Shown here: piece by piece, positions 1 to 64,000 of the stretch
How the letters are laid out: each line of letters begins with the position of its first letter
Numbering within the stretch: position 1 is the stretch's first letter
From: Lysinibacillus louembei
Lineage (GTDB): Bacteria > Bacillota > Bacilli > Bacillales_A > Planococcaceae
NCBI RefSeq assembly: GCF_033880585.1
Contig: NZ_CP137624.1
Location: forward strand, 3,259,501-3,323,500
DNA: 64,000 bases
Direction: 5' to 3'
Made by a program: the position numbers and the translations under genes
Notes under the pieces: generated by a model
Database searches by the model: none
What the model saw: only the letters and a program-made list of their open reading frames with translations
What the model was told of the DNA's origin: nothing

Positions 1-1325
1 TTAATTTCTGCTGTGAGCACTGCAATGTTACTAGCAGATGCATTGGATTGCTCTGCAAGCTTTCTCACTTCGTCAGCCACAACGGCAAAGCCTTTACCGT
101 GCTCCCCTGCTCGCGCTGCCTCAATTGCCGCATTTAATGCTAATAAATTCGTTTGATTCGTTATTTCTGTAATAGCATTTGTCATATTTTCAATTGCTTC
201 TGTTTTTTGAGTTAAATTTTGCACAAGCTCATTAACAGCAGAAGTTGAGGAGCTAATTACCGTCATTTGTTGACTTGCATCAGTAATAATTTGCGCACCG
301 TCTGTTGCAACATTGCTTGCATGTAAGGATGAAGAATGCAACGATTGAGATGCCTCTGCAATACGCTGGACGCCTTGTGCTGTTTCCTCCATCGCAAGCG
401 CACTTTCATTGGCTGAATTCGTCGCTGTTTGAGAGGTTTGTGCTGTATTCACTGCCTGTCTTGTTACATCCTCTGATGTTGCTGTCATTTCCTCAGCACT
501 TGCAGAAAGCTCCTCTGCCGATACATTCAGCTGCTCAACATTTGATTGAATATGTACAATTAATGTGCGTATATTGTTTTTCATTGCATTAAAAATGGTA
601 CTCAGCTTTCCTAATTCATCATGAGAAGTAATTGTCATATCCTCTTTTGACAAATCGCCATCACCAATCGCTGTTGCTTGTTCCATAATAAGCAGCAATG
701 GACTCGTAATTGTCCGACGAACATAGAACATAACACCGATACTAATTAATATACTAATAGCTAACACAATATAGGAAAGAATATTGGCATTGCTTGCTGT
801 TGAATTGATCTCTTCTTGAATGTTAGCCATCTGCTCTATTTGGAATGCATTCATTTCGTCACCAGCTTCCAATATCCCCGTGTTCACCTCATGAACAGTT
901 GTATTCATAATCTTGACGGCCTGAATCGTATTCCCACCATCTACTAGTGTAAGCAGCTGTGGTACAATCTTTTTAAACTCCTCATTATTCGTATACGCTT
1001 TTTCCCAAAGCGCTTTAAATTCAGCTGAATGAATATATCCTTCTAAATCAGCTAATTTTTTATCAAGAATTTCCTCTGCTAGCTTTAAATTTTCTCTATG
1101 GATGGAAGCGTCTGGATCTAAAATAATAGCACGCATATGAGAGGCACGCATCCCTGTCTCATAGCGGATAGCTTCAATTAAAAGAAGCTGATTTAAACGA
1201 TAATCCAATGCTTCATCTGTTTTTTTCGTAATATTACTTAAATTAAAAATACTACTGCCCATTGATATAATTAATAACGCAATAAATATAATAAAAATCA
1301 CATTCAACTTTTTCCCAATACTCAT
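1..1325 (-). CDS. Methyl-accepting chemotaxis protein, 3' end cut off by window
   Basis: Transmembrane chemoreceptor that passes ligand signals to CheA/CheW. Reading from ATG at 1325 (RBS GGAGGAG just upstream) gives 441 codons with no stop before the window edge. Residues 9-27 are a membrane anchor, about 30-180 an extracytoplasmic helical sensor, 184-202 a second membrane segment, 203-255 a HAMP domain, then a coiled-coil signalling domain. The conserved hairpin tip ([14 protein letters not shown], then EAARAGE) is present near residues 385-406. The sensor resembles four-helix-bundle types; the ligand is unknown. The C-terminal tail and any CheR-binding motif lie outside the window. Confidence 0.95.
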
Positions 1326-1546
1326 TATAACTCCTCCTTTTGGAAATCTTTTATTTGTTTATATGATGGATACCGATATTTAATAGATTATACTATGAAT
1401 ACGATCCGCACTTCTTGATATAATAGTTACAACTATTTTTATTCTTTTAAATTATGTATCGAATTTATAGTCCCTCTTTTTATGCGATCAGTTCAAAAAT
1501 ATACTAGATTACCATAAAAATTTCTTTTCTTATAGTAAATCTCCAT

Positions 1547-1600
1547 AAAATAAGGCTGTTAGAAAGTAGAATCTTCCTACTTTTCTAACAGCCTTATTAA
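1547..1600 (-). terminator. Rho-independent terminator of the first stalk-like gene
   Basis: A near-perfect stem of about 21 bp (arms 1549-1569 and 1577-1598, one bulge) starts directly after the stop codon of the gene at 1603. The ends are AT-rich, so it may act in both directions. Confidence 0.9.
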
Positions 1601-1602
1601 GC

Positions 1603-2517
1603 TTATTGTGCGTTACGTAAAATATAAATTAAATCTTGTTGTACATATGTTTTATTTTTTTCTAATAATGCTGGCGCTTCATCAAAGCTCTTCGTTACAC
1701 CATTATCTGTATATGCCTTTTGTCCACGTGTAATTTCATAGGAAAGATTGCCTTTTGTGATCACTGCACCTTTTCCTGTTGATTTCACCGCATAGCCATA
1801 ATATTCAGCTAAATCGCGTAATGGCACCATCGTCACACCGTTTACTTCATAGCTATCCTGTGCAATTAGCCCTGGTAATACATCTAAAATTTGAATAATT
1901 GGCTCTGGCATAGCTTCCTCTAATACGATAATTTTAGAAGGTGTTGTTTGAGCTGGGATACTTCTTGTTGAGGCAGTGTAAAAAACAAGTGATTCCTTGC
2001 CAACAACATCATCCTTCGTTAATTTTTCATTTGTGATATTTGTAATTTCTGTCTCATCAGCAATATGTAGCTTCAATGTATTTTCCTTATTGACGAAATC
2101 GCCGTCAAATGTGCCGATTTCTACTGTACCAAATTCGCCTGTTTCCACAATTACGACTTCTGGTGTGTAGCGTGGTGGATAAATCATTAGCATCGGCTTG
2201 TTGGCATTAACATAAGCTGTAAAAGATGCGCCTTCTCGTAGCTCAGCTTTTTTGCCTAAGTTATTTAACACGATTGCCTCCTTATCGATTGTTAGCCAGT
2301 AAACTGATTCGCCTTCTTCAATTGTTGTGAAGAATGAGCCATCTTTATTTTGTTCAATTTTCCCTAGCTTGCCTTGTAGTTTTTTAAAGTTTGTTGCCAC
2401 GTCCTCCCTCACTTCCTTTGAAGTTAATTCTGCATTGTCCTGTGCAAATGCAAGCGGTGCTGCCATGACACTTGTTGCCAATGTTGCACTTAAAATCATC
2501 GTCATTGCTTTTTTCAT
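1603..2517 (-). CDS. Secreted protein with one repeat module and a C-terminal stalk (copper amine oxidase N-like) domain
   Basis: 304 residues. Signal peptide with likely cleavage AFA|QD near residue 25. One module of about 160 residues (about 46-205) carries IYPPRYTPEV, ENTLKL and SIPAQT. The C-terminal part (about 219-304, with VNGVTMVPLRDLAEY) resembles the copper amine oxidase N-terminal/stalk family of cell-surface proteins. It is the shortest of three tandem paralogues; the other two have two modules. It has its own ECF-type promoter (2553-2580) and terminator (1547-1600), so it is a separate transcript. Exported, probably wall-associated; function unknown. Confidence 0.85.
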   Translation of the reverse strand: MKKAMTMILSATLATSVMAAPLAFAQDNAELTSKEVREDVATNFKKLQGKLGKIEQNKDGSFFTTIEEGESVYWLTIDKEAIVLNNLGKKAELREGASFTAYVNANKPMLMIYPPRYTPEVVIVETGEFGTVEIGTFDGDFVNKENTLKLHIADETEITNITNEKLTKDDVVGKESLVFYTASTRSIPAQTTPSKIIVLEEAMPEPIIQILDVLPGLIAQDSYEVNGVTMVPLRDLAEYYGYAVKSTGKGAVITKGNLSYEITRGQKAYTDNGVTKSFDEAPALLEKNKTYVQQDLIYILRNAQ

Positions 2518-2552
2518 TATACTCTCTCTCCTTCACATTCATTTCATAATAT

Positions 2553-2580
2553 TAGTCGTATACTGGATGAAAAGGTTACA
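2553..2580 (-). promoter_or_regulatory. ECF-sigma-type promoter of the 1603-2517 gene
   Basis: On the minus strand TGTAAC (2575-2580), a 16-bp spacer, then CGACTA (2553-2558) continuing into ATATTATGAAA. The same -35, spacer length and -10 occur before both paralogues (4157-4184, 5796-5823). It matches the extracytoplasmic-function sigma pattern known for Bacillus SigX/SigW-type factors. Confidence 0.65.
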
Positions 2581-2590
2581 TTTTCTAATA

Positions 2591-2630
2591 AGAAAAGGGA
2601 AAGACAGGTTTTTCCTGCTTTCCCCTTTCC
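2591..2630 (-). terminator. Terminator of the second stalk-like gene
   Basis: Hairpin with arms 2592-2608 and 2614-2630 (GGAAAG/CTTTCC core, CAGG/CCTG next to the loop) downstream of the gene ending at 2711. The U tract is only moderate. Confidence 0.65.
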
Positions 2631-2631
2631 T

Positions 2632-2665
2632 CATTCATATTGGTTGGTAGCCGAAATATGAAATG
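2632..2665. repeat. 34-bp 3'-UTR motif, copy 1
   Basis: Matches 4288-4321 at 29 of 34 positions, with GGTTGGTAGCC as the invariant core. Both copies lie between the stop codon and the terminator of a stalk-like gene. The third paralogue (1603) lacks it. It is probably a relic of gene duplication; an RNA role is possible. Confidence 0.7.
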
Positions 2666-2710
2666 TCTATTTCATTAAGTAGAGTTTTCCCTACGAAATG
2701 CCGTTTTACT

Positions 2711-4120
2711 TTATTCTCCACGTAAGCTTTCAATGAAAGTCTGTGGCACATATGTTGTATTTTCTTCTAATAAAGTAGGTGCTACGTCAAATGCTTTGAT
2801 TGCGCGATTATGCGTGTATTGCTTTTGTCTGCGTGTAATTTCGTATGAAGCATTGCCTTTTGTTAGGATTGCACCTTTTCCTGTAGATGTTACTTTATAG
2901 CCTAATTCCTCTGCTAAAGCGCGTAATGGCACCATTGTCACACCATCTACTTGCTTGCTATTTTCTACAGCAAGCTCAGCCTCTGGAAATGTCGCTTCAC
3001 CAAAGACAATCACCTTTGTTGGTGTTGTCTGAGCTGGAATACTTGCTGTTGCTACAGTGTAAAACACTAATGCCTGTGCATTGATTAAATCATCTTTTGC
3101 TAATTTATCACCTGTTAAGCCTGTAATTTCAGTTTTATCATCAATCGTTAGCTTTAACGTATTTTCATGATTTAACAAATTTAAATCAAATGTGCCAAAC
3201 TCCGCTACACCTGCACCTTCCGTTTGCACGATAATCACTTCTGGCGCATATTGTGGTGGATAAATTAAAATTGCAGGCTTCATCACATCTACATACGCTG
3301 TAAATTTCATTCCTTTTTGCAGCTCTATTTTTTTCCCTGTGTTATCAAGGACAATTGTTTCTTTACCAACAGTTAATGCGAATGGTTGCTCTTTATCTTC
3401 AATAACAAGCAGTTGTGAGCCATTTTCACGTGTTACTACATCAGTAATTTCACCTTCAAATTGTTGGAAATCTACTACTTCCTCGATTGGCGTAATTTCT
3501 TCTACTTCATCTTGTACACCGTCAAATACGATGACACGGTATGGATTTGTTTGAGCAGGGATGCTAAATGTTGCTGGTCCGTAAAGAACGATTGCTTCTT
3601 TGCCAACGATTGCGTCATGCGACAATTTATCACCAGCTACATTTGTCACAACTGTTTCATCTGATAAATTTAATTTCAATGTATTTTCCTTATTAACGAA
3701 ATCTTTATCAAATGTGCCTACTTCTACAATGCCAAAATCAGCCGTTTCCACAACTAGCACTTCCGGTGTGTAGCGGGGTGGATAAATTGCTAGCATCGGC
3801 TTGTTTTTATCAACAAACGCTGTAAATTTTGCGCCTTCTTTTAACTCTACTTCTTTACCTTGGTTATCTAAAACAAGTGTGCTTTCTTCAATATATAATG
3901 AGAATGTTTCGTCACCTTGCTCAATTGTTGTATATAATGTGCCGTTATCATGCTTTTCAATTTTCCCTAATTTACCTGTAAGCTGAATGAAGTTTGTTGC
4001 TACTTCCTCCTGCACCTCGTTTGAAGTTGGCTCTTTTTTATCTTGAGCGAATGCTAACGGTGCTGTTATTGCACTCGTTGCTAGTGTCGCTGTTAATGCC
4101 ATTGTCATTGCTTTTTTCAT
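2711..4120 (-). CDS. Secreted protein with two repeat modules and a C-terminal stalk-like domain
   Basis: 469 residues. Signal peptide (cleavage near AFA|QD, residue 25). Two tandem modules of about 160 residues (about 43-205 and 218-378), each with a YPP(R/Q)Y(T/A)PEV segment, ENTLKL and SIPAQT, joined by an acidic linker. The C-terminus (about 387-469, VDGVTMVPLRALAEE) is the same stalk-like domain as in the neighbours. It is the middle member of a tandem triplication with its own ECF-type promoter and terminator. Likely a surface protein made under envelope stress; the stress link is inferred from the promoter only. Confidence 0.85.
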   Translation of the reverse strand: MKKAMTMALTATLATSAITAPLAFAQDKKEPTSNEVQEEVATNFIQLTGKLGKIEKHDNGTLYTTIEQGDETFSLYIEESTLVLDNQGKEVELKEGAKFTAFVDKNKPMLAIYPPRYTPEVLVVETADFGIVEVGTFDKDFVNKENTLKLNLSDETVVTNVAGDKLSHDAIVGKEAIVLYGPATFSIPAQTNPYRVIVFDGVQDEVEEITPIEEVVDFQQFEGEITDVVTRENGSQLLVIEDKEQPFALTVGKETIVLDNTGKKIELQKGMKFTAYVDVMKPAILIYPPQYAPEVIIVQTEGAGVAEFGTFDLNLLNHENTLKLTIDDKTEITGLTGDKLAKDDLINAQALVFYTVATASIPAQTTPTKVIVFGEATFPEAELAVENSKQVDGVTMVPLRALAEELGYKVTSTGKGAILTKGNASYEITRRQKQYTHNRAIKAFDVAPTLLEENTTYVPQTFIESLRGE

Positions 4121-4156
4121 AATCTTTCTCTCTCCTTTAAGTACGTTTCATAGTAT

Positions 4157-4184
4157 TAGTCGTGTTATATTCAAAAAGGTTACA
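4157..4184 (-). promoter_or_regulatory. ECF-sigma-type promoter of the 2711-4120 gene
   Basis: Minus strand TGTAAC (4179-4184), 16-bp spacer beginning CTTTTT, CGACTA (4157-4162), then ATACTATGAAAC. Nearly identical to the promoters at 2553-2580 and 5796-5823. Confidence 0.65.
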
Positions 4185-4235
4185 AAACAATTCATTTTAA
4201 TTTTCATCTCAAATAATTGCTCAAATTACTAATCA

Positions 4236-4285
4236 AAATTAAAAGGTATTCTATAAGCCATGAAAATGACGATAGAATACCTTTT
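4236..4285 (-). terminator. Terminator of the third stalk-like gene
   Basis: Perfect 14-bp stem (AAAAGGTATTCTAT at 4241-4254 and its complement at 4272-4285) with a 17-nt loop, followed on the minus strand by a U-rich tract. Confidence 0.85.
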
Positions 4286-4287
4286 AC

Positions 4288-4321
4288 CATTCATACCGGT
4301 TGGTAGCCAAGATATGAGATG
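4288..4321. repeat. 34-bp 3'-UTR motif, copy 2
   Basis: Second copy of the motif at 2632-2665 (29/34 identical), lying between the stop codon at 4334 and the terminator hairpin. Confidence 0.7.
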
Positions 4322-4333
4322 GGTGGATGCCTT

Positions 4334-5761
4334 TTATTCTCCACGTAAGCTATAAATAAACTCTTGCGGCACATATGTTTTATTTTTTTCTAGCAATGTA
4401 GGTGCTACTTCAAATTTTTTAATAGCACGGTTGTGCGTATATTCCTTTTGATCACGTGTAATTTCATACGAAAGATTGTCCTTTGTCAAGACAGCACCTT
4501 TACCAGTTGATTTCACTGTAAATCCTAGGCTTTCAGCTAAAACTCGTAACGGTACCATTTTCACGCCATTCACTTCATAATGATCTTGTTCAATTATTTC
4601 AGCAATCATATCTAGCACTTCAATAACTGGTGCTGACGTTGAAGGCTCTTCATTATCAGTTAACACCACTATTTTTGCTGGTGTCGTTTGTGCTGGAATA
4701 CTTTTTGTTGATACAGTGTAAAATACTAATGCTGTTTGATCGATTATTTCTTCTTTTGTTAGCTTTTCACCAGTTCTGTTCGTAATAACAGTGTCTTCTG
4801 CGATATTTAGCTTTAACGTATTTTCTTTATTGACGAAATTTTCATCAAAAGTGCTGACAGTTACAAAGCCCATTTCCTCTGTTTCAATAATAATCGCCTC
4901 TGGTGCATATTGTGGTGGATAAATTAAAATAGCAGGCTTTTGGCTATCTACATATGCTGTAAATTTCATTCCTTTTGCTAATTTCACTTCTTTACCAGTA
5001 TTGTCTAATACAACTGTTTCATTATCAACAGCTAAACTGAATGGATTTTCTTTATCATCATTTACTACTAATTGTGTACTGTTCTCACGTGTAACGATAT
5101 CGCTAATTTCACCTGTAAATTCAATAAAGTTGCCTACTTCTTCCTCTGGTTGAGCATCCTCTAAAACAACTATGCTAGATGGACTTGTTTGTGCAGGAAT
5201 GCTAAATGTTGCTGGACCATAAAAGACGATTGCTTCCTTCCCAATGATATCCTCTTTCGCTAATTTTTCACCAGCTAAGTTTGTAATTTGTGATTCCTCA
5301 GATAAGTTTAGCTTTAATGTATTTTCTTTATTAACGAAGTCCTTATCAAATGTACCAATCTCTGCAATACCCATATCGTTTGTTTCAACTACAACAACTT
5401 CTGGTGCATACTGTGGCGGGTAAATGGCTAGCATTGGTTTGTTTTTGTTTACGAATGCTGTGAATTGTAAGCCTTCTTTTAATTCTGCTTTTTTACCTGT
5501 ATTGTCTAAAACTAATGTATTTTCTCCAATTGTTAATGAGAAAGTTTCATCACCTTGCTCAATTGTCGTAAATAGCATGCCGCTTTCGCGCTTTTCAATT
5601 TTGCCTAATTTCCCTGTCAGCTGAATGAAGTTTGTTGCTATTTCCTCCTGCACTTCATTTGAAATTGGCTCTGCTTTATCTTGTGCGAATGCGAATGGTG
5701 CTGATATTGCACTCGTTGCTAACGTTGCTGTTAATGCCATTGTCATGGTTTTTTTCATCAT
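4334..5761 (-). CDS. Secreted protein with two repeat modules and a C-terminal stalk-like domain
   Basis: 475 residues and the most upstream of the three paralogues. Signal peptide ending near AFA|QD (residue 26), two modules (about 45-205 and 220-380) with YPPQYAPE, ENTLKL and SIPAQT, then the stalk-like domain (about 400-475, VNGVKMVPLRVLAES). Many module segments match the 2711 gene almost word for word, which points to recent duplication of modules and genes. Its RBS is followed by ATGATG, so the start could move by one codon. Function unknown. Confidence 0.85.
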   Translation of the reverse strand: MMKKTMTMALTATLATSAISAPFAFAQDKAEPISNEVQEEIATNFIQLTGKLGKIEKRESGMLFTTIEQGDETFSLTIGENTLVLDNTGKKAELKEGLQFTAFVNKNKPMLAIYPPQYAPEVVVVETNDMGIAEIGTFDKDFVNKENTLKLNLSEESQITNLAGEKLAKEDIIGKEAIVFYGPATFSIPAQTSPSSIVVLEDAQPEEEVGNFIEFTGEISDIVTRENSTQLVVNDDKENPFSLAVDNETVVLDNTGKEVKLAKGMKFTAYVDSQKPAILIYPPQYAPEAIIIETEEMGFVTVSTFDENFVNKENTLKLNIAEDTVITNRTGEKLTKEEIIDQTALVFYTVSTKSIPAQTTPAKIVVLTDNEEPSTSAPVIEVLDMIAEIIEQDHYEVNGVKMVPLRVLAESLGFTVKSTGKGAVLTKDNLSYEITRDQKEYTHNRAIKKFEVAPTLLEKNKTYVPQEFIYSLRGE

Positions 5762-5795
5762 CTTTTTTCGCTCCTTTAAATACGTTTCATACGAT

Positions 5796-5823
5796 TAGTC
5801 GTAGGATGCTTAAAAAGGTTACA
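5796..5823 (-). promoter_or_regulatory. ECF-sigma-type promoter of the 4334-5761 gene
   Basis: Minus strand TGTAAC (5818-5823), 16-bp spacer beginning CTTTTT, CGACTA (5796-5801), then ATCGTATGAAACG. It lies directly against the 3' end of the metallo-hydrolase gene. Confidence 0.65.
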
Positions 5824-5829
5824 AAAAAC

Positions 5830-6645
5830 TCAAATTTTGTTTGCTTCTTTTAAAATAGATGTCACGATATGCTGTGAATCCCACTCTCCACGTGAAAAAC
5901 GCGTAATTGGATATTTTTTCGAAAACAGTTGTCGATCGATTTCAGACACTGTGAAGCCTTGTTCATACAGTGAAAAAGCCTTGTCTTGCACTGTTAATAA
6001 ATAATCCTCCTTTGCTTGCAATGCCTTCCGACCATTTTTTAATAAGCCTGCATGACTGCAAAATACTTCATCAAAATCATATGCTAATACTTGTTGCAAT
6101 GAGCGAATAATCGCTGGAATGCTTTCTTCTCTTAAAATAAGCCTTGTCTTTGTCATCACATATAAATCGCCTGTGAATAATTGCCCTGTATTTTTATTCA
6201 ATAATGCTACATGATCGATAGCATGTCCTGGTGTTTGAATCACTTCCCATGTAGCTGTTTTGGAGGTGAATGTGTTAGCTAGCGGCTGTGCCTGAAACGG
6301 TTTACGCGTACCCCAAAACAGCCTGCGATAAAGGGGATATGCTGCTTTTTTAGCGCATTCCTTTAGTAAACTTTCCTCTATATAAATAGGAACACCTTGT
6401 TGCTGCAAGAAAGCAGCATTACCTGAATGGTCCTCATGATGATGTGTCAAAACAACTTGCTCAAAGGATTGTGCTGTTAAAAAATGTTGAAACTGCTGTC
6501 GCAAAGAATGTGCTCCTGTGTCGATACATACCCCATCAATGATATAACAATAGACATTTAGCTTCACACCTTGAAACGCAACCGTGCCATTGCCATAAAC
6601 TACTCCATTTATTTCCCCTTGCTCAAATTGTTTTTTTAATAACAT
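5830..6645 (-). CDS. MBL-fold metallo-hydrolase
   Basis: 271 residues from ATG 6645, chosen because GGAGGGAG sits 7 nt upstream; an in-frame ATG nine codons earlier has no RBS. Metallo-beta-lactamase fold with the dinuclear metal motif HxHxDH (H68, H70, D72, H73 in THHHEDHSG), then TPGHAIDH, FTGDLY and CSHAG supplying the other ligands. The substrate cannot be told; family members include glyoxalase II-like hydrolases and lactonases. It ends 7 bp from the promoter of the next gene, whose own promoter suggests separate control. Confidence 0.85.
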   Translation of the reverse strand: MLLKKQFEQGEINGVVYGNGTVAFQGVKLNVYCYIIDGVCIDTGAHSLRQQFQHFLTAQSFEQVVLTHHHEDHSGNAAFLQQQGVPIYIEESLLKECAKKAAYPLYRRLFWGTRKPFQAQPLANTFTSKTATWEVIQTPGHAIDHVALLNKNTGQLFTGDLYVMTKTRLILREESIPAIIRSLQQVLAYDFDEVFCSHAGLLKNGRKALQAKEDYLLTVQDKAFSLYEQGFTVSEIDRQLFSKKYPITRFSRGEWDSQHIVTSILKEANKI

Positions 6646-6897
6646 ACAATCTCTCCCTCCACGATGAATCACTATTCATTTTTCTTCTAAAAAGAGAGAG
6701 CCGCCTTTTGACAGCTCCATCAGCTATAGCTGGATTCGATTTCCAATTTTTTGTATTTGATCAATTGACAACTTTAGGGTCATTTCTTACCAAGTATTGA
6801 ATGCTTTTTATAATACTTTATCCGCCATTGCCAATTCCTATAATATAAATACACTCTATTAATAACTATTTTAGCATGAACATCTGTAACAAACTAT

Positions 6898-6940
6898 CGA
6901 AAAACTGCTTTGCAACATCTCATTGCAAAGCAGTCATTTT
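6898..6940 (-). terminator. Terminator of the sulfurtransferase gene
   Basis: Perfect 12-bp stem (ACTGCTTTGCAA 6904-6915; complement 6923-6934), with T runs on both sides. Nothing further was recognised in the about 250 bp between it and the metallo-hydrolase start. Confidence 0.9.
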
Positions 6941-6941
6941 T

Positions 6942-7748
6942 TTATTTATTTTCTCCTGTTTCCACATCATACGCTGTAATCCAATCGCTATAGCTGCCAA
7001 CATATAGGCGCAAATGCTCATAGCCTGCCTCTGTCAACACCGCAAACAAGGGCGATGCAGTGACACCTGAACCACAGTACACAACAACCTCTTCTTCTTT
7101 TGCGACTTTTGCCAAAAGGTCGTCACTCGATACAAGTGAAGCACCTTGCTTGATCTGCTCCCAATCAAAGTTTTTCGCTGTTGGAATATGTCCTGCTATT
7201 GGGTCCAGTGGCTCCTGCTCTCCGCGATAGCGATTGGCCGCACGTGCATCCAACAGCGTTGCTTGCTCCTTGCCCTCGACAATCACCTTTACATCCGCAC
7301 GTCCTGCATACAACTGCTCTTGCCATTGCAGCTGTAGCTCTGTTGGCGAATAGTTCATGTGCTCTGCTGTCACATCAAGCTTTTCCGCCAATGCTGCAAA
7401 GCCACCATTGACAATATATACTTGTGGGAAGCCTGCATATTTCAGCATATACCAAGCACGCGCTGCAAATGGCATGCCACCTTGGTCATATACATAAATG
7501 ACATCTTCATAGCGTAAGCCACTACGTTCAAATAGCGCTTGCAATTGCTCCTTTGATGGCATTGGATGACGCCCTTCTTTGCTCGCCATATTCGATAAAT
7601 CGAGATTTAAATCCCAATAAATTGCCCCTTGAATATGACCCTCAGCAAATAACTGTTGCCCCTCCTCTGCATTTGTTAGTGAAAAGCGCGTATCAATAAA
7701 GCGTGCTTTTTCTTTGAGTTCCTCTACCGTTACAAATACTTTTGCCAT
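6942..7748 (-). CDS. Sulfurtransferase with two rhodanese domains (thiosulfate/3-mercaptopyruvate type)
   Basis: 268 residues from ATG 7748; GGGGAG lies about 8 nt upstream, which favours this over the ATG two codons earlier. An inactive N-terminal rhodanese domain (YDQGGMPFAARAWYML) is followed by a catalytic one with Cys at about residue 226 in YCGSGVTA. The CGSGVTA loop is the form found in 3-mercaptopyruvate sulfurtransferases (SseA-like), which move sulfane sulfur to cyanide or thiols. Cytosolic. Lies just downstream of dynA on the same strand, so it may be co-transcribed. Confidence 0.9.
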   Translation of the reverse strand: MAKVFVTVEELKEKARFIDTRFSLTNAEEGQQLFAEGHIQGAIYWDLNLDLSNMASKEGRHPMPSKEQLQALFERSGLRYEDVIYVYDQGGMPFAARAWYMLKYAGFPQVYIVNGGFAALAEKLDVTAEHMNYSPTELQLQWQEQLYAGRADVKVIVEGKEQATLLDARAANRYRGEQEPLDPIAGHIPTAKNFDWEQIKQGASLVSSDDLLAKVAKEEEVVVYCGSGVTASPLFAVLTEAGYEHLRLYVGSYSDWITAYDVETGENK

Positions 7749-7773
7749 GAACATCTCTCCCCTTCATGTGAAT

Positions 7774-7801
7774 TGTCAGAATTGTTTGTGTGCCTGGCAC
7801 T
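7774..7801. repeat. 28-bp dispersed repeat, copy A
   Basis: Identical over 28 bp to 60002-60029, with a shorter 24-bp copy (one mismatch) at 42950-42973. It holds the near-palindrome GTGCCTGGCAC. This copy overlaps the dynA stop codon, so the last DynA residues (CQAHKQF) are encoded by the repeat. Confidence 0.9.
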
Positions 7802-10800
7802 CCAATTGGGCGTAAATCGCTTTCCATACACCTAATGCACTCTCTTCTTGCAGTAAACGGCGCTCTGTGGCGATTTGCTCCAATGCTTGTGTGCGCATAT
7901 ATGCGGCTAGCGCATTCGCTTCCTCTGCTACATAGCCTGCTGCCCATTCACGTAAGCGTGCTTTTTCCACATCTAAATAGCTTTGTGCATCTGGCTTTGT
8001 TAATTGCTCTAACGCTTCTTTTAAATGCTCCTTCTCATTTTTCTCAAAGAAGGCTTTGACGTTTTTGAAGTGCGATTTAACCGATGTGTATTTGCTATAA
8101 TCTGTAAATGGTCCAGCAAATTCAAGCATTGTTGGCTGTGCTGGCTCATAGGCGATAAAAGCAAAGCTGTTGTTCATTTCCTTTAAGCCACGCGCCTCTT
8201 CCTTAAAGCGTTCACCGATGCGCTTTTCAACGAATTGTGCTAAACGGAAGTTCGTTACACGCAATTCCTGTGCAAAGTCGAAGCTTAATGCTTGTAGCAC
8301 TTCTTTTAGCGATGTTTCCAACGCTGCTGCTGCTGACATTGCCGCAAATTGCGATGGGTTATAGCTTTCACGGAAGAAGTCTGGGTAGCGATAGTACACT
8401 CGCTGCATCACATAGTACAGCAGCTCATCTAGCTCGTGATTAGCATCAGCTTCTAGCATCGTCGTTTGGGCGTTTGCATACGCCTTTTCAATATGTTGCT
8501 CTAGCTGTGTTAGCTCCTCTAAGCGATCATCCTTACGTAAAAGGTTGGCCTCCGTTTGTGCAATTAAATCGTGCAGGCGGGCTTGTGCCTTTTCCACTTC
8601 CTCCTGCAATGCCTGCACCGCAAGCCCCTGCAATTCATCGTTTAAGAAATGATGGAATGCCTCTTCAAATGGTGGCATACCTGACGCCAAATCTTGCCCT
8701 TGCTCCTTTTCACGTAACGCTTGCAAGCTCGACACGCCATATAAGCGTGGGAAGCGGATACCAAAGCGCTGCAATTCGCTGCGCACATAATTTTTTACAT
8801 CTTCCTCTTCCTCTTTCGTGTTTGCTAAATCAATCGCATTAACTACAAAGAACATTTTATCTAGCTCGAACGCATCCTTGACACGACCAAGCTGAATTAA
8901 AAATTCGCGGTCGGCTTTGGCAAAGGCATGGTTGTAATAGGTAATAAATAAAATCGCATCAGCATTCCGAATATATTCAAATGCCACCCCTGTATGGCGC
9001 GCATTAATCGAATCTGCCCCTGGTGTGTCAACCAAAGTCACACCCATGCGTGTGATTGGTGAATCGTAATAAAAATCGATATTGTCCACAAAGCATGATC
9101 TATTTTCCTGTGCAACAAATAGCTCAAACTGCTCACGGTCAACACGTAACACTTCGCCAAGCTGCCCTTTAAACTGGTTATAGCCTTCTGCATAGGCACG
9201 AATAAATGACTTATGAATATTTAAGCGCTCATCAACTAGCTTTACCGCTAAGCCTTCCTCTGCGCGTGTGTAGGCCTCCTCTAAGGATGAAACCGTTAAA
9301 CCAATTGCCGCATACGAGCCTTGAATATCTTCAAGCAGCTGCTCTGCTGTTTTTAATTGAACATCCGCTGTTTCATGTGGATGCTCAGGCGTTACAGGAC
9401 GAATTTTATTGATTGCTGCTGTTGTCGGGTTCGGTGATACAGGTAATACCTTTGAGCCCATTAAAGCATTTGAGAAGCTAGATTTCCCTGCACTAAACGC
9501 ACCGAATAAAGCGATTGTAAAATCTTTCTTTTGCAGGCGCTCCACTTTTTTCTTTAAGAAGCTTGCTACTTCGGCGAAGCCTTCTACATCGCCAATCGTC
9601 TCTGCTGTTTTCAATGCACGCTGAATAACTTCATCTGTTTGATAGTTTGTGCCCGTTGTTTGCTGTTGTTCAAACTGCTCATTAATGTGCTGTTGTTCTT
9701 TTGGCACAAGCATTTCCTCACTAAATGGACGAATTTCCGCAAGTGCTCGCTCAAAATCCTGCTGCCATTTAGCTGTTTGCGTTTTAGCGATGGCACGTGT
9801 TTCATTTTTCGCCTGCTTCATTTCCTTATCACTATACGCTTTGCGCTCATCAAATAACTGGATTTGACGAATTGCATCCACTTTCGGCTGAAGCGCTGCG
9901 GTTTTTAATTTCACTGGCGCGCTCGCCTCTGTTGCAATTTGTGATAAAAGAGGCTTTTGCTCCTCTAGCCACGCATCTGTCGCACGTACGAAAAATCGCT
10001 TCGTTGCCTCTGCTACACGGTTCGCAAAATTAAGTAAGGCGTCCCCTGTTACTAATGCCCCTGATTGCACCTGCTCTTCAATCAATGAGAATGGTAGCTT
10101 GAAATCATGTCCATCAATTGCTGCAGCTCGCTCTTCATTTAATGCACCAACATTTTTCAACGCTTCCTTCATTAATGCCTTTAGATGCCCGATAATTTGT
10201 GATTGCACGATCGTCTGATAGGCACTATTTGCCTCTTCCACACGACGCTCGCGTTCCTCCGCTGTTTTGCGCTTAGCACTAAATAAGCCACCAACTTTAA
10301 AGTTTTCCTGCTTGCTCTCTAAAAAGCTGCGCAGCTTTTCACGGAAATCAGCTGGCATAATCGCCGCATTTGCTAATAAATCTTTGCGCTTGTCGTCAAA
10401 GGTTTGCTGCCATTCCTCAAAGGAGAATAATGTCGTTTGGCGTGTTAAATAATCATATTGTGCTAAAATATCCTCACGTGCCTCCCAATCTTCTATCGGT
10501 AGCACCTCGGCAAACTCCTCAAAGCTGTCTTGCTTTTCTTGTGCTAAATAAGCCTCATGCTCATGATGCAATTTTTGCAGCGTGTTTTTAGCTGTTGATA
10601 CAAGCTGCTCCTGCCAATCATTCATTGAATCCATCACAATTTTTTTCACTTTCGCAAAATCGTTATGTGGATGCTCCTTATCCTTTAATGATGTAAAGAA
10701 AATATCCTTTGGCTCAACACCCCATGCCGCAAATGATTGATGCACGGACTTGCGGAAATCCTCAAACGATAGCTCCGCATCAATGTGCTTATCAATTTGG

Positions 10801-11405
10801 TTGACGATTAAATAAACCTTCGGATTATATTTCATTAATTGCTTCGTAAATTGGAAGTTCAACTCTGATTGCACATGGTTATAATCCATCGTATAAAAGA
10901 CGATATCAGCGATATGAAGTGCCGACTCTGTGCTCATCGCATGTGCGTCATCGGTTGAATCAACACCTGGTGTATCCATTACTGTCACACCTAATGGTAA
11001 ATTTGAGCCGCTATGCCCAATTTCAATTTGTGATACAAGCTCACCATTTTTACTTAGCTCTTTCACCGTTTTAAAATCATAGCCCGCTTCGAATTTAACA
11101 GGTTTCTCATGATGCATATAAACAATCGCATAATCCTCTTCAGCTTTATGCACCTTAACAATATTCGCACTCGTCGGAATCGGGCTTGCTGCTAAAATAT
11201 CCTCACCAGATAATGCATTAATCATGCTCGATTTACCTGCTGAGAAATGCCCCGCAAAGCCGATCACATATTCCTTTTGCAAAATTTTGCGCGCAAATAA
11301 ATCAAGCTTTTCCATGCGCTCTGTATCTTCATTTTTTTGATAAATTATGTATTGAATTGCAGATTGCTGAAGCAGCTCCTGCAGTTGTTGCTCAAAAACT
11401 TCCAT
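7776..11405 (-). CDS. dynA: Bacterial dynamin DynA, two dynamin-like GTPases in one chain
   Basis: 1209 residues, close to the roughly 1190 of B. subtilis DynA (YpbR). Two dynamin GTPase halves: the first P-loop GHFSAGKSS at 52-60 with DTPGVDS, and the second GAFSAGKSS near 632-640 with DTPGADS. Each is followed by long helical stalk regions. In B. subtilis DynA tethers and fuses membranes and helps protect against phage and membrane damage. RBS-like AAAGGGG precedes ATG 11405. The C-terminal residues come from a dispersed 28-bp repeat, so this terminus probably differs from relatives. Confidence 0.95.
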   Translation of the reverse strand: MEVFEQQLQELLQQSAIQYIIYQKNEDTERMEKLDLFARKILQKEYVIGFAGHFSAGKSSMINALSGEDILAASPIPTSANIVKVHKAEEDYAIVYMHHEKPVKFEAGYDFKTVKELSKNGELVSQIEIGHSGSNLPLGVTVMDTPGVDSTDDAHAMSTESALHIADIVFYTMDYNHVQSELNFQFTKQLMKYNPKVYLIVNQIDKHIDAELSFEDFRKSVHQSFAAWGVEPKDIFFTSLKDKEHPHNDFAKVKKIVMDSMNDWQEQLVSTAKNTLQKLHHEHEAYLAQEKQDSFEEFAEVLPIEDWEAREDILAQYDYLTRQTTLFSFEEWQQTFDDKRKDLLANAAIMPADFREKLRSFLESKQENFKVGGLFSAKRKTAEERERRVEEANSAYQTIVQSQIIGHLKALMKEALKNVGALNEERAAAIDGHDFKLPFSLIEEQVQSGALVTGDALLNFANRVAEATKRFFVRATDAWLEEQKPLLSQIATEASAPVKLKTAALQPKVDAIRQIQLFDERKAYSDKEMKQAKNETRAIAKTQTAKWQQDFERALAEIRPFSEEMLVPKEQQHINEQFEQQQTTGTNYQTDEVIQRALKTAETIGDVEGFAEVASFLKKKVERLQKKDFTIALFGAFSAGKSSFSNALMGSKVLPVSPNPTTAAINKIRPVTPEHPHETADVQLKTAEQLLEDIQGSYAAIGLTVSSLEEAYTRAEEGLAVKLVDERLNIHKSFIRAYAEGYNQFKGQLGEVLRVDREQFELFVAQENRSCFVDNIDFYYDSPITRMGVTLVDTPGADSINARHTGVAFEYIRNADAILFITYYNHAFAKADREFLIQLGRVKDAFELDKMFFVVNAIDLANTKEEEEDVKNYVRSELQRFGIRFPRLYGVSSLQALREKEQGQDLASGMPPFEEAFHHFLNDELQGLAVQALQEEVEKAQARLHDLIAQTEANLLRKDDRLEELTQLEQHIEKAYANAQTTMLEADANHELDELLYYVMQRVYYRYPDFFRESYNPSQFAAMSAAAALETSLKEVLQALSFDFAQELRVTNFRLAQFVEKRIGERFKEEARGLKEMNNSFAFIAYEPAQPTMLEFAGPFTDYSKYTSVKSHFKNVKAFFEKNEKEHLKEALEQLTKPDAQSYLDVEKARLREWAAGYVAEEANALAAYMRTQALEQIATERRLLQEESALGVWKAIYAQLECQAHKQF

Positions 11406-11473
11406 TCTACTGTAATGCCCCTTTATTTATATTTTCACATACGTATATAGTAACATAATTTTCGCTCTTTAAT

Positions 11474-11522
11474 TGAAAAAAACGAAGCTATAGCAAATAT
11501 ATATTTGCCTTAAGCTCCGCTT
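11474..11522 (-). terminator. Terminator of the 28-residue peptide gene
   Basis: Compound hairpin: inner perfect palindrome GCAAATATATATTTGC (11493-11508), outer stem AGCTCCGCTT/AACGAAGCT, then TTTTTTT on the minus strand. It begins right at the stop codon of the small gene. Confidence 0.8.
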
Positions 11523-11608
11523 TAAATGGATTTTGTTGTATTTTTTAACACGTATGAGCCAATTGCTACATATGCAGCAATCACGATGCCAACTAGCCCA
11601 AAAATCAT
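11522..11608 (-). CDS. Small single-pass membrane peptide, 28 residues
   Basis: Starts MIFGLVGIVIAAYVAIG and ends with the basic tail LKNTTKSI: one hydrophobic helix with a positive C-terminus. The ATG at 11608 has a good RBS (GGAGTGAGGTGG, 5 nt away). In-frame ATGs at 11644 and 11650 could add 12-14 residues but would sit almost at the predicted transcript start. A textbook SigA promoter (11655-11684) and a strong terminator bracket it, so it is its own transcript. No family was recognised; the function is unknown. It is divergent from cheX and upstream of dynA on the same strand. Confidence 0.6.
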   Translation of the reverse strand: MIFGLVGIVIAAYVAIGSYVLKNTTKSI

Positions 11609-11654
11609 ACGAGCCACCTCACTCCAGCTAATATTGAGAATCATTTTCATCTCT

Positions 11655-11684
11655 ATTATACGAATATTTTTTGTTTGCTGTCAA
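11655..11684 (-). promoter_or_regulatory. SigA promoter of the small peptide gene
   Basis: Minus strand TTGACA (11679-11684), 18-bp spacer, TATAAT (11655-11660): both hexamers are perfect consensus. Transcription should start near 11648, about 40 nt before the favoured start codon. Confidence 0.85.
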
Positions 11685-11760
11685 TCTTCATTGTATTCTA
11701 TATTTTTCGACATTTTCATGATATTATGAAATAAAGTAGATAAAAAGGATGTGGCATACA

Positions 11761-12219
11761 ATGAGCACTTCGAAGCATGTACAAACGATTTTAAACGGAA
11801 CAATCCACTCATTAAAAACTATTTTACCAATGACTATAGATGTTGAAACCCCCTCTCTTACAAAAGAACCATACATACAACAGGAAATGGGCGTACTTAT
11901 TGGCTTAGTTGGCGATTTAAAGGGACGTATCATTATTGACAGTAAGCCAGAAACATTTGGTGCAATTGGTGCTTCTATGTTTGGCATGCCACTAGAAGGT
12001 GCAATGCTAGAGTCATTTACAGGTGAGCTCGGCAATATGATTGCTGGGAATCTTTGTACACATGCTGGCACTGAAAATTTAGAGCTTGATATTACACCAC
12101 CTACCGTGATGGTTGGTCATACAAAGCTGTATGGCTTCCAACATGCTTTCCGCCTCCCTGCCGCAATTGAGGGCGTTGGCAACATTACGATTTTATTAAC
12201 GATTGATGATGAAGAATAA
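11761..12219 (+). CDS. cheX: CheX/CheC-family chemotaxis protein
   Basis: 152 residues from ATG 11761, with RBS AAGGATGTGG; the ATG at 11749 lies inside that RBS. The CheC/CheX/FliY fold is shown by ESFTGELGNMIAGN, which holds the E...N pair that in this family removes phosphate from CheY-P. Only one such motif is visible, as in CheX. Cytosolic, tuning flagellar signalling; it may work with the receptor at the window start. A monocistronic unit closed by the terminator at 12233-12264. Confidence 0.8.
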   Translation: MSTSKHVQTILNGTIHSLKTILPMTIDVETPSLTKEPYIQQEMGVLIGLVGDLKGRIIIDSKPETFGAIGASMFGMPLEGAMLESFTGELGNMIAGNLCTHAGTENLELDITPPTVMVGHTKLYGFQHAFRLPAAIEGVGNITILLTIDDEE

Positions 12220-12232
12220 TGGTTTCTTAGTT

Positions 12233-12264
12233 AGCTAGTGGACATACGTCTGCTAGCTTTTTTT
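12233..12264 (+). terminator. Terminator of cheX
   Basis: Stem AGCTAG/CTAGCT with inner GAC/GTC pairs, followed by TTTTTTT. Confidence 0.9.
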
Positions 12265-12302
12265 ATACACTTCACATTTTTTTCACAAAAACCTACAGCA
12301 AG

Positions 12303-12345
12303 TGTGATTTTTATCACATCGTCTACTATGAGTTTTCTATATGAT
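12303..12345 (+). promoter_or_regulatory. Fnr-type operator and -10 box of the cytochrome oxidase operon
   Basis: TGTGATTTTTATCACA (12303-12318) fits the Bacillus Fnr consensus TGTGA-N6-TCACA exactly. A TATGAT -10 at 12340-12345 would put the start near 12352, leaving the operator centre (12310.5) about 41.5 bp upstream, the class II activator position. Fnr is an oxygen-limitation sensor; another Crp-family protein could also use this site. Confidence 0.65.
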
Positions 12346-12390
12346 GAAAACAAGTACGAAGTATACATCTAATACATAGGAGGGGTAATA

Positions 12391-12513
12391 ATGGCAAAAA
12401 AGAAAAAGTCGGAAGAAAATCTAAAAGGCACGCTATTGATGACCTTTACCGTAGGCGGAATCATTATTTTATTATGGGCCTATTGCTTCAGCCTATTTAT
12501 GGATCGTTTCTAA
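12391..12513 (+). CDS. Cytochrome c oxidase subunit IIa, small membrane subunit of the ba3 type
   Basis: 40 residues with RBS GGAGGGG 6 nt before ATG. Lysine-rich cytosolic N-terminus (MAKKKKSEENLKGTLL), then one membrane helix ending in a short FMDRF tail. This matches the third subunit (CoxIIa) of ba3-type oxidases, which replaces one helix of subunit II. First gene of the oxidase operon, 30 bp before subunit II. Confidence 0.85.
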   Translation: MAKKKKSEENLKGTLLMTFTVGGIIILLWAYCFSLFMDRF

Positions 12514-12543
12514 TGACACTAACTGTTTAAGGAGTTGACAAAA

Positions 12544-13044
12544 ATGCACCTGCATAAGTATGAAAAGTGGTGGCTAGTGTTTGGTACGGGTACTTTAGTA
12601 GCGTTTCTCGTTATTTTAGGTATCGGCGCCTTCCATAGCGGCTCACATCCAAATGATACAAAATGGACGATTGATTATGAACGAGTGGAGGACTTTGAGC
12701 CATTCAATAATCCAGGCGTGCATAAAGTAGAAGGTAAGGATTGGGATTATGAAGTCGTATTAATCGCTTCTGCTTTCAATTATAATCCAATGGAAATCGA
12801 ATTACCTCTAAATGCAAAGGTAAGATTTATCGCAACAACAAAGGATGTTATTCATGGCTTCCATATTACAGGAACAAATGTCAATATGATGCTTGAGCCT
12901 GGTTATGTATCAGAATATACAACCGTTGTTAACAAAACAGGTGAATATTTAATCGTATGTAATGAGTACTGTGGTACAGGGCATGCGTTTATGTATTCTA
13001 CATTAAAGGTGGTGGACCCAAATGCAACAAACGATAGCGAATAA
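12544..13044 (+). CDS. Cytochrome c oxidase subunit II (ba3 type), CuA domain
   Basis: 166 residues from ATG 12544 (AAGGAG 9 nt upstream; the TTG at 12535 touches the RBS and is less likely). One N-terminal membrane helix (about 9-30), then an extracytoplasmic cupredoxin with all CuA ligands: H104, C139, E141, C143, H147, M150 (VCNEYCGTGHAFM). It takes electrons from cytochrome c and passes them to subunit I. The 3' end overlaps subunit I by 23 bp, suggesting translational coupling. The operon is preceded by an Fnr-type site. Confidence 0.93.
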   Translation: MHLHKYEKWWLVFGTGTLVAFLVILGIGAFHSGSHPNDTKWTIDYERVEDFEPFNNPGVHKVEGKDWDYEVVLIASAFNYNPMEIELPLNAKVRFIATTKDVIHGFHITGTNVNMMLEPGYVSEYTTVVNKTGEYLIVCNEYCGTGHAFMYSTLKVVDPNATNDSE

Positions 13045-14689
13045 AGTAATGAAGGTTGATGCGCGTGATGCAAAGCTAGCAATGGCTAATATGTATGTTG
13101 CATTTATCGCATTGCTTGTCGGTGGTTTAGCTGGCTTATTGCAAGTATTAGTTCGTTCAGGTCAATTTAAATTGCCTTGGGGCATTGGTTATTATCAAGT
13201 ATTAACTGTACATGGGATTTTACTCGGTCTTATTTTAACAACATACTTTATTATGGGCTTCCAAATTGCTGCGGTTAGTCGCACAGTGGGCCCTCTAACA
13301 AATACACAACGTAAAATTGGCTGGATTGGTTTTTGGTTAATGACAATTGGCACAGTTGCAGCTGCAACGATGGTGCTATTAAATGAAGCAACAGTGCTTT
13401 ATACATTTTATGCTCCATTAAAAGCGCACTGGATTTTCTATTTAGGCTTAACATTAGTCGTTGTTGGCTCATGGCTATTATGTGTTCCACAATTTATGCG
13501 CTACGCACAATGGCGCAAGGAAAATAAAGGGCAAACATCTCCTCTGCTTGCTTTTATGGCGATTGTCAATAGCTTACTTTGGTTTGTTGCTACTTTAGGT
13601 GTAGCAGTAGAAGTGTTATTTATGCTTTTACCATGGTCGCTCGGCTTAATCGAACGTGTGGATGTATTATTAACTCGTACTTTATTCTGGTATTTCGGGC
13701 ATGCATTAGTGTACTTCTGGTTACTGCCTGCTTATATGGCTTGGTATGCGATTGTACCGAAAATTATCGGTGCAAAAATTTTCTCTGACGCATTAGCGCG
13801 TCTAGCATTTATGCTGTTTTTAATCTTCTCTGTTCCTGTAGGGATTCACCATCAGTTAACAGAGCCTGGTATCGATGGCTTATGGAAATTCATTCAAGTT
13901 GTTTTAACATTCTTCGTTATCGTACCATCTTTATTAACAGCATTCTCCATGTTTGCAACATTTGAATTACGAGGTCGCGAATTAGGTCGCAAAGGACTTT
14001 TAGGCTGGTTTAAAGCATTACCTTGGAAAGATAGCCGATTCTTATTACCGTTCATGGGGATGGTCGCATTTATTCCTGGTGGTGCTGGCGGTATCGTCAA
14101 CGCATCGCACCAAATGAATCAGCTTGTGCATAATACGATTTGGATTACTGGTCACTTCCATTTAACTGTGGCAACAACTGTTGTCTTAACATTCTTCGGT
14201 GTAGCGTTCTGGTTAATCCCACATTTAACAGGCCGTGTCTTAACGAAAAAGCTCAACTTCCTTGGTGTGATTGTAGGGATTTTGTGGGCAACGGGTATGT
14301 TTATTATGTCAAGTGCGATGCATATCGTTGGTCTACTTAGCGGTGCGCCACGTCGCTCTGAATTTTCTGAGTATGGCGGTGCATCACAAGCAACAGAATG
14401 GATTGCCTACCAAATTGCGCAAGCAGTTGGCGGAACGATTTTATTCATCGCAATCATTTTGATTACGTACCTTGTCATTCAATTAGCATTTTTCGCACCA
14501 AAGGGCGAGCAAGATTTCCCTGTAGCAGAAGTAGCACCTGATGCGGAGAAAACACCTGCTATTCTTGAAAACTTCAAAGTATGGGGCGTTATTTTAGTAG
14601 CGTTAATCATCTTTGCTTACACGGTGCCAATCTTTGATATTATTAGCAACGCACCACCTGGCTCAAAAGGCTTCAATAATTTATGGTAA
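13022..14689 (+). CDS. Cytochrome c oxidase subunit I (b(a)3-type heme-copper oxidase)
   Basis: 555 residues with RBS AAGGTGG inside the end of subunit II. A polytopic haem-copper oxidase core: low-spin haem ligand region VHGILLG, the CuB segment GHALVYFWLLPAY with the His-Tyr pair, the HH pair in HHQLTEP, and the haem ligands in GHFHLTV. Subunit order IIa-II-I and the sequence place it in the B (ba3) family of high-affinity, proton-pumping oxidases. Fnr control upstream would suit micro-oxic use. No haem-assembly gene is nearby. Confidence 0.92.
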   Translation: MQQTIANKVMKVDARDAKLAMANMYVAFIALLVGGLAGLLQVLVRSGQFKLPWGIGYYQVLTVHGILLGLILTTYFIMGFQIAAVSRTVGPLTNTQRKIGWIGFWLMTIGTVAAATMVLLNEATVLYTFYAPLKAHWIFYLGLTLVVVGSWLLCVPQFMRYAQWRKENKGQTSPLLAFMAIVNSLLWFVATLGVAVEVLFMLLPWSLGLIERVDVLLTRTLFWYFGHALVYFWLLPAYMAWYAIVPKIIGAKIFSDALARLAFMLFLIFSVPVGIHHQLTEPGIDGLWKFIQVVLTFFVIVPSLLTAFSMFATFELRGRELGRKGLLGWFKALPWKDSRFLLPFMGMVAFIPGGAGGIVNASHQMNQLVHNTIWITGHFHLTVATTVVLTFFGVAFWLIPHLTGRVLTKKLNFLGVIVGILWATGMFIMSSAMHIVGLLSGAPRRSEFSEYGGASQATEWIAYQIAQAVGGTILFIAIILITYLVIQLAFFAPKGEQDFPVAEVAPDAEKTPAILENFKVWGVILVALIIFAYTVPIFDIISNAPPGSKGFNNLW

Positions 14690-14691
14690 TG

Positions 14692-14727
14692 AAAAAACTG
14701 GCGGAACAGTTTCCGTCAGTTTTTTTA
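14692..14727. terminator. Bidirectional terminator between oxidase operon and lipoprotein gene
   Basis: AAAAAACTGGCGGAA...TTTCCGTCAGTTTTTTT: a stem with one mismatch and A/T tracts on both sides. It overlaps the stop codon of the convergent lipoprotein gene. Confidence 0.9.
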
Positions 14728-15267
14728 CTCTACTACTTCAAATACGATACGTGCCTCTAACTGATACTTCTTCCCTGTTATCTGTTCTATTCCAAATTCC
14801 GTTATCGCTTTAATTTCATACTGCCCTGCTGGAAAGTCCATTTTAGCCATCCGCTCAAATAGCTCGTCACTATAGGGTTTGCCTCCCTGTCCTTCAATAT
14901 AAGTTCCGCCTGAAAAGCTATATCGTTCAATTAAAGGCTCTCCCTTTGTTAGCTTTGTATAAATAAGCGGCTCATTCATAAATGCTCCAAAATGATAATC
15001 CTCTGTTATATTTGTCGTTTCTAAAAATAGCCATGAACCACCATGTGCAATCGTGATTTCATCCTCTTCACCAGCATAAACAAGCTCCGCCTGAATAATA
15101 GGCTTTTCCCCGACCTTATATTGTTCCTTTTCTGCTTCAAGCTTTAACGTGAATGGCTGCTGCTCTACTTGTGCTGTTGCTTGATTTTCTATAGGATCAG
15201 CTTGTGGCTGTGCCGTGTTACAAGCGGTTAGTAGCATGGTTAATCCTATAATTGACAATATCCTCAC
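14725..15267 (-). CDS. Hypothetical lipoprotein
   Basis: 180 residues. Lipoprotein signal with lipobox LTAC (Cys 16), a Q/E-rich linker, then a beta-rich domain of about 140 residues (LKLEAEKEQYKVGEKP, FPAGQYEIKA). The layout recalls the BsuPI/IPI-like beta-sandwich proteins of Bacillus, but this is a weak resemblance. Membrane-anchored on the outside. An ECF-type promoter (15293-15320) lies just upstream, so it may belong to an envelope-stress regulon. Monocistronic. Confidence 0.75.
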   Translation of the reverse strand: MRILSIIGLTMLLTACNTAQPQADPIENQATAQVEQQPFTLKLEAEKEQYKVGEKPIIQAELVYAGEEDEITIAHGGSWLFLETTNITEDYHFGAFMNEPLIYTKLTKGEPLIERYSFSGGTYIEGQGGKPYSDELFERMAKMDFPAGQYEIKAITEFGIEQITGKKYQLEARIVFEVVE

Positions 15268-15292
15268 TACGCATCCCTCCTCTTTATAGTAA

Positions 15293-15320
15293 TAGACGGT
15301 TGAGACATTTATTTGTTACA
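15293..15320 (-). promoter_or_regulatory. ECF-sigma-type promoter of the lipoprotein gene
   Basis: Minus strand TGTAAC (15315-15320), 16-bp spacer, CGTCTA (15293-15298). Same -35 and spacing as the stalk-like genes but -10 CGTC instead of CGAC, so a different or overlapping ECF sigma factor may use it. Confidence 0.55.
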
Positions 15321-15350
15321 GCCTATTTTTAAACTCTTCTCTTAGGGAAT

Positions 15351-15484
15351 ATTTGCGGATTTTACTGAGTTATCTGCGCTTTTCTAGGACTTATCTGCGA
15401 ATTTTCTGGGATATCTGCGATTTCTCATGACTTATCTGCGAATTCCCCTAAGATATCTGCGTTTTTCTAGGATTTTATCTACCT
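15351..15484. repeat. 21-bp-period intergenic array R1 (ATCTGCG class)
   Basis: Seven unit starts at 15351, 15372, 15393, 15413, 15434, 15455 and 15477 (steps 20-22). Each begins AT(C/T)TGCG or a close variant and continues with a T-rich, variable second half often ending CTAGGA or CATGA. It fills the space between two lipoprotein genes. Same class as 39961-40065. Confidence 0.85.
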
Positions 15485-15495
15485 AAAGCTCTCTA

Positions 15496-16350
15496 TTAAT
15501 CGTTTAATTGTTGTTCTATAGCTGATAGTTCTAAAGTTCGGGTTTCCATATATCCTTTGCTCATTTCGTCATCTTCATAAACGTGTACTTCATATGTTAG
15601 TAAATTACCTTCTATTGAAAAATCAGTTACTTCCTCCTTAACAGGGAGCTCCAGAATCGGTGTGAGCTCAAGTGTTGTTAAATTTAGGTGATAGAGATTA
15701 CCTCCACGAGTTACCGTGCCATGAACGAGCCCAATCGTCGTTAAGATTGAGTCATTGTCATACCATGCAATTTTCTTTGCTGTCCATTGAAGACCATGAT
15801 TAAAATCAATATTCTCCATCGTATTACTATTTAGCTCCTTCAATACAATTGTTCCATGTGCTTCGAATTCTCCAAGCCCTTCAATCATGACTTGTTTTTC
15901 ACCATTAGGCGATGGAATCCATGCATTTGAAACATCAGGCTCCTTTTCACGTTGCACTCGCTTAAATTCATGCTGAACTTCAATTACAGCAATAAAATTT
16001 GCTTTTTTAGTTGGCCATTCGGCTTCGATATTGTAAACATAACGCCCCATTTCATAAGGGATTGAGAAACTATTTAATTTTAGTGGTACATGCTCATCCC
16101 AGAGATAAACCGAAATTTTTGGTTCATTCTCAATATGAATAGTAGCTATTTCGTTTGGTTTTGTTGCAATAGTAGGTAGTTGATGAGCATATTCAAACAG
16201 AGGAATTTCTTCATTCAATATCAGTTCACTTTTAGTTGTGCCAACTGTGATAGTCCCTTCATCAATTGATTCCTTTGTTTCTCTATTTTCCATTCCAAAA
16301 CAGCCTGAAAGTATAAGCGTAATAAGTACCATAAACAGCGTTTTTTTCAT
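15496..16350 (-). CDS. Hypothetical lipoprotein
   Basis: 284 residues. Lipoprotein signal with lipobox LSGC (Cys 17), then an extracytoplasmic part with no family I recognise. Segments such as WIPSPNGEKQVMIEGLGE and HLNLTTLELTPILELP look like beta-propeller blades, so a truncated propeller or WD-like fold is possible. The RBS is weak (GGATGTGAAGAG). It ends 12 bp from repeat array R1. Confidence 0.7.
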   Translation of the reverse strand: MKKTLFMVLITLILSGCFGMENRETKESIDEGTITVGTTKSELILNEEIPLFEYAHQLPTIATKPNEIATIHIENEPKISVYLWDEHVPLKLNSFSIPYEMGRYVYNIEAEWPTKKANFIAVIEVQHEFKRVQREKEPDVSNAWIPSPNGEKQVMIEGLGEFEAHGTIVLKELNSNTMENIDFNHGLQWTAKKIAWYDNDSILTTIGLVHGTVTRGGNLYHLNLTTLELTPILELPVKEEVTDFSIEGNLLTYEVHVYEDDEMSKGYMETRTLELSAIEQQLND

Positions 16351-16615
16351 CTCTTCACATCCTTAAATTTATTTACTCATTCAACCGCCTTCCACTAAAA
16401 CATCCATTAATCGAAGAAAAAACTTTAATTTCCAACAGATAAAAACTTTGGAGACTTTCTCATGACAAAATATATTCCACTCACTCAAAACATCTCTTTG
16501 TCTATGACTTACTTTAATGTTTTTCTAATAGAAATTGACGATAAATGGTAGAATAAGTTACAAATAAATGATAGCTTGTTATGTTAGTTAAAGAAAAAGA
16601 TGGAATCCCCTCTCG
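16351..16615. other. Intergenic region, no supported gene
   Basis: AT-rich gap between a minus-strand lipoprotein start and the terminator of the carboxypeptidase gene. The only frame of note is 29 codons at 16462-16551 (+) with GGAG 9 nt upstream, but no clear promoter or terminator supports it. Confidence 0.4.
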
Positions 16616-16667
16616 AAGAAAAGCACCGCTAATTGTTATGTACCATACAATCAGCAGTGCTTTTTCT
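16616..16667 (-). terminator. Terminator of the M32 carboxypeptidase gene
   Basis: Long stem AAGAAAAGCACCGCTAATTG with a partner at 16648-16667 (two mismatches), T-rich on the minus-strand exit. Confidence 0.85.
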
Positions 16668-16672
16668 TGTTT

Positions 16673-18175
16673 CTATTTTAATTGGTATAGCTTCGTATAT
16701 TTCTCTTTTAAATAATCCGCTAAATATTGCGCATTTAAGCCTTCGCCCGTCGCTTCATTTAACAGCTCAAATGGCTTTTTCAGTGCGCCGTATTGATGCA
16801 CTTTGTCTGTTAGCCATTCACGGATTGGAAGTAGCTCGCCTTTGCCGCATAGCTCGTCAAAGTTTGCAATGTCTTTATCCATTGCATGCTTCCATTGCGC
16901 TGCGTACATATAGCCTAAAGCATATGATGGGAAGTAACCGAAGCTACCACCGCTCCAATGTGTGTCCTGTAGTACACCTTCAGCATCATTTGCTGGGCGA
17001 ACACCTAAATACTCTTCGTACTTATCGTTCCATACTTGTGGTAAATCCTCTACTTGTAAATCGCCGTTGAACAGCTCACGCTCGATTTCATAGCGAATCA
17101 TAATATGGAGTGGGTATGTTAATTCATCTGCTTCAATACGAATTAATGAAGGCTCTACAAAATTGATAGCAGCTAGGAACTCCTCTACTGTGACATCACC
17201 AAATTGCGCTGGTGAATTTTTTTGTAGCACTTCAAAATTATTTTGCCAAAAAGCAGGATTACGTCCTACGAAATTTTCATAAAATAGCGATTGCGATTCA
17301 TGGATACCCATTGAGGTACCTGTTGCAAGTGGTAAGCCCATTAATTTCGGATCAATATTTTGCTCGTATAGCGCATGACCGCACTCATGAATTGTACCAA
17401 ATACAGCCGAGCGGAAATCATTTTCATCATATTTCGTTGTTACACGAATATCGCCACTATTTAAGCCAATCATAAACGGGTGTACCGTCTCATCTAAGCG
17501 ACCTGCGTCAAAATCATAGCCAAGCTTCTCTAAAAGCTCTAGCGAAGCCGCATGCTGTCCCTCTTTCGGGAAATGCTTAAATAGCATAGATGTGTCTGGT
17601 TTGTTTGGTGATGCTTGAATCGCTTTTACTAATGGCACAATGGTTTCACGTAATTGACCAAACACTTTATCTAAAATATCTGTTGTCATATCTGGCTCGT
17701 ATTTATCAAGCAATGTGTTGTATGGCGAGCCGTTTTTAATGCCCCAATAGTTAATGAATTTCTTTTGATATGCAACGACTTCTTTTAAATATGGTAGGAA
17801 TAGTGCGAAATCTGATTTTTCCTTCGCCTCTTCCCAGGCATTTTCTGTCTTTGCCTGTAAAATTACATACGCTTTATACTCATCAGCAGGAATTTTTTTC
17901 GACTCATCATAGCTTTTTTTCACTTCTTCAAATAAGCGCTTTGTTACAAAATCCAGCTCACCTTGCTTTGCTTCAAGTGCTGCTAGCATTTCACCTAACT
18001 CATTTGATGTTTGTAGTGCAAATACTTCTGATGATAGTGTACCGATCACCTCAGCACGTTGCTCTAACCCCTTTTTCGGCGCTCCTGTACGCATATCCCA
18101 ATAAATAACGGAAATCGCCTCGTGATAATTTTGCATTTTCTTCACATAATCTACAAATTGTTGTTCGACTGTCAT
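16673..18175 (-). CDS. ypwA: Metallocarboxypeptidase, family M32 (thermostable carboxypeptidase 1-like)
   Basis: 500 residues, the usual length. The zinc motif HExxH (HECGH, about residues 264-268) is followed by the family segments HESQS, GSFGYFPSYALGYMYAAQ and the IRYEIE region. M32 enzymes remove C-terminal residues, preferring basic or broad substrates, in the cytosol. A strong RBS (GGGAGG) precedes ATG 18175. The B. subtilis counterpart is YpwA. A possible cre site overlaps the -35 region. Confidence 0.93.
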   Translation of the reverse strand: MTVEQQFVDYVKKMQNYHEAISVIYWDMRTGAPKKGLEQRAEVIGTLSSEVFALQTSNELGEMLAALEAKQGELDFVTKRLFEEVKKSYDESKKIPADEYKAYVILQAKTENAWEEAKEKSDFALFLPYLKEVVAYQKKFINYWGIKNGSPYNTLLDKYEPDMTTDILDKVFGQLRETIVPLVKAIQASPNKPDTSMLFKHFPKEGQHAASLELLEKLGYDFDAGRLDETVHPFMIGLNSGDIRVTTKYDENDFRSAVFGTIHECGHALYEQNIDPKLMGLPLATGTSMGIHESQSLFYENFVGRNPAFWQNNFEVLQKNSPAQFGDVTVEEFLAAINFVEPSLIRIEADELTYPLHIMIRYEIERELFNGDLQVEDLPQVWNDKYEEYLGVRPANDAEGVLQDTHWSGGSFGYFPSYALGYMYAAQWKHAMDKDIANFDELCGKGELLPIREWLTDKVHQYGALKKPFELLNEATGEGLNAQYLADYLKEKYTKLYQLK

Positions 18176-18198
18176 TTGTAAGCCTCCCTTTCCACTCT

Positions 18199-18236
18199 AT
18201 TATATTAGTTCAGTATTCGGAATGAAAGCGCTAAAT
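18199..18236 (-). promoter_or_regulatory. Promoter of the carboxypeptidase gene with possible cre site
   Basis: Minus strand TTTCAT (18222-18227), 17-bp spacer, TATAAT (18199-18204). TGAAAGCGCTAAAT (18223-18236) resembles the CcpA cre consensus TGWAANCGNTNWCA with two differences and covers the -35. The promoter is fair; the cre call is weak. Confidence 0.4.
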
Positions 18237-19148
18237 TACAAACAGTAATACTACTAGCAGCACAAAAAATATAGTCATCGACGTCCACAGCCAATTTGCT
18301 CGCTTAATCCCTTGTTTCACTTCTAAATATTCCTGTAGTACAATCGTTAACATAATGCCACCGCATAATATACCGGCATGCGTTGTCCCTAAATAGAAGT
18401 AGGACACAACAAAAGCCATCATAAAAATAATCGTATAAAGGATTCGCCATGACCAATGCAGGCTTTTTTTATTGCCATAGTCATCACGATTATAGCGATT
18501 TTTACTAATAAAGGCCGCATCGATTAGTAAAAGGACAATCAATATCCCCCACAAATACTTTTTCCAATCGGAGGATGTTGCCGTTTCATCATCAATTTGC
18601 TGCAACAGCAACATTAGCTCTGTGCCATTTGTCAGCACATATTTTTTTTGCCCATACACATCGTATAGCTCAAATACACCTGAATGACTGCCAAATTTCA
18701 AATAAAGCTGCTTATCATTTTGAAAGGTTAATAGGAGCTGATATATATTCTCTGGGGACGTTAACTGTCCATCCCACGCCTGTTCAACAACGGTTGGTGC
18801 TGTGACAATACGCTGAAATTTCGCTAACAGTTGCTTGTCAGTCGTCACTTTTTTATTGACGTACGAGGCTGAATTCAAATTCAAATTGCGCTCCGGTTTA
18901 TCTGTCAACAGGACAGTTATTTTTGCCAATTCATCTGTTAGTTGTGCCTGTTGCTGCGGCTGTACTGGCTGTCTTATATCCATCAAATAAAATAACAGCA
19001 AAATGCAAGCGATTGTCACAAGTGCAAAGCGTGGTGCGAATAATTGCTTGCGCTTGACACGTACCATTAAGCGCTTCTTTTGCTGTAAGCGCGCTTGCTC
19101 ATCCCACTGTACACGCGTGATTTGCTGTAAGCGGTCATCTAGTTTCAT
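18231..19148 (-). CDS. Putative anti-sigma factor, membrane protein
   Basis: 305 residues from ATG 19148, which follows GGAGGTGAGG; it overlaps the sigma gene by 14 bp. N-terminal cytosolic stretch of about 40 residues (basic, WDEQARLQQKKRL), a first membrane helix near 48-62, an external region (about 65-195), and further hydrophobic segments near 200-220, 235-260 and 285-305. The gene order and overlap are typical of ECF sigma/anti-sigma pairs, but no zinc-binding anti-sigma motif (HxxxCxxC) is visible, so the role is inferred from position. Confidence 0.65.
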   Translation of the reverse strand: MKLDDRLQQITRVQWDEQARLQQKKRLMVRVKRKQLFAPRFALVTIACILLLFYLMDIRQPVQPQQQAQLTDELAKITVLLTDKPERNLNLNSASYVNKKVTTDKQLLAKFQRIVTAPTVVEQAWDGQLTSPENIYQLLLTFQNDKQLYLKFGSHSGVFELYDVYGQKKYVLTNGTELMLLLQQIDDETATSSDWKKYLWGILIVLLLIDAAFISKNRYNRDDYGNKKSLHWSWRILYTIIFMMAFVVSYFYLGTTHAGILCGGIMLTIVLQEYLEVKQGIKRANWLWTSMTIFFVLLVVLLFVI

Positions 19149-19641
19149 TAGCCTCACCTCCAAGCAATTTTTGCAATGCCCTCATGCCTCGCTCTGTATG
19201 ATTGCGTACCTGTGCTTCTGTACAATTTAAAATGCCGGCCGTTTCTTTAATGGAGTAGCCTTCAATTTTGCGAAGGACGATGCACTCTCGATAGGCTAAT
19301 TTGAGCTGACCGAGCGCCGTATATAGCTCTGCATCTGCCGCTTGCTTCAGTAGCCATTGTTCTGGTATGTATGTTTCCTCTATGCCGTCATATCGCGCTA
19401 TAAATGGAATAAATTTAATTAAGCGCTTGCGCCTGTAATAATCGTAAACGGTATTGCGCGCAATCGTCACAAGCCATGTTTTCATTTGGGCATCTCCACG
19501 AAAGGTCGTGCTATTTTTTAATGCTTTGATAAAGGTGTCTTGCGTTAAATCCTCCGCCGTTTCCTTATGTCCAACTAAAAAATAAATAAATTGGAACAGT
19601 TCCTTGCTATAAGCATCGTAATATTCATCAAAACGAAGCAT
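19135..19641 (-). CDS. ECF-type RNA polymerase sigma factor
   Basis: 168 residues. Region 2 is ELFQFIYFLVGHKETAEDLT, continuing QDTFIKAL; region 4 is the HTH around LAYRECIVLRKIEGYSIKET and CTEAQVRNHTERGMRAL. No region 3, as expected for ECF factors (group 4). It could drive the TGTAAC-N16-CGAC/CGTC promoters in this window, which is inference. Its own upstream region has CGTCTA at 19666-19671 but no good TGTAAC at the right distance, so self-activation is unclear. The next gene is its likely anti-sigma. Confidence 0.9.
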   Translation of the reverse strand: MLRFDEYYDAYSKELFQFIYFLVGHKETAEDLTQDTFIKALKNSTTFRGDAQMKTWLVTIARNTVYDYYRRKRLIKFIPFIARYDGIEETYIPEQWLLKQAADAELYTALGQLKLAYRECIVLRKIEGYSIKETAGILNCTEAQVRNHTERGMRALQKLLGGEANETR

Positions 19642-19686
19642 GGGTATCCCCCTTCCCTATTTAAATAGACGGACGATAAACGCATT

Positions 19687-20229
19687 TTACTCACCTTTTT
19701 GGCGCAAAATTTGTACAAGCACCTCACTGAGCTCTTCAGGTGTTTCCTGAAAATCGTGCTGTGCCCATTGCAATGCTACGCCAATAATCGCGTTGCTCTG
19801 ATAGGCAATGAAATAATCATTGTGAACATGTGCATTTTCCCGTAAATTCACCGTAATCTGCTCAAGCAGCATATAGTAATAGGCTAAAGGTGCATTTTTC
19901 GAAAAAACGATGCGATAAAAGTTTTCATATTTTTTTATATGATGGAAAATACGCACCGTTTTCGGATCGAGCTCCTTAATTTTTAATGGTGTTTTTGTCC
20001 GCAACGGCTCTAAATAAGCTTCTCGTAAATCAGCAATAATTTGCTCAAAAAAATCCGCGAATAATGCATCGACACTTTCATAATGCAAATAAAATGTCCC
20101 TCGATTGATTTGGGCTCTTTGACATAGCACCGATATTTTAATTTTCTCTAGTGGCATCTCCTTTAATAATGCGATAAGTGTTTCATGCAATCGCTCCTTT
20201 GTCTTGATAACACGTAAATCCACTGACAT
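19687..20229 (-). CDS. TetR/AcrR family transcriptional regulator
   Basis: 180 residues from ATG 20229; AGGGGTG lies just upstream and the GTG inside it is less likely. The N-terminal HTH (about 8-55, LCQRAQINRGTFYLHYESVD) is typical of TetR proteins; the C-terminal helical ligand domain resembles the TetR_C group of Bacillus regulators. Divergent from the SDR gene, with a 22-bp palindrome over the SDR start site that it probably binds. The ligand is unknown. Confidence 0.88.
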   Translation of the reverse strand: MSVDLRVIKTKERLHETLIALLKEMPLEKIKISVLCQRAQINRGTFYLHYESVDALFADFFEQIIADLREAYLEPLRTKTPLKIKELDPKTVRIFHHIKKYENFYRIVFSKNAPLAYYYMLLEQITVNLRENAHVHNDYFIAYQSNAIIGVALQWAQHDFQETPEELSEVLVQILRQKGE

Positions 20230-20266
20230 TTTTAGCACCCCTATTCAACGTTTTTTCGAAATTTGT

Positions 20267-20279
20267 TGTTTAATAAACA
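20267..20279. promoter_or_regulatory. Secondary palindrome near the TetR promoter
   Basis: TGTTTA-A-TAAACA, resembling a half of the main operator (TGTTCAATAA). It may let the regulator repress itself. Confidence 0.35.
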
Positions 20280-20298
20280 TCCTTGCTTTTATTGCATA

Positions 20299-20352
20299 TT
20301 GAAAACGTTATCTACTATCCAGTATAATTTTTATTGAACAGATGTTCAATAA
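20299..20352 (+). promoter_or_regulatory. SDR promoter with TetR-type operator
   Basis: TTGAAA (20299-20304), 18-bp spacer, TATAAT (20323-20328). A perfect palindrome, TTATTGAACA-GA-TGTTCAATAA (20331-20352), follows the -10 and covers the expected start point, the usual place for TetR repression. Confidence 0.75.
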
Positions 20353-20383
20353 ATGACATTTAACTACTTAGGAGGAATTGGCG

Positions 20384-21142
20384 ATGAAATTACAAGGTAA
20401 AGTAGCAATCGTAACGGGTGCCGCATCAGGCATGGGCTTGGCTATCGCAGAAAGCTATGCACAGGAAGGCGCAAAAGTAGTTGTTTCAGACTTAAATTTA
20501 GCAGGTGCAGAGGAAGTAGTAGCGAAAATTAAAGCGGCTGGTGGCGACGCCTTTGCGATTAGCACAGATGTCACATCAGAAGCGGATTTACAGCATTTAT
20601 TTGATAAAACGTTAGAAACATACAGACAGCTTGATATTTTAGTGAACAATGCAGGGATTATGGATGGAATGGAGCCTGTCGGTGAAGTAACAAATGACCG
20701 CTGGGACAAAGTATTTGCAGTGAATACAACGGCTGTTATGCAATCGATGCGTCTTGCAACAGATATTTTCTTAAAACAAGGCCATGGGGTGATTGTCAAC
20801 AATATTTCAGCAGGTGGCTTGTATGGTGCACGTGCTGGTGCAGCTTACACAGCATCTAAGCATGCGGTTGTTGGTTTAACAAAAAATACAGCCTTTATGT
20901 ATGCAGATAAAAATATTCGCTGTAACGGCATCGCACCAGGTGGTGTTGCAACAAATATCGCCTCATCCATGTCGAGCATTAGCCAAACAGGTATTGCACG
21001 TCAGCAGCTCGGCATGGCGATTAATCCGCGCATTGGACAGCCCTCAGAAATCGCAGCACTTGCTGTCTTTTTAGGCTCGGATGATGCAAGCTTTATCAAC
21101 GGCCAAGTCATCGCAGCAGATGGTGGCTGGACAGCTTATTAA
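20384..21142 (+). CDS. Short-chain dehydrogenase/reductase (SDR)
   Basis: 252 residues from ATG 20384 (AGGAGG 7 nt upstream). Classical SDR: cofactor motif TGAASGMG (about 12-19), NNAG (about 88-91), catalytic Ser in NISAGG, YTASK (Tyr about 155, Lys about 159), PGGVATN after the active site. Asp in VSDLNL at the end of beta-2 suggests NAD(H) preference. The substrate is unknown; glucose 1-dehydrogenase-like or 3-oxoacyl reductase-like annotation would be common. Probably repressed by the divergent TetR regulator, so a xenobiotic or lipid ligand is likely. Confidence 0.9.
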   Translation: MKLQGKVAIVTGAASGMGLAIAESYAQEGAKVVVSDLNLAGAEEVVAKIKAAGGDAFAISTDVTSEADLQHLFDKTLETYRQLDILVNNAGIMDGMEPVGEVTNDRWDKVFAVNTTAVMQSMRLATDIFLKQGHGVIVNNISAGGLYGARAGAAYTASKHAVVGLTKNTAFMYADKNIRCNGIAPGGVATNIASSMSSISQTGIARQQLGMAINPRIGQPSEIAALAVFLGSDDASFINGQVIAADGGWTAY

Positions 21143-21147
21143 ACATG

Positions 21148-21184
21148 AAAAGAGACCGCCGAATCGCTCGACGGTCTTTCTATT
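21148..21184. terminator. Bidirectional terminator between SDR and yqhY
   Basis: Stem AGACCGCCGA (21153-21162)/TCGACGGTCT (21168-21177), A- and T-rich flanks, convergent genes. Confidence 0.88.
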
Positions 21185-21591
21185 TACGCTTTATTAGCGC
21201 TCACATTGTCAAATTGAATTGCTGTAATATGCACATTCACTTCGCTTGTTTCAATTGCTGTCATATTCAAAATCGCTTGGCGAATGGAAGCTTGAACATC
21301 CTTTGCCACCTTTGGAACGGCAAAGCCATATTTCACTGAGCAAAATACATCAATGACGATGCGTCCATCCTCTGACATCGCAGACTTAATCCCTTTTGAA
21401 TGTACTTTTTTCCCAAATTTCTCTACAACGCCTGACGCAAAATTGCCACGTGTCGCCGCTACCCCTTCAACCTCTGTCGCAGCAATCCCTGCAATGACCT
21501 CGATTACCTCAGGAGCCACTTCAATCTGTCCGAGCTCCTCCTTACCTGTTGGCGTTGGTTGTACAAATGATGTTGGTTGTTTTTCAGCCAT
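21184..21591 (-). CDS. yqhY: Asp23/Gls24 family envelope stress protein YqhY
   Basis: 135 residues, one Asp23 domain (about 20-120): IAGIAATEVEGVAA, VDVFCSVKYGFAVPKVA and a C-terminal VNVHITAIQF. It lies downstream of accB-accC, as in B. subtilis, where YqhY modulates acetyl-CoA carboxylase activity. Here a 330-bp gap with a terminator and a 21-bp repeat array separates it from accC, so it probably has its own promoter. Confidence 0.9.
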   Translation of the reverse strand: MAEKQPTSFVQPTPTGKEELGQIEVAPEVIEVIAGIAATEVEGVAATRGNFASGVVEKFGKKVHSKGIKSAMSEDGRIVIDVFCSVKYGFAVPKVAKDVQASIRQAILNMTAIETSEVNVHITAIQFDNVSANKA

Positions 21592-21733
21592 GTTCAGCCA
21601 TCCTCTCTTTCTCTCGCATTGCTACTTAACTATAGCCATCTATCACTTTCTTTATTATACTACATTCCTTATGGAAAATGCTTAGCAATTGCATTGGATT
21701 TTTTACGAGGCAATTAACATAACTTCGGAGGCT

Positions 21734-21838
21734 ATTTGATCACCTTTGGCTGTTATTTGAGCGAATTTGGCTTCTATTTGATCACTTTTATGAGTTATTT
21801 GATCACTTTTGGCTGTTAATTGATCACTTATAGCAAGT
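21734..21838. repeat. 21-bp-period intergenic array R3 (TTGATCACTT class)
   Basis: Five units starting at 21734, 21755, 21776, 21797 and 21818, exactly 21 bp apart. Four carry ATTTGATCAC or AATTGATCAC; the second carries ATTTGAGCGAATTTGG, which links this class to the GGGCGAATTT class at 61603. It lies downstream of accC and upstream of yqhY. Confidence 0.9.
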
Positions 21839-21852
21839 TGAATATTTTTAAT

Positions 21853-21893
21853 CTAAAAAACCCGTTAACTAAATAATTTTAGTTAACGGGTTG
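21853..21893 (-). terminator. Terminator of accBC
   Basis: Perfect 15-bp stem AACCCGTTAACTAAA (21859-21873) with its complement (21878-21892), then TTTTTT on the minus strand. Confidence 0.92.
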
Positions 21894-21921
21894 AGATATT
21901 TCCATTTTATTCCCCAAAAAC

Positions 21922-23283
21922 TTACTTCGCCTTCTCAGCCACACCCAACACATCATTCTCTTCCAAGAACTTCGTGTTGAACTTCGCTGATTTGAATACA
22001 TCGTTGTTCATCAATGCTTGGTGGAATGGGATGGTTGTGTGTACACCATCTACCATAAACTCGCTTAATGCGCGATTCATTTTAGCGATAGCTTCCTCAC
22101 GCGTGTCTGCGTGGACGATTAGCTTCGCGACCATTGAATCGTAGTATGGTGGAATTGTGTAGCCTGGATATACCGCTGAGTCTACGCGTACACCGTAGCC
22201 GCCTGGTGCTAGGTAGTCTGTTACTTTACCCGCAGATGGCATAAAGTTTTTGTATGCGTTTTCAGCATTGATTCGGCATTCGATTGCCCAGCCATTGATT
22301 TTAATATCCTCTTGTTTGAATGGTAGCTTCTCGCCAGAGGCAATTTTTAATTGCTGCTGTACAAGGTCAACACCTGTAATCATTTCTGTCACAGGATGCT
22401 CTACTTGGATACGTGTGTTCATTTCCATGAAGTAGAACTTGTCCTCTTGGTAATCGTAAATGAATTCGATTGTACCTGCACCCTCGTAATTACATGCTTT
22501 CGCTGCTTTCACAGCGGCTTCGCCCATTTCTGCACGGCGCTCCTCTGAAAGTGCTGGTGATGGCGCTTCCTCGACAAGCTTTTGCATGCGGCGTTGTACG
22601 GTGCAATCGCGCTCACCTAAGTGCACAACATTGCCATGACCGTCTGCTAATACTTGAATTTCGCAGTGACGGAAGTATTCGATAAACTTCTCTAAGTATA
22701 CGCCTGGGTTGCCAAATGCTGCGGCAGCTTCCTTTTGTGTAATTTCAATGCCTTTAACAAGCTCTTCCTCTGTGCGAGCAACACGGATACCTTTACCACC
22801 ACCGCCAGCAGTTGCTTTAATGATGGCAGGGTAGCCGATTTCAGCAGCCCACTTCTTACCTGTTTCGATATCAGGTACAATGCCTGTCCCTGGTACAAGT
22901 GGTACATTGGCTTTTTCCATCGTCGAACGTGCTACATCCTTAATCCCCATAATTTTAATTGAATCTGAGGATGGGCCGATAAATTTAATGCCAGCATTTT
23001 CACATGCTTCCGCAAAGTCAGCGTTTTCAGATACAAAGCCATAGCCTGGATGGATGCCATCTGCACCAGTTTTTTGTGCCACGCCTAATAATGCTGGGAA
23101 GCTTAAATAAGAATCCTTTGATAAGCGTGGGCCAATGCAATATGCCTCGTCTGCTAGCTTCACATGTAACGCCTCAGCGTCTGCCTCAGAATAAACAGCT
23201 ACTGTTTCAATACCTAACTCTTTACATGCGCGAATGATACGAACCGCGATTTCTCCACGATTGGCAATTAATACTTTTTTCAT
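21922..23283 (-). CDS. accC: Biotin carboxylase subunit of acetyl-CoA carboxylase
   Basis: 453 residues from ATG 23283 (GAGGGGTG upstream). ATP-grasp carboxylase: N-terminal MKKVLIANRGEIAVRI, glycine loop GGGGKGIRVA, FMEMNTRIQVEHPVTE around the active-site Arg, C-terminal biotin carboxylase domain. It carboxylates the biotin on AccB with ATP and bicarbonate, the first step of fatty acid synthesis. Follows accB by 14 bp in one operon. Confidence 0.97.
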   Translation of the reverse strand: MKKVLIANRGEIAVRIIRACKELGIETVAVYSEADAEALHVKLADEAYCIGPRLSKDSYLSFPALLGVAQKTGADGIHPGYGFVSENADFAEACENAGIKFIGPSSDSIKIMGIKDVARSTMEKANVPLVPGTGIVPDIETGKKWAAEIGYPAIIKATAGGGGKGIRVARTEEELVKGIEITQKEAAAAFGNPGVYLEKFIEYFRHCEIQVLADGHGNVVHLGERDCTVQRRMQKLVEEAPSPALSEERRAEMGEAAVKAAKACNYEGAGTIEFIYDYQEDKFYFMEMNTRIQVEHPVTEMITGVDLVQQQLKIASGEKLPFKQEDIKINGWAIECRINAENAYKNFMPSAGKVTDYLAPGGYGVRVDSAVYPGYTIPPYYDSMVAKLIVHADTREEAIAKMNRALSEFMVDGVHTTIPFHQALMNNDVFKSAKFNTKFLEENDVLGVAEKAK

Positions 23284-23297
23284 GAAAAGCACCCCTC

Positions 23298-23798
23298 TTA
23301 TTCAGCTTTTACTAGGAATAATGGTTGACCGTATTCCACAAGTTGACCGTCTTTTACAAGAATTTCAACGATTTCACCTTTCACTTCTGCCTCGATTTCG
23401 TTGAACAGTTTCATTGCCTCTACGATACAAACAATTGTTTCTTCGCCTACTTTATCTCCCACTTTTACATAAGCTGGAGATTCTGGGTTTGGTGCTTGAT
23501 AGAATGTACCAACCATTGGTGATGTAATTTGGTGTAAATCTGCATCCTCTTGGACAGGTGCTTTTTCAACAGGTGCTACAGCTGCTGGCGCTTCCACTGC
23601 TTTTGGTGCCGGCGCTGCTTCAACTACTGGCGCTGCTGGTGCTGCCACAACTACCTCGGCTTTCGGTGCAACAACCTCTGTTACATTTCCTTTTTTCTTT
23701 AACTTTACTTTTGCTCCGTTTTCTTCATATACAAACTCGTCAATTGATGAAGCATCTACTAGTTTAATAATTTCACGAATCTCTTGAATTTTGAACAT
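23298..23798 (-). CDS. accB: Biotin carboxyl carrier protein of acetyl-CoA carboxylase
   Basis: 166 residues. N-terminal region (1-45), an Ala/Pro-rich flexible linker (about 46-86), and a biotinyl domain whose target is Lys130 in [13 protein letters not shown]. It carries CO2 from AccC to the carboxyltransferase. Located directly downstream of the spoIIIA locus, as in B. subtilis. The biotin uptake gene bioY lies 36 kb away in the window. Confidence 0.97.
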
Positions 23799-24013
23799 GC
23801 CAAACTCTCCCTTATTGCTTAATATTATAACTACGATAACTATTTTATAATTTATTAAGCCATTTTGAAATAGTTATTTATAAATTCCAAAGAAATCAGC
23901 GTAACACAGCACATCTGAAACAAAAAACGATATTTTCTGACAATTATTTTTTCACTATAGTAGTTGTAGGACCTCCAAGGACTAACAAATTAAAATGAAT
24001 TTTCGCAAAATAA

Positions 24014-24069
24014 ATGTGAGACTTTAGTTCAGGTTGCTTTTGAAAAAAAGCACCTTAGTAAAGACTCAC
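24014..24069 (-). terminator. Long imperfect hairpin after spoIIIAH
   Basis: Outer arms 24014-24027 and 24056-24069 pair at 12 of 14 positions (TGTGAG/CTCACA ends); an inner stem pairs GGTTGCTTTT with AAAAAGCACC. It is 16 bp past the spoIIIAH stop. The minus-strand exit is only moderately U-rich, so it could be a terminator or an mRNA-stabilising hairpin. Confidence 0.5.
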
Positions 24070-24084
24070 ACTATTATTATAAAT

Positions 24085-24621
24085 TCAATAATAATTTGAT
24101 TGTACGTTTACTGTTACTTGCACGCCTTCGCCTTGCTCAGACATGACTACATAAATAATTTCATTTGCTTCCTCTTTAGACATTTCGTCAGACATAACCG
24201 TTACGGCCACTTTCTCATCCTCTACACGTACGAAAGCATCCGAGTAGCCTAGAGATTTAATAAGCATTTCGAGCATTGCCTCAGCAGAGTCGCGCTTAAT
24301 TAATGCGTTCATTTCATTATATGCTTCATTTTTTTCCTCTGCTGAATATTGATCAGATGCGATTTTTTGCGTATATTGCTCTCTTAGCTGGCTGCGCTCA
24401 TTTTCTACCTCCATGCGCATTTGCTCAAATAAATAATTTTCAGATTGCACTGCCTTTGTTTCCTCTGGTAAACCTGTTAACGTTGTTTCCTGCATCGTCT
24501 CATCTGAGAAAATCGCCATCAAATTGATATTTCGATCATCTTCAAATACATAATACACAGAAATCACTGCCGCTAAGCTAAAGAGTGTCAAAAACCATAC
24601 TGTTTTACGTTTCACTTTCAT
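24085..24621 (-). CDS. spoIIIAH: Stage III sporulation protein AH
   Basis: 178 residues from ATG 24621 (AAGGAGATGG upstream). One N-terminal membrane helix (about 7-25), an extracellular helical linker with charged heptads, and the YscJ/FliF-like ring-building domain at the C-terminus (SAEAMLEMLIKSLGYSDAF to the end). In B. subtilis SpoIIIAH on the mother-cell membrane binds forespore SpoIIQ to form the feeding-tube channel. B. subtilis AH is about 218 residues, so this form is shorter. It overlaps spoIIIAG by 17 bp. Confidence 0.92.
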   Translation of the reverse strand: MKVKRKTVWFLTLFSLAAVISVYYVFEDDRNINLMAIFSDETMQETTLTGLPEETKAVQSENYLFEQMRMEVENERSQLREQYTQKIASDQYSAEEKNEAYNEMNALIKRDSAEAMLEMLIKSLGYSDAFVRVEDEKVAVTVMSDEMSKEEANEIIYVVMSEQGEGVQVTVNVQSNYY

Positions 24622-24997
24622 TGTCCATCTCCTTTTTTCGCATCGGTACAATCATAATACGGTGTACAGGAATCTCCATGACACGACTAACGACTTGTAC
24701 GAGTTCTCGTTGTACAGTCGGCTCCACCGCACCTTCACTGACAATTAAAATGCCTGTTACGCGCCCTTCCTTTGCGCGAAAATAATCACTTAATATCGCC
24801 TCACCTTGCTGTTCATAATGCACATATACTTTTACTTGTCCTACACCTGCCATTTCTTGAAGCGTTTGTTCAAGCTGAGAGCTGCCAGCTTGTTCATCTG
24901 TTGCAGGTGTCTTCTGATTCATCACAAGAAAAATAACAACTAAAATAATCGGTATAACGAGTAATGGTAGATTTAATCGCTTCTCCACATACTTCAA
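24605..24997 (-). CDS. spoIIIAG: Stage III sporulation protein AG (short form)
   Basis: 130 residues from TTG 24997, chosen for its RBS AAAGGGGGT. One membrane helix (about 10-26), then the ring-forming domain (LEQTLQEMAGVGQVKVYVHY; GILIVSEGAVEP; VSRVMEIPVHRIMIVPM). SpoIIIAG makes a large ring in the mother-cell side of the feeding tube. B. subtilis AG is about 229 residues, so the segment between the anchor and the ring domain is much reduced here. A SigmaE-like promoter sits about 95 bp upstream. Confidence 0.9.
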   Translation of the reverse strand: MKYVEKRLNLPLLVIPIILVVIFLVMNQKTPATDEQAGSSQLEQTLQEMAGVGQVKVYVHYEQQGEAILSDYFRAKEGRVTGILIVSEGAVEPTVQRELVQVVSRVMEIPVHRIMIVPMRKKEMDNESET

Positions 24998-25094
24998 CTT
25001 ACCCCCTTTAGTTACTTACGCCTCTACTTTAGATTTGTTAAAAAATCTATGACATCCACAAGGGGCTAATAGCTCCCTAGGGGAAAATTACCAC

Positions 25095-25123
25095 ATTATA
25101 TGATAGGCTTTTTCTTTATATGC
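25095..25123 (-). promoter_or_regulatory. Candidate internal SigmaE promoter before spoIIIAG
   Basis: Minus strand GCATATA (25117-25123), 14-bp spacer, CATATAAT (25095-25102), close to the SigmaE pattern (kmATATT, 14-15 bp, CATACAHT). An internal promoter for the last genes of this locus is known in B. subtilis. The -10 plus flank (14-mer at 25089-25102) recurs at 26769-26782 before spoIIIAC with one mismatch. Confidence 0.5.
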
Positions 25124-25253
25124 GCAGGAAATTGACAATGTAGCTGTAAAAGCAAAGGAACAATGCTAAGCGAATATAGACGATAAATCTTGGCTCATCT
25201 GCAATAAGTAGCAGGCATTGTCCAACTAAAACGAGTGCAAGTATCGTCATCAT
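25116..25253 (-). CDS. 45-residue membrane protein in the spoIIIAF position
   Basis: 45 residues starting MMTILALVLVGQC; its ATGATG overlaps the spoIIIAE stop, so translation is coupled. Two hydrophobic stretches (about 2-17 and 24-40) joined by DEPRF. B. subtilis has the roughly 206-residue SpoIIIAF here; this protein lacks its external ring domain and I cannot show homology. It may be a decayed AF reduced to its membrane hairpin, or an unrelated small protein. The region from its stop to spoIIIAG holds a SigmaE-like promoter but no AF remnant I could find. Confidence 0.6.
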   Translation of the reverse strand: MMTILALVLVGQCLLLIADEPRFIVYIRLALFLCFYSYIVNFLRI

Positions 25254-26161
25254 AAATTTTTCCCCACCCCTAATTGCATAATGACAAACAGTAATAGCCA
25301 AATAAAAATAAAGGTAATGGCAAGCAATATTGCAATGGCACATAAAACAAATAATGTGTTGCCAATATCATCAATAAAGCCGCTAATATTTGCGCTCGTA
25401 AATGGCTCGCTTATCGCCGCTAAAAATTTGCAGCTAAACGCATATAAAAGCAGCGTTCCTGCAGGATAAAAGGAGGCGATAGAAAAAGAGCTAACAAGCG
25501 TAAAGCCCGTAATCGTCGTTGCGGTACCTTGAAACTTTTGAAACATCGAGAAGCCTTGTACGACAATAGAGCCGACTAATGGAATTGCCTGCTCTACCAC
25601 CTTTTTTAACGGTGTCGTAACAGAAGCATCCACTGCAAAAAAGGCAACACCTGAAATCGTTAAAATAAGTGAAAGCGCTAAAGAGGATGCTGCAATCAAG
25701 CTCATGGACGTCATACGTAGTAAATCTGCTAGTTTTTTAAAGGAAATTCCTTGCACAAAACGGCTGCAAAAATCGAAGAGCAATGCAGCAAGCAGTGCTG
25801 GAATCATGATTTTATTTGTTATATGCATCAAAAGCTGCAATAAAAACAAGACAAGTGGACTCCATGCGACAAATGCTAAAATGGATTGAAGGACAATCAT
25901 AGCGGATGTAAGAATGGGAATAAGTGCTAAGAAAAATGCGGATAAAATTTCAGCGAATTCTCGCATGACGCGAAATGCCTCAACGACAAGCTCTCCTAAT
26001 GTGAGCGCAAGCAATAAAATAAAGAGTGGCTCTAGCCATGCTTTTGCAGTTGGCACAAATGCCTCAATAATTAAAAAGACGAGCGTGTAAAGTGCTACAA
26101 CCGAAATGAGTAAGATAACATTAGAGATTGGTTCACGAAAGATATTGATAAGCGTGTCCAT
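25250..26161 (-). CDS. spoIIIAE: Stage III sporulation protein AE (N-terminally short)
   Basis: 303 residues, polytopic, with the conserved AE core (FFLALIPILTSAMI, PALLAALLFDFCSRF, FKKLADLLRMTSMS, AISEPF, FIDDIGNTLFVL). B. subtilis AE is about 399 residues with a signal peptide and an external N-domain; here the protein starts just before the first membrane helix, so those roughly 90 residues are missing. Part of the SpoIIIA mother-cell complex. It starts 3 bp after spoIIIAD and overlaps the next frame by 4 bp. Confidence 0.9.
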   Translation of the reverse strand: MDTLINIFREPISNVILLISVVALYTLVFLIIEAFVPTAKAWLEPLFILLLALTLGELVVEAFRVMREFAEILSAFFLALIPILTSAMIVLQSILAFVAWSPLVLFLLQLLMHITNKIMIPALLAALLFDFCSRFVQGISFKKLADLLRMTSMSLIAASSLALSLILTISGVAFFAVDASVTTPLKKVVEQAIPLVGSIVVQGFSMFQKFQGTATTITGFTLVSSFSIASFYPAGTLLLYAFSCKFLAAISEPFTSANISGFIDDIGNTLFVLCAIAILLAITFIFIWLLLFVIMQLGVGKNL

Positions 26162-26164
26162 CTA

Positions 26165-26563
26165 TTACACCCTTTTGAGCAATGCCGACAACGTTTGCAA
26201 TGCCGGCTCAAGCTCTGTCATCCAGTAGGTCACAAGCGCGATACGTACAGCTATACGCATCACCTCCCCTAATGCTTCATATTCATGCTCCGCTAACAAT
26301 GTAAACATAAACTCACTTAACAGAAAAACAATGGCCGTATAGAGTAATGGACGTGCATAGGGCACGTGCTGAACAATCGGAATAAAATGACGAGCCCATG
26401 GAATGATAGATTGTACAAAAACAAATTGCAGAAAAATAAATGTGAAAATAATTGTAAATAAAGGGTGTAATGAAGGCATTGCCTGTTTCATCAGTTGCAG
26501 TAGCAGCAGCAAAATTACAACAGCGAATATCGTTGTCATCGTCACCCCGAGGAAGTAAGCCAT
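26165..26563 (-). CDS. spoIIIAD: Stage III sporulation protein AD
   Basis: 132 residues, the normal length. Four hydrophobic segments; the AC/AD family signature shows in EHEYEALGEVMRIAVRIAL and TELEPALQTLSALLKRV. Membrane part of the SpoIIIA complex that links mother cell and forespore. It overlaps spoIIIAC by 22 bp. Confidence 0.92.
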   Translation of the reverse strand: MAYFLGVTMTTIFAVVILLLLLQLMKQAMPSLHPLFTIIFTFIFLQFVFVQSIIPWARHFIPIVQHVPYARPLLYTAIVFLLSEFMFTLLAEHEYEALGEVMRIAVRIALVTYWMTELEPALQTLSALLKRV

Positions 26564-26751
26564 TGAAAGAAAATTAAAATCTCATTAAAAAACAAACGCA
26601 AAAAACGAATAAGCTCTGCTGTCATATACAAATAAGCAACGAAAAACAAAAAAAACGAAAACTCCTTTTTCCCTGTTTGCTCAAAAAAGATATGCAGCAA
26701 GGCAATCACAAGTCCCACTCCTGCAACGCGTAGTACATCCTGAAGCTCCAA
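26542..26751 (-). CDS. spoIIIAC: Stage III sporulation protein AC, first gene of the locus here
   Basis: 69 residues from TTG 26751, placed by the RBS AAGGAGG 7 nt upstream. Two membrane helices with the conserved EQTGKKEFSFFLF loop. In other spore formers spoIIIAA (ATPase) and spoIIIAB come before it in the same operon; here 260 bp of noncoding DNA precede it and no AB 3' end can be read in any frame. The CATATAAT at 26775-26782 may be a SigmaE -10, but no matching -35 is seen. Confidence 0.9.
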   Translation of the reverse strand: MELQDVLRVAGVGLVIALLHIFFEQTGKKEFSFFLFFVAYLYMTAELIRFLRLFFNEILIFFQWLTSSG

Positions 26752-27011
26752 AGCCTAGCCTCCTTACGTACCGCATTATATGTGGTATGGGTGTGAGGTA
26801 GAACTTTTCTTGTGAAACAATCGAGCGTACAAAAATAGAGAATCACCTAGTCAATGCAAAACAAAGATATCTCCTTTATTATTAGCAGGTGGCCCCCCTT
26901 GGCTTGATTGTGAGATATACGAGGTGTTAGGATGAGAGCATCGTGCAAAGTTAAACCCCGAATATATTTACTATTCGAGGCTCAGTTTCAACTTATGAAA
27001 GGAATTTTAAT
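26752..27011. other. Divergent intergenic region where spoIIIAA-AB would be expected
   Basis: No remnant of spoIIIAA or spoIIIAB was found. It holds a SigmaE-like -10 with flank (26769-26782), the hairpin CCCCGAATA/TATTCGAGG (26956-26980), and a 31-codon frame beginning at ATG 26932 with a possible RBS that runs into the next gene. The frame is not supported enough to call. Confidence 0.4.
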
Positions 27012-27302
27012 ATGCGTATATTACTAGAGCTAGTCAGAGTCATCGTCATTTTTGTACTATTTGGTGTAATCTCTAGCTACTTATTAAATAAATTTTATTT
27101 ATCTTTGAACTTATCTTTAAGCAATATAGGAAATATATGTGTCAGTGTTAGTTTACTTATATTGCTATTTGTTTTGTACAGAAATAAATGGCAGTTCTCA
27201 GGCTTTTATCAAGGTGCGCAGAGAAGAAAATTATCACGAATCGTCAATAGATTGTTGATTTGTAGCATAATCGTCCTCTTCATCGTTGCACCGCTTATTT
27301 AA
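27012..27302 (+). CDS. Hypothetical small membrane protein
   Basis: 96 residues with RBS AAAGGAA 8 nt upstream. Three hydrophobic segments (about 5-25, 40-60, 78-95) and a basic loop QRRKLSRIVNRLL. No family recognised. Its last 8 bp overlap the end of the convergent nitronate monooxygenase gene. Together these two genes sit where yqhV-spoIIIAA-spoIIIAB lie in B. subtilis, so the pair may mark an insertion/replacement event. Confidence 0.6.
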   Translation: MRILLELVRVIVIFVLFGVISSYLLNKFYLSLNLSLSNIGNICVSVSLLILLFVLYRNKWQFSGFYQGAQRRKLSRIVNRLLICSIIVLFIVAPLI

Positions 27303-28302
27303 CCTCTGCTAGCAATGCCTCTACAATCTCCGCAACCGGTACTTCCTTCGCTAAATGCCCGTTAGCACCCATCCATAGCGATAAAAATTCTGAACGTCCC
27401 TGTGCTGTGCTTTCCTTGCGAATCGCCGTTGTTAAATGGTGCTGTAATGGGTACGGTGCAACGACCGCATCCTTTAAGCGTTCTGTGAAATCATTTTTCA
27501 ACCCGCGTGCATATTTACCAGTGAACGCCTTTGTTAGCGTTGTCTCATCATTTTCAGATTGCAAAATAGCCTGCTTATACGTTGCTGATGCACCGCTTTC
27601 CTCTGCAACTAAAAAGGCTGTTCCTATTTGTGCTGCAACTGCACCTTGCGCTAGCACTTCCTTTACATGATGCGCTGTTGCAATGCCACCTGCCGCAATA
27701 ACGGGGATTTGCACTTGGCCAATTACCTGTGCTAATAAGTCCTGTAAGCTGATAAATGTTAAAGGCTCTGTAAATGTACCGCGATGTCCACCCGCCTCGC
27801 TGCCTTGGAGTACCACTGCATCAAGCCCAGCTGCTTCCACCGCCTTTGCCTCCTCTAGCGTTGTCGCTGTACCAATCATATAAATACCTGCTGCCTTTAA
27901 ACGCTGAATATCAGTTGCGGCTGGTAATCCAAATGTAAACGAGCAAATAGGTACATTTTCATCGATAACTACCTGTAGCTGCGCAGAATACACATCGTTT
28001 GAAATAACTGTTTGTACTGGTGGAATATTTAATTCATCGTAAATAGGCTGCAAGGCTACACGAGCCTCCTGCAAAACGAATACATCAATTTTCGGCTCCT
28101 CCTGCACAAATAAATTGACAGAGAAGGGTTTGTCCGTTCCTTGTTTTACCGCTTGAATAAATGCTCGTGTTTCCTCGCCATTTAAATAGCCTGCACCAAT
28201 CGAACCTAAAATACCTGCCTCACAGCTTGCAATAACAAGCTGTGGTGTTGTAACACCTGCCATCGGTGCTTGAATAATTGGTTTTTGAATTTGCTGTAAC
28301 AT
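27295..28302 (-). CDS. Nitronate monooxygenase (NPD family flavoprotein)
   Basis: 335 residues. FMN-binding TIM barrel: N-terminal IIQAPMAGVTTPQLVIA, central DAVVLQGSEAGGHRGTF with the catalytic-type His, IPVIAAGGIA and GTAFLVAEE phosphate-binding segments. These enzymes oxidise alkyl nitronates, in vivo probably propionate 3-nitronate detoxification. The closely related FabK enoyl reductase is the main alternative, less likely from the QGSEAGGHRG loop context. The terminator of efp separates it from the upstream gene. Confidence 0.88.
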   Translation of the reverse strand: MLQQIQKPIIQAPMAGVTTPQLVIASCEAGILGSIGAGYLNGEETRAFIQAVKQGTDKPFSVNLFVQEEPKIDVFVLQEARVALQPIYDELNIPPVQTVISNDVYSAQLQVVIDENVPICSFTFGLPAATDIQRLKAAGIYMIGTATTLEEAKAVEAAGLDAVVLQGSEAGGHRGTFTEPLTFISLQDLLAQVIGQVQIPVIAAGGIATAHHVKEVLAQGAVAAQIGTAFLVAEESGASATYKQAILQSENDETTLTKAFTGKYARGLKNDFTERLKDAVVAPYPLQHHLTTAIRKESTAQGRSEFLSLWMGANGHLAKEVPVAEIVEALLAEVK

Positions 28303-28353
28303 TTATTACCACTCCTTTCCTCTATTGTAATACTTTCAGTCAATCGTTACTAT

Positions 28354-28394
28354 CAAAAAAAGCTGGCTTGTAAGCTTAATGCCTACAAACCAGC
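28354..28394 (-). terminator. Terminator of efp
   Basis: Stem GCTGGCTTGTAAGC/GCCTACAAACCAGC with one mismatch, followed by TTTTTTT on the minus strand. Confidence 0.88.
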
Positions 28395-28402
28395 CCGCCA
28401 TT

Positions 28403-28960
28403 TTACGCACGTGAAACGTAAGAGCCTTCTGATGTGTTAATAATTAATTTGTCGCCTTGGTTGACGAAGAATGGTACGTTAACCATTAAGCCTGTTTCCA
28501 TTTTCGCTGGCTTTGAACCACCTGAAGCTGTATCGCCCTTAATACCTGGCTCTGTTTCAGCAACTTCTAACACAACTGTGTTTGGTAATTCAATTCCTAG
28601 CATTTCACCTTGGTATGATTGAATGTGAACTTCCATATTTTCTAATAAATATAGTAATTCCTCTTCAATTTGCGCTGCTGCTAATGTTGTTTGGTCATAT
28701 GATTCCATATCCATAAATACATGCTCATCACCTTGTGCATATAAGTATTGCATTTTACGGTTATCAATCATCGCTTTTTCTACTTTTTCACCTGCACGGA
28801 ATGTTTTTTCGTTTACATTACCGTTGCGCAGATTACGTAATTTCGAACGCACAAAGGCCGCACCTTTACCTGGCTTTACGTGTTGGAAATCCAAAACACG
28901 GTATAATTGGCCATCAACAATAATTGTTAAGCCTGTGCGAAAATCGTTTACTGAAATCAT
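28403..28960 (-). CDS. efp: Translation elongation factor P
   Basis: 185 residues, full length. KOW-like domain I with the modified-type lysine Lys32 in [10 protein letters not shown], then two OB domains ([20 protein letters not shown] is diagnostic). It rescues ribosomes at polyproline stretches. Follows yqhT by 17 bp, as in B. subtilis, and ends in a strong terminator. Confidence 0.97.
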
Positions 28961-28977
28961 CTTTATTTTCCTCCAAA

Positions 28978-30036
28978 TTATAAAATAATTAAATCTTTTG
29001 TAGAATGAGTTAATTTTTCATTGCCTGTTGCTGTAATTAGTATATCATCCTCGATACGTACACCGCCGATGCCTGGTAAATAAACACCTGGCTCAATTGT
29101 TACAGCCATGCCTGGCTCTAACACTGTTTCTGAGCGGAATGATAGCCCTGGTCCTTCATGCACCTCTAAGCCAATGCCGTGCCCTGTTGAGTGACCAAAT
29201 GCCTCACCATAGCCCTTTGATTTTAAATAATCACGTGCTACTGCATCTGCCTCGATACCTGTCATCCCTGGACCTACTTTTTCTAAAGCTAGTAGCTGAG
29301 ATTCCAATACGACATTGTACATCTCAACTAGCTTATCTGAAGGCTGTCCTACAGCAATCGTGCGTGTAATATCTGAAATATAACCATTGTATAGTGCACC
29401 GAAGTCAAGTGTGACAAAATCGCCCTTTTCAATGACTTTATGTGTTGCAACACCATGTGGTAATGCTGAGCGCACACCACTTGCTACGATAATATCAAAT
29501 GACGAGCTTGTCGCACCTTGCTTACGCATGAAAAATTCAAGCTCATTCGACACCTCAAGCTCTGTTTTACCAGGCTCGATAAAGCCTAAAATATGTGTAA
29601 ATGCTTGATCCGCAATTTCACATGCAGCCTTAATAATATTAATCTCTTGTTCTGTCTTAATCAAGCGAATTTTTTCAATTAACCCTGCTGTTGGAGCAAA
29701 CTCAGCTTTCACTGCATTTTTATAATGCGTATATGTGCCATATGTTAGCGCATCCTTCTCAAAGCCAAGCGTCTGTACGCCCATTAATGCAACTTGCTGT
29801 GCTACCTCTTCTACGATTAAGCCTTCATGCTGTACAATGCGGAAATCCTTCACTTGCTCTGCCGCCTGCTCTGTATAACGGAAATCTGTAATAAATACCG
29901 CATCATCCTTTGATACGATCGCAACACCTGCAGTACCAGTGAAGCCTGTCATATAACGACGGTTATAGTCGTTAGTAATAAGTAGTGCATCGATTTTCTC
30001 ATCGATTAATGCCTGACGTAATTTTGCTAATTTCAT
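28978..30036 (-). CDS. yqhT: M24 aminopeptidase P-like/Xaa-Pro dipeptidase YqhT
   Basis: 352 residues from ATG 30036; the ATG three codons earlier overlaps the RBS (AAGGGG). Creatinase-like N-domain (1-125), then a pita-bread metalloprotease fold with the dinuclear ligands in [39 protein letters not shown] and VRIEDD. It cleaves Xaa-Pro bonds in cytosolic peptides. It overlaps the end of aroQ in spacing and belongs to the aroQ-yqhT-efp operon. Confidence 0.93.
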
Positions 30037-30041
30037 GTTGT

Positions 30042-30482
30042 TCATTCCCCTTTTTCTTGTTGTAAAAATTTACGCACAGCTAAATCATAGCCGATTGTAC
30101 CGAGACCGCAAATTTGTCCGACACATTCTGCCGCTAGCATTGAATGATGGCGGAACGGCTCTCGCTTATGGATGTTTGAAATATGTACTTCAATGACAGG
30201 GACTGTAACAGAAGCAATTGCATCGCGTAAAGCAACACTTGTATGCGTGTAAGCACCTGGATTGAAAACAATACCTACCATTCGACGGTCCTCCGCCTCA
30301 TGAATCCAATCAATGAGTTGTCCTTCATGATTCGATTGACGAAAGTCAATTTCACTTTGAAAGCTTGCCGCAAGCTGCTGCAATCTTGCTTCAATATCTG
30401 CAAGTGTTTCCGTTCCATAAATTTCTGGCTCACGCTTGCCAAGTCGATTTAAATTTGGTCCATTTAATACGAGCAACTCCAT
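30042..30482 (-). CDS. aroQ: 3-dehydroquinate dehydratase, type II
   Basis: 146 residues, typical of the dodecameric type II enzyme. LVLNGPNLNRLGKREPEIYG holds the catalytic Arg/Tyr lid; FNPGAYTHTSVALRDAI and EVHISNIHKREPFRHHS complete the site. It makes 3-dehydroshikimate in the shikimate pathway; aroK and trpEG of the same route are elsewhere in the window. RBS AGGAGGGG. Confidence 0.96.
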   Translation of the reverse strand: MELLVLNGPNLNRLGKREPEIYGTETLADIEARLQQLAASFQSEIDFRQSNHEGQLIDWIHEAEDRRMVGIVFNPGAYTHTSVALRDAIASVTVPVIEVHISNIHKREPFRHHSMLAAECVGQICGLGTIGYDLAVRKFLQQEKGE

Positions 30483-30500
30483 TATCTATCACCCCTCCTT

Positions 30501-30950
30501 TTATTTTATCATAGTGTTTTTATACATCAACTTATTTCGATGTGCGAATTTCCTGTTATAATAATGATATTGTGCTGTGTCAATAACAAAACGGCACATA
30601 GCAATCGTCACAACGATAAACGGAATCGATAACTTTTTAAAGGATGCCCCCTCTGCTGGCAAATCATAAATCAACCACTCTGCTAAAAAGGCACATGCAA
30701 TCCCTATCACGAAGGATGTAAAAAATGAAGGAACACGCCAAGCATATTGTAGCAAAATATATAATAGTAGGAATAAAATAAAGAAAACGAGCCCTAACAA
30801 TAGCCAGCCTGTAAATGCTGTAATTGGCAGCTCCCATTTTTTCACAAACCCTATTGGATGCCAAGAAATAAACGAAAAATAATGTAAAAACTTCAAAATG
30901 CATGAAAAACCAATTGCACTCACAGCACTTGTAATGATAGCTAACGACAT
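30501..30950 (-). CDS. yqhR: YqhR-like membrane protein
   Basis: 149 residues, four hydrophobic segments (about 3-25, 45-70, 75-95, 107-125) and a basic C-terminal tail. Family features are the early CILKFLHYFSFISWHP segment and FAEWLIYDLP-like FLAEWLIYDLPAEG. Function unknown; position next to aroQ and divergent to yqhQ matches B. subtilis yqhR. Confidence 0.8.
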   Translation of the reverse strand: MSLAIITSAVSAIGFSCILKFLHYFSFISWHPIGFVKKWELPITAFTGWLLLGLVFFILFLLLYILLQYAWRVPSFFTSFVIGIACAFLAEWLIYDLPAEGASFKKLSIPFIVVTIAMCRFVIDTAQYHYYNRKFAHRNKLMYKNTMIK

Positions 30951-31070
30951 AAAAATCCCTCCTCTTGCACTATTTTCGCCAAAATATACAAGCGGTATGC
31001 ATTTTCGTAGTTCTTTTCGAAAAAATTTAGTACAATAATTTAGAAACTATTTAAGAGAGTGGTGTACATA

Positions 31071-32006
31071 GTGAGCAATGAAGTACCCGTATACGGTGGA
31101 CAGGCACTATTAGAGGGCGTTATGTTTGCTGGAAAAGAGCATATGGTCACAGCGATTCGTCGCAATGACAATTCAATTGATTATTTTCATGTAGAAAAAA
31201 AGAAAAAGCCTTTATACCAAAAATTAAAGAAAATTCCGTTCGTCAGAGGTGTTGTCGCCTTAATTGAATCAGCAGGCTTTGGCTCACGCCATTTACAATT
31301 TGCGAGCGAGCGCTATGATGTAACGCCCGGTGAGGAAGAGGAAAATGCTGAGGAGCCATCCAAGCTGCAAATGATTTTAGGCGTAGCCGTTGTCGGAGTG
31401 CTTTCCTTCTTATTTGGAAAATTTGTCTTTACGCTTGTTCCAGTTTTTTTAGCTGACTTATTTTCCGCATGGATTCCAAATAAAACAGGGCAAATCTTTT
31501 TAGAGACAGCCTTCAAGCTCATTTTACTATTGAGCTACTTACAACTAATTGCCATGACACCTATTATTAAACGTGTCTTTCAATATCACGGAGCAGAGCA
31601 TAAAGTCATTAATTGCTATGAGGCAGGTCTTGAGCTCACAGTTGACAACGTACAAAAGCAATCGCGCTTGCATTATCGCTGCGGCTCTAGCTTTATTTTA
31701 TTTACAGTCATTGTCGGCATGTTCGTGTACTTCTTCGTGCCAACTGATCCATTATGGCTACGTGTTGTCAACCGCATTTTATTGATTCCAGTTGTACTTG
31801 GTATTTCCTTCGAGGTGCTACAAGCAACAAATGCTTTGCGCAATGTGCCTGTACTACGCTTTTTAGGCTATCCTGGTCTTTGGCTACAGCTTTTAACAAC
31901 AAAAGAGCCAAAAAATGAACAAGTGGAAGTAGCGATTGCTTCATTCAAAAAGCTTCATGAAGTAGAACAACATCCAGAGGTGGCTGCAACATTGCACCAC
32001 GATTAA
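31071..32006 (+). CDS. yqhQ: DUF1385 membrane protein YqhQ
   Basis: 311 residues from GTG 31071 (GAGAGTGG about 8 nt upstream; GTGs at 31059 and 31062 lie in that stretch). DUF1385 hallmarks: VYGGQALLEGVMF at the start, FQYHGAEHKVINCYE, LHYRCGSSFI and LGYPGLWLQLLTTKEP. Several membrane helices in the middle and C-terminal half. The conserved His/Glu/Cys cluster (HGAEHK) suggests a metal or catalytic role, unproven. Monocistronic. Confidence 0.9.
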   Translation: MSNEVPVYGGQALLEGVMFAGKEHMVTAIRRNDNSIDYFHVEKKKKPLYQKLKKIPFVRGVVALIESAGFGSRHLQFASERYDVTPGEEEENAEEPSKLQMILGVAVVGVLSFLFGKFVFTLVPVFLADLFSAWIPNKTGQIFLETAFKLILLLSYLQLIAMTPIIKRVFQYHGAEHKVINCYEAGLELTVDNVQKQSRLHYRCGSSFILFTVIVGMFVYFFVPTDPLWLRVVNRILLIPVVLGISFEVLQATNALRNVPVLRFLGYPGLWLQLLTTKEPKNEQVEVAIASFKKLHEVEQHPEVAATLHHD

Positions 32007-32046
32007 AAAAAGGAGCTTGTCCCAAAAAGACAAGCTCCTTTTTTTG
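32005..32046 (+). terminator. Terminator of yqhQ
   Basis: AGGAGCTTGTC (32011-32021) pairs with GACAAGCTCCT, followed by TTTTTTT; A-rich on the other side so it may act both ways. Confidence 0.93.
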
Positions 32047-32050
32047 AGTG

Positions 32051-32092
32051 CAATTGAGCGAATGTGGCTGCCTTGCGGGCGAATCATCACGA
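32051..32092. repeat. 21-bp-period array R5 (GGGCGAATTT class), two units
   Basis: Units start at 32051 (CAATTGAGCGAATGTGGC) and 32072 (CTTGCGGGCGAATC), 21 bp apart, between convergent genes. The second unit matches the last unit of 61603-61707. Confidence 0.65.
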
Positions 32093-32109
32093 TAAAAATC
32101 AAAATCCCC

Positions 32110-32997
32110 TTATGTACGTCCCATCTTTTTCAGCATGCGCTGTTTAAAATAGGCGGGCTTCAATTCCGCAATTAAAATCGCTAGCATAATCATCACAGCA
32201 CCTACCATCATTTTCAACGTCAATACTTCATGCAAAAATAAAATCGCAAATAATGTACCAAACAATGCCTCTGTCGATAAAATAATCGCCGCCTTTGTTG
32301 CCGTCGTATATTTATGTGCCACATTTTGTAAAACATAGGCAAGCGTCGTCGAGAACAGCGCTAAATAAATAATCGCATAAATCCCCTCTTTAGCGATAGT
32401 TGCAGGAATATCTCCTTGTATTATGACAACAAGTGTCCCAATAACGGCAGCTGTCACAAACTGTACAATAGTTAAAGTAAGTGCATCCTCTTTTTGTACA
32501 AAATAATTGGTATAAAAAATATCGAAGGCAAAGCCAACAGCACATATTAATGTTAATATATCACCAATGTTCATCTTGAAGGAGCCTTGCAATGACAGCA
32601 GCCCAATCCCGATTAATGCGAGAATGGAGCCAAGCATTTCATAGCCATCAATTTTTCGCTTATAAAAGATAAAGGCAATCAATGGCACAATGACGACATT
32701 GACAGCCGTAATAAAGGCATTTTTGGACGCAGTTGTATACTCTAGCCCAACCGTTTGAAAAGCAAAGGCAATATATAAAATGGTTCCTAATATAGCACCC
32801 TTCCAAACAACAGACCACCTGAGCCCTTTTAAGCGATAACCAAATAATATTAATAAAATAATCGCCGCTAATAGAAAACGTCCAGCCATCACTTGATAGG
32901 CTGTTAAATATTTTAATGCGATAGCTACAACAACGAAGCCACTGCCCCAAACGATTGCCGTTATGAGCATCATCGCATCTCCCATATACTTTTTCAC
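32110..32997 (-). CDS. EamA-family (drug/metabolite) transporter
   Basis: 295 residues, ten predicted membrane helices in two EamA repeats (about 5-140 and 150-285). Motifs AIVWGSGFVVVAIALKYLTA at the N-terminus and STTLAYVLQNVAHKYT plus STEALFGTLFAILFLHE in the second repeat are typical of YdcZ/RhaT-like exporters. The substrate is unknown. The stop is followed by the R5 array and the convergent yqhQ terminator. Confidence 0.9.
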   Translation of the reverse strand: MKKYMGDAMMLITAIVWGSGFVVVAIALKYLTAYQVMAGRFLLAAIILLILFGYRLKGLRWSVVWKGAILGTILYIAFAFQTVGLEYTTASKNAFITAVNVVIVPLIAFIFYKRKIDGYEMLGSILALIGIGLLSLQGSFKMNIGDILTLICAVGFAFDIFYTNYFVQKEDALTLTIVQFVTAAVIGTLVVIIQGDIPATIAKEGIYAIIYLALFSTTLAYVLQNVAHKYTTATKAAIILSTEALFGTLFAILFLHEVLTLKMMVGAVMIMLAILIAELKPAYFKQRMLKKMGRT

Positions 32998-33096
32998 TTC
33001 AGTTCCTCCTCACCGCTTCATCATAGCAGAAAAAGAAGAATAAACTGCGCTTTTTCTACAAATTAAGTAAATTTTTCGATAATTCATTGAAAATCT

Positions 33097-34218
33097 TTAT
33101 GCATCATAATGCCAGTCTGGTGTCATTGCCCAAATGGCCTCCTTGATTCCAGCACAGTCGTAAATTTCGTACCTTTCTCTAAAATCGGTAATATTCATAT
33201 AGGCATGAAGTTTATATTTTTTCTGATGCTTTACAAATATTCCATAGCGCAAGCCATCACTTACTATCAACCTATTACAGTTCTCTTTATCTTTAGCATA
33301 ATTATAGGCTTGTGAATAGGCCATCAAACAGGACTTGCCTTTACGTTTCGCTTCTACTACTGCAATGAGATTTTGATCCTCACGTGGTAAACGGTTGAAA
33401 ATGGCTATATCAACATTCTTCCATTCAACCGCCATTTTTTGTGGCGTCCATCCCAATGCTCTAAGCAAAGGTATTATAAGATAGCTTTCCGTTTCAAATT
33501 CAGAGACATAATCAACTGATTTGTACCATTTAGCAATCATTTGTAAATCATCAATCGCTGACACAAGCCTTTCTATAGAGTTACTTGATGTTCCTTTCGC
33601 ATATAGAAACTCTGCAATCTCTTCAATTTGAACTTTTTTTGAATCCACTGCCGGCAGATCCTTGACCTCATATTTTTTTGTAAAATCCAAATGAAGGCTA
33701 TCAATCCATTGAAGAACCTTTGGGTTATCAAGCAACAAGGTTGTCCCTTGCTTTAACACATTTGCTTTAAAATCCTTCGGCAGATACTGCCCTTCACTAT
33801 CTTTAGGTGCAACCCATAGCCATTTTACCCGTCGAACGTGCTGAATGCTCCAGCCATCTACATCACCAAACAAGTCGCTCCACTGATAATCACCTACAAC
33901 GATTCCGACAGCATATATTTTTTGTAAGCCAATTTTTAATGCTACAATATCACCGCTTTTCATAATAAAAGCAAATCTTTTTCTATCAGCTATCGCTATT
34001 TTTGAAATACCATCATCATGCAAAATTTGAATCGTTTCGTCATTCAATGGTCCAGCATACCCAGGACCATTGAGGATAACTTCAAACTTTATACAAATAT
34101 CTATATAATCTCTTTCTCCATCGCCACCCCCTTGCTGCCAAAAAACTCTTTTTCCTTGAGGTATCGTTTGGTCATCTGATTTAATTTTTCCATTTATATC
34201 ATTGTTTAATATATTCAT
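33097..34218 (-). CDS. Putative modification-sensing nuclease: PUA/EVE-like domain plus HsdR-type nuclease domain
   Basis: 373 residues from ATG 34218 (GTG 34227 would add three; residue numbers here count from that GTG). N-terminal half (about 88-140): SGDIVALK, then IYAVGIVVGDYQWSD and HVRRVKWLW, recalling the PUA/EVE-like reader domain next to McrB-type proteins. C-terminal half (about 245-335): TESYLIIPLLRALGW, D273 in VDIAIF, E292 and K294 in VVEAKRKGKS, and Q306xxxY310, matching the PD-(D/E)xK plus QxxxY set of type I R-subunit nuclease domains. No helicase. No methylase or second subunit beside it. A lone type IV-like restriction protein is the best guess; domain names are by eye. Confidence 0.65.
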   Translation of the reverse strand: MNILNNDINGKIKSDDQTIPQGKRVFWQQGGGDGERDYIDICIKFEVILNGPGYAGPLNDETIQILHDDGISKIAIADRKRFAFIMKSGDIVALKIGLQKIYAVGIVVGDYQWSDLFGDVDGWSIQHVRRVKWLWVAPKDSEGQYLPKDFKANVLKQGTTLLLDNPKVLQWIDSLHLDFTKKYEVKDLPAVDSKKVQIEEIAEFLYAKGTSSNSIERLVSAIDDLQMIAKWYKSVDYVSEFETESYLIIPLLRALGWTPQKMAVEWKNVDIAIFNRLPREDQNLIAVVEAKRKGKSCLMAYSQAYNYAKDKENCNRLIVSDGLRYGIFVKHQKKYKLHAYMNITDFRERYEIYDCAGIKEAIWAMTPDWHYDA

Positions 34219-34268
34219 TTTCAACACCGCCCTAAATACTTATATACAAAAAGGAGGCAAATGCCCCC

Positions 34269-34640
34269 TTACTTCATTAGCGTGCTATAAATAAAAATGC
34301 CAACAAACGCTACCATTATCGCAAAAGCTTGGACAAACGAAATGATATGATGGCGCAAATAAGCATCATATTTCTTCTCTAAAATGCCGCGCACCACTAA
34401 AATCACGATAAAGCCAAGCGGTACAAAGGCAACAGACCAAAGCTCAAGCTTTGGCGTAAAAAACACGATACATAGCACGGCAGCTATAATAACGGCTATT
34501 TCAAATGGTAGCTGCCATTTAGTTTTATATTGATAAAACATCGTCCCATCTACGCGAACATAGCCCACTTTTCGCTTTAGTATAGGAATGAAAAGCCATT
34601 GGTATAGTACAACAATGATAAAAATCACTAAATACTCCAT
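34269..34640 (-). CDS. DUF4181-like membrane protein
   Basis: 123 residues from ATG 34640, which overlaps the lipM stop (TAATG) and has AAGGAA just upstream, so translation is coupled. Four membrane helices (about 2-18, 48-64, 67-83, 100-118) and a charged VRGILEKKYDAYLRHH loop, resembling DUF4181 proteins of Bacillus. Function unknown; co-transcribed with lipM. Confidence 0.6.
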   Translation of the reverse strand: MEYLVIFIIVVLYQWLFIPILKRKVGYVRVDGTMFYQYKTKWQLPFEIAVIIAAVLCIVFFTPKLELWSVAFVPLGFIVILVVRGILEKKYDAYLRHHIISFVQAFAIMVAFVGIFIYSTLMK

Positions 34641-35470
34641 TATTTCCTTAAATTCCATTCATCATTTGCATATTTTTTCGCTTCTAGCTCTTTAACATAG
34701 ACTAGCTGCTGCTCTGTTAATGTGTATGGCACAAGCTCAATATGTAACGCCTTTTCAAAGCCCGTTTTAAATGCCTCCACACATTGTGGTATGGTAAATG
34801 GTGTCTCTACAAATTGGTTCATCGCTACCGCTTTTTCAGGCAGTTTATCACGCATTTTCTGCTTCGCTTCCTCAGATGAGAATCTAAAGACAGACAATAG
34901 CTTTTCTGCATCTAAATCTAGCAAAATCGCACCATGCTGCAAAATCACGCCCTTTTGACGCGTTTGCGCACTACCTGCTACCTTTTTCCCCTCTACCACT
35001 AACTCATACCAGCTTGGTGCATCAAAGCATACAGCACTTTTTGGCTTTTTTAAATCCGCCTGCTTTTCCTCTGTATCTGGTACGCTAAAGTATGCGTCCA
35101 ATCCTAAGTTTTGGAAGCCTAACAAAATACCCTCACTCAATACACGATAAGCTTCTGTTACCGTTTTCGGCATATTCGGGTACTCTTCTGTCACTATAAT
35201 TGAATATGTCAGCTCTTGGTCATGCAATACTGCACGTCCACCTGTAGGTCGACGAACAAAGCCCAACCCCTGTTGCTTCACTGCCTCTAAATCAATATCG
35301 CGCGCTGCCTGCTGAAAATAACCAATTGACAATGTAGCTGGATTCCATTCGTAAAAGCGAATCACTGGCGGAATACTCCCGTCGCTATGCCAATCAAGTA
35401 ATGCCTCATCCAATGCCATATTAAACGATGCTGAACAAGGTCCTGAATTAATAAAATACCACTTTTCCAC
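34640..35470 (-). CDS. lipM: Octanoyl-transferase LipM (lipoate biosynthesis)
   Basis: 277 residues from GTG 35470; AAGGAG lies 9 nt upstream, whereas the ATG three codons earlier touches the RBS. The length equals B. subtilis LipM (YqhM, about 278). LplA-like fold: [18 protein letters not shown], the catalytic Cys in [14 protein letters not shown], and [11 protein letters not shown] with the key Lys. It moves octanoate from ACP to the glycine cleavage H protein, the first step of lipoylation. The nearby gcv genes use lipoylated GcvH. Confidence 0.9.
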
Positions 35471-35549
35471 TGCTGTCATCTCCTTGACCAAACTTTCCTC
35501 TTCTAAATTACCATAGATAGCAGGTTGATAGGAAAGATTTTGTTTAAAA

Positions 35550-35588
35550 ATATAAAAAGGCATGGGTACAATATAAAACCCATGCCAC
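35550..35588 (-). terminator. Terminator of the mnt operon
   Basis: GGCATGGGT (35559-35567) pairs with ACCCATGCC (35578-35586), then TTTTTAT on the minus strand, directly after the mntD stop. Confidence 0.9.
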
Positions 35589-35592
35589 ATTT

Positions 35593-36462
35593 TTAAAATG
35601 AACCTCTGCTAGCAACCGCCTTTTTATTGAACCGTTGCTGTAATTTATCAACGATAAATACTGCAATAAAAATAACACCAACAGCTGCAGCCATCATTCC
35701 TGCAATGGATGTATCGAACCATTTTGCTGCATAGTAGCCGATGATAGCAGATGCCATGCCGAAGCTTATACTCCATAAAAACATTTCCTTAATTGATTTG
35801 CTAATTAAATAGGCGGTTGCGGCTGGACCAATCAGCATTGCTACAACTAAAATGGCCCCAACACTATCAAAGGCTGCAACCGTTGTTAGCGAAATTGTTG
35901 TCATAAAAACATAGTGTAATAAAATCACTGGTAAGCCAATTGTTGTCGCATAAACGTAATCGAATGTTGAGAGCTTCATTTCCTTATAAAATAGTAGAAG
36001 AAATGTTACGTTAATCACTAACACAAGCAACAGCATCCAAACCGCCTTTGGCATTGTAATCGATAAAAACGTCCATTTATCCCATGGTACAAAGGAAATT
36101 TCCCCCATCAATACATGCTCTACATCTAAGTGAACATTGCTTGCAAATAACGTAATAAGTAAAACGCCTAGTGCAAATAAAGAGGTAAATGTCACACCAA
36201 TCGCCGCATCTTCTTGAATGCCTGAGGATTGCAATAGCTGGACTAAATAAGCGGTCAAAATTCCTGCTATTGCTGCACCAACTAACATCCATAGCCCATT
36301 TAATGATTGTGTAATAATAAAGGCCATAACTATACCAAATAGCACTGTATGACTAATGGCATCTGCAATCATTGACATTTTACGAAGAATTAAAAAGACC
36401 CCTGCAATCCCACATGTAATTCCGACTAAGACTCCTGTTAAAATAACCCAAAATTCAATCAT
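35593..36462 (-). CDS. mntD: Manganese ABC transporter permease
   Basis: 289 residues, an ABC-3 family permease with eight to nine membrane helices ([16 protein letters not shown] near the start, [23 protein letters not shown] near the end). Second permease of the MntABCD manganese importer. Its start overlaps mntC by 4 bp (ATGA). Confidence 0.9.
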
Positions 36463-37331
36463 TGCACTTCACCTTGCTGAAATTTGTTTTTTCTTATATA
36501 TTTACTGATTTGTCCAGACTTCGGACTAAATAAATAAGAAATGAAAAAAATACTCGCGGCACATAAAACAATAATTGGCCCTGTTGATAGCCCTACACGT
36601 AGCGAGCTAATAAATGTCCCTACAACACCCGCTAAGCCTCCTGCTATTCCACTAAACAATAGCATCGTGCTAAGCTTTTTCGTCCAAAGCTTAGCACTTG
36701 CCGCTGGAATAATTAACAGTGCTGACATTAAAATAACACCGACCGCTTGAATCCCTGTTACGATTGTCATGACAATAAGTGCCGTCAAGCAGGCTTTTAA
36801 TGCCTCCACTGGTAAACCGATGCCCTTTGCATAGACTGGATCAAATATAATTAGCTTCCATTCCTTATACATTAAAAGGCTCACAGCTATAATAATGAGG
36901 GCACTTATAAAAAGCCAAGTTAAGTCTGATTTTGTCATCGTTGCTGCTTTCCCAAAAATAAAATCATTTAAGCCACTTTGATTGCCTAATGGGCTGCGAT
37001 TAACAATCGTTAATAGCACAATGCCTATGCCGAAAAATACAGCTAATACTAGTCCAATCGCCGCATCTGCCTTGAGCTTCGAATAGGTTACAATCCATTG
37101 AATGCAGTAAATAGAAAGAGCAGAGGTGAGGGCAGCACCAATCATTAAAACAGGTAACTCTTTTTGCCCTGTTAATAAAAAGGCTAAAGCTATACCTGGT
37201 AATGTTGCATGTGCTGCTGCGTCCCCAACTAAACTTTGCTTTTGTAAGAAGGAAAAGGTTCCTGTTATACCTGCCGCTATGCCTAGAAGGGTCGTTCCCA
37301 TTAACACCCAAAGTAAATTTCCCGATACCAT
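36459..37331 (-). CDS. mntC: Manganese ABC transporter permease
   Basis: 290 residues, ABC-3 family. Motifs SLVGDAAAHATLPGIALAF and AVGVILMSALLIIPAASAKLW are the family signatures; eight or more membrane helices. A basic C-terminal tail of about 20 residues (YIRKNKFQQG). Pairs with MntD to form the channel energised by MntB. 11 bp downstream of mntB. Confidence 0.9.
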   Translation of the reverse strand: MVSGNLLWVLMGTTLLGIAAGITGTFSFLQKQSLVGDAAAHATLPGIALAFLLTGQKELPVLMIGAALTSALSIYCIQWIVTYSKLKADAAIGLVLAVFFGIGIVLLTIVNRSPLGNQSGLNDFIFGKAATMTKSDLTWLFISALIIIAVSLLMYKEWKLIIFDPVYAKGIGLPVEALKACLTALIVMTIVTGIQAVGVILMSALLIIPAASAKLWTKKLSTMLLFSGIAGGLAGVVGTFISSLRVGLSTGPIIVLCAASIFFISYLFSPKSGQISKYIRKNKFQQGEVQ

Positions 37332-37342
37332 GATACCCCTCC

Positions 37343-38071
37343 TTACATCGCTTCCATCATTAATAATTTCCCACCATATGTTTGCTGTAGCTTCTCTCTT
37401 GTAAATATTTCATCCGTTTTGCCTGCAGCTAAAATGGTTTTATTTAATAAAATGGTGTAATCAAAATACTCTGTTACTGTTTGTAAATCATGATGGACAA
37501 CAAAAATGCTTTTTCCTTGTGCCTTTAAATTTTTCAAAATATCGATAATGGTTTTTTCTGTAGCAGCATCCACTCCTGCAAAGGGTTCATCTAAAAAATA
37601 AACTTCCGCATTTTGCGCTAACGCTCTAGCTAAAAACACGCGCTGCTGCTGACCACCTGAAAGCTGACCAATTGAGCGCTCTGCAAAATCCTGCATCCCA
37701 ACGCTTGCTAAAGCCTGCATTGCAATGGCTCTATCTTGCTTTGTTGGGCGCTTGAACAAGCCTCGATGCCCATATCGCCCCATTAGTACTACATCAAGGG
37801 CTGTTGTTGGAAAATCCCAATCAACAGCATTGCGCTGTGGCACATAGCCAACAACTAAGCTTCTTGGTGAAAAAGCCTTTCCTAAAATCTCAACCTTGCC
37901 AATTTTGTTTGGTAATTGATTCAATATCGCCTTTAAAAAAGTCGATTTACCAGCACCATTCGGTCCAATAATCGCTGTCAAATGCCCAATCGGTACAGAT
38001 ACATTCGCATTTTCAAGCACTGTTTTTTTATCATACGCAACCGATAAATTTTCAACAACTAAAGCTTCCAT
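37343..38071 (-). CDS. mntB: Manganese ABC transporter ATP-binding protein
   Basis: 242 residues from ATG 38071 (AGGTGG upstream). Walker A GPNGAGKST, Q-loop in VPQRNAVDWDFP, signature LSGGQQQR, Walker B VYFLDEPFAGVD, switch His in VVHHD. The NAVDWDFP segment is typical of the Mn/Zn/Fe group of ABC importers. Between mntA and mntC in one operon. Confidence 0.93.
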   Translation of the reverse strand: MEALVVENLSVAYDKKTVLENANVSVPIGHLTAIIGPNGAGKSTFLKAILNQLPNKIGKVEILGKAFSPRSLVVGYVPQRNAVDWDFPTTALDVVLMGRYGHRGLFKRPTKQDRAIAMQALASVGMQDFAERSIGQLSGGQQQRVFLARALAQNAEVYFLDEPFAGVDAATEKTIIDILKNLKAQGKSIFVVHHDLQTVTEYFDYTILLNKTILAAGKTDEIFTREKLQQTYGGKLLMMEAM

Positions 38072-38080
38072 TTTTCCCAC

Positions 38081-38992
38081 CTACTTCAATGCATCGACAA
38101 TTGTGTCGATGTTATATTTATACATACCTAAATATGTGCCTTCTTCCGTTCCCTCAGCGCCCATTGCATCCGAAAACAATTCGCCACCAATCCTCACATC
38201 ATGACCTTTTTCCTTTGCTCCCTCAATAACTGCCTTCAGCGCCTTATCCGATACACTAGATTCTATAAAAATTGCTTTGATATTGTTTTCTACTAAATAA
38301 TTCACCATATTTTGCACATCCTTTACTCCGTACTCAGCGTCTGTGCTCAATCCCTGTAAGCCTCGCACCTCAAACCTTAAGCTTTCACCAAAATAGTTAA
38401 AGGCATCATGTGCTGTCACTAAAATACGTTGCGATGCTGGTATTTCCCCTATGCGATTCGTTGCATATTTCTTTAATTCATCTAATTGTGCTAAATAAGC
38501 CTCTTCATTTGCCTTAAAATCATCCTTATATGCTGGGTACTCTTCAGCTAGCGTATGACTAATGGAAGCAACAACCTCTTTCCACAAATCAATATCAAAC
38601 CAAATATGCGGATCATGCAATGCTGCATCCTCTTCATCAGCTAATAAGGCACTTTTATCTAGCTGCTCCCCTACCGCTAACACCGTTTTTTCCTCAGCCA
38701 TTTGGTCAAAAATATCTTGCATCTGCCCTTCTAAATGTAAGCCATTGTAAAAAATAGCTTCTGCCCCATCCAGCTTTGTTAAATCACTTTGCGTTGCTTT
38801 GTATAGATGGGGGTCCACACCAGGGCCCATTAATGTTGTCACTTGCAAATGCTCTCCACCAATAATTTTAATGGCATCGCCAATTTGTCCTGTTGTCGCC
38901 ACAACATTTCCTTCTTTTGCTCCTTCTTCTCCCTCGTTACCACAAGCTGCTAACAATAAAGTTAGCCCAATAATTGCTAAAAAACGTTTCAT
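38081..38992 (-). CDS. mntA: Manganese-binding lipoprotein of the Mnt ABC transporter
   Basis: 303 residues from ATG 38992. Lipobox LAAC (Cys near 17), cluster A-I metal-binding fold: His ligands in GVDPHLYKAT and LHDPHIWFDID, Glu/His in LVTAHDAFNYFG, and the C-terminal Asp after DAEYGVKDVQN. No His-rich loop, which favours Mn over Zn. The MntR-box promoter at 39271-39313 is upstream, with a 49-codon gene between. Confidence 0.92.
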   Translation of the reverse strand: MKRFLAIIGLTLLLAACGNEGEEGAKEGNVVATTGQIGDAIKIIGGEHLQVTTLMGPGVDPHLYKATQSDLTKLDGAEAIFYNGLHLEGQMQDIFDQMAEEKTVLAVGEQLDKSALLADEEDAALHDPHIWFDIDLWKEVVASISHTLAEEYPAYKDDFKANEEAYLAQLDELKKYATNRIGEIPASQRILVTAHDAFNYFGESLRFEVRGLQGLSTDAEYGVKDVQNMVNYLVENNIKAIFIESSVSDKALKAVIEGAKEKGHDVRIGGELFSDAMGAEGTEEGTYLGMYKYNIDTIVDALK

Positions 38993-39088
38993 TATCACCT
39001 AAACTCCCTTTCTATTTTTTTACTTACGTGAAGGTTTAGCTTAAAACAGCAAAGCGTTAGGACTCCCTAATAAAAGATTAGTACTGAA

Positions 39089-39238
39089 TTAAGTTAAATT
39101 TTTATGAAGCATATAGCGCAAGCTAATCCATATAACAAAAAATAACAGCGCAATTGTTACTGACTTTGTGATAAACCATGTAAATAACAAGGTAAACCAA
39201 AGAATACATAACAAAATTGTTAAACCTTTATTTTTCAT
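39089..39238 (-). CDS. Small membrane protein heading the mnt operon
   Basis: 49 residues starting MKNKGLTILLCILWF. Two hydrophobic stretches (about 5-22 and 27-42) and a basic C-terminus RYMLHKNLT. The RBS is weak (GAGAG about 10 nt upstream). It lies between an MntR-box promoter and mntA on the same strand, 97 bp before mntA, with no clear terminator between, so it should be co-expressed under manganese control. No family recognised; a helper of Mn uptake is possible but unproven. Confidence 0.6.
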   Translation of the reverse strand: MKNKGLTILLCILWFTLLFTWFITKSVTIALLFFVIWISLRYMLHKNLT

Positions 39239-39270
39239 ACAGGACACTCTCTTTCTAAAACGCTAATATG

Positions 39271-39313
39271 TTTCCTTAAGGAAAAATATATGCTATTACA
39301 AAATAAAATGCAA
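39271..39313 (-). promoter_or_regulatory. mnt operon promoter with MntR-type operator
   Basis: Minus strand TTGCAT (39308-39313), 17-bp spacer, TATATT (39285-39290), followed at once by the perfect palindrome TTTCCTTAAGGAAA (39271-39284). The palindrome closely resembles the B. subtilis MntR box before mntA, and covers the expected start site, as a repressor would. Confidence 0.75.
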
Positions 39314-39521
39314 GCTAAAAATTTTTTACTGTACAATTTTTCATTGCCTTAAAATAAAAAAATGCCATTTGCATAAAAGCAAGTGACATTTTTCAATTAA
39401 CGAACAGTGAGGTTTTTTCTCTACTGATAATTAGAAAACACTTGTCACATCAACGTATTCTGTACATTTACTCTATTATCTTTTATAATAGATTTTAGAA
39501 ATAGAAAGGGGTTTACTAGCA

Positions 39522-39905
39522 GTGAAATTTCTTATTGCACTTCTTATTGTGATTGCTGTTGTCGGCATCTACATTTTTATTAGCTCAATGCGTTTAAAAA
39601 AGGCCGTGACAAATTTAACACAAGACGAATTTATTCAAGGCTATCGCAAAGCGCAGCTAATCGACTTGCGCGAAACAAAGGAATTTGACGCTGGACATAT
39701 TTTAGGCGCACGCAACATTCCATCGACACAGTTGAACGCACGCTACAAAGAAATTCGTCCAGACTTACCAGTATATTTATACTGTCAAAACACAGGTCGT
39801 AGCGCTCGTGCAGCACTTACGCTGAAAAAGCGTGGCTACAACCAAATTTATCAGCTCCAAGGTGGCTTCCGCACGTGGACAGGTAAAATCAAATCAAAAG
39901 CATAA
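39522..39905 (+). CDS. yqhL: Membrane-anchored rhodanese-like protein YqhL
   Basis: 127 residues from GTG 39522 (AAAGGGG upstream). One N-terminal membrane helix (2-21), then a single rhodanese domain (about 33-124) with active-site loop Cys88-QNTG-Arg93. B. subtilis yqhL lies beside lipM and gcvPB, as here. Probably handles sulfane sulfur at the membrane; the acceptor is unknown. Confidence 0.9.
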   Translation: MKFLIALLIVIAVVGIYIFISSMRLKKAVTNLTQDEFIQGYRKAQLIDLRETKEFDAGHILGARNIPSTQLNARYKEIRPDLPVYLYCQNTGRSARAALTLKKRGYNQIYQLQGGFRTWTGKIKSKA

Positions 39906-39910
39906 AACAT

Positions 39911-39948
39911 AGCCATCTGGAAAGCAATTTTCCAGATGGCTATTTATA
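39911..39948 (+). terminator. Terminator of yqhL
   Basis: Perfect stem AGCCATCTGGAAA/TTTCCAGATGGCT with a 5-nt loop and a following T-rich tract. Confidence 0.9.
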
Positions 39949-39960
39949 TTTTCAGAAGTT

Positions 39961-40065
39961 ATCTGCGCTTTTTGCTTTATTATCTGCGAAATTCATGGAG
40001 ATATCTGCGAATTTTAAGCTAATATCTGCGCTTCTCACATATTTATCTGCGTTTTCCCACAAAAA
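39961..40065. repeat. 21-bp-period intergenic array R2 (ATCTGCG class)
   Basis: Five units starting at 39961, 39982, 40003, 40024 and 40045, exactly 21 bp apart. All begin ATCTGCG; the rest of each unit varies but is AT-rich. Same class as 15351-15484. Lies between two terminators of convergent genes. Confidence 0.9.
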
Positions 40066-40093
40066 TAGCTGCCCGAAAAAATTCGAGCAGCCT
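40060..40093 (-). terminator. Terminator of the gcv operon
   Basis: GCTGCCCGAA (40068-40077) pairs with TTCGAGCAGC (40082-40091), one mismatch, TATTTTT on the minus exit. Confidence 0.88.
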
Positions 40094-40100
40094 TTGATTA

Positions 40101-41561
40101 TTATTTTGTATAGCGAAGTACTGGTGTACGAGCTGCACGCGCTTCATCTAAGCGTGAAATAACAGTCGTATGTGGCGCTTCTTGAACGATTGAAGGATTT
40201 TCTTCCGCTTCCTTCGCAATTTGAATCATTGCGTCACAGAATGCATCCAATGTTTCCTTCGATTCTGTTTCCGTTGGCTCAATCATAATCCCTTCCTCAA
40301 CGTTTAATGGGAAGTAAACTGTTGGTGGGTGATAGCCAAAGTCAAGCAGACGTTTTGCGATATCTAATGTACGCACGCCTAATTTCTTTTGGCGGCGACC
40401 AGATAATACGAATTCGTGCTTGCAATGACGGTCGTACGGTAAATCGAAATGCTCTTCTAAACGACGCATCATATAGTTTGCGTTCAATACTGCATATTCT
40501 GTTACAGCCTTTAAGCCATCTGGACCCATTGTGCGAATATATGTGTAAGCACGTACGTTAATACCAAAGTTACCATAGTATGGCTTCACGCGACCGATAG
40601 ATTGTGGACGGTTGTAATCGAAGTGGAATGTACCATCTTCTTTTTTCACAAGGACTGGCTTTGGTAAGAATGGAATTAAATCCGCTTTTACACCAACTGG
40701 ACCTGAGCCTGGACCACCGCCACCGTGTGGACCTGTGAATGTTTTGTGTAAGTTTAAGTGTACGCAGTCAAAGCCCATATCGCCAGGACGTGCTTTTGAC
40801 ATAACCGCGTTCAAGTTTGCACCATCATAGTAAACTTTGCCGCCTACTTCATGGATGATTTTCGCCATTTCGATGATGTTTTCTTCAAATAAACCAAGCG
40901 TATTTGGGTTCGTTAACATTAATGCTGCTGTATCAGAACCTACAACACGACGTAAATCGTCTAAGTCAACTAAGCCGTCTTCACCTGATTTAATTGTAAT
41001 TGTTTCAAAGCCTGCAACTGTTGCAGATGCTGGATTTGTACCGTGCGCTGAGTCTGGTACAATCACTTTATTACGATGCCCTTCCCCATTTGCCTCATGG
41101 AATGCACGAATCATCATTAATGCTGTCCATTCGCCATGTGCGCCTGCTGCTGGCTGTAATGTTACTTCATCCATACCTGTAATTTCTTCTAATGAAGTTT
41201 GTAAATCGTATAATAGCTCCATTGCACCTTGTACTGTCGATTCATCTTGTAATGGGTGAACATTTGCAAAGCCACTGAAACGTGCTACTGCTTCGTTAAT
41301 TTTTGGATTGTACTTCATCGTACATGAGCCAAGTGGATAGAAGCCTGAATCCACACCATGATTGCGTCGAGAAAGCGCTGTGTAATGGCGCATAATATCT
41401 AATTCAGATACTTCTGGTAGCTCTGCTGCCTCTTCGCGCACATAGCCTGCTGGCAATAAATCAGCTAAATCGTATTCTGGTACATCAAGTGGCTCTAAGT
41501 TGTAGCCAACACGACCTGGTTTTGTAATTTCAAAAATGAGTGATTGGTTTTCGTTATGCAT
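40101..41561 (-). CDS. gcvPB: Glycine dehydrogenase (decarboxylating) subunit 2
   Basis: 486 residues from ATG 41561 (GGGGG RBS). Carries the PLP lysine in [18 protein letters not shown], plus GSCTMKYNP and PYYGNFG family motifs. With GcvPA it forms the P protein, which decarboxylates glycine and passes the aminomethyl group to lipoyl-GcvH. It overlaps gcvPA by 8 bp. gcvH is not in this window. Confidence 0.97.
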
Positions 41562-42900
41562 TGTAAGCCCCCATCTCTGCAACGAATGCGTCAATTTCTT
41601 CTTTCGTGCGTAGCTCTGTTACAGCGATTAACGCATGATTTTCAAGCTCTGGATATACGCGACCTAAATCAAAGCCACCGATAATGCCTTTTTCAATTAA
41701 GCCTTTATTAATTTCCGTCACTGATTTTTTCGTTTTCACAACAATTTCATTGAAGTGTGCACCTTGGTAAGCAACCTCAAAGCCTGCTGCCTCAAACGCA
41801 TTTTTTGCATAGCGTGTTTTCACGATATTTTGCTTCGCCATTTCTTGAATACCTTGTTTACCAAGTGCTGTCATTGCTACAGAAGCAGCAAGTGCAAGCA
41901 ATGCTTGGTTCGAACAAATATTTGATGTCGCTTTATCACGACGGATATGCTGCTCACGCGCTTGTAATGTTAGTACATAGCCACGACGACCTTCTTCATC
42001 AACCGTTTCCCCAATAAGACGACCAGGTACTTTACGCATTAACTTTGATGTTACCGCAAAATAACCACAGTGAGGTCCACCGAAGCCCTCAGAAATACCG
42101 AATACTTGGGCATCGCCTACCGCGATATCTGCACCAAGCTTGCCAGGCGGTGTTAGTACGCCAAGTGCTAATGGATTCGCTGATACAACAAGCAAGCCTT
42201 TTGCATCATGTATAATGTCGCCAATTGTTTGAATGTCTTCAATTTGACCAAAGAAGTTTGGATACTGTACCATCACAGCCGCTGTTTGATCATCAACTAA
42301 CCCCTTTAATGCTTCGATATCTGTTACACCATCTTTTGTTGGCACTGTAACGATTTCGATTGATTGACCATATGCGTATGTTGTCACAACATCCTTGTAT
42401 TCTGGATGTACTGCACCTGATACAAGAATTTTTTTGCGACGTGTATGACCTGCTGCAAGCATTCCTGCTTCTGCAAGAGATGTACCGCCATCATACATCG
42501 ATGAGTTTGCTAAATCCATACCTGTTAATTCTGCAATCATCGTTTGGAATTCGAAAATTGCTTGTAATTCACCTTGTGAAATTTCTGGTTGGTACGGTGT
42601 GTATGCTGTATAAAACTCAGAGCGAGAAATTACATGGTCCACGATAACTGGCTTATAGTGATTGTAAACACCTGCGCCTAAAAATGAGACGTTTGCTGCT
42701 GTATCTTTATTTTTTGCTGCAAGTGCTGCAAGCTCCTTCATTAAAGCTGCTTCAGATTTTGCTTCTTTAATGTTATAAAGCCCTTGGAAGCGCACTTCTT
42801 CTGGAATGTCTGCGAATAGCGCATCAACTGAATCAACGCCAATTTTAGCTAACATTTCTTGTTTGTCCTGTTCCGTCATTGGTAAATAACGATGTTTCAT
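41554..42900 (-). CDS. gcvPA: Glycine dehydrogenase (decarboxylating) subunit 1
   Basis: 448 residues, normal length. Motifs [42 protein letters not shown] and [12 protein letters not shown] identify the N-terminal half of split bacterial P proteins. Works with GcvPB on PLP-dependent glycine decarboxylation. Second gene of the riboswitch-controlled gcvT-gcvPA-gcvPB operon. Confidence 0.97.
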
Positions 42901-42949
42901 GGGAACCCTCTTTTCAACTATTATTTTAATCTCTTACCTGAATTGTATG

Positions 42950-42973
42950 AGAATTGTGTGTGTGCCTGGCACT
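42950..42973. repeat. Dispersed repeat, copy B (24 bp)
   Basis: Matches the 3' 24 bp of copies A and C with one mismatch, including the near-palindrome GTGCCTGGCAC. It abuts the gcvT stop codon between gcvT and gcvPA. Confidence 0.85.
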
Positions 42974-44058
42974 TATCGCTTATAAAAAGGTGTCGCTACT
43001 GTTACAGCAGGCACTAATTTACCACGAATTTCGATTTCAACCTCTGTTCCAAGTTCAGTAAATTCTGTTTTTAATAAAGCTAAACCGATGTTACGCTTCG
43101 TTAATGGTGACTGTGTTCCTGTTGTCACTTCACCGATTTCCACACCATCTTTAAACACTTTATAACCATGACGAGGAATACCTTTGCCAATCATCTCTAC
43201 ACCAACAGATTTACGTGCTAAGCCTGCTTCTTTTTGGGCAATTAGTGCTTCTTGACCGATGAATTTCGGCTCTTTTTGTAGCTTCACTGCAAAGCCAATA
43301 CCTGCCTCTAATGGTGAAATGTCTTTTGATAGCTCCTGACCGTAAAGCGGTAAGCAGGCTTCAAAGCGAAGCGTGTCACGTGCGCCAAGACCTGTTGGAA
43401 CAACGTGCTCTGATTCTAAAATTTTATGCCATAGCGCTACGATTGCCTCTGGAGTGCCGTAAAGCTCAAAGCCATCTTCCCCAGTGTAGCCACTGCGTGA
43501 TACTAACACTTTATATCCAGCAACTTCGACATTATCTTGGAATTTGAAATATTTAATTTCTTTTAAGTCTGTCGCTGTTAAAGCTTGTAGCACCTCTTCT
43601 GCTAATGGGCCTTGCAAAGCAATTTGCGCAAATTCATCTGAGCGATTTGTGATTGTTACATCACCTGCTGCATTTTGTTGCATCCATTCTAAATCCTTTT
43701 CGATATTCGCTGCATTCACGCACAATAAGTAAGTATTTTCAGCTAAACGATATGTTAATAAGTCATCTACCACGCCGCCATTTTCATAGCACATTGCGCT
43801 GTACTGTGCACCGCCTACTGCGATTTTTGAAACATCATTCGATAAGATTTTTTGCAAATAAGCTAGCGCATCTGCACCTTCCACAAAAATCTCACCCATA
43901 TGTGAGACATCAAATAAACCAGCTCGATTGCGCACTGCATCATGCTCATCTTTAATCGATGAAAATTGTACAGGCAACTCCCATCCACCAAAGTCGATTG
44001 TTTTCCCACCGTATTGTGCATATGCATCAAAAAGTGGTGTGCGTTTTAATTCTGCCAT
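42973..44058 (-). CDS. gcvT: Glycine cleavage system aminomethyltransferase (T protein)
   Basis: 361 residues from ATG 44058 (GGAGGAAG upstream). Folate-binding fold: [27 protein letters not shown] and the Asp in [17 protein letters not shown]. It releases ammonia and makes 5,10-methylene-THF from the aminomethyl group on GcvH. First gene after the glycine riboswitch. A dispersed repeat separates it from gcvPA. Confidence 0.97.
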
Positions 44059-44087
44059 TTTTCTTCCTCCTCGCTTCATTTCCATCA

Positions 44088-44310
44088 AAAAAGGACAGAC
44101 GAATCCCTTTTTCAGAATTCCCTGTCCTTGCACCTGAAAGTTACACCTATCATTGATGCATGCATCACAAAATAGGCTTTCCCCTTTGGTGGCTACTTTG
44201 CTAAGTAACGCTCTCCAGAGTTGCGTCCTGTACGAGTCTTTTGGCCTGAGAGATTCATAGCTTTGCTACTTGCTCCTTCGGCGACGCCACATCACGTTCT
44301 CTCCCCGCAC
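44088..44310 (-). ncRNA. Tandem glycine riboswitch
   Basis: On the minus strand the first aptamer runs from GCGGGGAGAGAACG (near 44308) through GCGTCGCCGAAGGAGCAAG, AATCTCTCAGGC and GGACGCAACTCTGGAGAG. The second has GCCACCAAAGGGGAAAGCC and AACTTTCAGGTGCAAGGACAG. It closes with a GGACAG/CTGTCC stem and TTTTTT (44086-44096), a terminator-type expression platform in front of gcvT. Glycine binding should switch the operon on. Confidence 0.95.
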
Positions 44311-44489
44311 AATCATCCGCAGTTATGATGTTTTTATAGATGATTTGACATTCATCTAAACTACTACGCTATGTCTCTCGTAAAGAAAAGACACTATCTA
44401 AGCCATATCCTAACATTAGATGTGATAAAAACGCAATCATTTTTTAATTTTATATTTAAATCCGAACAATTTTATATAAAAATATTTTT

Positions 44490-45002
44490 TCATTCGCCTT
44501 TTAGACGATTTACCTGAAAGCCGATATATTCCACAATTAAACGTAGTGTTCGTCCCGCTGTTAATACTTGTATATGCCCAGCCTCTCGATAAAATTTGCG
44601 GCGCTCCAAATACAATTGGTGCAATTGCTCCTTTGTCGAACTTTGTACAATTGGTCGATTTTTATCTGTTTTTATGCGCATATAAATATCTTCAAATGTA
44701 GCATCAAGGAAAAACACTAAGCCCGTCCGACGCATAATTTTTCGATTTTCCGCTTTCACAGCTACACCACCACCCGTCGCAATAATACATGCTTCATCGC
44801 GAAAGTTCTCCAAAAATTCAGTTTCCAATTGTCGAAAATACGCCTCGCCATGTTTCTCAAAAATCTCTGGTATCGTCATACCTTGTTGTCTTACAATTTC
44901 TTTGTCCATATCGTAGTAAGGCATCTTCAAAAAAAAGCTCAACCTTCGTCCTATAGCGCTTTTGCCGCAGCCCATAAAACCTACTAAATAAATTTTGCGC
45001 AT
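44490..45002 (-). CDS. aroK: Shikimate kinase
   Basis: 170 residues from ATG 45002 (GAAGGTG upstream). P-loop GFMGCGKSAIG (about 7-17), DMD shikimate-binding Asp pair, IATGGGVAVK, and the LID Arg in RPIV. It phosphorylates shikimate with ATP. Lies between the comG operon and the gcv riboswitch, as in B. subtilis. Confidence 0.93.
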   Translation of the reverse strand: MRKIYLVGFMGCGKSAIGRRLSFFLKMPYYDMDKEIVRQQGMTIPEIFEKHGEAYFRQLETEFLENFRDEACIIATGGGVAVKAENRKIMRRTGLVFFLDATFEDIYMRIKTDKNRPIVQSSTKEQLHQLYLERRKFYREAGHIQVLTAGRTLRLIVEYIGFQVNRLKGE

Positions 45003-45131
45003 CGCTTTCACCTTCTTATCACATCAAAATCAACTACATCACAGCTAGCTTCCACCCCAAGCTAACCGCCTTTATCATCCTCACTACATACTATGTGTAG
45101 ATTAGACGCCCTTTACTTGAATAAAATCAAT

Positions 45132-45314
45132 TTATTCATCAATTTTCTTTAGTATATTTATCGTAGCACGAACATTGACGAATTCCAACGAATTATATGC
45201 TTTTAGCTTAGATTGATACGAAGCAGCATATGTGATACATAATCCTGTGATAAGAAATAACAAGATAACAGCGATTGGAAACAACACACCTCGTTCATTT
45301 TTCAGGTGGAACAA
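45132..45314 (-). CDS. comGG: Competence pseudopilus protein ComGG
   Basis: 60 residues from TTG 45314, chosen because GGAGAGGAC lies 5 nt upstream and the gene overlaps comGF by 20 bp. A short charged start (KNERG), one membrane helix (about 12-30) and a small external part. It fits ComGG by position as the last comG gene, but it is shorter than the roughly 120 residues of B. subtilis; homology is weak. Probably a truncated or minimal minor pseudopilin. Confidence 0.6.
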   Translation of the reverse strand: MFHLKNERGVLFPIAVILLFLITGLCITYAASYQSKLKAYNSLEFVNVRATINILKKIDE

Positions 45315-45738
45315 TAAATGTCCTCTCCTCCTTTGTACCATCAATGAGCTCAGCATATAGCGTCAAATATTGATGGCTTCTTTTAAAATTTAATGTTTCA
45401 GCACCGATAAACAATATTTCATTGCCACCGTTCAATTGCATGCGAATGGTTTCGTTCGATTTGCTCACAATACGGCGATTATAGCCATTTGTTATAAGTA
45501 TTTCCGTTCCTCTATTACGAACTAAAACCTCATCAGCTTGTACAATGAAAGTTTGTAGGTCCGCAATCAGCATTTCCCACCTCATTTCCTGTACAGCATG
45601 CTTTTGATAAAGAGGTGATAATGACAGCATCATTAGCAAGAAAAGCTTCGATAACAGCAGCAAAGCAAAAACTTGAAATATAGCCTCTAAAAACGTAAAG
45701 CCACCTTGATTTCTCCCCATTTTTAAAAGCCTATGCAT
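45295..45738 (-). CDS. comGF: Competence pseudopilus protein ComGF
   Basis: 147 residues from ATG 45738 (AAGGAG 11 nt upstream; ATG 45720 is an alternative). Prepilin-like start GGFTFLEAIFQVFALLLL, then an external beta-rich domain with ILFIGAETLNFKRSHQYLTL. A minor pseudopilin needed for DNA uptake. Overlaps comGE and comGG. Confidence 0.82.
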   Translation of the reverse strand: MHRLLKMGRNQGGFTFLEAIFQVFALLLLSKLFLLMMLSLSPLYQKHAVQEMRWEMLIADLQTFIVQADEVLVRNRGTEILITNGYNRRIVSKSNETIRMQLNGGNEILFIGAETLNFKRSHQYLTLYAELIDGTKEERTFIVPPEK

Positions 45739-46025
45739 TTTTGTCGTTTCTCCTTTGTATTGTGAAAGTCAACGCAAATTTCTCCGTCTGTATAATGCCA
45801 ATCATATGTGACATTTTGAATTGTCATTTCACCGCTTGTTAAATGATAGAGCTGAACAGCACGAGCACCATTTAATGCTATCTCACTCGCATGAAGCTCT
45901 AGCTTTTGATTGTATAAGCTGCTTTGTAAATGAGAGCTCAAAGGTAACAATGTACCTGCAAGAAAAAATATAATAACTAACCCTACTAATGTATCTACAA
46001 GTGAAAAGCCATTACTATTCTGCAA
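45723..46025 (-). CDS. comGE: Competence pseudopilus protein ComGE
   Basis: 100 residues. Prepilin-like NGFSLVDTLVGLVIIFF with the usual Glu+5 replaced by Asp, then a small external domain ending KEKRQKCIGF. Minor pseudopilin; overlaps comGD by 11 bp and comGF by 16 bp. Confidence 0.8.
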   Translation of the reverse strand: MQNSNGFSLVDTLVGLVIIFFLAGTLLPLSSHLQSSLYNQKLELHASEIALNGARAVQLYHLTSGEMTIQNVTYDWHYTDGEICVDFHNTKEKRQKCIGF

Positions 46026-46449
46026 GAAGGCGCATTCTCCCCCTTCCTAAATTAATGGAATACATCGTTCGCCTATTCCCCATAACAAACTCCACTTTCC
46101 CGAAATTAATCACTGAGCCATATCCATTAAACTCAATACGCTTGTTTGTTGTATAAATATTAACACGCATATTTTCTGGCATTTTACGTAAAACAAGTGA
46201 TTCTCCATAGCGTTGAATACATTCTAGCGTTTCTCCCTGTATCATCCAGCATCGAGAAGTCCCTCCGTTATTCATTGCTAAAGCCTGCATTTCAAGTAAA
46301 TCTAGCTCAAATTGCTTGATTGCTTGTTCATACATATCGAGCTGCATTTGACGAAAGGAGAATGTTACGATAAAAAAGCTAAGCAATGCAACAACTGCTA
46401 ATACAAATAGCATTTCAATTAATGAATAGCCCTGCTCATTCCTATTCAT
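46015..46449 (-). CDS. comGD: Competence pseudopilus protein ComGD
   Basis: 144 residues. Class III prepilin signal NEQGYSLIEMLFVLAVVALL (cleavage after Gly, Glu+5), then an external domain with ANNGGT-like MNNGGTSRCWMIQG. Minor pseudopilin of the transformation machine, overlapping comGC by 4 bp. Confidence 0.88.
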   Translation of the reverse strand: MNRNEQGYSLIEMLFVLAVVALLSFFIVTFSFRQMQLDMYEQAIKQFELDLLEMQALAMNNGGTSRCWMIQGETLECIQRYGESLVLRKMPENMRVNIYTTNKRIEFNGYGSVINFGKVEFVMGNRRTMYSINLGRGRMRLLAE

Positions 46450-46763
46450 TCATCTTCACGAGCTGTTGCTAGCATCACCTTTCCTTCTGCATCAATTGTC
46501 ACAAGCTCCCCGCTCGGACATTTCGCCTCCTCACTCTCTATATATTTTTCCTGAAATAACTGTTGTACTGTTGGTGTTTTCATATGGTCGATTTTATATG
46601 CCTCTACTTGTCCTTGTAGCATCGTCATATAAGCCGCACAGCCTTTGCTGTCGATAGAGGCGAAATGCTTCGTAACATTAGGTATAGAAACCAAGATAAG
46701 TACTGAAACAATCAGCAGAACCACAAGCATTTCCACTAATGTAAATCCTTTTTCATTTTTCAT
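46446..46763 (-). CDS. comGC: Major competence pseudopilin ComGC
   Basis: 105 residues, normal length. Prepilin peptidase site NEKG|FTLVEMLVVLL, helix, then the two cysteines (C43 in KGCAAYM and C77 in AKCPSG) that form the ComGC disulfide. Main subunit of the DNA-uptake pseudopilus. Follows comGB by 19 bp. Confidence 0.95.
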   Translation of the reverse strand: MKNEKGFTLVEMLVVLLIVSVLILVSIPNVTKHFASIDSKGCAAYMTMLQGQVEAYKIDHMKTPTVQQLFQEKYIESEEAKCPSGELVTIDAEGKVMLATAREDE

Positions 46764-46782
46764 AGGCTTATCCCTCCTTTTT

Positions 46783-47853
46783 TTAAATCACATCAAGCAT
46801 TTTATACATAGGCAATAAAATACTTAAATAGGCCGCAATAATGCAGGCGGCAATGGCTAAAAATAAGATTGGCTGAATTAGCTGTATCGCACCTTGTAGT
46901 ATATTTTCGATTTTTTGGTCAAGCAGCTCTGCATAAATTAATAGCTCACGACCGAGTAGCCCACTTTTCTCTCCGTGATCAATAAATTGTTCAAAGCGTG
47001 GAAAGAAAAAGCCAATTAATACTATCGTGCGTGCTAAACTATCCCCGTAAATAATGCGTTTATGAATACATTGCGCAATATAGGCGAGCTGACGTTGAAG
47101 CTTCTGCTGCTCTAAGTAGGTTAACGCTTGCTGTAATGACATCCCACTAATTAATAAATCACCTAGTGAACGAGCGAATTGTCTCGTCATTAATAAACGC
47201 CAAAAATAACGCAATATCGGGATTTTCATAACGATGTATAATTGTAAATCTATTCTTTTTCGGCGGATGTAAATTGCCGTAAAAATCATTAGCACCGCTA
47301 TAAAAAAAGCAAGTACAATAAAATAATCTGGTACATGAAGAAAAAATTTAGCCCATTGGATTGTCGAATTTTCAGTTCTTGTGACCCTTGAATGTAGCAG
47401 TTGTTCGATGGTAGGTAAAAAGTAGAGGCGGAAGGCAATGAATAGTGCAATGATAAAGATAAAAAGAAGAATTGGATATAGTAATACTTTCGTAAAGCGC
47501 AGCTTCATCTTTTCTTGAAAGCTCATCTGCTGGGCGACGATTTGCAGCGTGTTAGCTAGCTGTCCTGTCGTTTCGGCTAGCTGGATTGCTAGCAGAAACC
47601 TTGCCTTGACATCTAATTGGCGTAAAATTTGCGTCACACTTTGTCCTTGTTGAAAGCAGCTGTCTATTTGCTCCTGCCAATGTTGATAATCACTCACATG
47701 ATAAGGTAAGAGCATCGTAATACAATCATGAAAAGTGTATCCTTCTACTAAAAGCTGGCTAATTCGCTCAATTAATTCAGGCAAGCGCTTCACTTTAATT
47801 TTCCTATGTGTAATCAATTGAGCGATACGATTATGAATGCGTAATATGTGCAT
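46783..47853 (-). CDS. comGB: Competence pseudopilus inner-membrane platform ComGB
   Basis: 356 residues with two GspF/PilC domains: LLAIQLAETTGQLANTL in the first and FEQFIDHGEKSGLLGRELLI in the second. Three membrane helices (about 128-148, 175-195, 320-345). It anchors the ComGA ATPase. Start overlaps comGA by 23 bp. Confidence 0.9.
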   Translation of the reverse strand: MHILRIHNRIAQLITHRKIKVKRLPELIERISQLLVEGYTFHDCITMLLPYHVSDYQHWQEQIDSCFQQGQSVTQILRQLDVKARFLLAIQLAETTGQLANTLQIVAQQMSFQEKMKLRFTKVLLYPILLFIFIIALFIAFRLYFLPTIEQLLHSRVTRTENSTIQWAKFFLHVPDYFIVLAFFIAVLMIFTAIYIRRKRIDLQLYIVMKIPILRYFWRLLMTRQFARSLGDLLISGMSLQQALTYLEQQKLQRQLAYIAQCIHKRIIYGDSLARTIVLIGFFFPRFEQFIDHGEKSGLLGRELLIYAELLDQKIENILQGAIQLIQPILFLAIAACIIAAYLSILLPMYKMLDVI

Positions 47854-48844
47854 AAGCTCGTCCTTCTAATTGATATAGCTGCTGTTCAAGCGTGTGCTTA
47901 TAGGGAAGTAAATAAACCTCATTACGAGCAATTGCAGCAAATGCCTCGTATAGCTGTACATCACACAGCAGCTCGAATAGCGCTTTACGTTCATCATCAA
48001 TGGCTGTTTCAACTAAGGTTTGAGCGATAATCCCTACTGTTGCCTGTCGCAATTCGTCTAGCGATATTCCTAAATCCATCAAGCGATACAGGCAATTTAC
48101 CGTATTTTTAGCATGGATTGTGGAAAGTACTAAATGACCACTTAATGCAGCCTCAACAGCAATCTGGGCAGTTTCAGCATCGCGAATTTCGCCAATCATA
48201 ATGACATCAGGTGAATGTCGTAAAATGGCTCGTAAGCCCTCTGCATAAGTGACACCTGCCCGTTCATTTATTTGAATTTGTACAATTTGCTCGTAATTTT
48301 TTTCGACAGGGTCCTCCAGCGTTATGACATGGCGCTTCAGCTCTGCACAGCAATAATGCATCAAGGAATACAAGGTCGTTGACTTACCAGAGCCTGTTGC
48401 TCCACTGAATAATAGAAGTCCCTGTCTATGCTGAACGAGCTGCTCAATTTTCCCCACAGCAGCTGGATCATAGCTTAATTCTGCAAGCGGTACCGCCATA
48501 TTTTGCTTGAGAATACGAATCACTAAGCTTTCTTTTGCTAAAACTGAGGGCAATGTTGAGATGCGGAAGGCATAAATGAATTGCTCGATTTCCTTTTGGA
48601 ATGCGCCACTTTGAGGCTTGCGCTTTTCACTAATATCAAGAGCAGATAAAAATTTGTAGTACGTAATCATACGTGTAGCTAATTCCTGTGGCAGCTCGCC
48701 TTTTGTGTACATTTTGCCGTACTTTCGAAAAATAACGCTATAACAGCCTTGAGCTGGGGATAAATGAATATCTGATGCCCCAAAGGTCAATGCCTCTTTA
48801 ATTAATTGTTCACTTTTCTGCACGACAATTGATTCTGTTTCCAT
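47831..48844 (-). CDS. comGA: Competence pseudopilus assembly ATPase ComGA
   Basis: 337 residues from ATG 48844 (GAGGTG upstream). GspE/PilB family: Walker A GATGSGKSTTLYSL, ITLEDPVE Asp box, RAILRHSPDVIMIGEIRD Walker B, AALSGHLVLSTIHAKN His box. It powers pseudopilus assembly at the cell pole. First gene of the comG operon; possible ComK-type AT boxes lie about 90-125 bp upstream. Confidence 0.95.
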   Translation of the reverse strand: METESIVVQKSEQLIKEALTFGASDIHLSPAQGCYSVIFRKYGKMYTKGELPQELATRMITYYKFLSALDISEKRKPQSGAFQKEIEQFIYAFRISTLPSVLAKESLVIRILKQNMAVPLAELSYDPAAVGKIEQLVQHRQGLLLFSGATGSGKSTTLYSLMHYCCAELKRHVITLEDPVEKNYEQIVQIQINERAGVTYAEGLRAILRHSPDVIMIGEIRDAETAQIAVEAALSGHLVLSTIHAKNTVNCLYRLMDLGISLDELRQATVGIIAQTLVETAIDDERKALFELLCDVQLYEAFAAIARNEVYLLPYKHTLEQQLYQLEGRAYAHITHS

Positions 48845-48933
48845 ACCACACACCTCGCTTTCTATTTTTCACTAACTAATCTATCTTAGCGTCATTATAG
48901 AAAGGAAAAAGGGAGCTGAAAAGCCGTTTAAGC

Positions 48934-48970
48934 AAAATAAATTTTTGCCCTATTTTTAAAAATCGATTTT
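48934..48970 (-). promoter_or_regulatory. Possible ComK box upstream of comGA
   Basis: Two AAAA-N5-TTTT motifs, at 48934-48946 and 48958-48970, with 11 bp between them. ComK sites have two such AT boxes, usually 8, 18 or 31 bp apart, so the spacing is off. The whole area is AT-rich, which makes chance matches likely. The rest of the gap to 49125 shows no gene. Confidence 0.3.
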
Positions 48971-49125
48971 TAAAATTTCAACAGGTTTTCCCTTTACATT
49001 GTCATTTTTCAAACGTATAATTTGAAAATATTGACACAAATTAACTATATGCATTTCTTGAAAAATTTTTTCTATTTGCAAGAAAAATGTACACTTCTTT
49101 GTCACAAAGAAAGTGGAAGTTCCAG

Positions 49126-49155
49126 TTTACTTTCTTTACTGAAATCATTTATAAT
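49126..49155 (+). promoter_or_regulatory. SigA-type promoter of yqgY
   Basis: TTTACT (49126-49131), 18-bp spacer, TATAAT (49150-49155); the start codon is 46 bp downstream with AAAGGAGGGG in between. Confidence 0.55.
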
Positions 49156-49200
49156 GTAATGGAGAAGATTGTATCTGTATATAAAGGAGGGGAATTACAC

Positions 49201-49443
49201 ATGAGCAATATGTATAAAGTTATGGCATTCTGGACAGGTATTTTCACTGTTTTATTCTATTTAGGTGATATGTATGAGGTTTCGCTATTATTCTTAGGTA
49301 ATACTGGATTATTCTTATTATTAGGCTTCTTAAACCTTTCAGAGCGCATGTATATGTACATTTTCGGTGCTTATTTAACGATTTTCTTCGCAGGGTTCAC
49401 ATACTACACAACGTTTATGCACGTACCTGGCGCAGGACATTAA
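49201..49443 (+). CDS. yqgY: DUF2626 membrane protein YqgY
   Basis: 80 residues from ATG 49201, which has a perfect RBS (AAAGGAGGGG). Two to three membrane helices (about 6-22, 25-42, 48-72) with LNLSERMYMYIFGAYLT between. Same size and position (between yqgX and comGA) as B. subtilis YqgY. Function unknown. Confidence 0.85.
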   Translation: MSNMYKVMAFWTGIFTVLFYLGDMYEVSLLFLGNTGLFLLLGFLNLSERMYMYIFGAYLTIFFAGFTYYTTFMHVPGAGH

Positions 49444-49481
49444 TCGCTCTGTTAAAACCTCACTATGAATAGTTGAGATGC

Positions 49482-49513
49482 AAGCGTGGACAAATTTGTC
49501 CACGCTTTTTTAT
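49482..49513. terminator. Bidirectional terminator between yqgY and yqgX
   Basis: AAGCGTGGACAAA pairs perfectly with TTTGTCCACGCTT, followed by TTTTT; convergent genes. Confidence 0.92.
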
Positions 49514-49525
49514 TATGATCCAGAG

Positions 49526-50173
49526 CTAAAAACCATTTAAAAATGGGTTAGCATCCATCTCTACAGCTGGTGTCGTGTAATCTCCATGCCCCGGATAAAT
49601 AATTGTTTCCTCTGGTAGTGTGAGCAGCTTATCGTGAATCGACTGCAAAAGCACTGGCATGGAGCCACCAATTAAATCTGTACGCCCGATGCTTCCCTCA
49701 AATAACGTATCACCAACAATCGCAAAGCCATCCTCTTCAAAAAGGTAAGAAATACTGCCTGGCGAATGTCCTGGCGTAAATACCGCTTTAAATGTGAAGT
49801 CTTCGATATTAAACATTTGCTCCTTTTGAATAATATGCTCTGACAACGGCTTCTCTACAATGTAATTAGGCAGCTCTGCATATTTGCCAGAGCCATTTTT
49901 CATCGGATCTGCTAGCCATGCTACCTCCTTTTCATGCACATAGACAGGGATATTAAAGGCATCACGCACCGCATTGACTGCGCCAATATGATCAAAGTGC
50001 GTATGTGTTAAAAAAATGGCTAATGGCTTTAATTGATTTGCCTTGATTTCATGAATTAAACGTTCGCCCTCTTCACCTGGGTCAAAAATTAAACATTGCT
50101 TGCTTCGATTGCTCACGATATAACAATTCGTTTGAATTGGTCCGAGCGGATATGTACGCACACTTAGTTTCAT
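49526..50173 (-). CDS. yqgX: MBL-fold hydrolase YqgX (glyoxalase II-like)
   Basis: 215 residues. Metal motif HTHFDHIG (HxHxDH), then FTPGHSPGS, GDTLFEGSIGRTDL and YPGHGDYT, the set typical of hydroxyacylglutathione hydrolase-like enzymes. A thioester or persulfide substrate is likely, unproven. Position beside yqgY matches B. subtilis yqgX. Confidence 0.9.
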   Translation of the reverse strand: MKLSVRTYPLGPIQTNCYIVSNRSKQCLIFDPGEEGERLIHEIKANQLKPLAIFLTHTHFDHIGAVNAVRDAFNIPVYVHEKEVAWLADPMKNGSGKYAELPNYIVEKPLSEHIIQKEQMFNIEDFTFKAVFTPGHSPGSISYLFEEDGFAIVGDTLFEGSIGRTDLIGGSMPVLLQSIHDKLLTLPEETIIYPGHGDYTTPAVEMDANPFLNGF

Positions 50174-50242
50174 CTATAAAACCTCCATCAACTTTATCTT
50201 TTAAATTGTATATGAAGTTCAAACAAACGTCACTTTTTCCGC

Positions 50243-50271
50243 TCGACAAAAGGCATAATAAGTTTTACAAT
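50243..50271 (+). promoter_or_regulatory. SigA-type promoter of yqgW
   Basis: TCGACA (50243-50248), 17-bp spacer, TACAAT (50266-50271), 58 bp before the start codon. Confidence 0.5.
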
Positions 50272-50329
50272 AGAAGAGGAATATTGTTTGCGACATTCAT
50301 TTTCTGATGTCGAAAGGAGTGTCTTTTTA

Positions 50330-50506
50330 ATGAACTTATTAATGGTTATTTTCGGTTTAGTGGCTATTTTTGCCGTTGTTGGTACATTCCAAGCAATTAA
50401 AGAAAAAAATCTGCTAGGTGTTGTTTTCAACCTAGGTGCAGCAGCAATCTTCGGATGGTTTGTTGTGATGACTGTTCTTAACGCTGGATACCCACCAAAA
50501 CATTAA
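50330..50506 (+). CDS. yqgW: DUF2759 membrane protein YqgW
   Basis: 58 residues from ATG 50330 (GAAAGGAG upstream). Two membrane helices (about 2-20 and 30-48) around the loop FQAIKEKNLLG. It matches the short DUF2759 family of Bacillus and the yqgX-yqgW neighbourhood. Function unknown. Divergent from yqgX with its own promoter and terminator. Confidence 0.82.
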   Translation: MNLLMVIFGLVAIFAVVGTFQAIKEKNLLGVVFNLGAAAIFGWFVVMTVLNAGYPPKH

Positions 50507-50510
50507 TAGC

Positions 50511-50552
50511 AAATAAAAGGACGGGCTCATTCATGTAGCCTGTCCTTTTATT
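50511..50552 (+). terminator. Terminator of yqgW
   Basis: AAATAAAAGGACGGGCT pairs with AGCCTGTCCTTTTATTT (one mismatch). Confidence 0.92.
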
Positions 50553-50560
50553 TCGCCTAA

Positions 50561-50603
50561 AAACAAAGGGCTGTTTGGAAATTTATCCAAACAGCCCTTT
50601 TTT
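50561..50603 (-). terminator. Terminator of the LTA synthase gene
   Basis: AAAGGGCTGTTTGGA (50566-50580) pairs with TCCAAACAGCCCTTT, with TTTTTA on the minus exit. Confidence 0.92.
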
Positions 50604-50608
50604 CACTT

Positions 50609-52507
50609 TTACTTCTGTGTATCTTTTATTAAATTACCTGTTTTCGGATCATAGAAGCGCAATAAATCTCCGTTAATAATCGCATCAGAATAACCTAATT
50701 CTGTTGCTGCACTTTCAATTAATGGCTCACAGGCAGCAATGTCAATTTGCTCACCAGTAGCTTTATCATAGCATGCATCGCTTGCATAAACGACTTTATC
50801 TGTAATAAAGCGACCGTCACGGAAAATCACAAAATCTTCATGGTCTTCTGAGAATAAATCCGCACCAAGCTGCATATCTTTCGATGTATCAACACCTAAT
50901 AAATGTAAAATTGTAGGGCGCAAATCAATTTGTCCCGCAACTTCCTCTACAACTTGCCCATCATTTGAGCCTGGAATATGGATAAATAATGGAACTGATT
51001 GCAATAATGCATTGTCATAAGGCGTAATTTCCTCTTTATCTAAATACATCGCCATCGCTTTATTATGGTTTTCTGAAATACCATAGTGGTCGCCATACAT
51101 CACGATGATTGAGTTATCATATAGCCCTTTTTCCTTTAAATCCTCAAAGAACACTTTAATTGCTTCATCCATATAACGCACTGTTTGGAAGTAACGATTT
51201 AACGTACCTGAATTTGATGTATACTCATCAATCATAATATCCTCTGGATCAAGATAGAACGGATAGTGGTTCGTTAATGTAATCATGCGTGAATAGAACG
51301 GCTGTGGCATTTCTGTCATCAGCTGTGCTGACTGTTGGAAGAATGGAACATCCTTCATACCCCAGTTAACAGCCTCTCCTTCGCCAACCTCGTATGAATC
51401 CACATCATAAAACTTTTGAATATTTAATGATTGATAGATCATATCACGGTTCCAAAACGACTTATTATTTGGGTGCATCACATTTGTAAAGTAACCATTT
51501 TCCCCTAAGCTCTCTGCCATTGAGTTATATGTGTTACCTCCATGTGTAAAGAATACGGCGCCTCGCCCTAAGCCAAATAGCGAGTTTTCTATAATAAACT
51601 CTGAGTCAGACGTTTTCCCTAACCCTGTTTGATGATAGAAATTATTAAAGTAATATGTGTCCTTGTCTTTCGTTAATGAATTCAAAAATGGTGTTACTTC
51701 TTGACCATTCATATCATTATTAATGACAAAGTTTTGCAATGATTCAAGCGAAATCACAATTAAGTTACGCCCTGCATATTTACCAAACATTTCAACGTTT
51801 GGCTCTGCCTGATTTGCACGCACATAGTTATTTACTTCAACAAGCTCACTGCCATCCGCTAATGCTCGTTGTGCGGAAGATTTTGATTGAATATAAATAT
51901 CATATAAATGATAGTTATACGTACCGATATTTTTTACGAGTAGCTCACGGTCAAAGCTACGTGTTAAAAGCTGTGGTCGCTCTGTTTCTGCAAGTCCTAA
52001 ATTTAACAATAACATCGCTGCTGCCAATACAAAGTAAGCATGACGCACATCTTTACGAATTGTTAATTGCTCATTCACTTTAGGTGCAAACTTCATCAGA
52101 ATTACTATAAAAATAACATCAACAAAATAGAAAATATCCCAAACATTAATAATAGCTAATGCAGATGTTCCTAAATCACCAAAGTTGCTCGTCTGGAACA
52201 ATACTGGCAACGTAATAAAGTCATTGTAGAAACGGTAGAACGCAACGTTTCCATACAAAACAATCGATAACATTAAGCTCACTGTGAAAATATAACGGTT
52301 GCGAGCCTTCGATTTTTTGAAAAATAGTGATAATCCATAAGCAATTAATAAAAAGCTTAACGGATTAATAAATAAAATAAAATATTGCATTCCATTTTCA
52401 ATTTTCATCTCAAAGCTTGTTTGATATACGATAACTGTTTTAATCCATGTTGCAAGTATTGCAAAAGCTAAAATTGAATGTTTAGGCCATTTATTAATAG
52501 AACTCAT
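50609..52507 (-). CDS. ltaS: Lipoteichoic acid synthase family protein
   Basis: 632 residues. Five N-terminal membrane helices (about 10-30, 42-63, 72-92, 120-140, 158-173), a linker with a possible signal-peptidase site (near 205-220), then a sulfatase-fold catalytic domain. Metal Glu255 in SLES, catalytic Thr299 in GLGKTSDSEF, MYGDHYGIS. It adds glycerol phosphate from phosphatidylglycerol to lipoteichoic acid outside the membrane. B. subtilis has several paralogues; by place it matches YqgS. Monocistronic. Confidence 0.9.
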   Translation of the reverse strand: MSSINKWPKHSILAFAILATWIKTVIVYQTSFEMKIENGMQYFILFINPLSFLLIAYGLSLFFKKSKARNRYIFTVSLMLSIVLYGNVAFYRFYNDFITLPVLFQTSNFGDLGTSALAIINVWDIFYFVDVIFIVILMKFAPKVNEQLTIRKDVRHAYFVLAAAMLLLNLGLAETERPQLLTRSFDRELLVKNIGTYNYHLYDIYIQSKSSAQRALADGSELVEVNNYVRANQAEPNVEMFGKYAGRNLIVISLESLQNFVINNDMNGQEVTPFLNSLTKDKDTYYFNNFYHQTGLGKTSDSEFIIENSLFGLGRGAVFFTHGGNTYNSMAESLGENGYFTNVMHPNNKSFWNRDMIYQSLNIQKFYDVDSYEVGEGEAVNWGMKDVPFFQQSAQLMTEMPQPFYSRMITLTNHYPFYLDPEDIMIDEYTSNSGTLNRYFQTVRYMDEAIKVFFEDLKEKGLYDNSIIVMYGDHYGISENHNKAMAMYLDKEEITPYDNALLQSVPLFIHIPGSNDGQVVEEVAGQIDLRPTILHLLGVDTSKDMQLGADLFSEDHEDFVIFRDGRFITDKVVYASDACYDKATGEQIDIAACEPLIESAATELGYSDAIINGDLLRFYDPKTGNLIKDTQK

Positions 52508-52748
52508 TCCTCAACATCCTTTCTTTTTTTCAGAACCTTTTACCTTAAGAATTTTTATGTTGCAGCCACACCACTGCATAACTAATATCCATTTCCCTAT
52601 TTCTACTAAATTGAAACAAAATCTATCTTAAGGCTTTTTATAAAATTTAGCAATAAAAAATCACGTATTCGCAAATAGGCAGAATATTGCAGTCATATTG
52701 ATAATTTTTTATTGTTATCTATTAGTACGCTGCATCCAAAAAAAGGTT

Positions 52749-52955
52749 TCATCCTTTTTCTTCCTTTTGCAGACGATTTGCCTCTTGACGAATTAATAGC
52801 AACGCAGTTTGGAAGTCACGAGGTGCCAGCACATTCGCTTTATATAGCTCACGCAGCTCGTCCTCCATCAACATCAAATCGCCAATGCGGTCGGTCGTAT
52901 AAATATATGTGCCATATTGCTTTAATAGCTCATAAATATCAAGCATCGATTTCAT
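52749..52955 (-). CDS. yqgQ: DUF910 protein YqgQ
   Basis: 68 residues from ATG 52955 (GAGGGGGAC upstream). Compact helical protein with MLDIYELLKQYGTYIYTTDR and LMEDELRELYKANVL, the YqgQ/DUF910 pattern. Its ATG overlaps the stop of the frameshifted yqgN (TAATG), so the two were translationally coupled. Function unknown. The gluP (yqgP) rhomboid gene that follows in B. subtilis is not here. Confidence 0.85.
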   Translation of the reverse strand: MKSMLDIYELLKQYGTYIYTTDRIGDLMLMEDELRELYKANVLAPRDFQTALLLIRQEANRLQKEEKG

Positions 52956-53541
52956 TACACTCGTCCCCCTCGGTTCGCCACACAATCAATGCAGCCTTTT
53001 TCTGTAAGTATCCTATGCACAGGTACATCATGTGACTCAATTGGTACCTGCTCTGCTAGTTGCTCACTAAAAGCAAGCGCCAGCAAAGTCCCTTGATAAC
53101 CAGTCAAGTAGCGATCATAATAGCCACCACCATAGCCAATGCGGAAGCCTTTTGATCAAAAACGATTCCTGGCACAATCATCGTATCAATCGCTTCTCGT
53201 TCAACAAGCTCGGTCATCTCAGGAACGGGCTCTCGTAAATCCATATAAACGGTCTCTAATTGATAAAATCCTTCAATTGCGTAAAATGTCATTTCCCGCG
53301 TTTTTGGGTGACATTTCGGTACCGCAACGATTTTGCCTTGCTGCCACAGCGCTTCAATAATTGCAATTGTGTCAACCTCAGGCTTTGAAGAAATTGTAAT
53401 AGCAATCGTTTTCCCTTCTTTAATAGATGGTTGCTGCATTAATTTTTGGGCAATTTCAAGCGAACGTGCTCGATAATCTGCATATGAAATAGCCTCTAAT
53501 TGACTGCGCACTTGTTGACGCATCGTTTTTTTATCCATCAT
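52955..53541 (-). pseudogene. yqgN: 5-formyltetrahydrofolate cyclo-ligase with a -1 frameshift
   Basis: Start ATG 53541 (AAAGGTGG upstream). The frame reads normally through the family segment VPGIVFDQK, then a run of four A on the minus strand (53150-53153) shifts it and it would stop at 53104 after ASALAMVVAIMIAT. One base later the other frame continues perfectly as GFRIGYGGGYYDRYLTGYQG ... HDVPVHRILTEKGC and stops at 52955. The GGGYYDRY motif is the ATP/active-site loop, so the truncated protein should be inactive. With one extra A it would be 195 residues, normal for this enzyme (5-CHO-THF to methenyl-THF). Confidence 0.9.
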
Positions 53542-53559
53542 TGTTCCCACCTTTTTAAA

Positions 53560-53592
53560 GTAAAAAGCCAAAACCGCTTGGGGCTTTGGCTA
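53560..53592 (-). terminator. Terminator of rpmG
   Basis: AGCCAAA...TTTGGCT stem with GC pairs inside, directly after the rpmG stop; TTTTTA on the minus exit. Confidence 0.82.
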
Positions 53593-53601
53593 ATTGAGCA
53601 A

Positions 53602-53751
53602 TTACTTTGTTTCACGGTGAAGAGTGTATTTCTTCTCGCGAGAGCAATATTTTTTAAGTTCAAGACGCTCTGGATTGTTACGCTTGTTCTTTTTAGAAAT
53701 GTAGTTACGTTCGCCGCAATCTGTGCAAGCTAAAGTAATGTTTACGCGCAT
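53602..53751 (-). CDS. rpmG: Ribosomal protein L33
   Basis: 49 residues from ATG 53751 (GGAGGG upstream). [19 protein letters not shown], then [17 protein letters not shown]. It has the first CxxC pair and one later Cys; the fourth Cys position is not conserved, as in some Bacillus L33 copies. Part of the 50S subunit. Confidence 0.95.
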
Positions 53752-53912
53752 TATTAACCCTCCCACTCTAATTAAGAATAAAAATTTTGAGCATGATTTA
53801 TACGACTTTCCCATTATAACATAAACCGAAAAAAAAGCTAGTATCATTTCATATTAAGTTGCGATATGGTAAAATAAAAGACAATTGCATCAATTCGATT
53901 GGAGCGTTCAAC

Positions 53913-54284
53913 ATGGAATTATCAATTATTTTAATGATTGTCGGTATATTTTTCATTATCCTTTCTTTATTTTTACGCGATTCGCATAAAAAAGTCGAAA
54001 AGGAAGTAGAGGATTTATCGCTGACGATTTTCCAAGAAACAAATCAATTAAAGCGTCGCTTGAAAATTGTAGAGGAAGAATTAATGCTGGAGCCAAATTT
54101 CCAAGTTGCAAAAAAGAAACCTCTGCCAGCGCAACCACGAGCTTCACAGCCTGTGAATGGCATTTTAGTGAGTCAGGTGTTAGAGCTTAATAAGCAAGGA
54201 CTCGCTATCGAAGAAATTAGCAGACTCTCAACATTATCTGAGGAGCAGGTGCGCCAAATCCTTACAACAGGAGGCGCAGTATGA
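53913..54284 (+). CDS. SwrB-like (DUF6115) membrane-anchored coiled-coil protein
   Basis: 123 residues from ATG 53913. One N-terminal membrane helix (2-20), a coiled-coil stretch (about 28-60), a basic/Pro linker (KKKPLPAQPRAS), and a C-terminal helix-turn-helix-like unit LELNKQGLAIEEISRLSTLS, continuing EEQVRQIL. This order matches SwrB/DUF6115 proteins, which in B. subtilis help flagellar assembly; the match is by layout, so confidence is moderate. It overlaps the next gene by 4 bp. Confidence 0.6.
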   Translation: MELSIILMIVGIFFIILSLFLRDSHKKVEKEVEDLSLTIFQETNQLKRRLKIVEEELMLEPNFQVAKKKPLPAQPRASQPVNGILVSQVLELNKQGLAIEEISRLSTLSEEQVRQILTTGGAV

Positions 54285-54769
54285 AATCCTTTTTAAGAAC
54301 GTTCGGCATCGCCCTCTTTCTAGTAGGTGCACTTCTTACTATTGGAAAGCAGCTACATATTCCTATGTTCAGCTACGGTGAAGCAAATGGCGATACAAAA
54401 AAGCAAGAGGCACGCATTCAAGAACTGGAACAGCAACTAGTAAAGGCCAATGCACAAGTAGTGGAGCTCCAGCAAGCAAATGAGCAACAAGAAATTTCGA
54501 AAGAAGAGCCTGCTGAGAATACGGAACAACCATCCAAGGTAGAAAGCGATGTCGTAAGTGGCGTCGTGGACATATATGAAGGTATCTCTATTTACGATAT
54601 TGGAAAAAAGGTAGAGGATTTAGGTATTTTAGCAAACGGGCGTGAGTTAGAACTGTTTTTATCCAAGCCTGAATACTCCCGTTCCATTCAAAAGGGACAA
54701 TTCGAGCTTCATTCCGCAATGACATTGGAACAAATGGCACGCACTTTAACAGGTAAAAAAGTAGAGTAA
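54281..54769 (+). CDS. MltG/YceG LysM-like domain protein without the catalytic domain
   Basis: 162 residues. N-terminal membrane helix (about 5-22), a Glu/Gln-rich coiled coil (about 40-68), an acidic linker, then about 65 residues (VSGVVDIYEGISIYDIGKKV ... FELHSAMTLEQMARTLTG) like the LysM-like subdomain that precedes the transglycosylase domain of MltG. The catalytic Glu domain is missing, so an enzymatic role is unlikely; it may bind peptidoglycan or a partner. Coupled to the upstream SwrB-like gene by an ATGA overlap. Confidence 0.65.
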   Translation: MKSFLRTFGIALFLVGALLTIGKQLHIPMFSYGEANGDTKKQEARIQELEQQLVKANAQVVELQQANEQQEISKEEPAENTEQPSKVESDVVSGVVDIYEGISIYDIGKKVEDLGILANGRELELFLSKPEYSRSIQKGQFELHSAMTLEQMARTLTGKKVE

Positions 54770-54785
54770 CAAGGAGGCTTTCCCA

Positions 54786-55256
54786 ATGACAATTTACGAT
54801 ATTGATGTAACAACAGATCAAGGTGAAACGTATTCATTAGCCCGCTATGAAGGAAAAGTATTACTAATTGTTAATACTGCCTCAAAATGTGGTTTAACAG
54901 GGCAATTTGATGAGCTTCAAGCACTTTATGACAAATATGCCGAGCAAGGACTAGTCATTTTAGGCTTCCCTTCCAATCAATTTAAGCAGGAGCTAACAAC
55001 GGCACAGGAAGCGTCAGAAGCTTGCCGCCTTACGTATGGTGTCACATTCCCAATGCATGAAATCGTTGCTGTCAACGGCGATGCTGCACACCCTTTATTT
55101 AAGCTTCTGACAGAAGAAACGAAAGGTTTACTCGGTAAAAGCGTTAAATGGAACTTCACCAAATTTTTAGTCGACCGCAATGGTCAAATTATTAAACGCT
55201 TTGCCCCAACGGATAAGCCATTGAAGTTAGAAGAGGAAATCGCGAGCTATTTATAG
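54786..55256 (+). CDS. Glutathione peroxidase family thiol peroxidase
   Basis: 156 residues. Catalytic Cys35 in NTASKCGLTGQ, Gln in FPSNQFKQEL, Trp-Asn in VKWNFTKFLVD: the GPx tetrad with Cys in place of selenocysteine. Bacillus enzymes of this kind (BsaA-like) usually use thioredoxin rather than glutathione to reduce peroxides. RBS AAGGAGG. Possibly co-transcribed with the two genes upstream (16-bp gap). Confidence 0.93.
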   Translation: MTIYDIDVTTDQGETYSLARYEGKVLLIVNTASKCGLTGQFDELQALYDKYAEQGLVILGFPSNQFKQELTTAQEASEACRLTYGVTFPMHEIVAVNGDAAHPLFKLLTEETKGLLGKSVKWNFTKFLVDRNGQIIKRFAPTDKPLKLEEEIASYL

Positions 55257-55261
55257 AGAAG

Positions 55262-55303
55262 CACCGTATCATTAGAAACATTTTTGATGATACGGTGTTT
55301 TGT
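55262..55303 (+). terminator. Terminator of the glutathione peroxidase gene
   Basis: CACCGTATCAT pairs with ATGATACGGTG, then TTTTGTTTG. Confidence 0.92.
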
Positions 55304-55386
55304 TTGTAGGTAAAGTATATACATTAAAACCTTTTTAATAGTGGGGGAAATTTCAAAATTTATTATAAATTGTATTAAAAAAACCC

Positions 55387-55416
55387 AATAATTAATGTTC
55401 ATGCATATTAATTATT
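55387..55416. promoter_or_regulatory. Perfect inverted repeat upstream of the PlcR-like regulator
   Basis: AATAATTAAT (55387-55396) and its exact complement ATTAATTATT (55407-55416), 10-bp spacer GTTCATGCAT. It lies 63 bp before the regulator start, just above a TATAAT (55436-55441 region). Its place and symmetry suit a regulator operator, with autoregulation likely. The region is very AT-rich, so chance is not excluded. Confidence 0.5.
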
Positions 55417-55478
55417 TAATTATATTATAATAAGGTATAATAATTCTATGCAAAATACAAGATAGGAGTAAATTAACT

Positions 55479-56345
55479 ATGAAACAGAGAATTTCACAAA
55501 AAATTAAAGAATTACGAAAAAAGAGAGGGCTTACACAAAAGGATTTAGCTGAAGGTATTTGTACACAGGCAATGGTCAGCAATTTCGAGAAAGGGGAAAT
55601 GATTCCTTCCAGTCTTACACTGTTTGCAATTGCTCAAAGGCTTGGTGTTGATATGAATTATTTCTTTGATATTTCGAACAGCACTAGCACATCCATTAAG
55701 GCAACCGATGCACAACAGATTATTCGTAAGCTCATTCACCAGCATGATTATCAATCCGCTTACTTTATCGTGCAAAACGAGCTACTCCAAGAGGCTCTAC
55801 TAGCACCAGAGTACCGACAATTTTTATTATGGCATAAAGGAATTTGCTTATGGTTTTTACATAAGGAGCTTGATGCAGCCATTCAAACATTGGAAGATGC
55901 TTTACAAATTGACAACCAGCAAAATACCGAACAAACAGCTGCTATTCTAAATAGTATTGCGGTTATTTATGCTGAAGCGACGCTATACGAAAAATCATTA
56001 GCCTATTACGAGCAATGCTTGCCATTACTTCAAGGTCAAACATCTATATCTTATTTAGTGAAAATTCGCATTTATTTTGGTGCCTCGCGCACATTTAAAT
56101 ATTTAGAGCGCTATGAGGAAGCTATATTACTGGCTAAGCAGGGCATTCAATTATGTGTAGAAAATGAAACTTTATATTTATTAGGACAGCTACTTTTCCA
56201 AGAGGCACATTCTGTAATCCTTTCCTCTGAGGATAAAACAGCAGCGGTACCTTACCTTGAGCACGCAAAAGCTATTTTTACATTACAAAATAAATATGAT
56301 TATTTAAAAGCAATTGAGAATTTAAAAATAAACCATTTAAATTAA
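55479..56345 (+). CDS. PlcR/NprR-like (RNPP) transcriptional regulator: XRE HTH plus TPR repeats
   Basis: 288 residues, near the 285 of PlcR. HTH_3 domain (about 6-62): LRKKRGLTQKDLAEGICTQA, MVSNFEKGEMIPSSLTLFAI. Then five or so TPR helix pairs (about 75-285) with PlcR-like spacing: HDYQSAYFIVQNEL, PEYRQFLLWHKGICLWFL, AILNSIAVIYAEATLYEKSL, AYYEQCLPLL, YEEAILLAKQGIQL. RNPP proteins bind a re-imported secreted peptide in the TPR groove and then bind DNA. The small exported-peptide gene 82 bp downstream is the likely partner. Could also act as a TPR phosphatase-type hybrid like NprR; no evidence for that here. Confidence 0.85.
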   Translation: MKQRISQKIKELRKKRGLTQKDLAEGICTQAMVSNFEKGEMIPSSLTLFAIAQRLGVDMNYFFDISNSTSTSIKATDAQQIIRKLIHQHDYQSAYFIVQNELLQEALLAPEYRQFLLWHKGICLWFLHKELDAAIQTLEDALQIDNQQNTEQTAAILNSIAVIYAEATLYEKSLAYYEQCLPLLQGQTSISYLVKIRIYFGASRTFKYLERYEEAILLAKQGIQLCVENETLYLLGQLLFQEAHSVILSSEDKTAAVPYLEHAKAIFTLQNKYDYLKAIENLKINHLN

Positions 56346-56378
56346 ATAACTCCATATTGATTTCCTTTATATTACATG

Positions 56379-56409
56379 GTAAATTATTAAATGTTATTGC
56401 TAAATTTAC
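56379..56409. promoter_or_regulatory. Inverted repeat upstream of the propeptide gene
   Basis: GTAAATT (56379-56385) and AATTTAC (56403-56409) with a 17-bp spacer, ending 18 bp before the propeptide start. Candidate operator for the PlcR-like regulator or a hairpin in the mRNA. Confidence 0.4.
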
Positions 56410-56427
56410 TAATAAAGGATGATACTA

Positions 56428-56604
56428 ATGCAAAAGAAATTAATTAGTCTTTTACTAGCAGTATGCTTAGTGTTACCACTAGGGCTTAGCTTCGCATCTA
56501 CAACAGCGGCAGCTGAAGGGACAACTTTAACAGCCATCCATTATGTCTTCACAACAGCTTCTGCTAAAAAGCCTGCATCTGAAGATATTCCTGCTGAGCC
56601 ATAA
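56428..56604 (+). CDS. Small secreted propeptide, candidate quorum-sensing signal for the upstream regulator
   Basis: 58 residues from ATG 56428 (AAAGGATG upstream). Basic start MQKK, hydrophobic core LISLLLAVCLVLPLGLSF, likely signal-peptidase cut after SFA (about 23) or AAA (about 29), leaving 27-35 residues that end KKPASEDIPAEP. Gene size, place directly downstream of a PlcR-like gene and same strand are as for papR/plcR and nprX/nprR. By analogy the active piece would be 5-8 residues from the C-terminal part, such as within SEDIPAEP; this is inference. Confidence 0.8.
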   Translation: MQKKLISLLLAVCLVLPLGLSFASTTAAAEGTTLTAIHYVFTTASAKKPASEDIPAEP

Positions 56605-56613
56605 AATATAAAC

Positions 56614-56649
56614 AAATCCGTATGACGATATCGCCATACGGATTTTTTA
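56614..56649. terminator. Terminator of the propeptide gene
   Basis: AATCCGTATGACG/CGCCATACGGATT stem (one mismatch) with TTTTTT; the A tract before it lets it also serve the convergent usp gene. Confidence 0.92.
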
Positions 56650-56654
56650 TTATA

Positions 56655-57080
56655 CTATCCTCTTACCACCAATACATCGCATTTCGCGTTGCGCACGATA
56701 CGCTCTGCATTTGAGCCAATAATCATTTTTTCAAAGCGATTTAAACCAGTTGCGCTAATAATGACTAAGTCAATTTCCTTTAAATTTGACAAAATAGCCT
56801 TTGGAGAGCCTAGCTCCACAACCACATGAACAGCTTCCACACCAGCGGCAATGGCCTCCTCTTTTAAGGCTTGGATTTGCTTTTCTCGCTCTCCCTTAAC
56901 TTGCTCTGCATATGTCATATCATATGCTTGCACAGAGCCAAAGGAATGCGTGTCCACTACGCTCACAATATGTAAAGCAGCCTCATTTTGCTTCGCTACT
57001 TTGATGGCGCGCTGGAATGCCTGTAATGATTGCTCTGAAAAATCAATTCCAACAGCAATTTGTTTATAATAGGTTTTCAT
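56655..57080 (-). CDS. Universal stress protein, UspA family
   Basis: 141 residues, one Usp domain. The ATP-binding motif G-2x-G-9x-G(S/N) is visible around ISATGLNRFEKMIIGSNAER, with VGIDFSEQS at beta-1. ATP-binding Usp proteins help in stress and stationary phase; the exact role is unknown. Monocistronic. Confidence 0.9.
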   Translation of the reverse strand: MKTYYKQIAVGIDFSEQSLQAFQRAIKVAKQNEAALHIVSVVDTHSFGSVQAYDMTYAEQVKGEREKQIQALKEEAIAAGVEAVHVVVELGSPKAILSNLKEIDLVIISATGLNRFEKMIIGSNAERIVRNAKCDVLVVRG

Positions 57081-57139
57081 TTTATATTTCCCCTTTTTCT
57101 TTTCATTATAACAAAATAGTGCAAGAGAATATCAGTTTT

Positions 57140-57718
57140 TTATAAGCAATTTGCTGCTTTTAGAAACGCTTCGATCATTACACTACCTGCCTTTGTACCA
57201 ATAGATTCTGGATGAAATTGCAGCCCATAGAGCGGATATTGTGTATGCTGAATTGCCATAATTTCGCCATCATCTGCTGCATTCGCAGTGACAATAAATT
57301 CATCTGGTAGCGTGTCATGTTTGATAACAAGTGAATGGTAACGCATTACTTCCTCAGCATATGCTACATTTTGTAGCAGTCCTTGCTGCAGATGTGTTAG
57401 CTGGCTCGTTTTCCCGTGAATAATATGCGCTGCTCGCACCACCTTTGCACCAAATGCTTCACCTATTGCTTGATGCCCTAAACAAATTCCTAAAATAGGA
57501 AGTTCTCGATGTAGACCTTGAATAATGTCAATGATATTGCCTGCCTCGCGCGGGATACCTGGCCCTGGTGAAATAACAATTGCCTGTGGCTGTAATGCAC
57601 GTATTTCATCCACTGTGATTTGGTCATTGCGCACAACCTGTACTTCTTGCTCAAATGCTGCAATTTGATGATATAAGTTATATGTGAACGAATCGTAGTT
57701 ATCAATTAGTAAAATCAT
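57140..57718 (-). CDS. trpG: Anthranilate synthase component II (glutamine amidotransferase)
   Basis: 192 residues. Class I amidotransferase: catalytic Cys in GICLGHQAIGEAFG, His and Glu in LQFHPESIGT, oxyanion loop SPGPGIPREAG. It supplies ammonia from glutamine to TrpE. Overlaps trpE by 4 bp (ATGA). Sequences like this also serve PabB; the tryptophan T-box upstream argues for a main trp role, but a shared use is common in Bacillus. Confidence 0.85.
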   Translation of the reverse strand: MILLIDNYDSFTYNLYHQIAAFEQEVQVVRNDQITVDEIRALQPQAIVISPGPGIPREAGNIIDIIQGLHRELPILGICLGHQAIGEAFGAKVVRAAHIIHGKTSQLTHLQQGLLQNVAYAEEVMRYHSLVIKHDTLPDEFIVTANAADDGEIMAIQHTQYPLYGLQFHPESIGTKAGSVMIEAFLKAANCL

Positions 57719-59070
57719 TTTCGCACCTCCAGCAATGCACGCGCTTTATTTAGCGTTTCCTCATATTCCATGCGTGGAATAGAGTCATAAACAATTCCAG
57801 CCCCTGCTTGCACATAAGCTTTGCCTTCCTTGACAATCATCGTGCGAATAGCAAGCGTTAAATCCATATTGCCTGAGGCGGAAATATAGCCGACTGCCCC
57901 TGCATAAATGCCGCGCTTTTTTTGCTCCAGCGTATGAATAATTTGCATTGCACGTATTTTCGGTGCGCCTGATACGGTACCAGCGGGTAAGCAAGCAGCA
58001 AGCACGTCTACAATATGTGCGTCCTCTTTTAGCTGCCCTGTTACCTCTGATACAATATGCATGACATATTTGTATTTTTCGATTTGCATATAACGTTTGA
58101 CTTGAACCGAGCCTACCTCACAGACGCGCCCGATATCATTACGTCCTAAATCGACAAGCATTCGATGCTCAGCAAGCTCCTTTTCATCGTTCAGCAGACT
58201 TTTGGCTAATTGCTCATCCTCCTCCATTGTTGCGCTGCGCGGCTTCGTGCCTGCGATTGGATTCGTCGTCACAACGCCCTGCTGCACCTTAACTAGGCTT
58301 TCTGGCGATGTACCGAGCACAATCGCATTGTCAAAATTCATGTAAAACATATAAGGTGACGGATTCGTTGCTCGTAGCTTACGATACAGTGTAAAGGCAT
58401 CACCCTCAAAGCTTGCTTCAAAGGTTTGCGACAGCACTACTTGGAAAATGTCACCACGTTGAATATGTTGCTGTGCCGTTTCGACCATTTTTGTGAACTG
58501 CTCCTCGCTTATCGTTGCAGAAAACTGTATATCAACATTCGTATCGGTCATTTGTGTTACTTGTTGTTCGATTTGCTGTTTAAGGCCTTGGATGGCTTGC
58601 TCCATTTGTATCTCTGTACGCTCTCCAAATAAATCAACTGCCACTAATGTCACTATTTGCTCGATATGATCCATAACAATAAACGTATCGTATAAATAAA
58701 GATGGATGTCTGGTAGCTGATAAGCATCGTTGACAGGCTGCCCAATCGTTTCAAAATGAAAGGCTGTTTCATAGCTAAAATAGCCTATAGCACCTCCGAA
58801 GAAGGCAAAGGGATAGCTTCCTTGATGAATTGGCAGCACCTCTTTTAAACGCTCTGCTACCGCTATATTTTTCACTTCTCCATTAAAGATTGACGCTTGC
58901 CCATCTCCTGTTAATTCACCGATTGGGTCTACGGCAATAAATGAATAACGGCCACTTTCGGCATATTTGGCATTTGATTCAAATAGCATTTTATTACGCC
59001 CTTGAAGACTTGTATAAATGCCAATTGGGGTATACATATCCCCTTGCAATGTTTTCGTTACAAATTTCAT
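57715..59070 (-). CDS. trpE: Anthranilate synthase component I
   Basis: 451 residues from ATG 59070 (AGAGGAG upstream). Chorismate-binding domain with DIFQVVLSQ, NPSPYMFYM, GTSPESLVKV, PIAGTKPRS, VDLGRNDIGRV, GTVSGAPKIRAMQII, and GAGIVYDS. The N-terminal MLFESNAKYAESGRYSF resembles the tryptophan feedback site (LLES). It turns chorismate into anthranilate. The rest of the trp pathway is not next to it. Control by the T-box at 59101-59338. Confidence 0.9.
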   Translation of the reverse strand: MKFVTKTLQGDMYTPIGIYTSLQGRNKMLFESNAKYAESGRYSFIAVDPIGELTGDGQASIFNGEVKNIAVAERLKEVLPIHQGSYPFAFFGGAIGYFSYETAFHFETIGQPVNDAYQLPDIHLYLYDTFIVMDHIEQIVTLVAVDLFGERTEIQMEQAIQGLKQQIEQQVTQMTDTNVDIQFSATISEEQFTKMVETAQQHIQRGDIFQVVLSQTFEASFEGDAFTLYRKLRATNPSPYMFYMNFDNAIVLGTSPESLVKVQQGVVTTNPIAGTKPRSATMEEDEQLAKSLLNDEKELAEHRMLVDLGRNDIGRVCEVGSVQVKRYMQIEKYKYVMHIVSEVTGQLKEDAHIVDVLAACLPAGTVSGAPKIRAMQIIHTLEQKKRGIYAGAVGYISASGNMDLTLAIRTMIVKEGKAYVQAGAGIVYDSIPRMEYEETLNKARALLEVRK

Positions 59071-59100
59071 ACTCTGCTCTCCTCTTCTCTGCTCATTTGT

Positions 59101-59338
59101 ACACAAAAAGGCCCTCCGCACTGTAAAGGACGGAGAGCCGTGGTACCACCTTCATTGACTAATTGCTTAGCCCACTCGACTGCTTGTAACGTTAGCAATT
59201 ACGGCAAGGCATTTCCTCCTTGCAGCTAGAAAATCCATTCACCTATGCTGACTGCTAGCTCGCACCACCCGCTAACTCTCTTAGAAAATCAGACATACGT
59301 TACTATTTTTTCATGATCGCTTTTATGCTGTAATTGTA
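59101..59338 (-). promoter_or_regulatory. Tryptophan T-box leader with promoter, before trpE
   Basis: Promoter on the minus strand TTGAAT (59356-59361), 17 bp, TACAAT (59333-59338). Stem I region GAGTTAGCGGGTGGTGCGAG, then a TGG (Trp) codon in GTGAATGGATTTTC placed as a specifier followed by A. The conserved T-box AAGGTGGTACCACGGC (about 59137-59152) is followed by the terminator GGCTCTCCG ... CGGAGGGCCTTTTT (59105-59140). Uncharged tRNA(Trp) would allow read-through into trpEG. Confidence 0.9.
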
Positions 59339-59364
59339 ACTTGATTTTTCATATAATTCAAATA

Positions 59365-59907
59365 TTAATTTGTTGCTAATAATAATTTTGCTTGCATTAA
59401 GCGGTTACGTACATAAATACCGAGCCATGTTGCCAGTGCTGCCTTTACTAAACCAAGTGGAATAAACGGTGTCATACCACCAGCCACCGCCGATGTCCAT
59501 GATAAGTCACCTGAAATTTTTAGCCAAATCGTTCCGAAAATCAGTGCAACGAACATGCCGATTATATTGGCAACAGCTGCCTGTACATATGTATATGATG
59601 TTTTCTCTAAATACAGGCCTGTTAAATACGCAGCTGGTAAAAAGCCAATCAAATAGCCTCCTGTCGGTCCTACTAATTTGGCAAATCCACCTGAAAAGTT
59701 TGCAAAAACAGGCACTCCCACTGCGCCAATCAATAAATAAACTCCAACCGACAACGTCCCAAGTCGTGAGCCTAAAATCGTCGCTACTAGCCCAATTGCT
59801 AATGTTTGCCCTGTAAACGGTACGGGTGGCACTGGAATGGAAACCTGCGCTAACACCGCAATAATCGCCGCACCAAGTGCAGCTAACACATAATTTTTAA
59901 CATTCAT
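59365..59907 (-). CDS. bioY: Biotin transporter substrate-binding component BioY
   Basis: 180 residues, six membrane helices. BioY motifs PVPPVPFTGQTLAIGLVA, GAVGVPVFANFSGG and GPTGGYLIGFLPAAYL. It is the S component of an ECF-type biotin importer (or works alone). A BirA operator sits right upstream (59926-59957), so biotin represses it. No ecfA/ecfT genes are nearby. Confidence 0.95.
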   Translation of the reverse strand: MNVKNYVLAALGAAIIAVLAQVSIPVPPVPFTGQTLAIGLVATILGSRLGTLSVGVYLLIGAVGVPVFANFSGGFAKLVGPTGGYLIGFLPAAYLTGLYLEKTSYTYVQAAVANIIGMFVALIFGTIWLKISGDLSWTSAVAGGMTPFIPLGLVKAALATWLGIYVRNRLMQAKLLLATN

Positions 59908-59925
59908 TTTACTTCCTCCAAACTA

Positions 59926-59957
59926 TAGTTAACCAAATATAAATATAAGTTAACATA
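59926..59957 (-). promoter_or_regulatory. BirA operator of bioY
   Basis: Minus strand TGTTAAC (59949-59955), 15-bp AT-rich spacer, GTTAACTA (59926-59933): the BirA consensus GTTAAC-N15-GTTAAC. TATAAT (59962-59967) just above it is the likely -10, so BirA would cover the start site. Confidence 0.88.
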
Positions 59958-60001
59958 AAATATTATACATATTCAATGGTTTTTGTTATTATTTTTTTAA
60001 C

Positions 60002-60029
60002 TGTCAGAATTGTTTGTGTGCCTGGCACT
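60002..60029. repeat. 28-bp dispersed repeat, copy C
   Basis: Identical to copy A (7774-7801). It lies 20 bp before the start codon of the amidohydrolase gene, just above its RBS. Confidence 0.9.
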
Positions 60030-60049
60030 CACAAAATGGAGGGATTTCA

Positions 60050-61597
60050 ATGAATTTATGGTATGGTGGCACAATTTACACGATGCAGCAAGAAGGACAT
60101 ACAGTTGAAGCAGTTTTAGAGCAGGACGGCATCATTGGAGCTGTTGGCCATTTTGCTGATTTACGGGCGCGAGCCGAGCGCTTGATTGACTTGCAAGGAC
60201 ATGTTTTATATCCAGGCTTTGTTGATAGTCATTTACATATTATTGGCTATGGAGAAAAGCTGAAGAATTTAGATGCAAGTCAAATAGCCTCTAAAGAGGA
60301 ATTAATGGTAGCATTGCAGGAGCGCTCTGCTACATTGCAGCAGGATGATTGGCTTGTAGCGATTGGCTATAACGAGGGTACAAATGAGCAACTCGTATTC
60401 CCAACGATTGAGGAGCTTGATACATTAGGCTGTCATGTTGTTATTAAACGTAGCTGTCATCATTTGATTATGGTCAATCACCTCGCACTTGCTTATGCGA
60501 AAATCGATGAGGCAACACCGCATCCAGCAGGCGGTGTTATTGAACAAAGAGATAGTAAATTAACAGGGATTTTAAAGGATAGTGCTCTTTATTTAGTCGT
60601 GAACCAAATGCCGACAACGACACAAAGCTATGTCGATGATGCGCTGCAAAAGTCCATTGCCTCCTTGCATTCATTGGGCATTGTCGGTGGACATTCGGAG
60701 GATTTAAGCTACTACGGGCACCCCTCTGTTCCATTACAAAGCTATCAATATATTGTAAAAAATAAAAATTTCAAAGCGCATTTATTACAGCATCATGAGG
60801 CATGGGATGCTTTACGTGCAATGGATTTCACAGCATCCACTTGGCTGGAGCTTGGAGCAATGAAAATTTTCATTGATGGTGCCTTTGGTGGTCGCACAGC
60901 TGCCCTATCTGCTCCTTATATGGATGACCCTCATAATCGTGGACTATTTATTCATTCACAGGAAGAATTGACAAAGCTTGTCCAAAAAGCTCGAGCAGCT
61001 AGTGCAACAATTGCGGTGCATGTTATTGGCGATGCAGCAATTGCAGCAATTGTTGATTTAATTGAACAATATCCACCGTTAGCTGGACAAAAAGATCGTA
61101 TCATTCATTGCAGCTTAGTCAATGAGGATTTGCTAGCAAAATTAGCAGCACTTCCTATTATTGTTGATGTCCAGCCGCAGTTTATTCAATCTGATATGAG
61201 TATTTTACAGGCTAGATTAGGCGAGGAACGCTTACAGTATGCACACCCTATTCAATCATTGCTTACACGTGGCATCATTTGTGCAGGCGGTTCAGATGCA
61301 CCGATTGAGCACCCGAATCCGTTACATGGCATCTATGCGGCAATTACTCGTCAGCAAATTGGACATACCGCAGTTTTCAATGCAGCTGAGTGTATTTCAC
61401 GCTATACTGCGGTGTCACTTTACACAACCGAGCCAGCTAAAGTAATCGACAAAGCACATATTCGCGGACAAATTGCGGCTGGTTTTGAGGCAGATTTCAC
61501 TATATTAAACGATGATATTTTCACAGTTGATGTGGAGCAAATTCCCCATTTACAAGTAGTGAAAACAGTCGTTCATGGGCAAACCGTTTACGGCTGA
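60050..61597 (+). CDS. Amidohydrolase family protein (YtcJ-like)
   Basis: 515 residues from ATG 60050 (GGAGGGA upstream). Amidohydrolase_3 fold: PGFVDSHLHIIGYG near residue 55, DGAFGGRTAALS, HVIGDAA, CSLVNEDLL and GGSDAPIEHPNP with the late metal Asp. Related enzymes hydrolyse exocyclic amides, but YtcJ-type members have no set substrate. Cytosolic (no signal peptide). No terminator of its own except the hairpin near phoU; a 21-bp repeat array follows the stop. Confidence 0.88.
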   Translation: MNLWYGGTIYTMQQEGHTVEAVLEQDGIIGAVGHFADLRARAERLIDLQGHVLYPGFVDSHLHIIGYGEKLKNLDASQIASKEELMVALQERSATLQQDDWLVAIGYNEGTNEQLVFPTIEELDTLGCHVVIKRSCHHLIMVNHLALAYAKIDEATPHPAGGVIEQRDSKLTGILKDSALYLVVNQMPTTTQSYVDDALQKSIASLHSLGIVGGHSEDLSYYGHPSVPLQSYQYIVKNKNFKAHLLQHHEAWDALRAMDFTASTWLELGAMKIFIDGAFGGRTAALSAPYMDDPHNRGLFIHSQEELTKLVQKARAASATIAVHVIGDAAIAAIVDLIEQYPPLAGQKDRIIHCSLVNEDLLAKLAALPIIVDVQPQFIQSDMSILQARLGEERLQYAHPIQSLLTRGIICAGGSDAPIEHPNPLHGIYAAITRQQIGHTAVFNAAECISRYTAVSLYTTEPAKVIDKAHIRGQIAAGFEADFTILNDDIFTVDVEQIPHLQVVKTVVHGQTVYG

Positions 61598-61602
61598 GCA
61601 AT

Positions 61603-61707
61603 GTTGTGAGCGAAATTTAGTGTCTTACGAGCGAATTTAGCTGTCTTGCGGGCGATCTCCAGCATCTCACGGGCGAATTTGTCTGTCTTGCGGGCGAATC
61701 AGGACTT
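61603..61707. repeat. 21-bp-period intergenic array R4 (GGGCGAATTT class)
   Basis: Five units starting at 61603, 61624, 61645, 61666 and 61687, exactly 21 bp apart, with a core (A/G)(C/T)G(A/G)GCGAATTT and a CTGTCTTGC joint. Between convergent genes; matches R5 (32051-32092) and the odd unit in R3. Confidence 0.9.
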
Positions 61708-61714
61708 TTGACAC

Positions 61715-61743
61715 ACAAAAAGCGAGCGTAAATCCGCTCGCTT
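61715..61743 (-). terminator. Terminator of the pst-phoU operon
   Basis: AGCGAGCG pairs with CGCTCGCT around a 6-nt loop; TTTTTGTG on the minus exit, 5 bp after the phoU stop. Confidence 0.9.
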
Positions 61744-61747
61744 GTCT

Positions 61748-62410
61748 CTAATTATTCAACTCGTAATGCTGACCTTTCACTAAATAGAATAGATGCTCTG
61801 CAATGTTTGTTGCGTGGTCTGCTGAGCGCTCTAAATAGCGGCTAATGAAGGATAAATACATAATTTGCGAGATGTTTTCAGGCTGCTTGCTTGAAAGCTG
61901 CATAAAATGTGTAATTGCTTGACCATATAAACTATCAATTTGGTCATCTAGCTCAGCGATTTCCTTTGCCTGTGCCGTATTTTCATGGATAAAGGCATCC
62001 GCAATTTGGCGCAGCATAGATACTGTTTTTCCACACATCTCCTGTAAAATATCTACAGTTGTAATAAAGTCGTCTTTGCCAATGCGAATCGTTTCTTTCG
62101 CAATGTTGACAGCATAATCGCCAACACGCTCCATATCGCTAGCCGCTTTAACAATCGTCATTAAGCGACGCAAATCTGTTGCGACAGGCTGCTGCTTGGC
62201 AATTAATAAAATGACACGATCATTAATCAGTTCCTCTAAACGGTTCGCATGAATGTCATTATCAATTACCGATAATGCTGTGTCGATATCTTTGTTCAAA
62301 AATGCTTTAAACGACACTTCTAATGCATTAATGCTTTTATTACATAAATCTAATAAATCCTCTTGTACTGTTTTCATATCGTGCTCAAAACGTTCACGTA
62401 CTGCCATCAT
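61748..62410 (-). CDS. phoU: Phosphate transport regulator PhoU
   Basis: 220 residues, two PhoU helical-bundle repeats (about 10-95 and 115-205): RLEELINDRVILLIAKQQPV and DMERVGDYAVNIAKETIRI; SISRYLERSADHATNIAEHL in the second. The E/DxxxD metal motifs are present. It dampens Pst import and phosphate signalling. AGGAGG precedes ATGATG; 15 bp after pstB. Confidence 0.93.
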   Translation of the reverse strand: MMAVRERFEHDMKTVQEDLLDLCNKSINALEVSFKAFLNKDIDTALSVIDNDIHANRLEELINDRVILLIAKQQPVATDLRRLMTIVKAASDMERVGDYAVNIAKETIRIGKDDFITTVDILQEMCGKTVSMLRQIADAFIHENTAQAKEIAELDDQIDSLYGQAITHFMQLSSKQPENISQIMYLSFISRYLERSADHATNIAEHLFYLVKGQHYELNN

Positions 62411-62425
62411 ATTATCAATTCCTCC

Positions 62426-63247
62426 TTATCCGAAACGACCAGAAATATAATCTTCTGTGCGCTCATCTGCTGGTGTTGAGAAAATTTTATCCGTTTGGTC
62501 AAATTCAATCACTTCACCATTTAGGAAAAAGGCAGTTTTGTCAGAAATACGCGCTGCTTGCTGCATATTATGTGTCACGATAATGATAGAATACTGCGTT
62601 TTCAGCTCCTGAACAAGCTCCTCTACCTTCAGCGTAGAAATCGGATCAAGCGCAGATGTAGGCTCATCCATTAAAATGACATCGGGCTCAACCGCTAAAC
62701 AGCGTGCGATACAAATACGCTGCTGCTGACCACCTGATAAGCCGTACGCATTTTGGTGCAGACGGTCCTTGACATCATCCCAAATCGCCGCGCCACGCAA
62801 TGATTTTTCCACGATTTCATCTAATATCTTTTTATTTTTAATACCATGAATACGTGGGCCATATGCGATGTTGTCATAGATTGATTTCGGGAATGGGTTC
62901 GGCTTTTGGAACACCATCCCTACCTTCGTGCGCAATTCCTCTACCTCATAGTTGCCACCAAAAATATTGCGTCCTCGGTAATTGATTTCACCAGATGTAC
63001 GAACGATTGGTACAAGCTCAATCATACGATTCAATGTTTTGACATATGTCGACTTACCACAGCCTGATGGTCCAATAATGGCCGTTACTTCATTTTCTTT
63101 AATATCTAAATTAATATTTTTCAATGCATGGTGCTGACCATACCATAAATCAAAATTTTTCGTTTCAAATACTGTATTTTTCGCTTGTGTCATTTGTGCA
63201 GCTGCTTCTTGCTGCACCTTTGACGTCTGCTCTTGAACTTGTATCAT
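62426..63247 (-). CDS. pstB: Phosphate ABC transporter ATP-binding protein
   Basis: 273 residues. Walker [11 protein letters not shown]-loop [19 protein letters not shown], signature LSGGQQQR, Walker [14 protein letters not shown], switch His THNM. An extra N-terminal stretch of about 30 residues rich in Gln/Ala precedes the usual NFDLWYG start. It powers PstSCAB. Two pstB copies are common in Bacillus; only one is in view. Confidence 0.96.
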
Positions 63248-63259
63248 AATGTCCCTCCG

Positions 63260-64000
63260 TTAATAACGCTTTTGGAATTTATTGCGAATATAAATGGCAA
63301 TTGAATTCATAAATACGAGCAATGTCATTAAGACGATAATGCCTGCTGCTGCAACGTACTGGAATTCCTCTTGCGGACGCTTTGCCCAATCGAAAATCTG
63401 CATCGGTAATGCGGTAAATGTGCTTAATAAATTCTCAGGCAAGAACTGTAGAATAACAGGAATACCGATAACAACTAATGGTGCTGTTTCACCAATTGCA
63501 CGAGATAGCGCTAAAATACTACCTGTTAAAATTCCTGGAATCGCTGCTGGCAAGACAACCTTGACAATCGTTTGCCATTTCGTTGCACCCATACCGTATG
63601 AAGCTTCACGCTGCTCCTGTGGTACAGCTCGAATTGCCTCCTGCGCTGATACGATAATGATTGGCAAAATTAGTAAACTCATCGTAAAGCCTGCTGCTAA
63701 AATACTTTTTCCTAAATCTAACATACGTACAAAAATCGTTAAGCCAAGTAAACCAAAAACGATAGAAGGAACACCAGCTAAGTTTGAAATATTAATACGA
63801 ATAAAATCGTTGAAGCGATTTTTTTTCGCATATTCCTCTAAATAAATAGCAGAGCTTACACCTAACAAAATTGAAACTGGCGCAACTACCGCCATTAACC
63901 ATAATGAACCAATCAGCGCTGCCTTAATCCCTGCTTTTTCAGGCACACGTGAGGCGAAGTTTGATAAAAAATTTAAATTCAAATGGCTTAAACCCTGTGA
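63260..64000 (-). CDS. pstA: Phosphate ABC transporter permease PstA, 5' end cut off by window
   Basis: The frame is open to the window edge; a TTG at 63982 is only an internal codon, as the reading continues upstream (SQGLSH). Five membrane helices remain, with the EAA loop QEAIRAVPQEQREASYGMGATKWQTI split around residue 150 of the visible part. Inner-membrane channel subunit of the Pst importer, 12 bp before pstB. Confidence 0.93.
   Translation of the reverse strand, partial: SQGLSHLNLNFLSNFASRVPEKAGIKAALIGSLWLMAVVAPVSILLGVSSAIYLEEYAKKNRFNDFIRINISNLAGVPSIVFGLLGLTIFVRMLDLGKSILAAGFTMSLLILPIIIVSAQEAIRAVPQEQREASYGMGATKWQTIVKVVLPAAIPGILTGSILALSRAIGETAPLVVIGIPVILQFLPENLLSTFTALPMQIFDWAKRPQEEFQYVAAAGIIVLMTLLVFMNSIAIYIRNKFQKRY

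Follow-up and report, generated by a model that had tools for sequence, protein, structure and literature searches.

A two-gene locus in the window (the whole 64,000-nucleotide stretch of Lysinibacillus louembei DNA that was analysed) very probably encodes an RNPP-type quorum-sensing pair that functions like PlcR-PapR and behaves as a pherotype locus. The initial annotation had proposed a PlcR-type receptor paired with a secreted peptide, and its proposal is borne out at sequence level by the family and predicted fold of the receptor, the retained pairing of the two genes, their co-divergence in one strain pair and covariation at known pocket residues, together with the presence of OppA-like proteins in the genome. 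The features of the locus are listed in Table 1.

Table 1 Features of the receptor–peptide locus, with positions in the window.
Feature	Position	Strand	Basis
Inverted repeat before regulator	55389..55418	.	arms 55389-55406/55401-55418, 72% complementary
Regulator -10 box, TATAAT	55436..55441	+	kept in 4/4 orthologues
PlcR-like regulator/receptor gene	55479..56345	+	288 aa; HTH ~1-63, linker, TPR-type helix pairs ~72-287
Likely peptide-gene promoter, TTGATT-N17-TAAATT	56357..56385	+	conserved in first-peptide leaders
Imperfect palindrome TTATTGCTAAATTTACTAATAA, directly 5' of ribosome site	56394..56415	+	13-nt overlapping arms, 85% complementary; candidate operator
Propeptide gene, PapR-like, probably secreted	56428..56604	+	ORF (ATG 56428 to stop 56604), ribosome site, orthologues in L031/L084, L032/L038, L039
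Signal peptide, residues 1 to ~29, probable cut A-A-A/EG	56428..56514	+	read from sequence
Proposed signalling heptapeptide, EDIPAEP	56581..56601	+	position-equivalent to PapR7; orthologues INIPSEP, INIPLRP, INIPDRP
Hairpin terminator	56614..56645	.	RNA fold z -5.5; 0/200 shuffles as good

The regulator carries a Cro/C1-type HTH and matched the Pfam families RNPP_C (69.2 bits, cut-off 26.5; E 4.8e-19), HTH_3 (56 bits) and TPR_12 (39.7 bits), all above cut-off. These matches agree with the earlier reading of the ORF at 55479-56345 as a 288-residue HTH and TPR protein with PlcR-like features, for which a search against RNPP profiles had been suggested, and they give the protein the size and domains published for RRNPPA receptors (~250-500 aa with TPRs, plus an HTH in regulators; PMC10075063). 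Its best sequence match in the PDB was PlcR (2qfc, phmmer, 1.7e-23). Similarly, an AlphaFold2 model built with 17 relatives as input (pLDDT 89.3, pTM 0.70) retrieved PlcR in the first five Foldseek chains (3u3w, 2qfc and 4fsc; 8.7e-13 for the first), with TM scores by query length of 0.63-0.69, and the helices following the linker would make up about six to seven pairs at most. A PADLOC scan returned nothing beyond HTH-level matches. A Metasolibacillus metagenome genome was the closest named relative by regulator gene, at 82% identity, and 'Bacillus ndiopicus' came next at 70%. The window's genome (3.96 Mb, one contig) encodes OppA-like binding proteins (12 matches, 11 counted above cut-off); the initial annotation had proposed looking for an Opp importer.

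Within this family the regulator is assigned by its sequence to a sister clade of PlcR rather than to PlcR proper. In a midpoint-rooted tree with long branches flagged, PlcR among them, the window clade (14 rows, support 100/96) fell outside the clade containing PlcR 2qfc (13 rows, 100/94). The initial annotation had looked to the pocket asparagines as a mark of peptide binding; of those in PlcR, which we take to be N159 and N201, the first has a retained counterpart (N158) and the second is replaced by Gly in the window clade. At the columns of PlcR K87, K89 and Y275 the regulator has H87, H89 and Y275, so that only the Tyr is retained. The PlcR box TATGNAN4TNCATA, allowing up to one mismatch, matched twice in the window against 4.8 expected, neither time at the locus, and 13 times in the genome against nine for the reversed pattern. 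As clade, K87/K89 and PlcR box all depart from PlcR proper, the locus is best called a PlcR-sister system.

The second gene starts 82 bp 3' of the regulator stop on the same strand and encodes a propeptide of 58 aa from 58 codons (ORF 56428-56604, with AAAGG 5' of the ATG), as first described; an alternative in-frame ATG at 56419 nearly overlies the AAAGG. The propeptide begins with KK, a long hydrophobic stretch and then A-A-A, which reads as a Sec signal and passes a simple leader heuristic, and it ends in ...SAKKPASEDIPAEP. Its last seven residues, EDIPAEP, align gap-free from the C-terminus with PapR7 (ADLPFEF) and PapRa7 (CSIPYEY; both PMC3519770), sharing an aliphatic residue at position 3, Pro4 and Glu6. 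Against the core classes of PapR, whose tails are LPFE(F/Y), VP(F/Y)E(F/Y), MPFEF and LPFEH (PMC5007282), EDIPAEP retains Asp2, aliphatic 3, Pro4 and Glu6, but neither the aromatic residue 5 nor residue 7. The C-terminus had been described as unlike that of PapR, a contrast that is too strong, since the peptide lines up with PapR7 and PapRa7. Judged from the alignment, the tail is a divergent PapR-type tail, a position-by-position variant, and with its three orthologues yields the consensus x-[DN]-[IL]-P-x-[ER]-x.

Pairing of the two genes is conserved across the five genomes sampled for the genus and species (G000, G001, G002, G003 and G094). Four of them carry a window-type regulator, while G002 has only a paralogue, and in all four loci a peptide gene follows ~77-83 bp downstream, with the tails EDIPAEP, INIPSEP, INIPLRP and INIPDRP; the small gene is thus conserved beside orthologous regulators, a condition that the initial annotation had set for its reading. 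A paralogous regulator, 42-44% identical, occurs in four of the five genomes (all except G003), each time beside its own small peptide gene, with the tails LPDLPSRH, LPDLPSRP and LPDLPSLP. Peptide genes stand in tandem at the paralogue in two genomes, with two copies in G094 and at least two in G001. At locus L139 (G094; 3682-4024 of the reverse complement) the paralogous receptor is accompanied by two tandem propeptides ending in LPDLPSLP and LPDLPSRP, and at L037 (G001; 3832-4426) by two ending in LPDLPSRH and LPDLPSIH; L037 also contains another ORF, whose start is unusual and whose tail is LSDLPSSHD.

The receptor–peptide block is strongly diverged between the window and G094, a strain labelled as the same species. 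When 200-bp bins were compared (313 in all, another seven at 1-1400 having no coverage), median identity was 0.99 and 29 bins fell below 0.95, the lowest of all being 56401-56600, at the peptide gene (0.63). In 100-bp bins, identity was 1.00 at 55400-55499, 0.59-0.77 over 55900-56399, 0.53 at 56500-56599 and 0.97-1.00 over 56700-59299, that is, 97-100% in the flanks and 53-77% in the TPR half and peptide gene. The regulator proteins are 100% identical over residues 1-63, 98% over 64-125 and 69% over 126-288, and the propeptides 41% identical. Synonymous divergence was 0.01-0.06 in five of six neighbours (GPx, USP, PabA, PabB and ORF 53859-54284), rose along the regulator from 0.29 through 1.01 to 1.47 (the last for residues 126-288) and approached saturation in the peptide gene, which indicates that the strain-variable block is old. 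The earlier suggestion that the peptide C-terminus and the TPR groove vary together therefore holds in this strain pair, where both diverge between near-identical flanks, and the pattern looks like a pherotype polymorphism. Between these strains the paralogous system is different as well, with receptors that share 68% identity over residues 126-207 and peptides that are not the same. Over residues 208-288 the G094 receptor (L031) is closer to those of two other species (0.72 and 0.76) than to the window's (0.64); a tree of these residues did not reject a window plus L031 clade (AU p 0.40), and one of residues 126-288 weakly united the two (75/80).

Divergence between the strains also occurs elsewhere in the window. 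The sixth neighbour, a YceG-like membrane ORF at 54281-54769 (162 aa; its Pfam match is weak and below cut-off), has a dS of 0.60 and only 77% protein identity to the G094 copy; identity is low at 54300-54600, although the neighbours on both sides are 98-99% identical. Positions 4001-5600 form another divergent block (bins 0.65-0.92), and several additional matches at 62-71% identity, lying between 1564 and 5823, suggest tandem related genes or repeats. With these two further clearly divergent stretches, the receptor–peptide block is one of several variable loci.

Relatives of the regulator are widespread. Within the family, RNPP_C was found in 48 of 261 genomes, and in none of 14 control genomes. 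A profile of the 17 relatives had hits at 1e-30 in 79 of 398 class genomes (31 of 146 genera) and, at 1e-60 in one family, in 72 of 121 genomes. From loci fetched from among the profile matches, 217 regulator ORFs were collected, or 194 once identical ones were removed. Nearby peptide genes, defined as small ORFs at a distance of at most 450 bp that have a ribosome site, begin like a leader and end in [LIVMF]Pxxx, accompanied 82 of the 194, while the filter found none at the other 112. Two of the 82 pairs (tail VIPNNK; L171 and L194) were judged spurious and dropped, leaving 80 pairs with the nearest peptide taken for each regulator. Tails of the [LIVMF]Pxxx type were concentrated near regulators, at 84 of 259 qualifying ORFs within 450 bp versus 19 of 385 farther off (Fisher 8e-21), counts that include the spurious VIPNNK tails and in which a far ORF may adjoin a second regulator. 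The commonest survey tails were IPSEH (11), LPYQH (5) and LPFQH (4), and a final Pro occurred in six survey rows, all of the window's genus. At seven loci (L153, L160, L193, L204, L208, L215 and L230) the propeptide end repeats its own signal, for example NELPTVYHELPTVY, GIPSEHSLGIPSEH and PLPTQHGAPLPTQH. Tandem PlcR-sister receptors with no qualifying peptide gene nearby were observed at L033, L035 and L146-L148 (Robertmurraya in two named cases); it is possible that these receptors are eavesdroppers, or that their signal was missed.

Covariation between receptor and peptide was scored across the 80 pairs (effective number 37) as background-corrected mutual information over 263 variable receptor columns, with PlcR supplying the numbering only and not being among the pairs. 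In PlcR, the glutamate of PapR is bound by Y275, K87 and K89, according to a review (PMC5007282). For peptide position 6, the position of this glutamate, column 89 ranked first of 263, column 275 ranked 17th and column 87 ranked 23rd; the chance of three random columns all reaching rank 23 is 6e-4, with the cut set after the ranks were known. Covariation at this position thus points at the PlcR pocket residues. Elsewhere in the peptide, position 1 was led by column 258, position 2 by 208, position 3 by 267 with 200 next, position 5 by 166 and position 7 by 125; these are given as covariation ranks rather than as established contacts. For 10 of 12 tested column pairs, none of 300 within-clade shuffles reached the observed value, which means that the effect of relatedness was not removed and that only the ranking informs; by the within-clade score, column 89 was third for position 6, behind 119 and 230. 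Two further candidates were rejected: column 201, the N201-to-Gly site, paired with a small peptide residue 5 (rank 89 of 263; equalled or exceeded in 286 of 300 shuffles), and column 237 with peptide position 6 (rank 118 by background-corrected score).

The leader of the peptide gene contains a likely promoter, of which the general form TTGAT[TA]-N17-TAAATT is present in 8/8 first-peptide leaders (four window-type and four paralogue-type) and 0/2 second-copy leaders; in a consensus promoter scan it was too weak to be called. A TT[AT]CTAAT box adjoining the ribosome site shows the same distribution within the genus (8/8 and 0/2). In the window this box is one half of the imperfect palindrome, and its CTAAT-AAAGG half is common to the paralogue's peptide gene. 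The palindrome may be an operator, although its only other exact genomic copy sits in a coding gene, so this role stays a proposal. A genome-wide regulon based on it was rejected, with 13 matches at up to one mismatch in the window's genome versus 12 for the reversed pattern, and the scan for the repeats that the initial annotation had suggested thus offered no regulon. Among 13 of the listed places that were examined, not all of them in this genome, 10 lay inside ORFs (including the other exact copy) and three were intergenic: L132, 57 bp before an ORF in another species, L135 and L138. No copy examined of the palindrome or box stood before another gene of the genome, the copies lying in coding genes and once in a CRISPR-like stretch. 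This stretch, at ~1727-1867 of L138 (G000, near 3099786), contains the 33-nt unit GTTTCTCTCTGTATGGAGAGAATGGATTGAAAT twice with differing sequence between, resembling a CRISPR array. A shorter element, TTACTAAT-N0/1-AAAGG, has four copies in the window's genome, two before the two pheromone genes and two in coding genes; across five genomes, seven of the eight places fetched were in ORFs, the exception being L258.

Other control signals fared less well than first described. Both inverted repeats exist, but their arms are 85% and 72% complementary rather than perfect or near-perfect, and the regulator-side repeat, also put forward as an operator, was kept only within the same species and not conserved in two others, which speaks against that role. 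The hairpin assigned to the peptide gene as its own terminator is real. However, it lies ~10 bp from the stop of a convergent gene (56655-57080) and was called by the terminator scan on the - strand only (one found, 1.0 expected in shuffles), and is therefore probably shared with that gene.

From these observations we infer a circuit in which the propeptide would leave the cell through Sec and be cut down to roughly its seven C-terminal residues (EDIPAEP). An Opp importer would return this peptide to the cell, where the TPR groove of the neighbouring regulator would bind it, altering the regulator's DNA binding. Through the CTAAT element the regulator would control the promoter of the peptide gene itself, and the locus would be a pherotype locus in that its HTH end is constant while the TPR groove and peptide occur as strongly diverged alleles in one species. 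Repression that the peptide relieves or alters seems slightly more likely, though as a guess, because the CTAAT element lies downstream of the -10 box (in the paralogue it abuts or overlaps the -10). Against this stands the reading, somewhat less probable than not but close to it, that the peptide-bound regulator is an activator like PlcR and that the repeat, which the peptide genes of both paralogous systems would have inherited, has a role in translation or in the mRNA instead of being the operator. PlcR without peptide does not bind DNA (PMC5007282), and the element adjoins the ribosome site in both systems, both in keeping with this reading; however, the window element is partly palindromic and is common to the two systems despite a regulator identity of only 43%.

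It is very improbable that the small gene encodes an unrelated secreted peptide, for example an antimicrobial or cell-wall peptide, and that the PlcR-like receptor takes its true ligand from elsewhere. Such a reading could draw on the 112 of 194 related regulators lacking a detected neighbour peptide and on a receptor–peptide link that is one of sequence, not biochemistry, but it sits poorly with the adjacency retained in the genus and in paralogues, the PapR-like tail at the extreme C-terminus, the divergence of the peptide together with the TPR half and the covariation at PlcR-89. An explanation of the strain difference by ordinary recombination import from a relative (or by assembly error), with no selection for different signals, is unlikely but carries more weight. 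It is favoured by the single strain pair, by the divergence of other parts of the window (4001-5600, 54281-54769 and the 29/313 bins below 0.95), by near-saturated synonymous sites, which point to an allele of long standing, whether imported or retained, and away from rapid recent change, and by the trees of residues 208-288 (AU p 0.40) and 126-288 (75/80). Against it, the block spans the receptor groove and the signal, with an HTH that is 100% identical in protein, and the paralogous system likewise differs between both strains.

Among known systems, the PlcR-sister pair resembles PlcR-PapR of the B. cereus group, with an HTH and TPR receptor of similar length, a downstream secreted propeptide and a signal at the extreme C-terminus whose heptapeptide can be aligned position by position. 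It differs in its separate, supported clade, in the changes of N201 to Gly and of K87/K89 to His/His, in a core (IPAEP) that has no aromatics and ends in Pro, and in a locus without a PlcR box. NprR-NprX and Rap-Phr likewise follow the RRNPPA scheme, in which a peptide is exported, trimmed and imported. Their receptors are larger and have more TPRs, with ~420 aa and nine TPRs in NprR, whereas the window regulator has 288 aa and roughly six to seven helix pairs at most, and Foldseek ranks PlcR first for it. The ComQXPA pherotypes of B. subtilis define distinct communication groups within one species (PMC4408185), although with another type of receptor, while the evidence presented here concerns a PlcR-sister system in one strain pair. 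The agr and PlcR systems are likewise divided into classes. Compared by peptide rather than by PlcRa sequence, PlcRa-PapRa of B. cereus is also close, as PapRa7 (CSIPYEY) shares x-x-I-P-x-E-x with EDIPAEP, and no PlcR-type palindrome was found upstream of PlcRa targets (PMC3519770). However, PapRa has 93 aa, is encoded upstream and carries its heptapeptide internally, whereas the window propeptide has 58 aa, is encoded downstream and carries it C-terminally. In addition, TprA of the streptococcal TprA-PhrA system has been grouped with PlcR as a subfamily in a study describing 21 new RRNPP subfamilies (PMC10075063), a likeness by published grouping rather than by sequence comparison, which means that PlcR-like systems were already known beyond the B. 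cereus group. According to another census, PlcR occurs 'predominantly' in Bacillus, and putative PlcR systems had previously been claimed for Lactobacillales (PMC9765709). The terms Lysinibacillus, Solibacillus and Planococ- are absent from the main texts of these two censuses (PMC9765709 and PMC10075063), whose supplementary tables may list the pair, and among the article titles listed none dealt with this system in either Metasolibacillus or the family it belongs to.

On a broader scale, we give about even chances to a class-wide pheromone code of the form x-x-[LI]-P-x-x-x at the extreme C-terminus, common in Bacillaceae and Caryophanaceae, in which PlcR-PapR would be one corner, the groove would predict the peptide, pherotype alleles would be balanced at two loci in the window's species and the Pro-ended signal would be confined, among the genomes surveyed, to the window's genus. 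PlcR-PapR is best known as a virulence switch of the B. cereus group. Its design is now seen in another family, within a sister clade common in Bacilli (72/121 genomes of one family), and the 80 receptor–peptide pairs form a natural data set on how a TPR groove selects its peptide. Moreover, two otherwise near-identical strains have clearly different versions of receptor and signal, and with near-identical flanks around a different signal and groove, this strain pair makes a direct test of cross-talk feasible.
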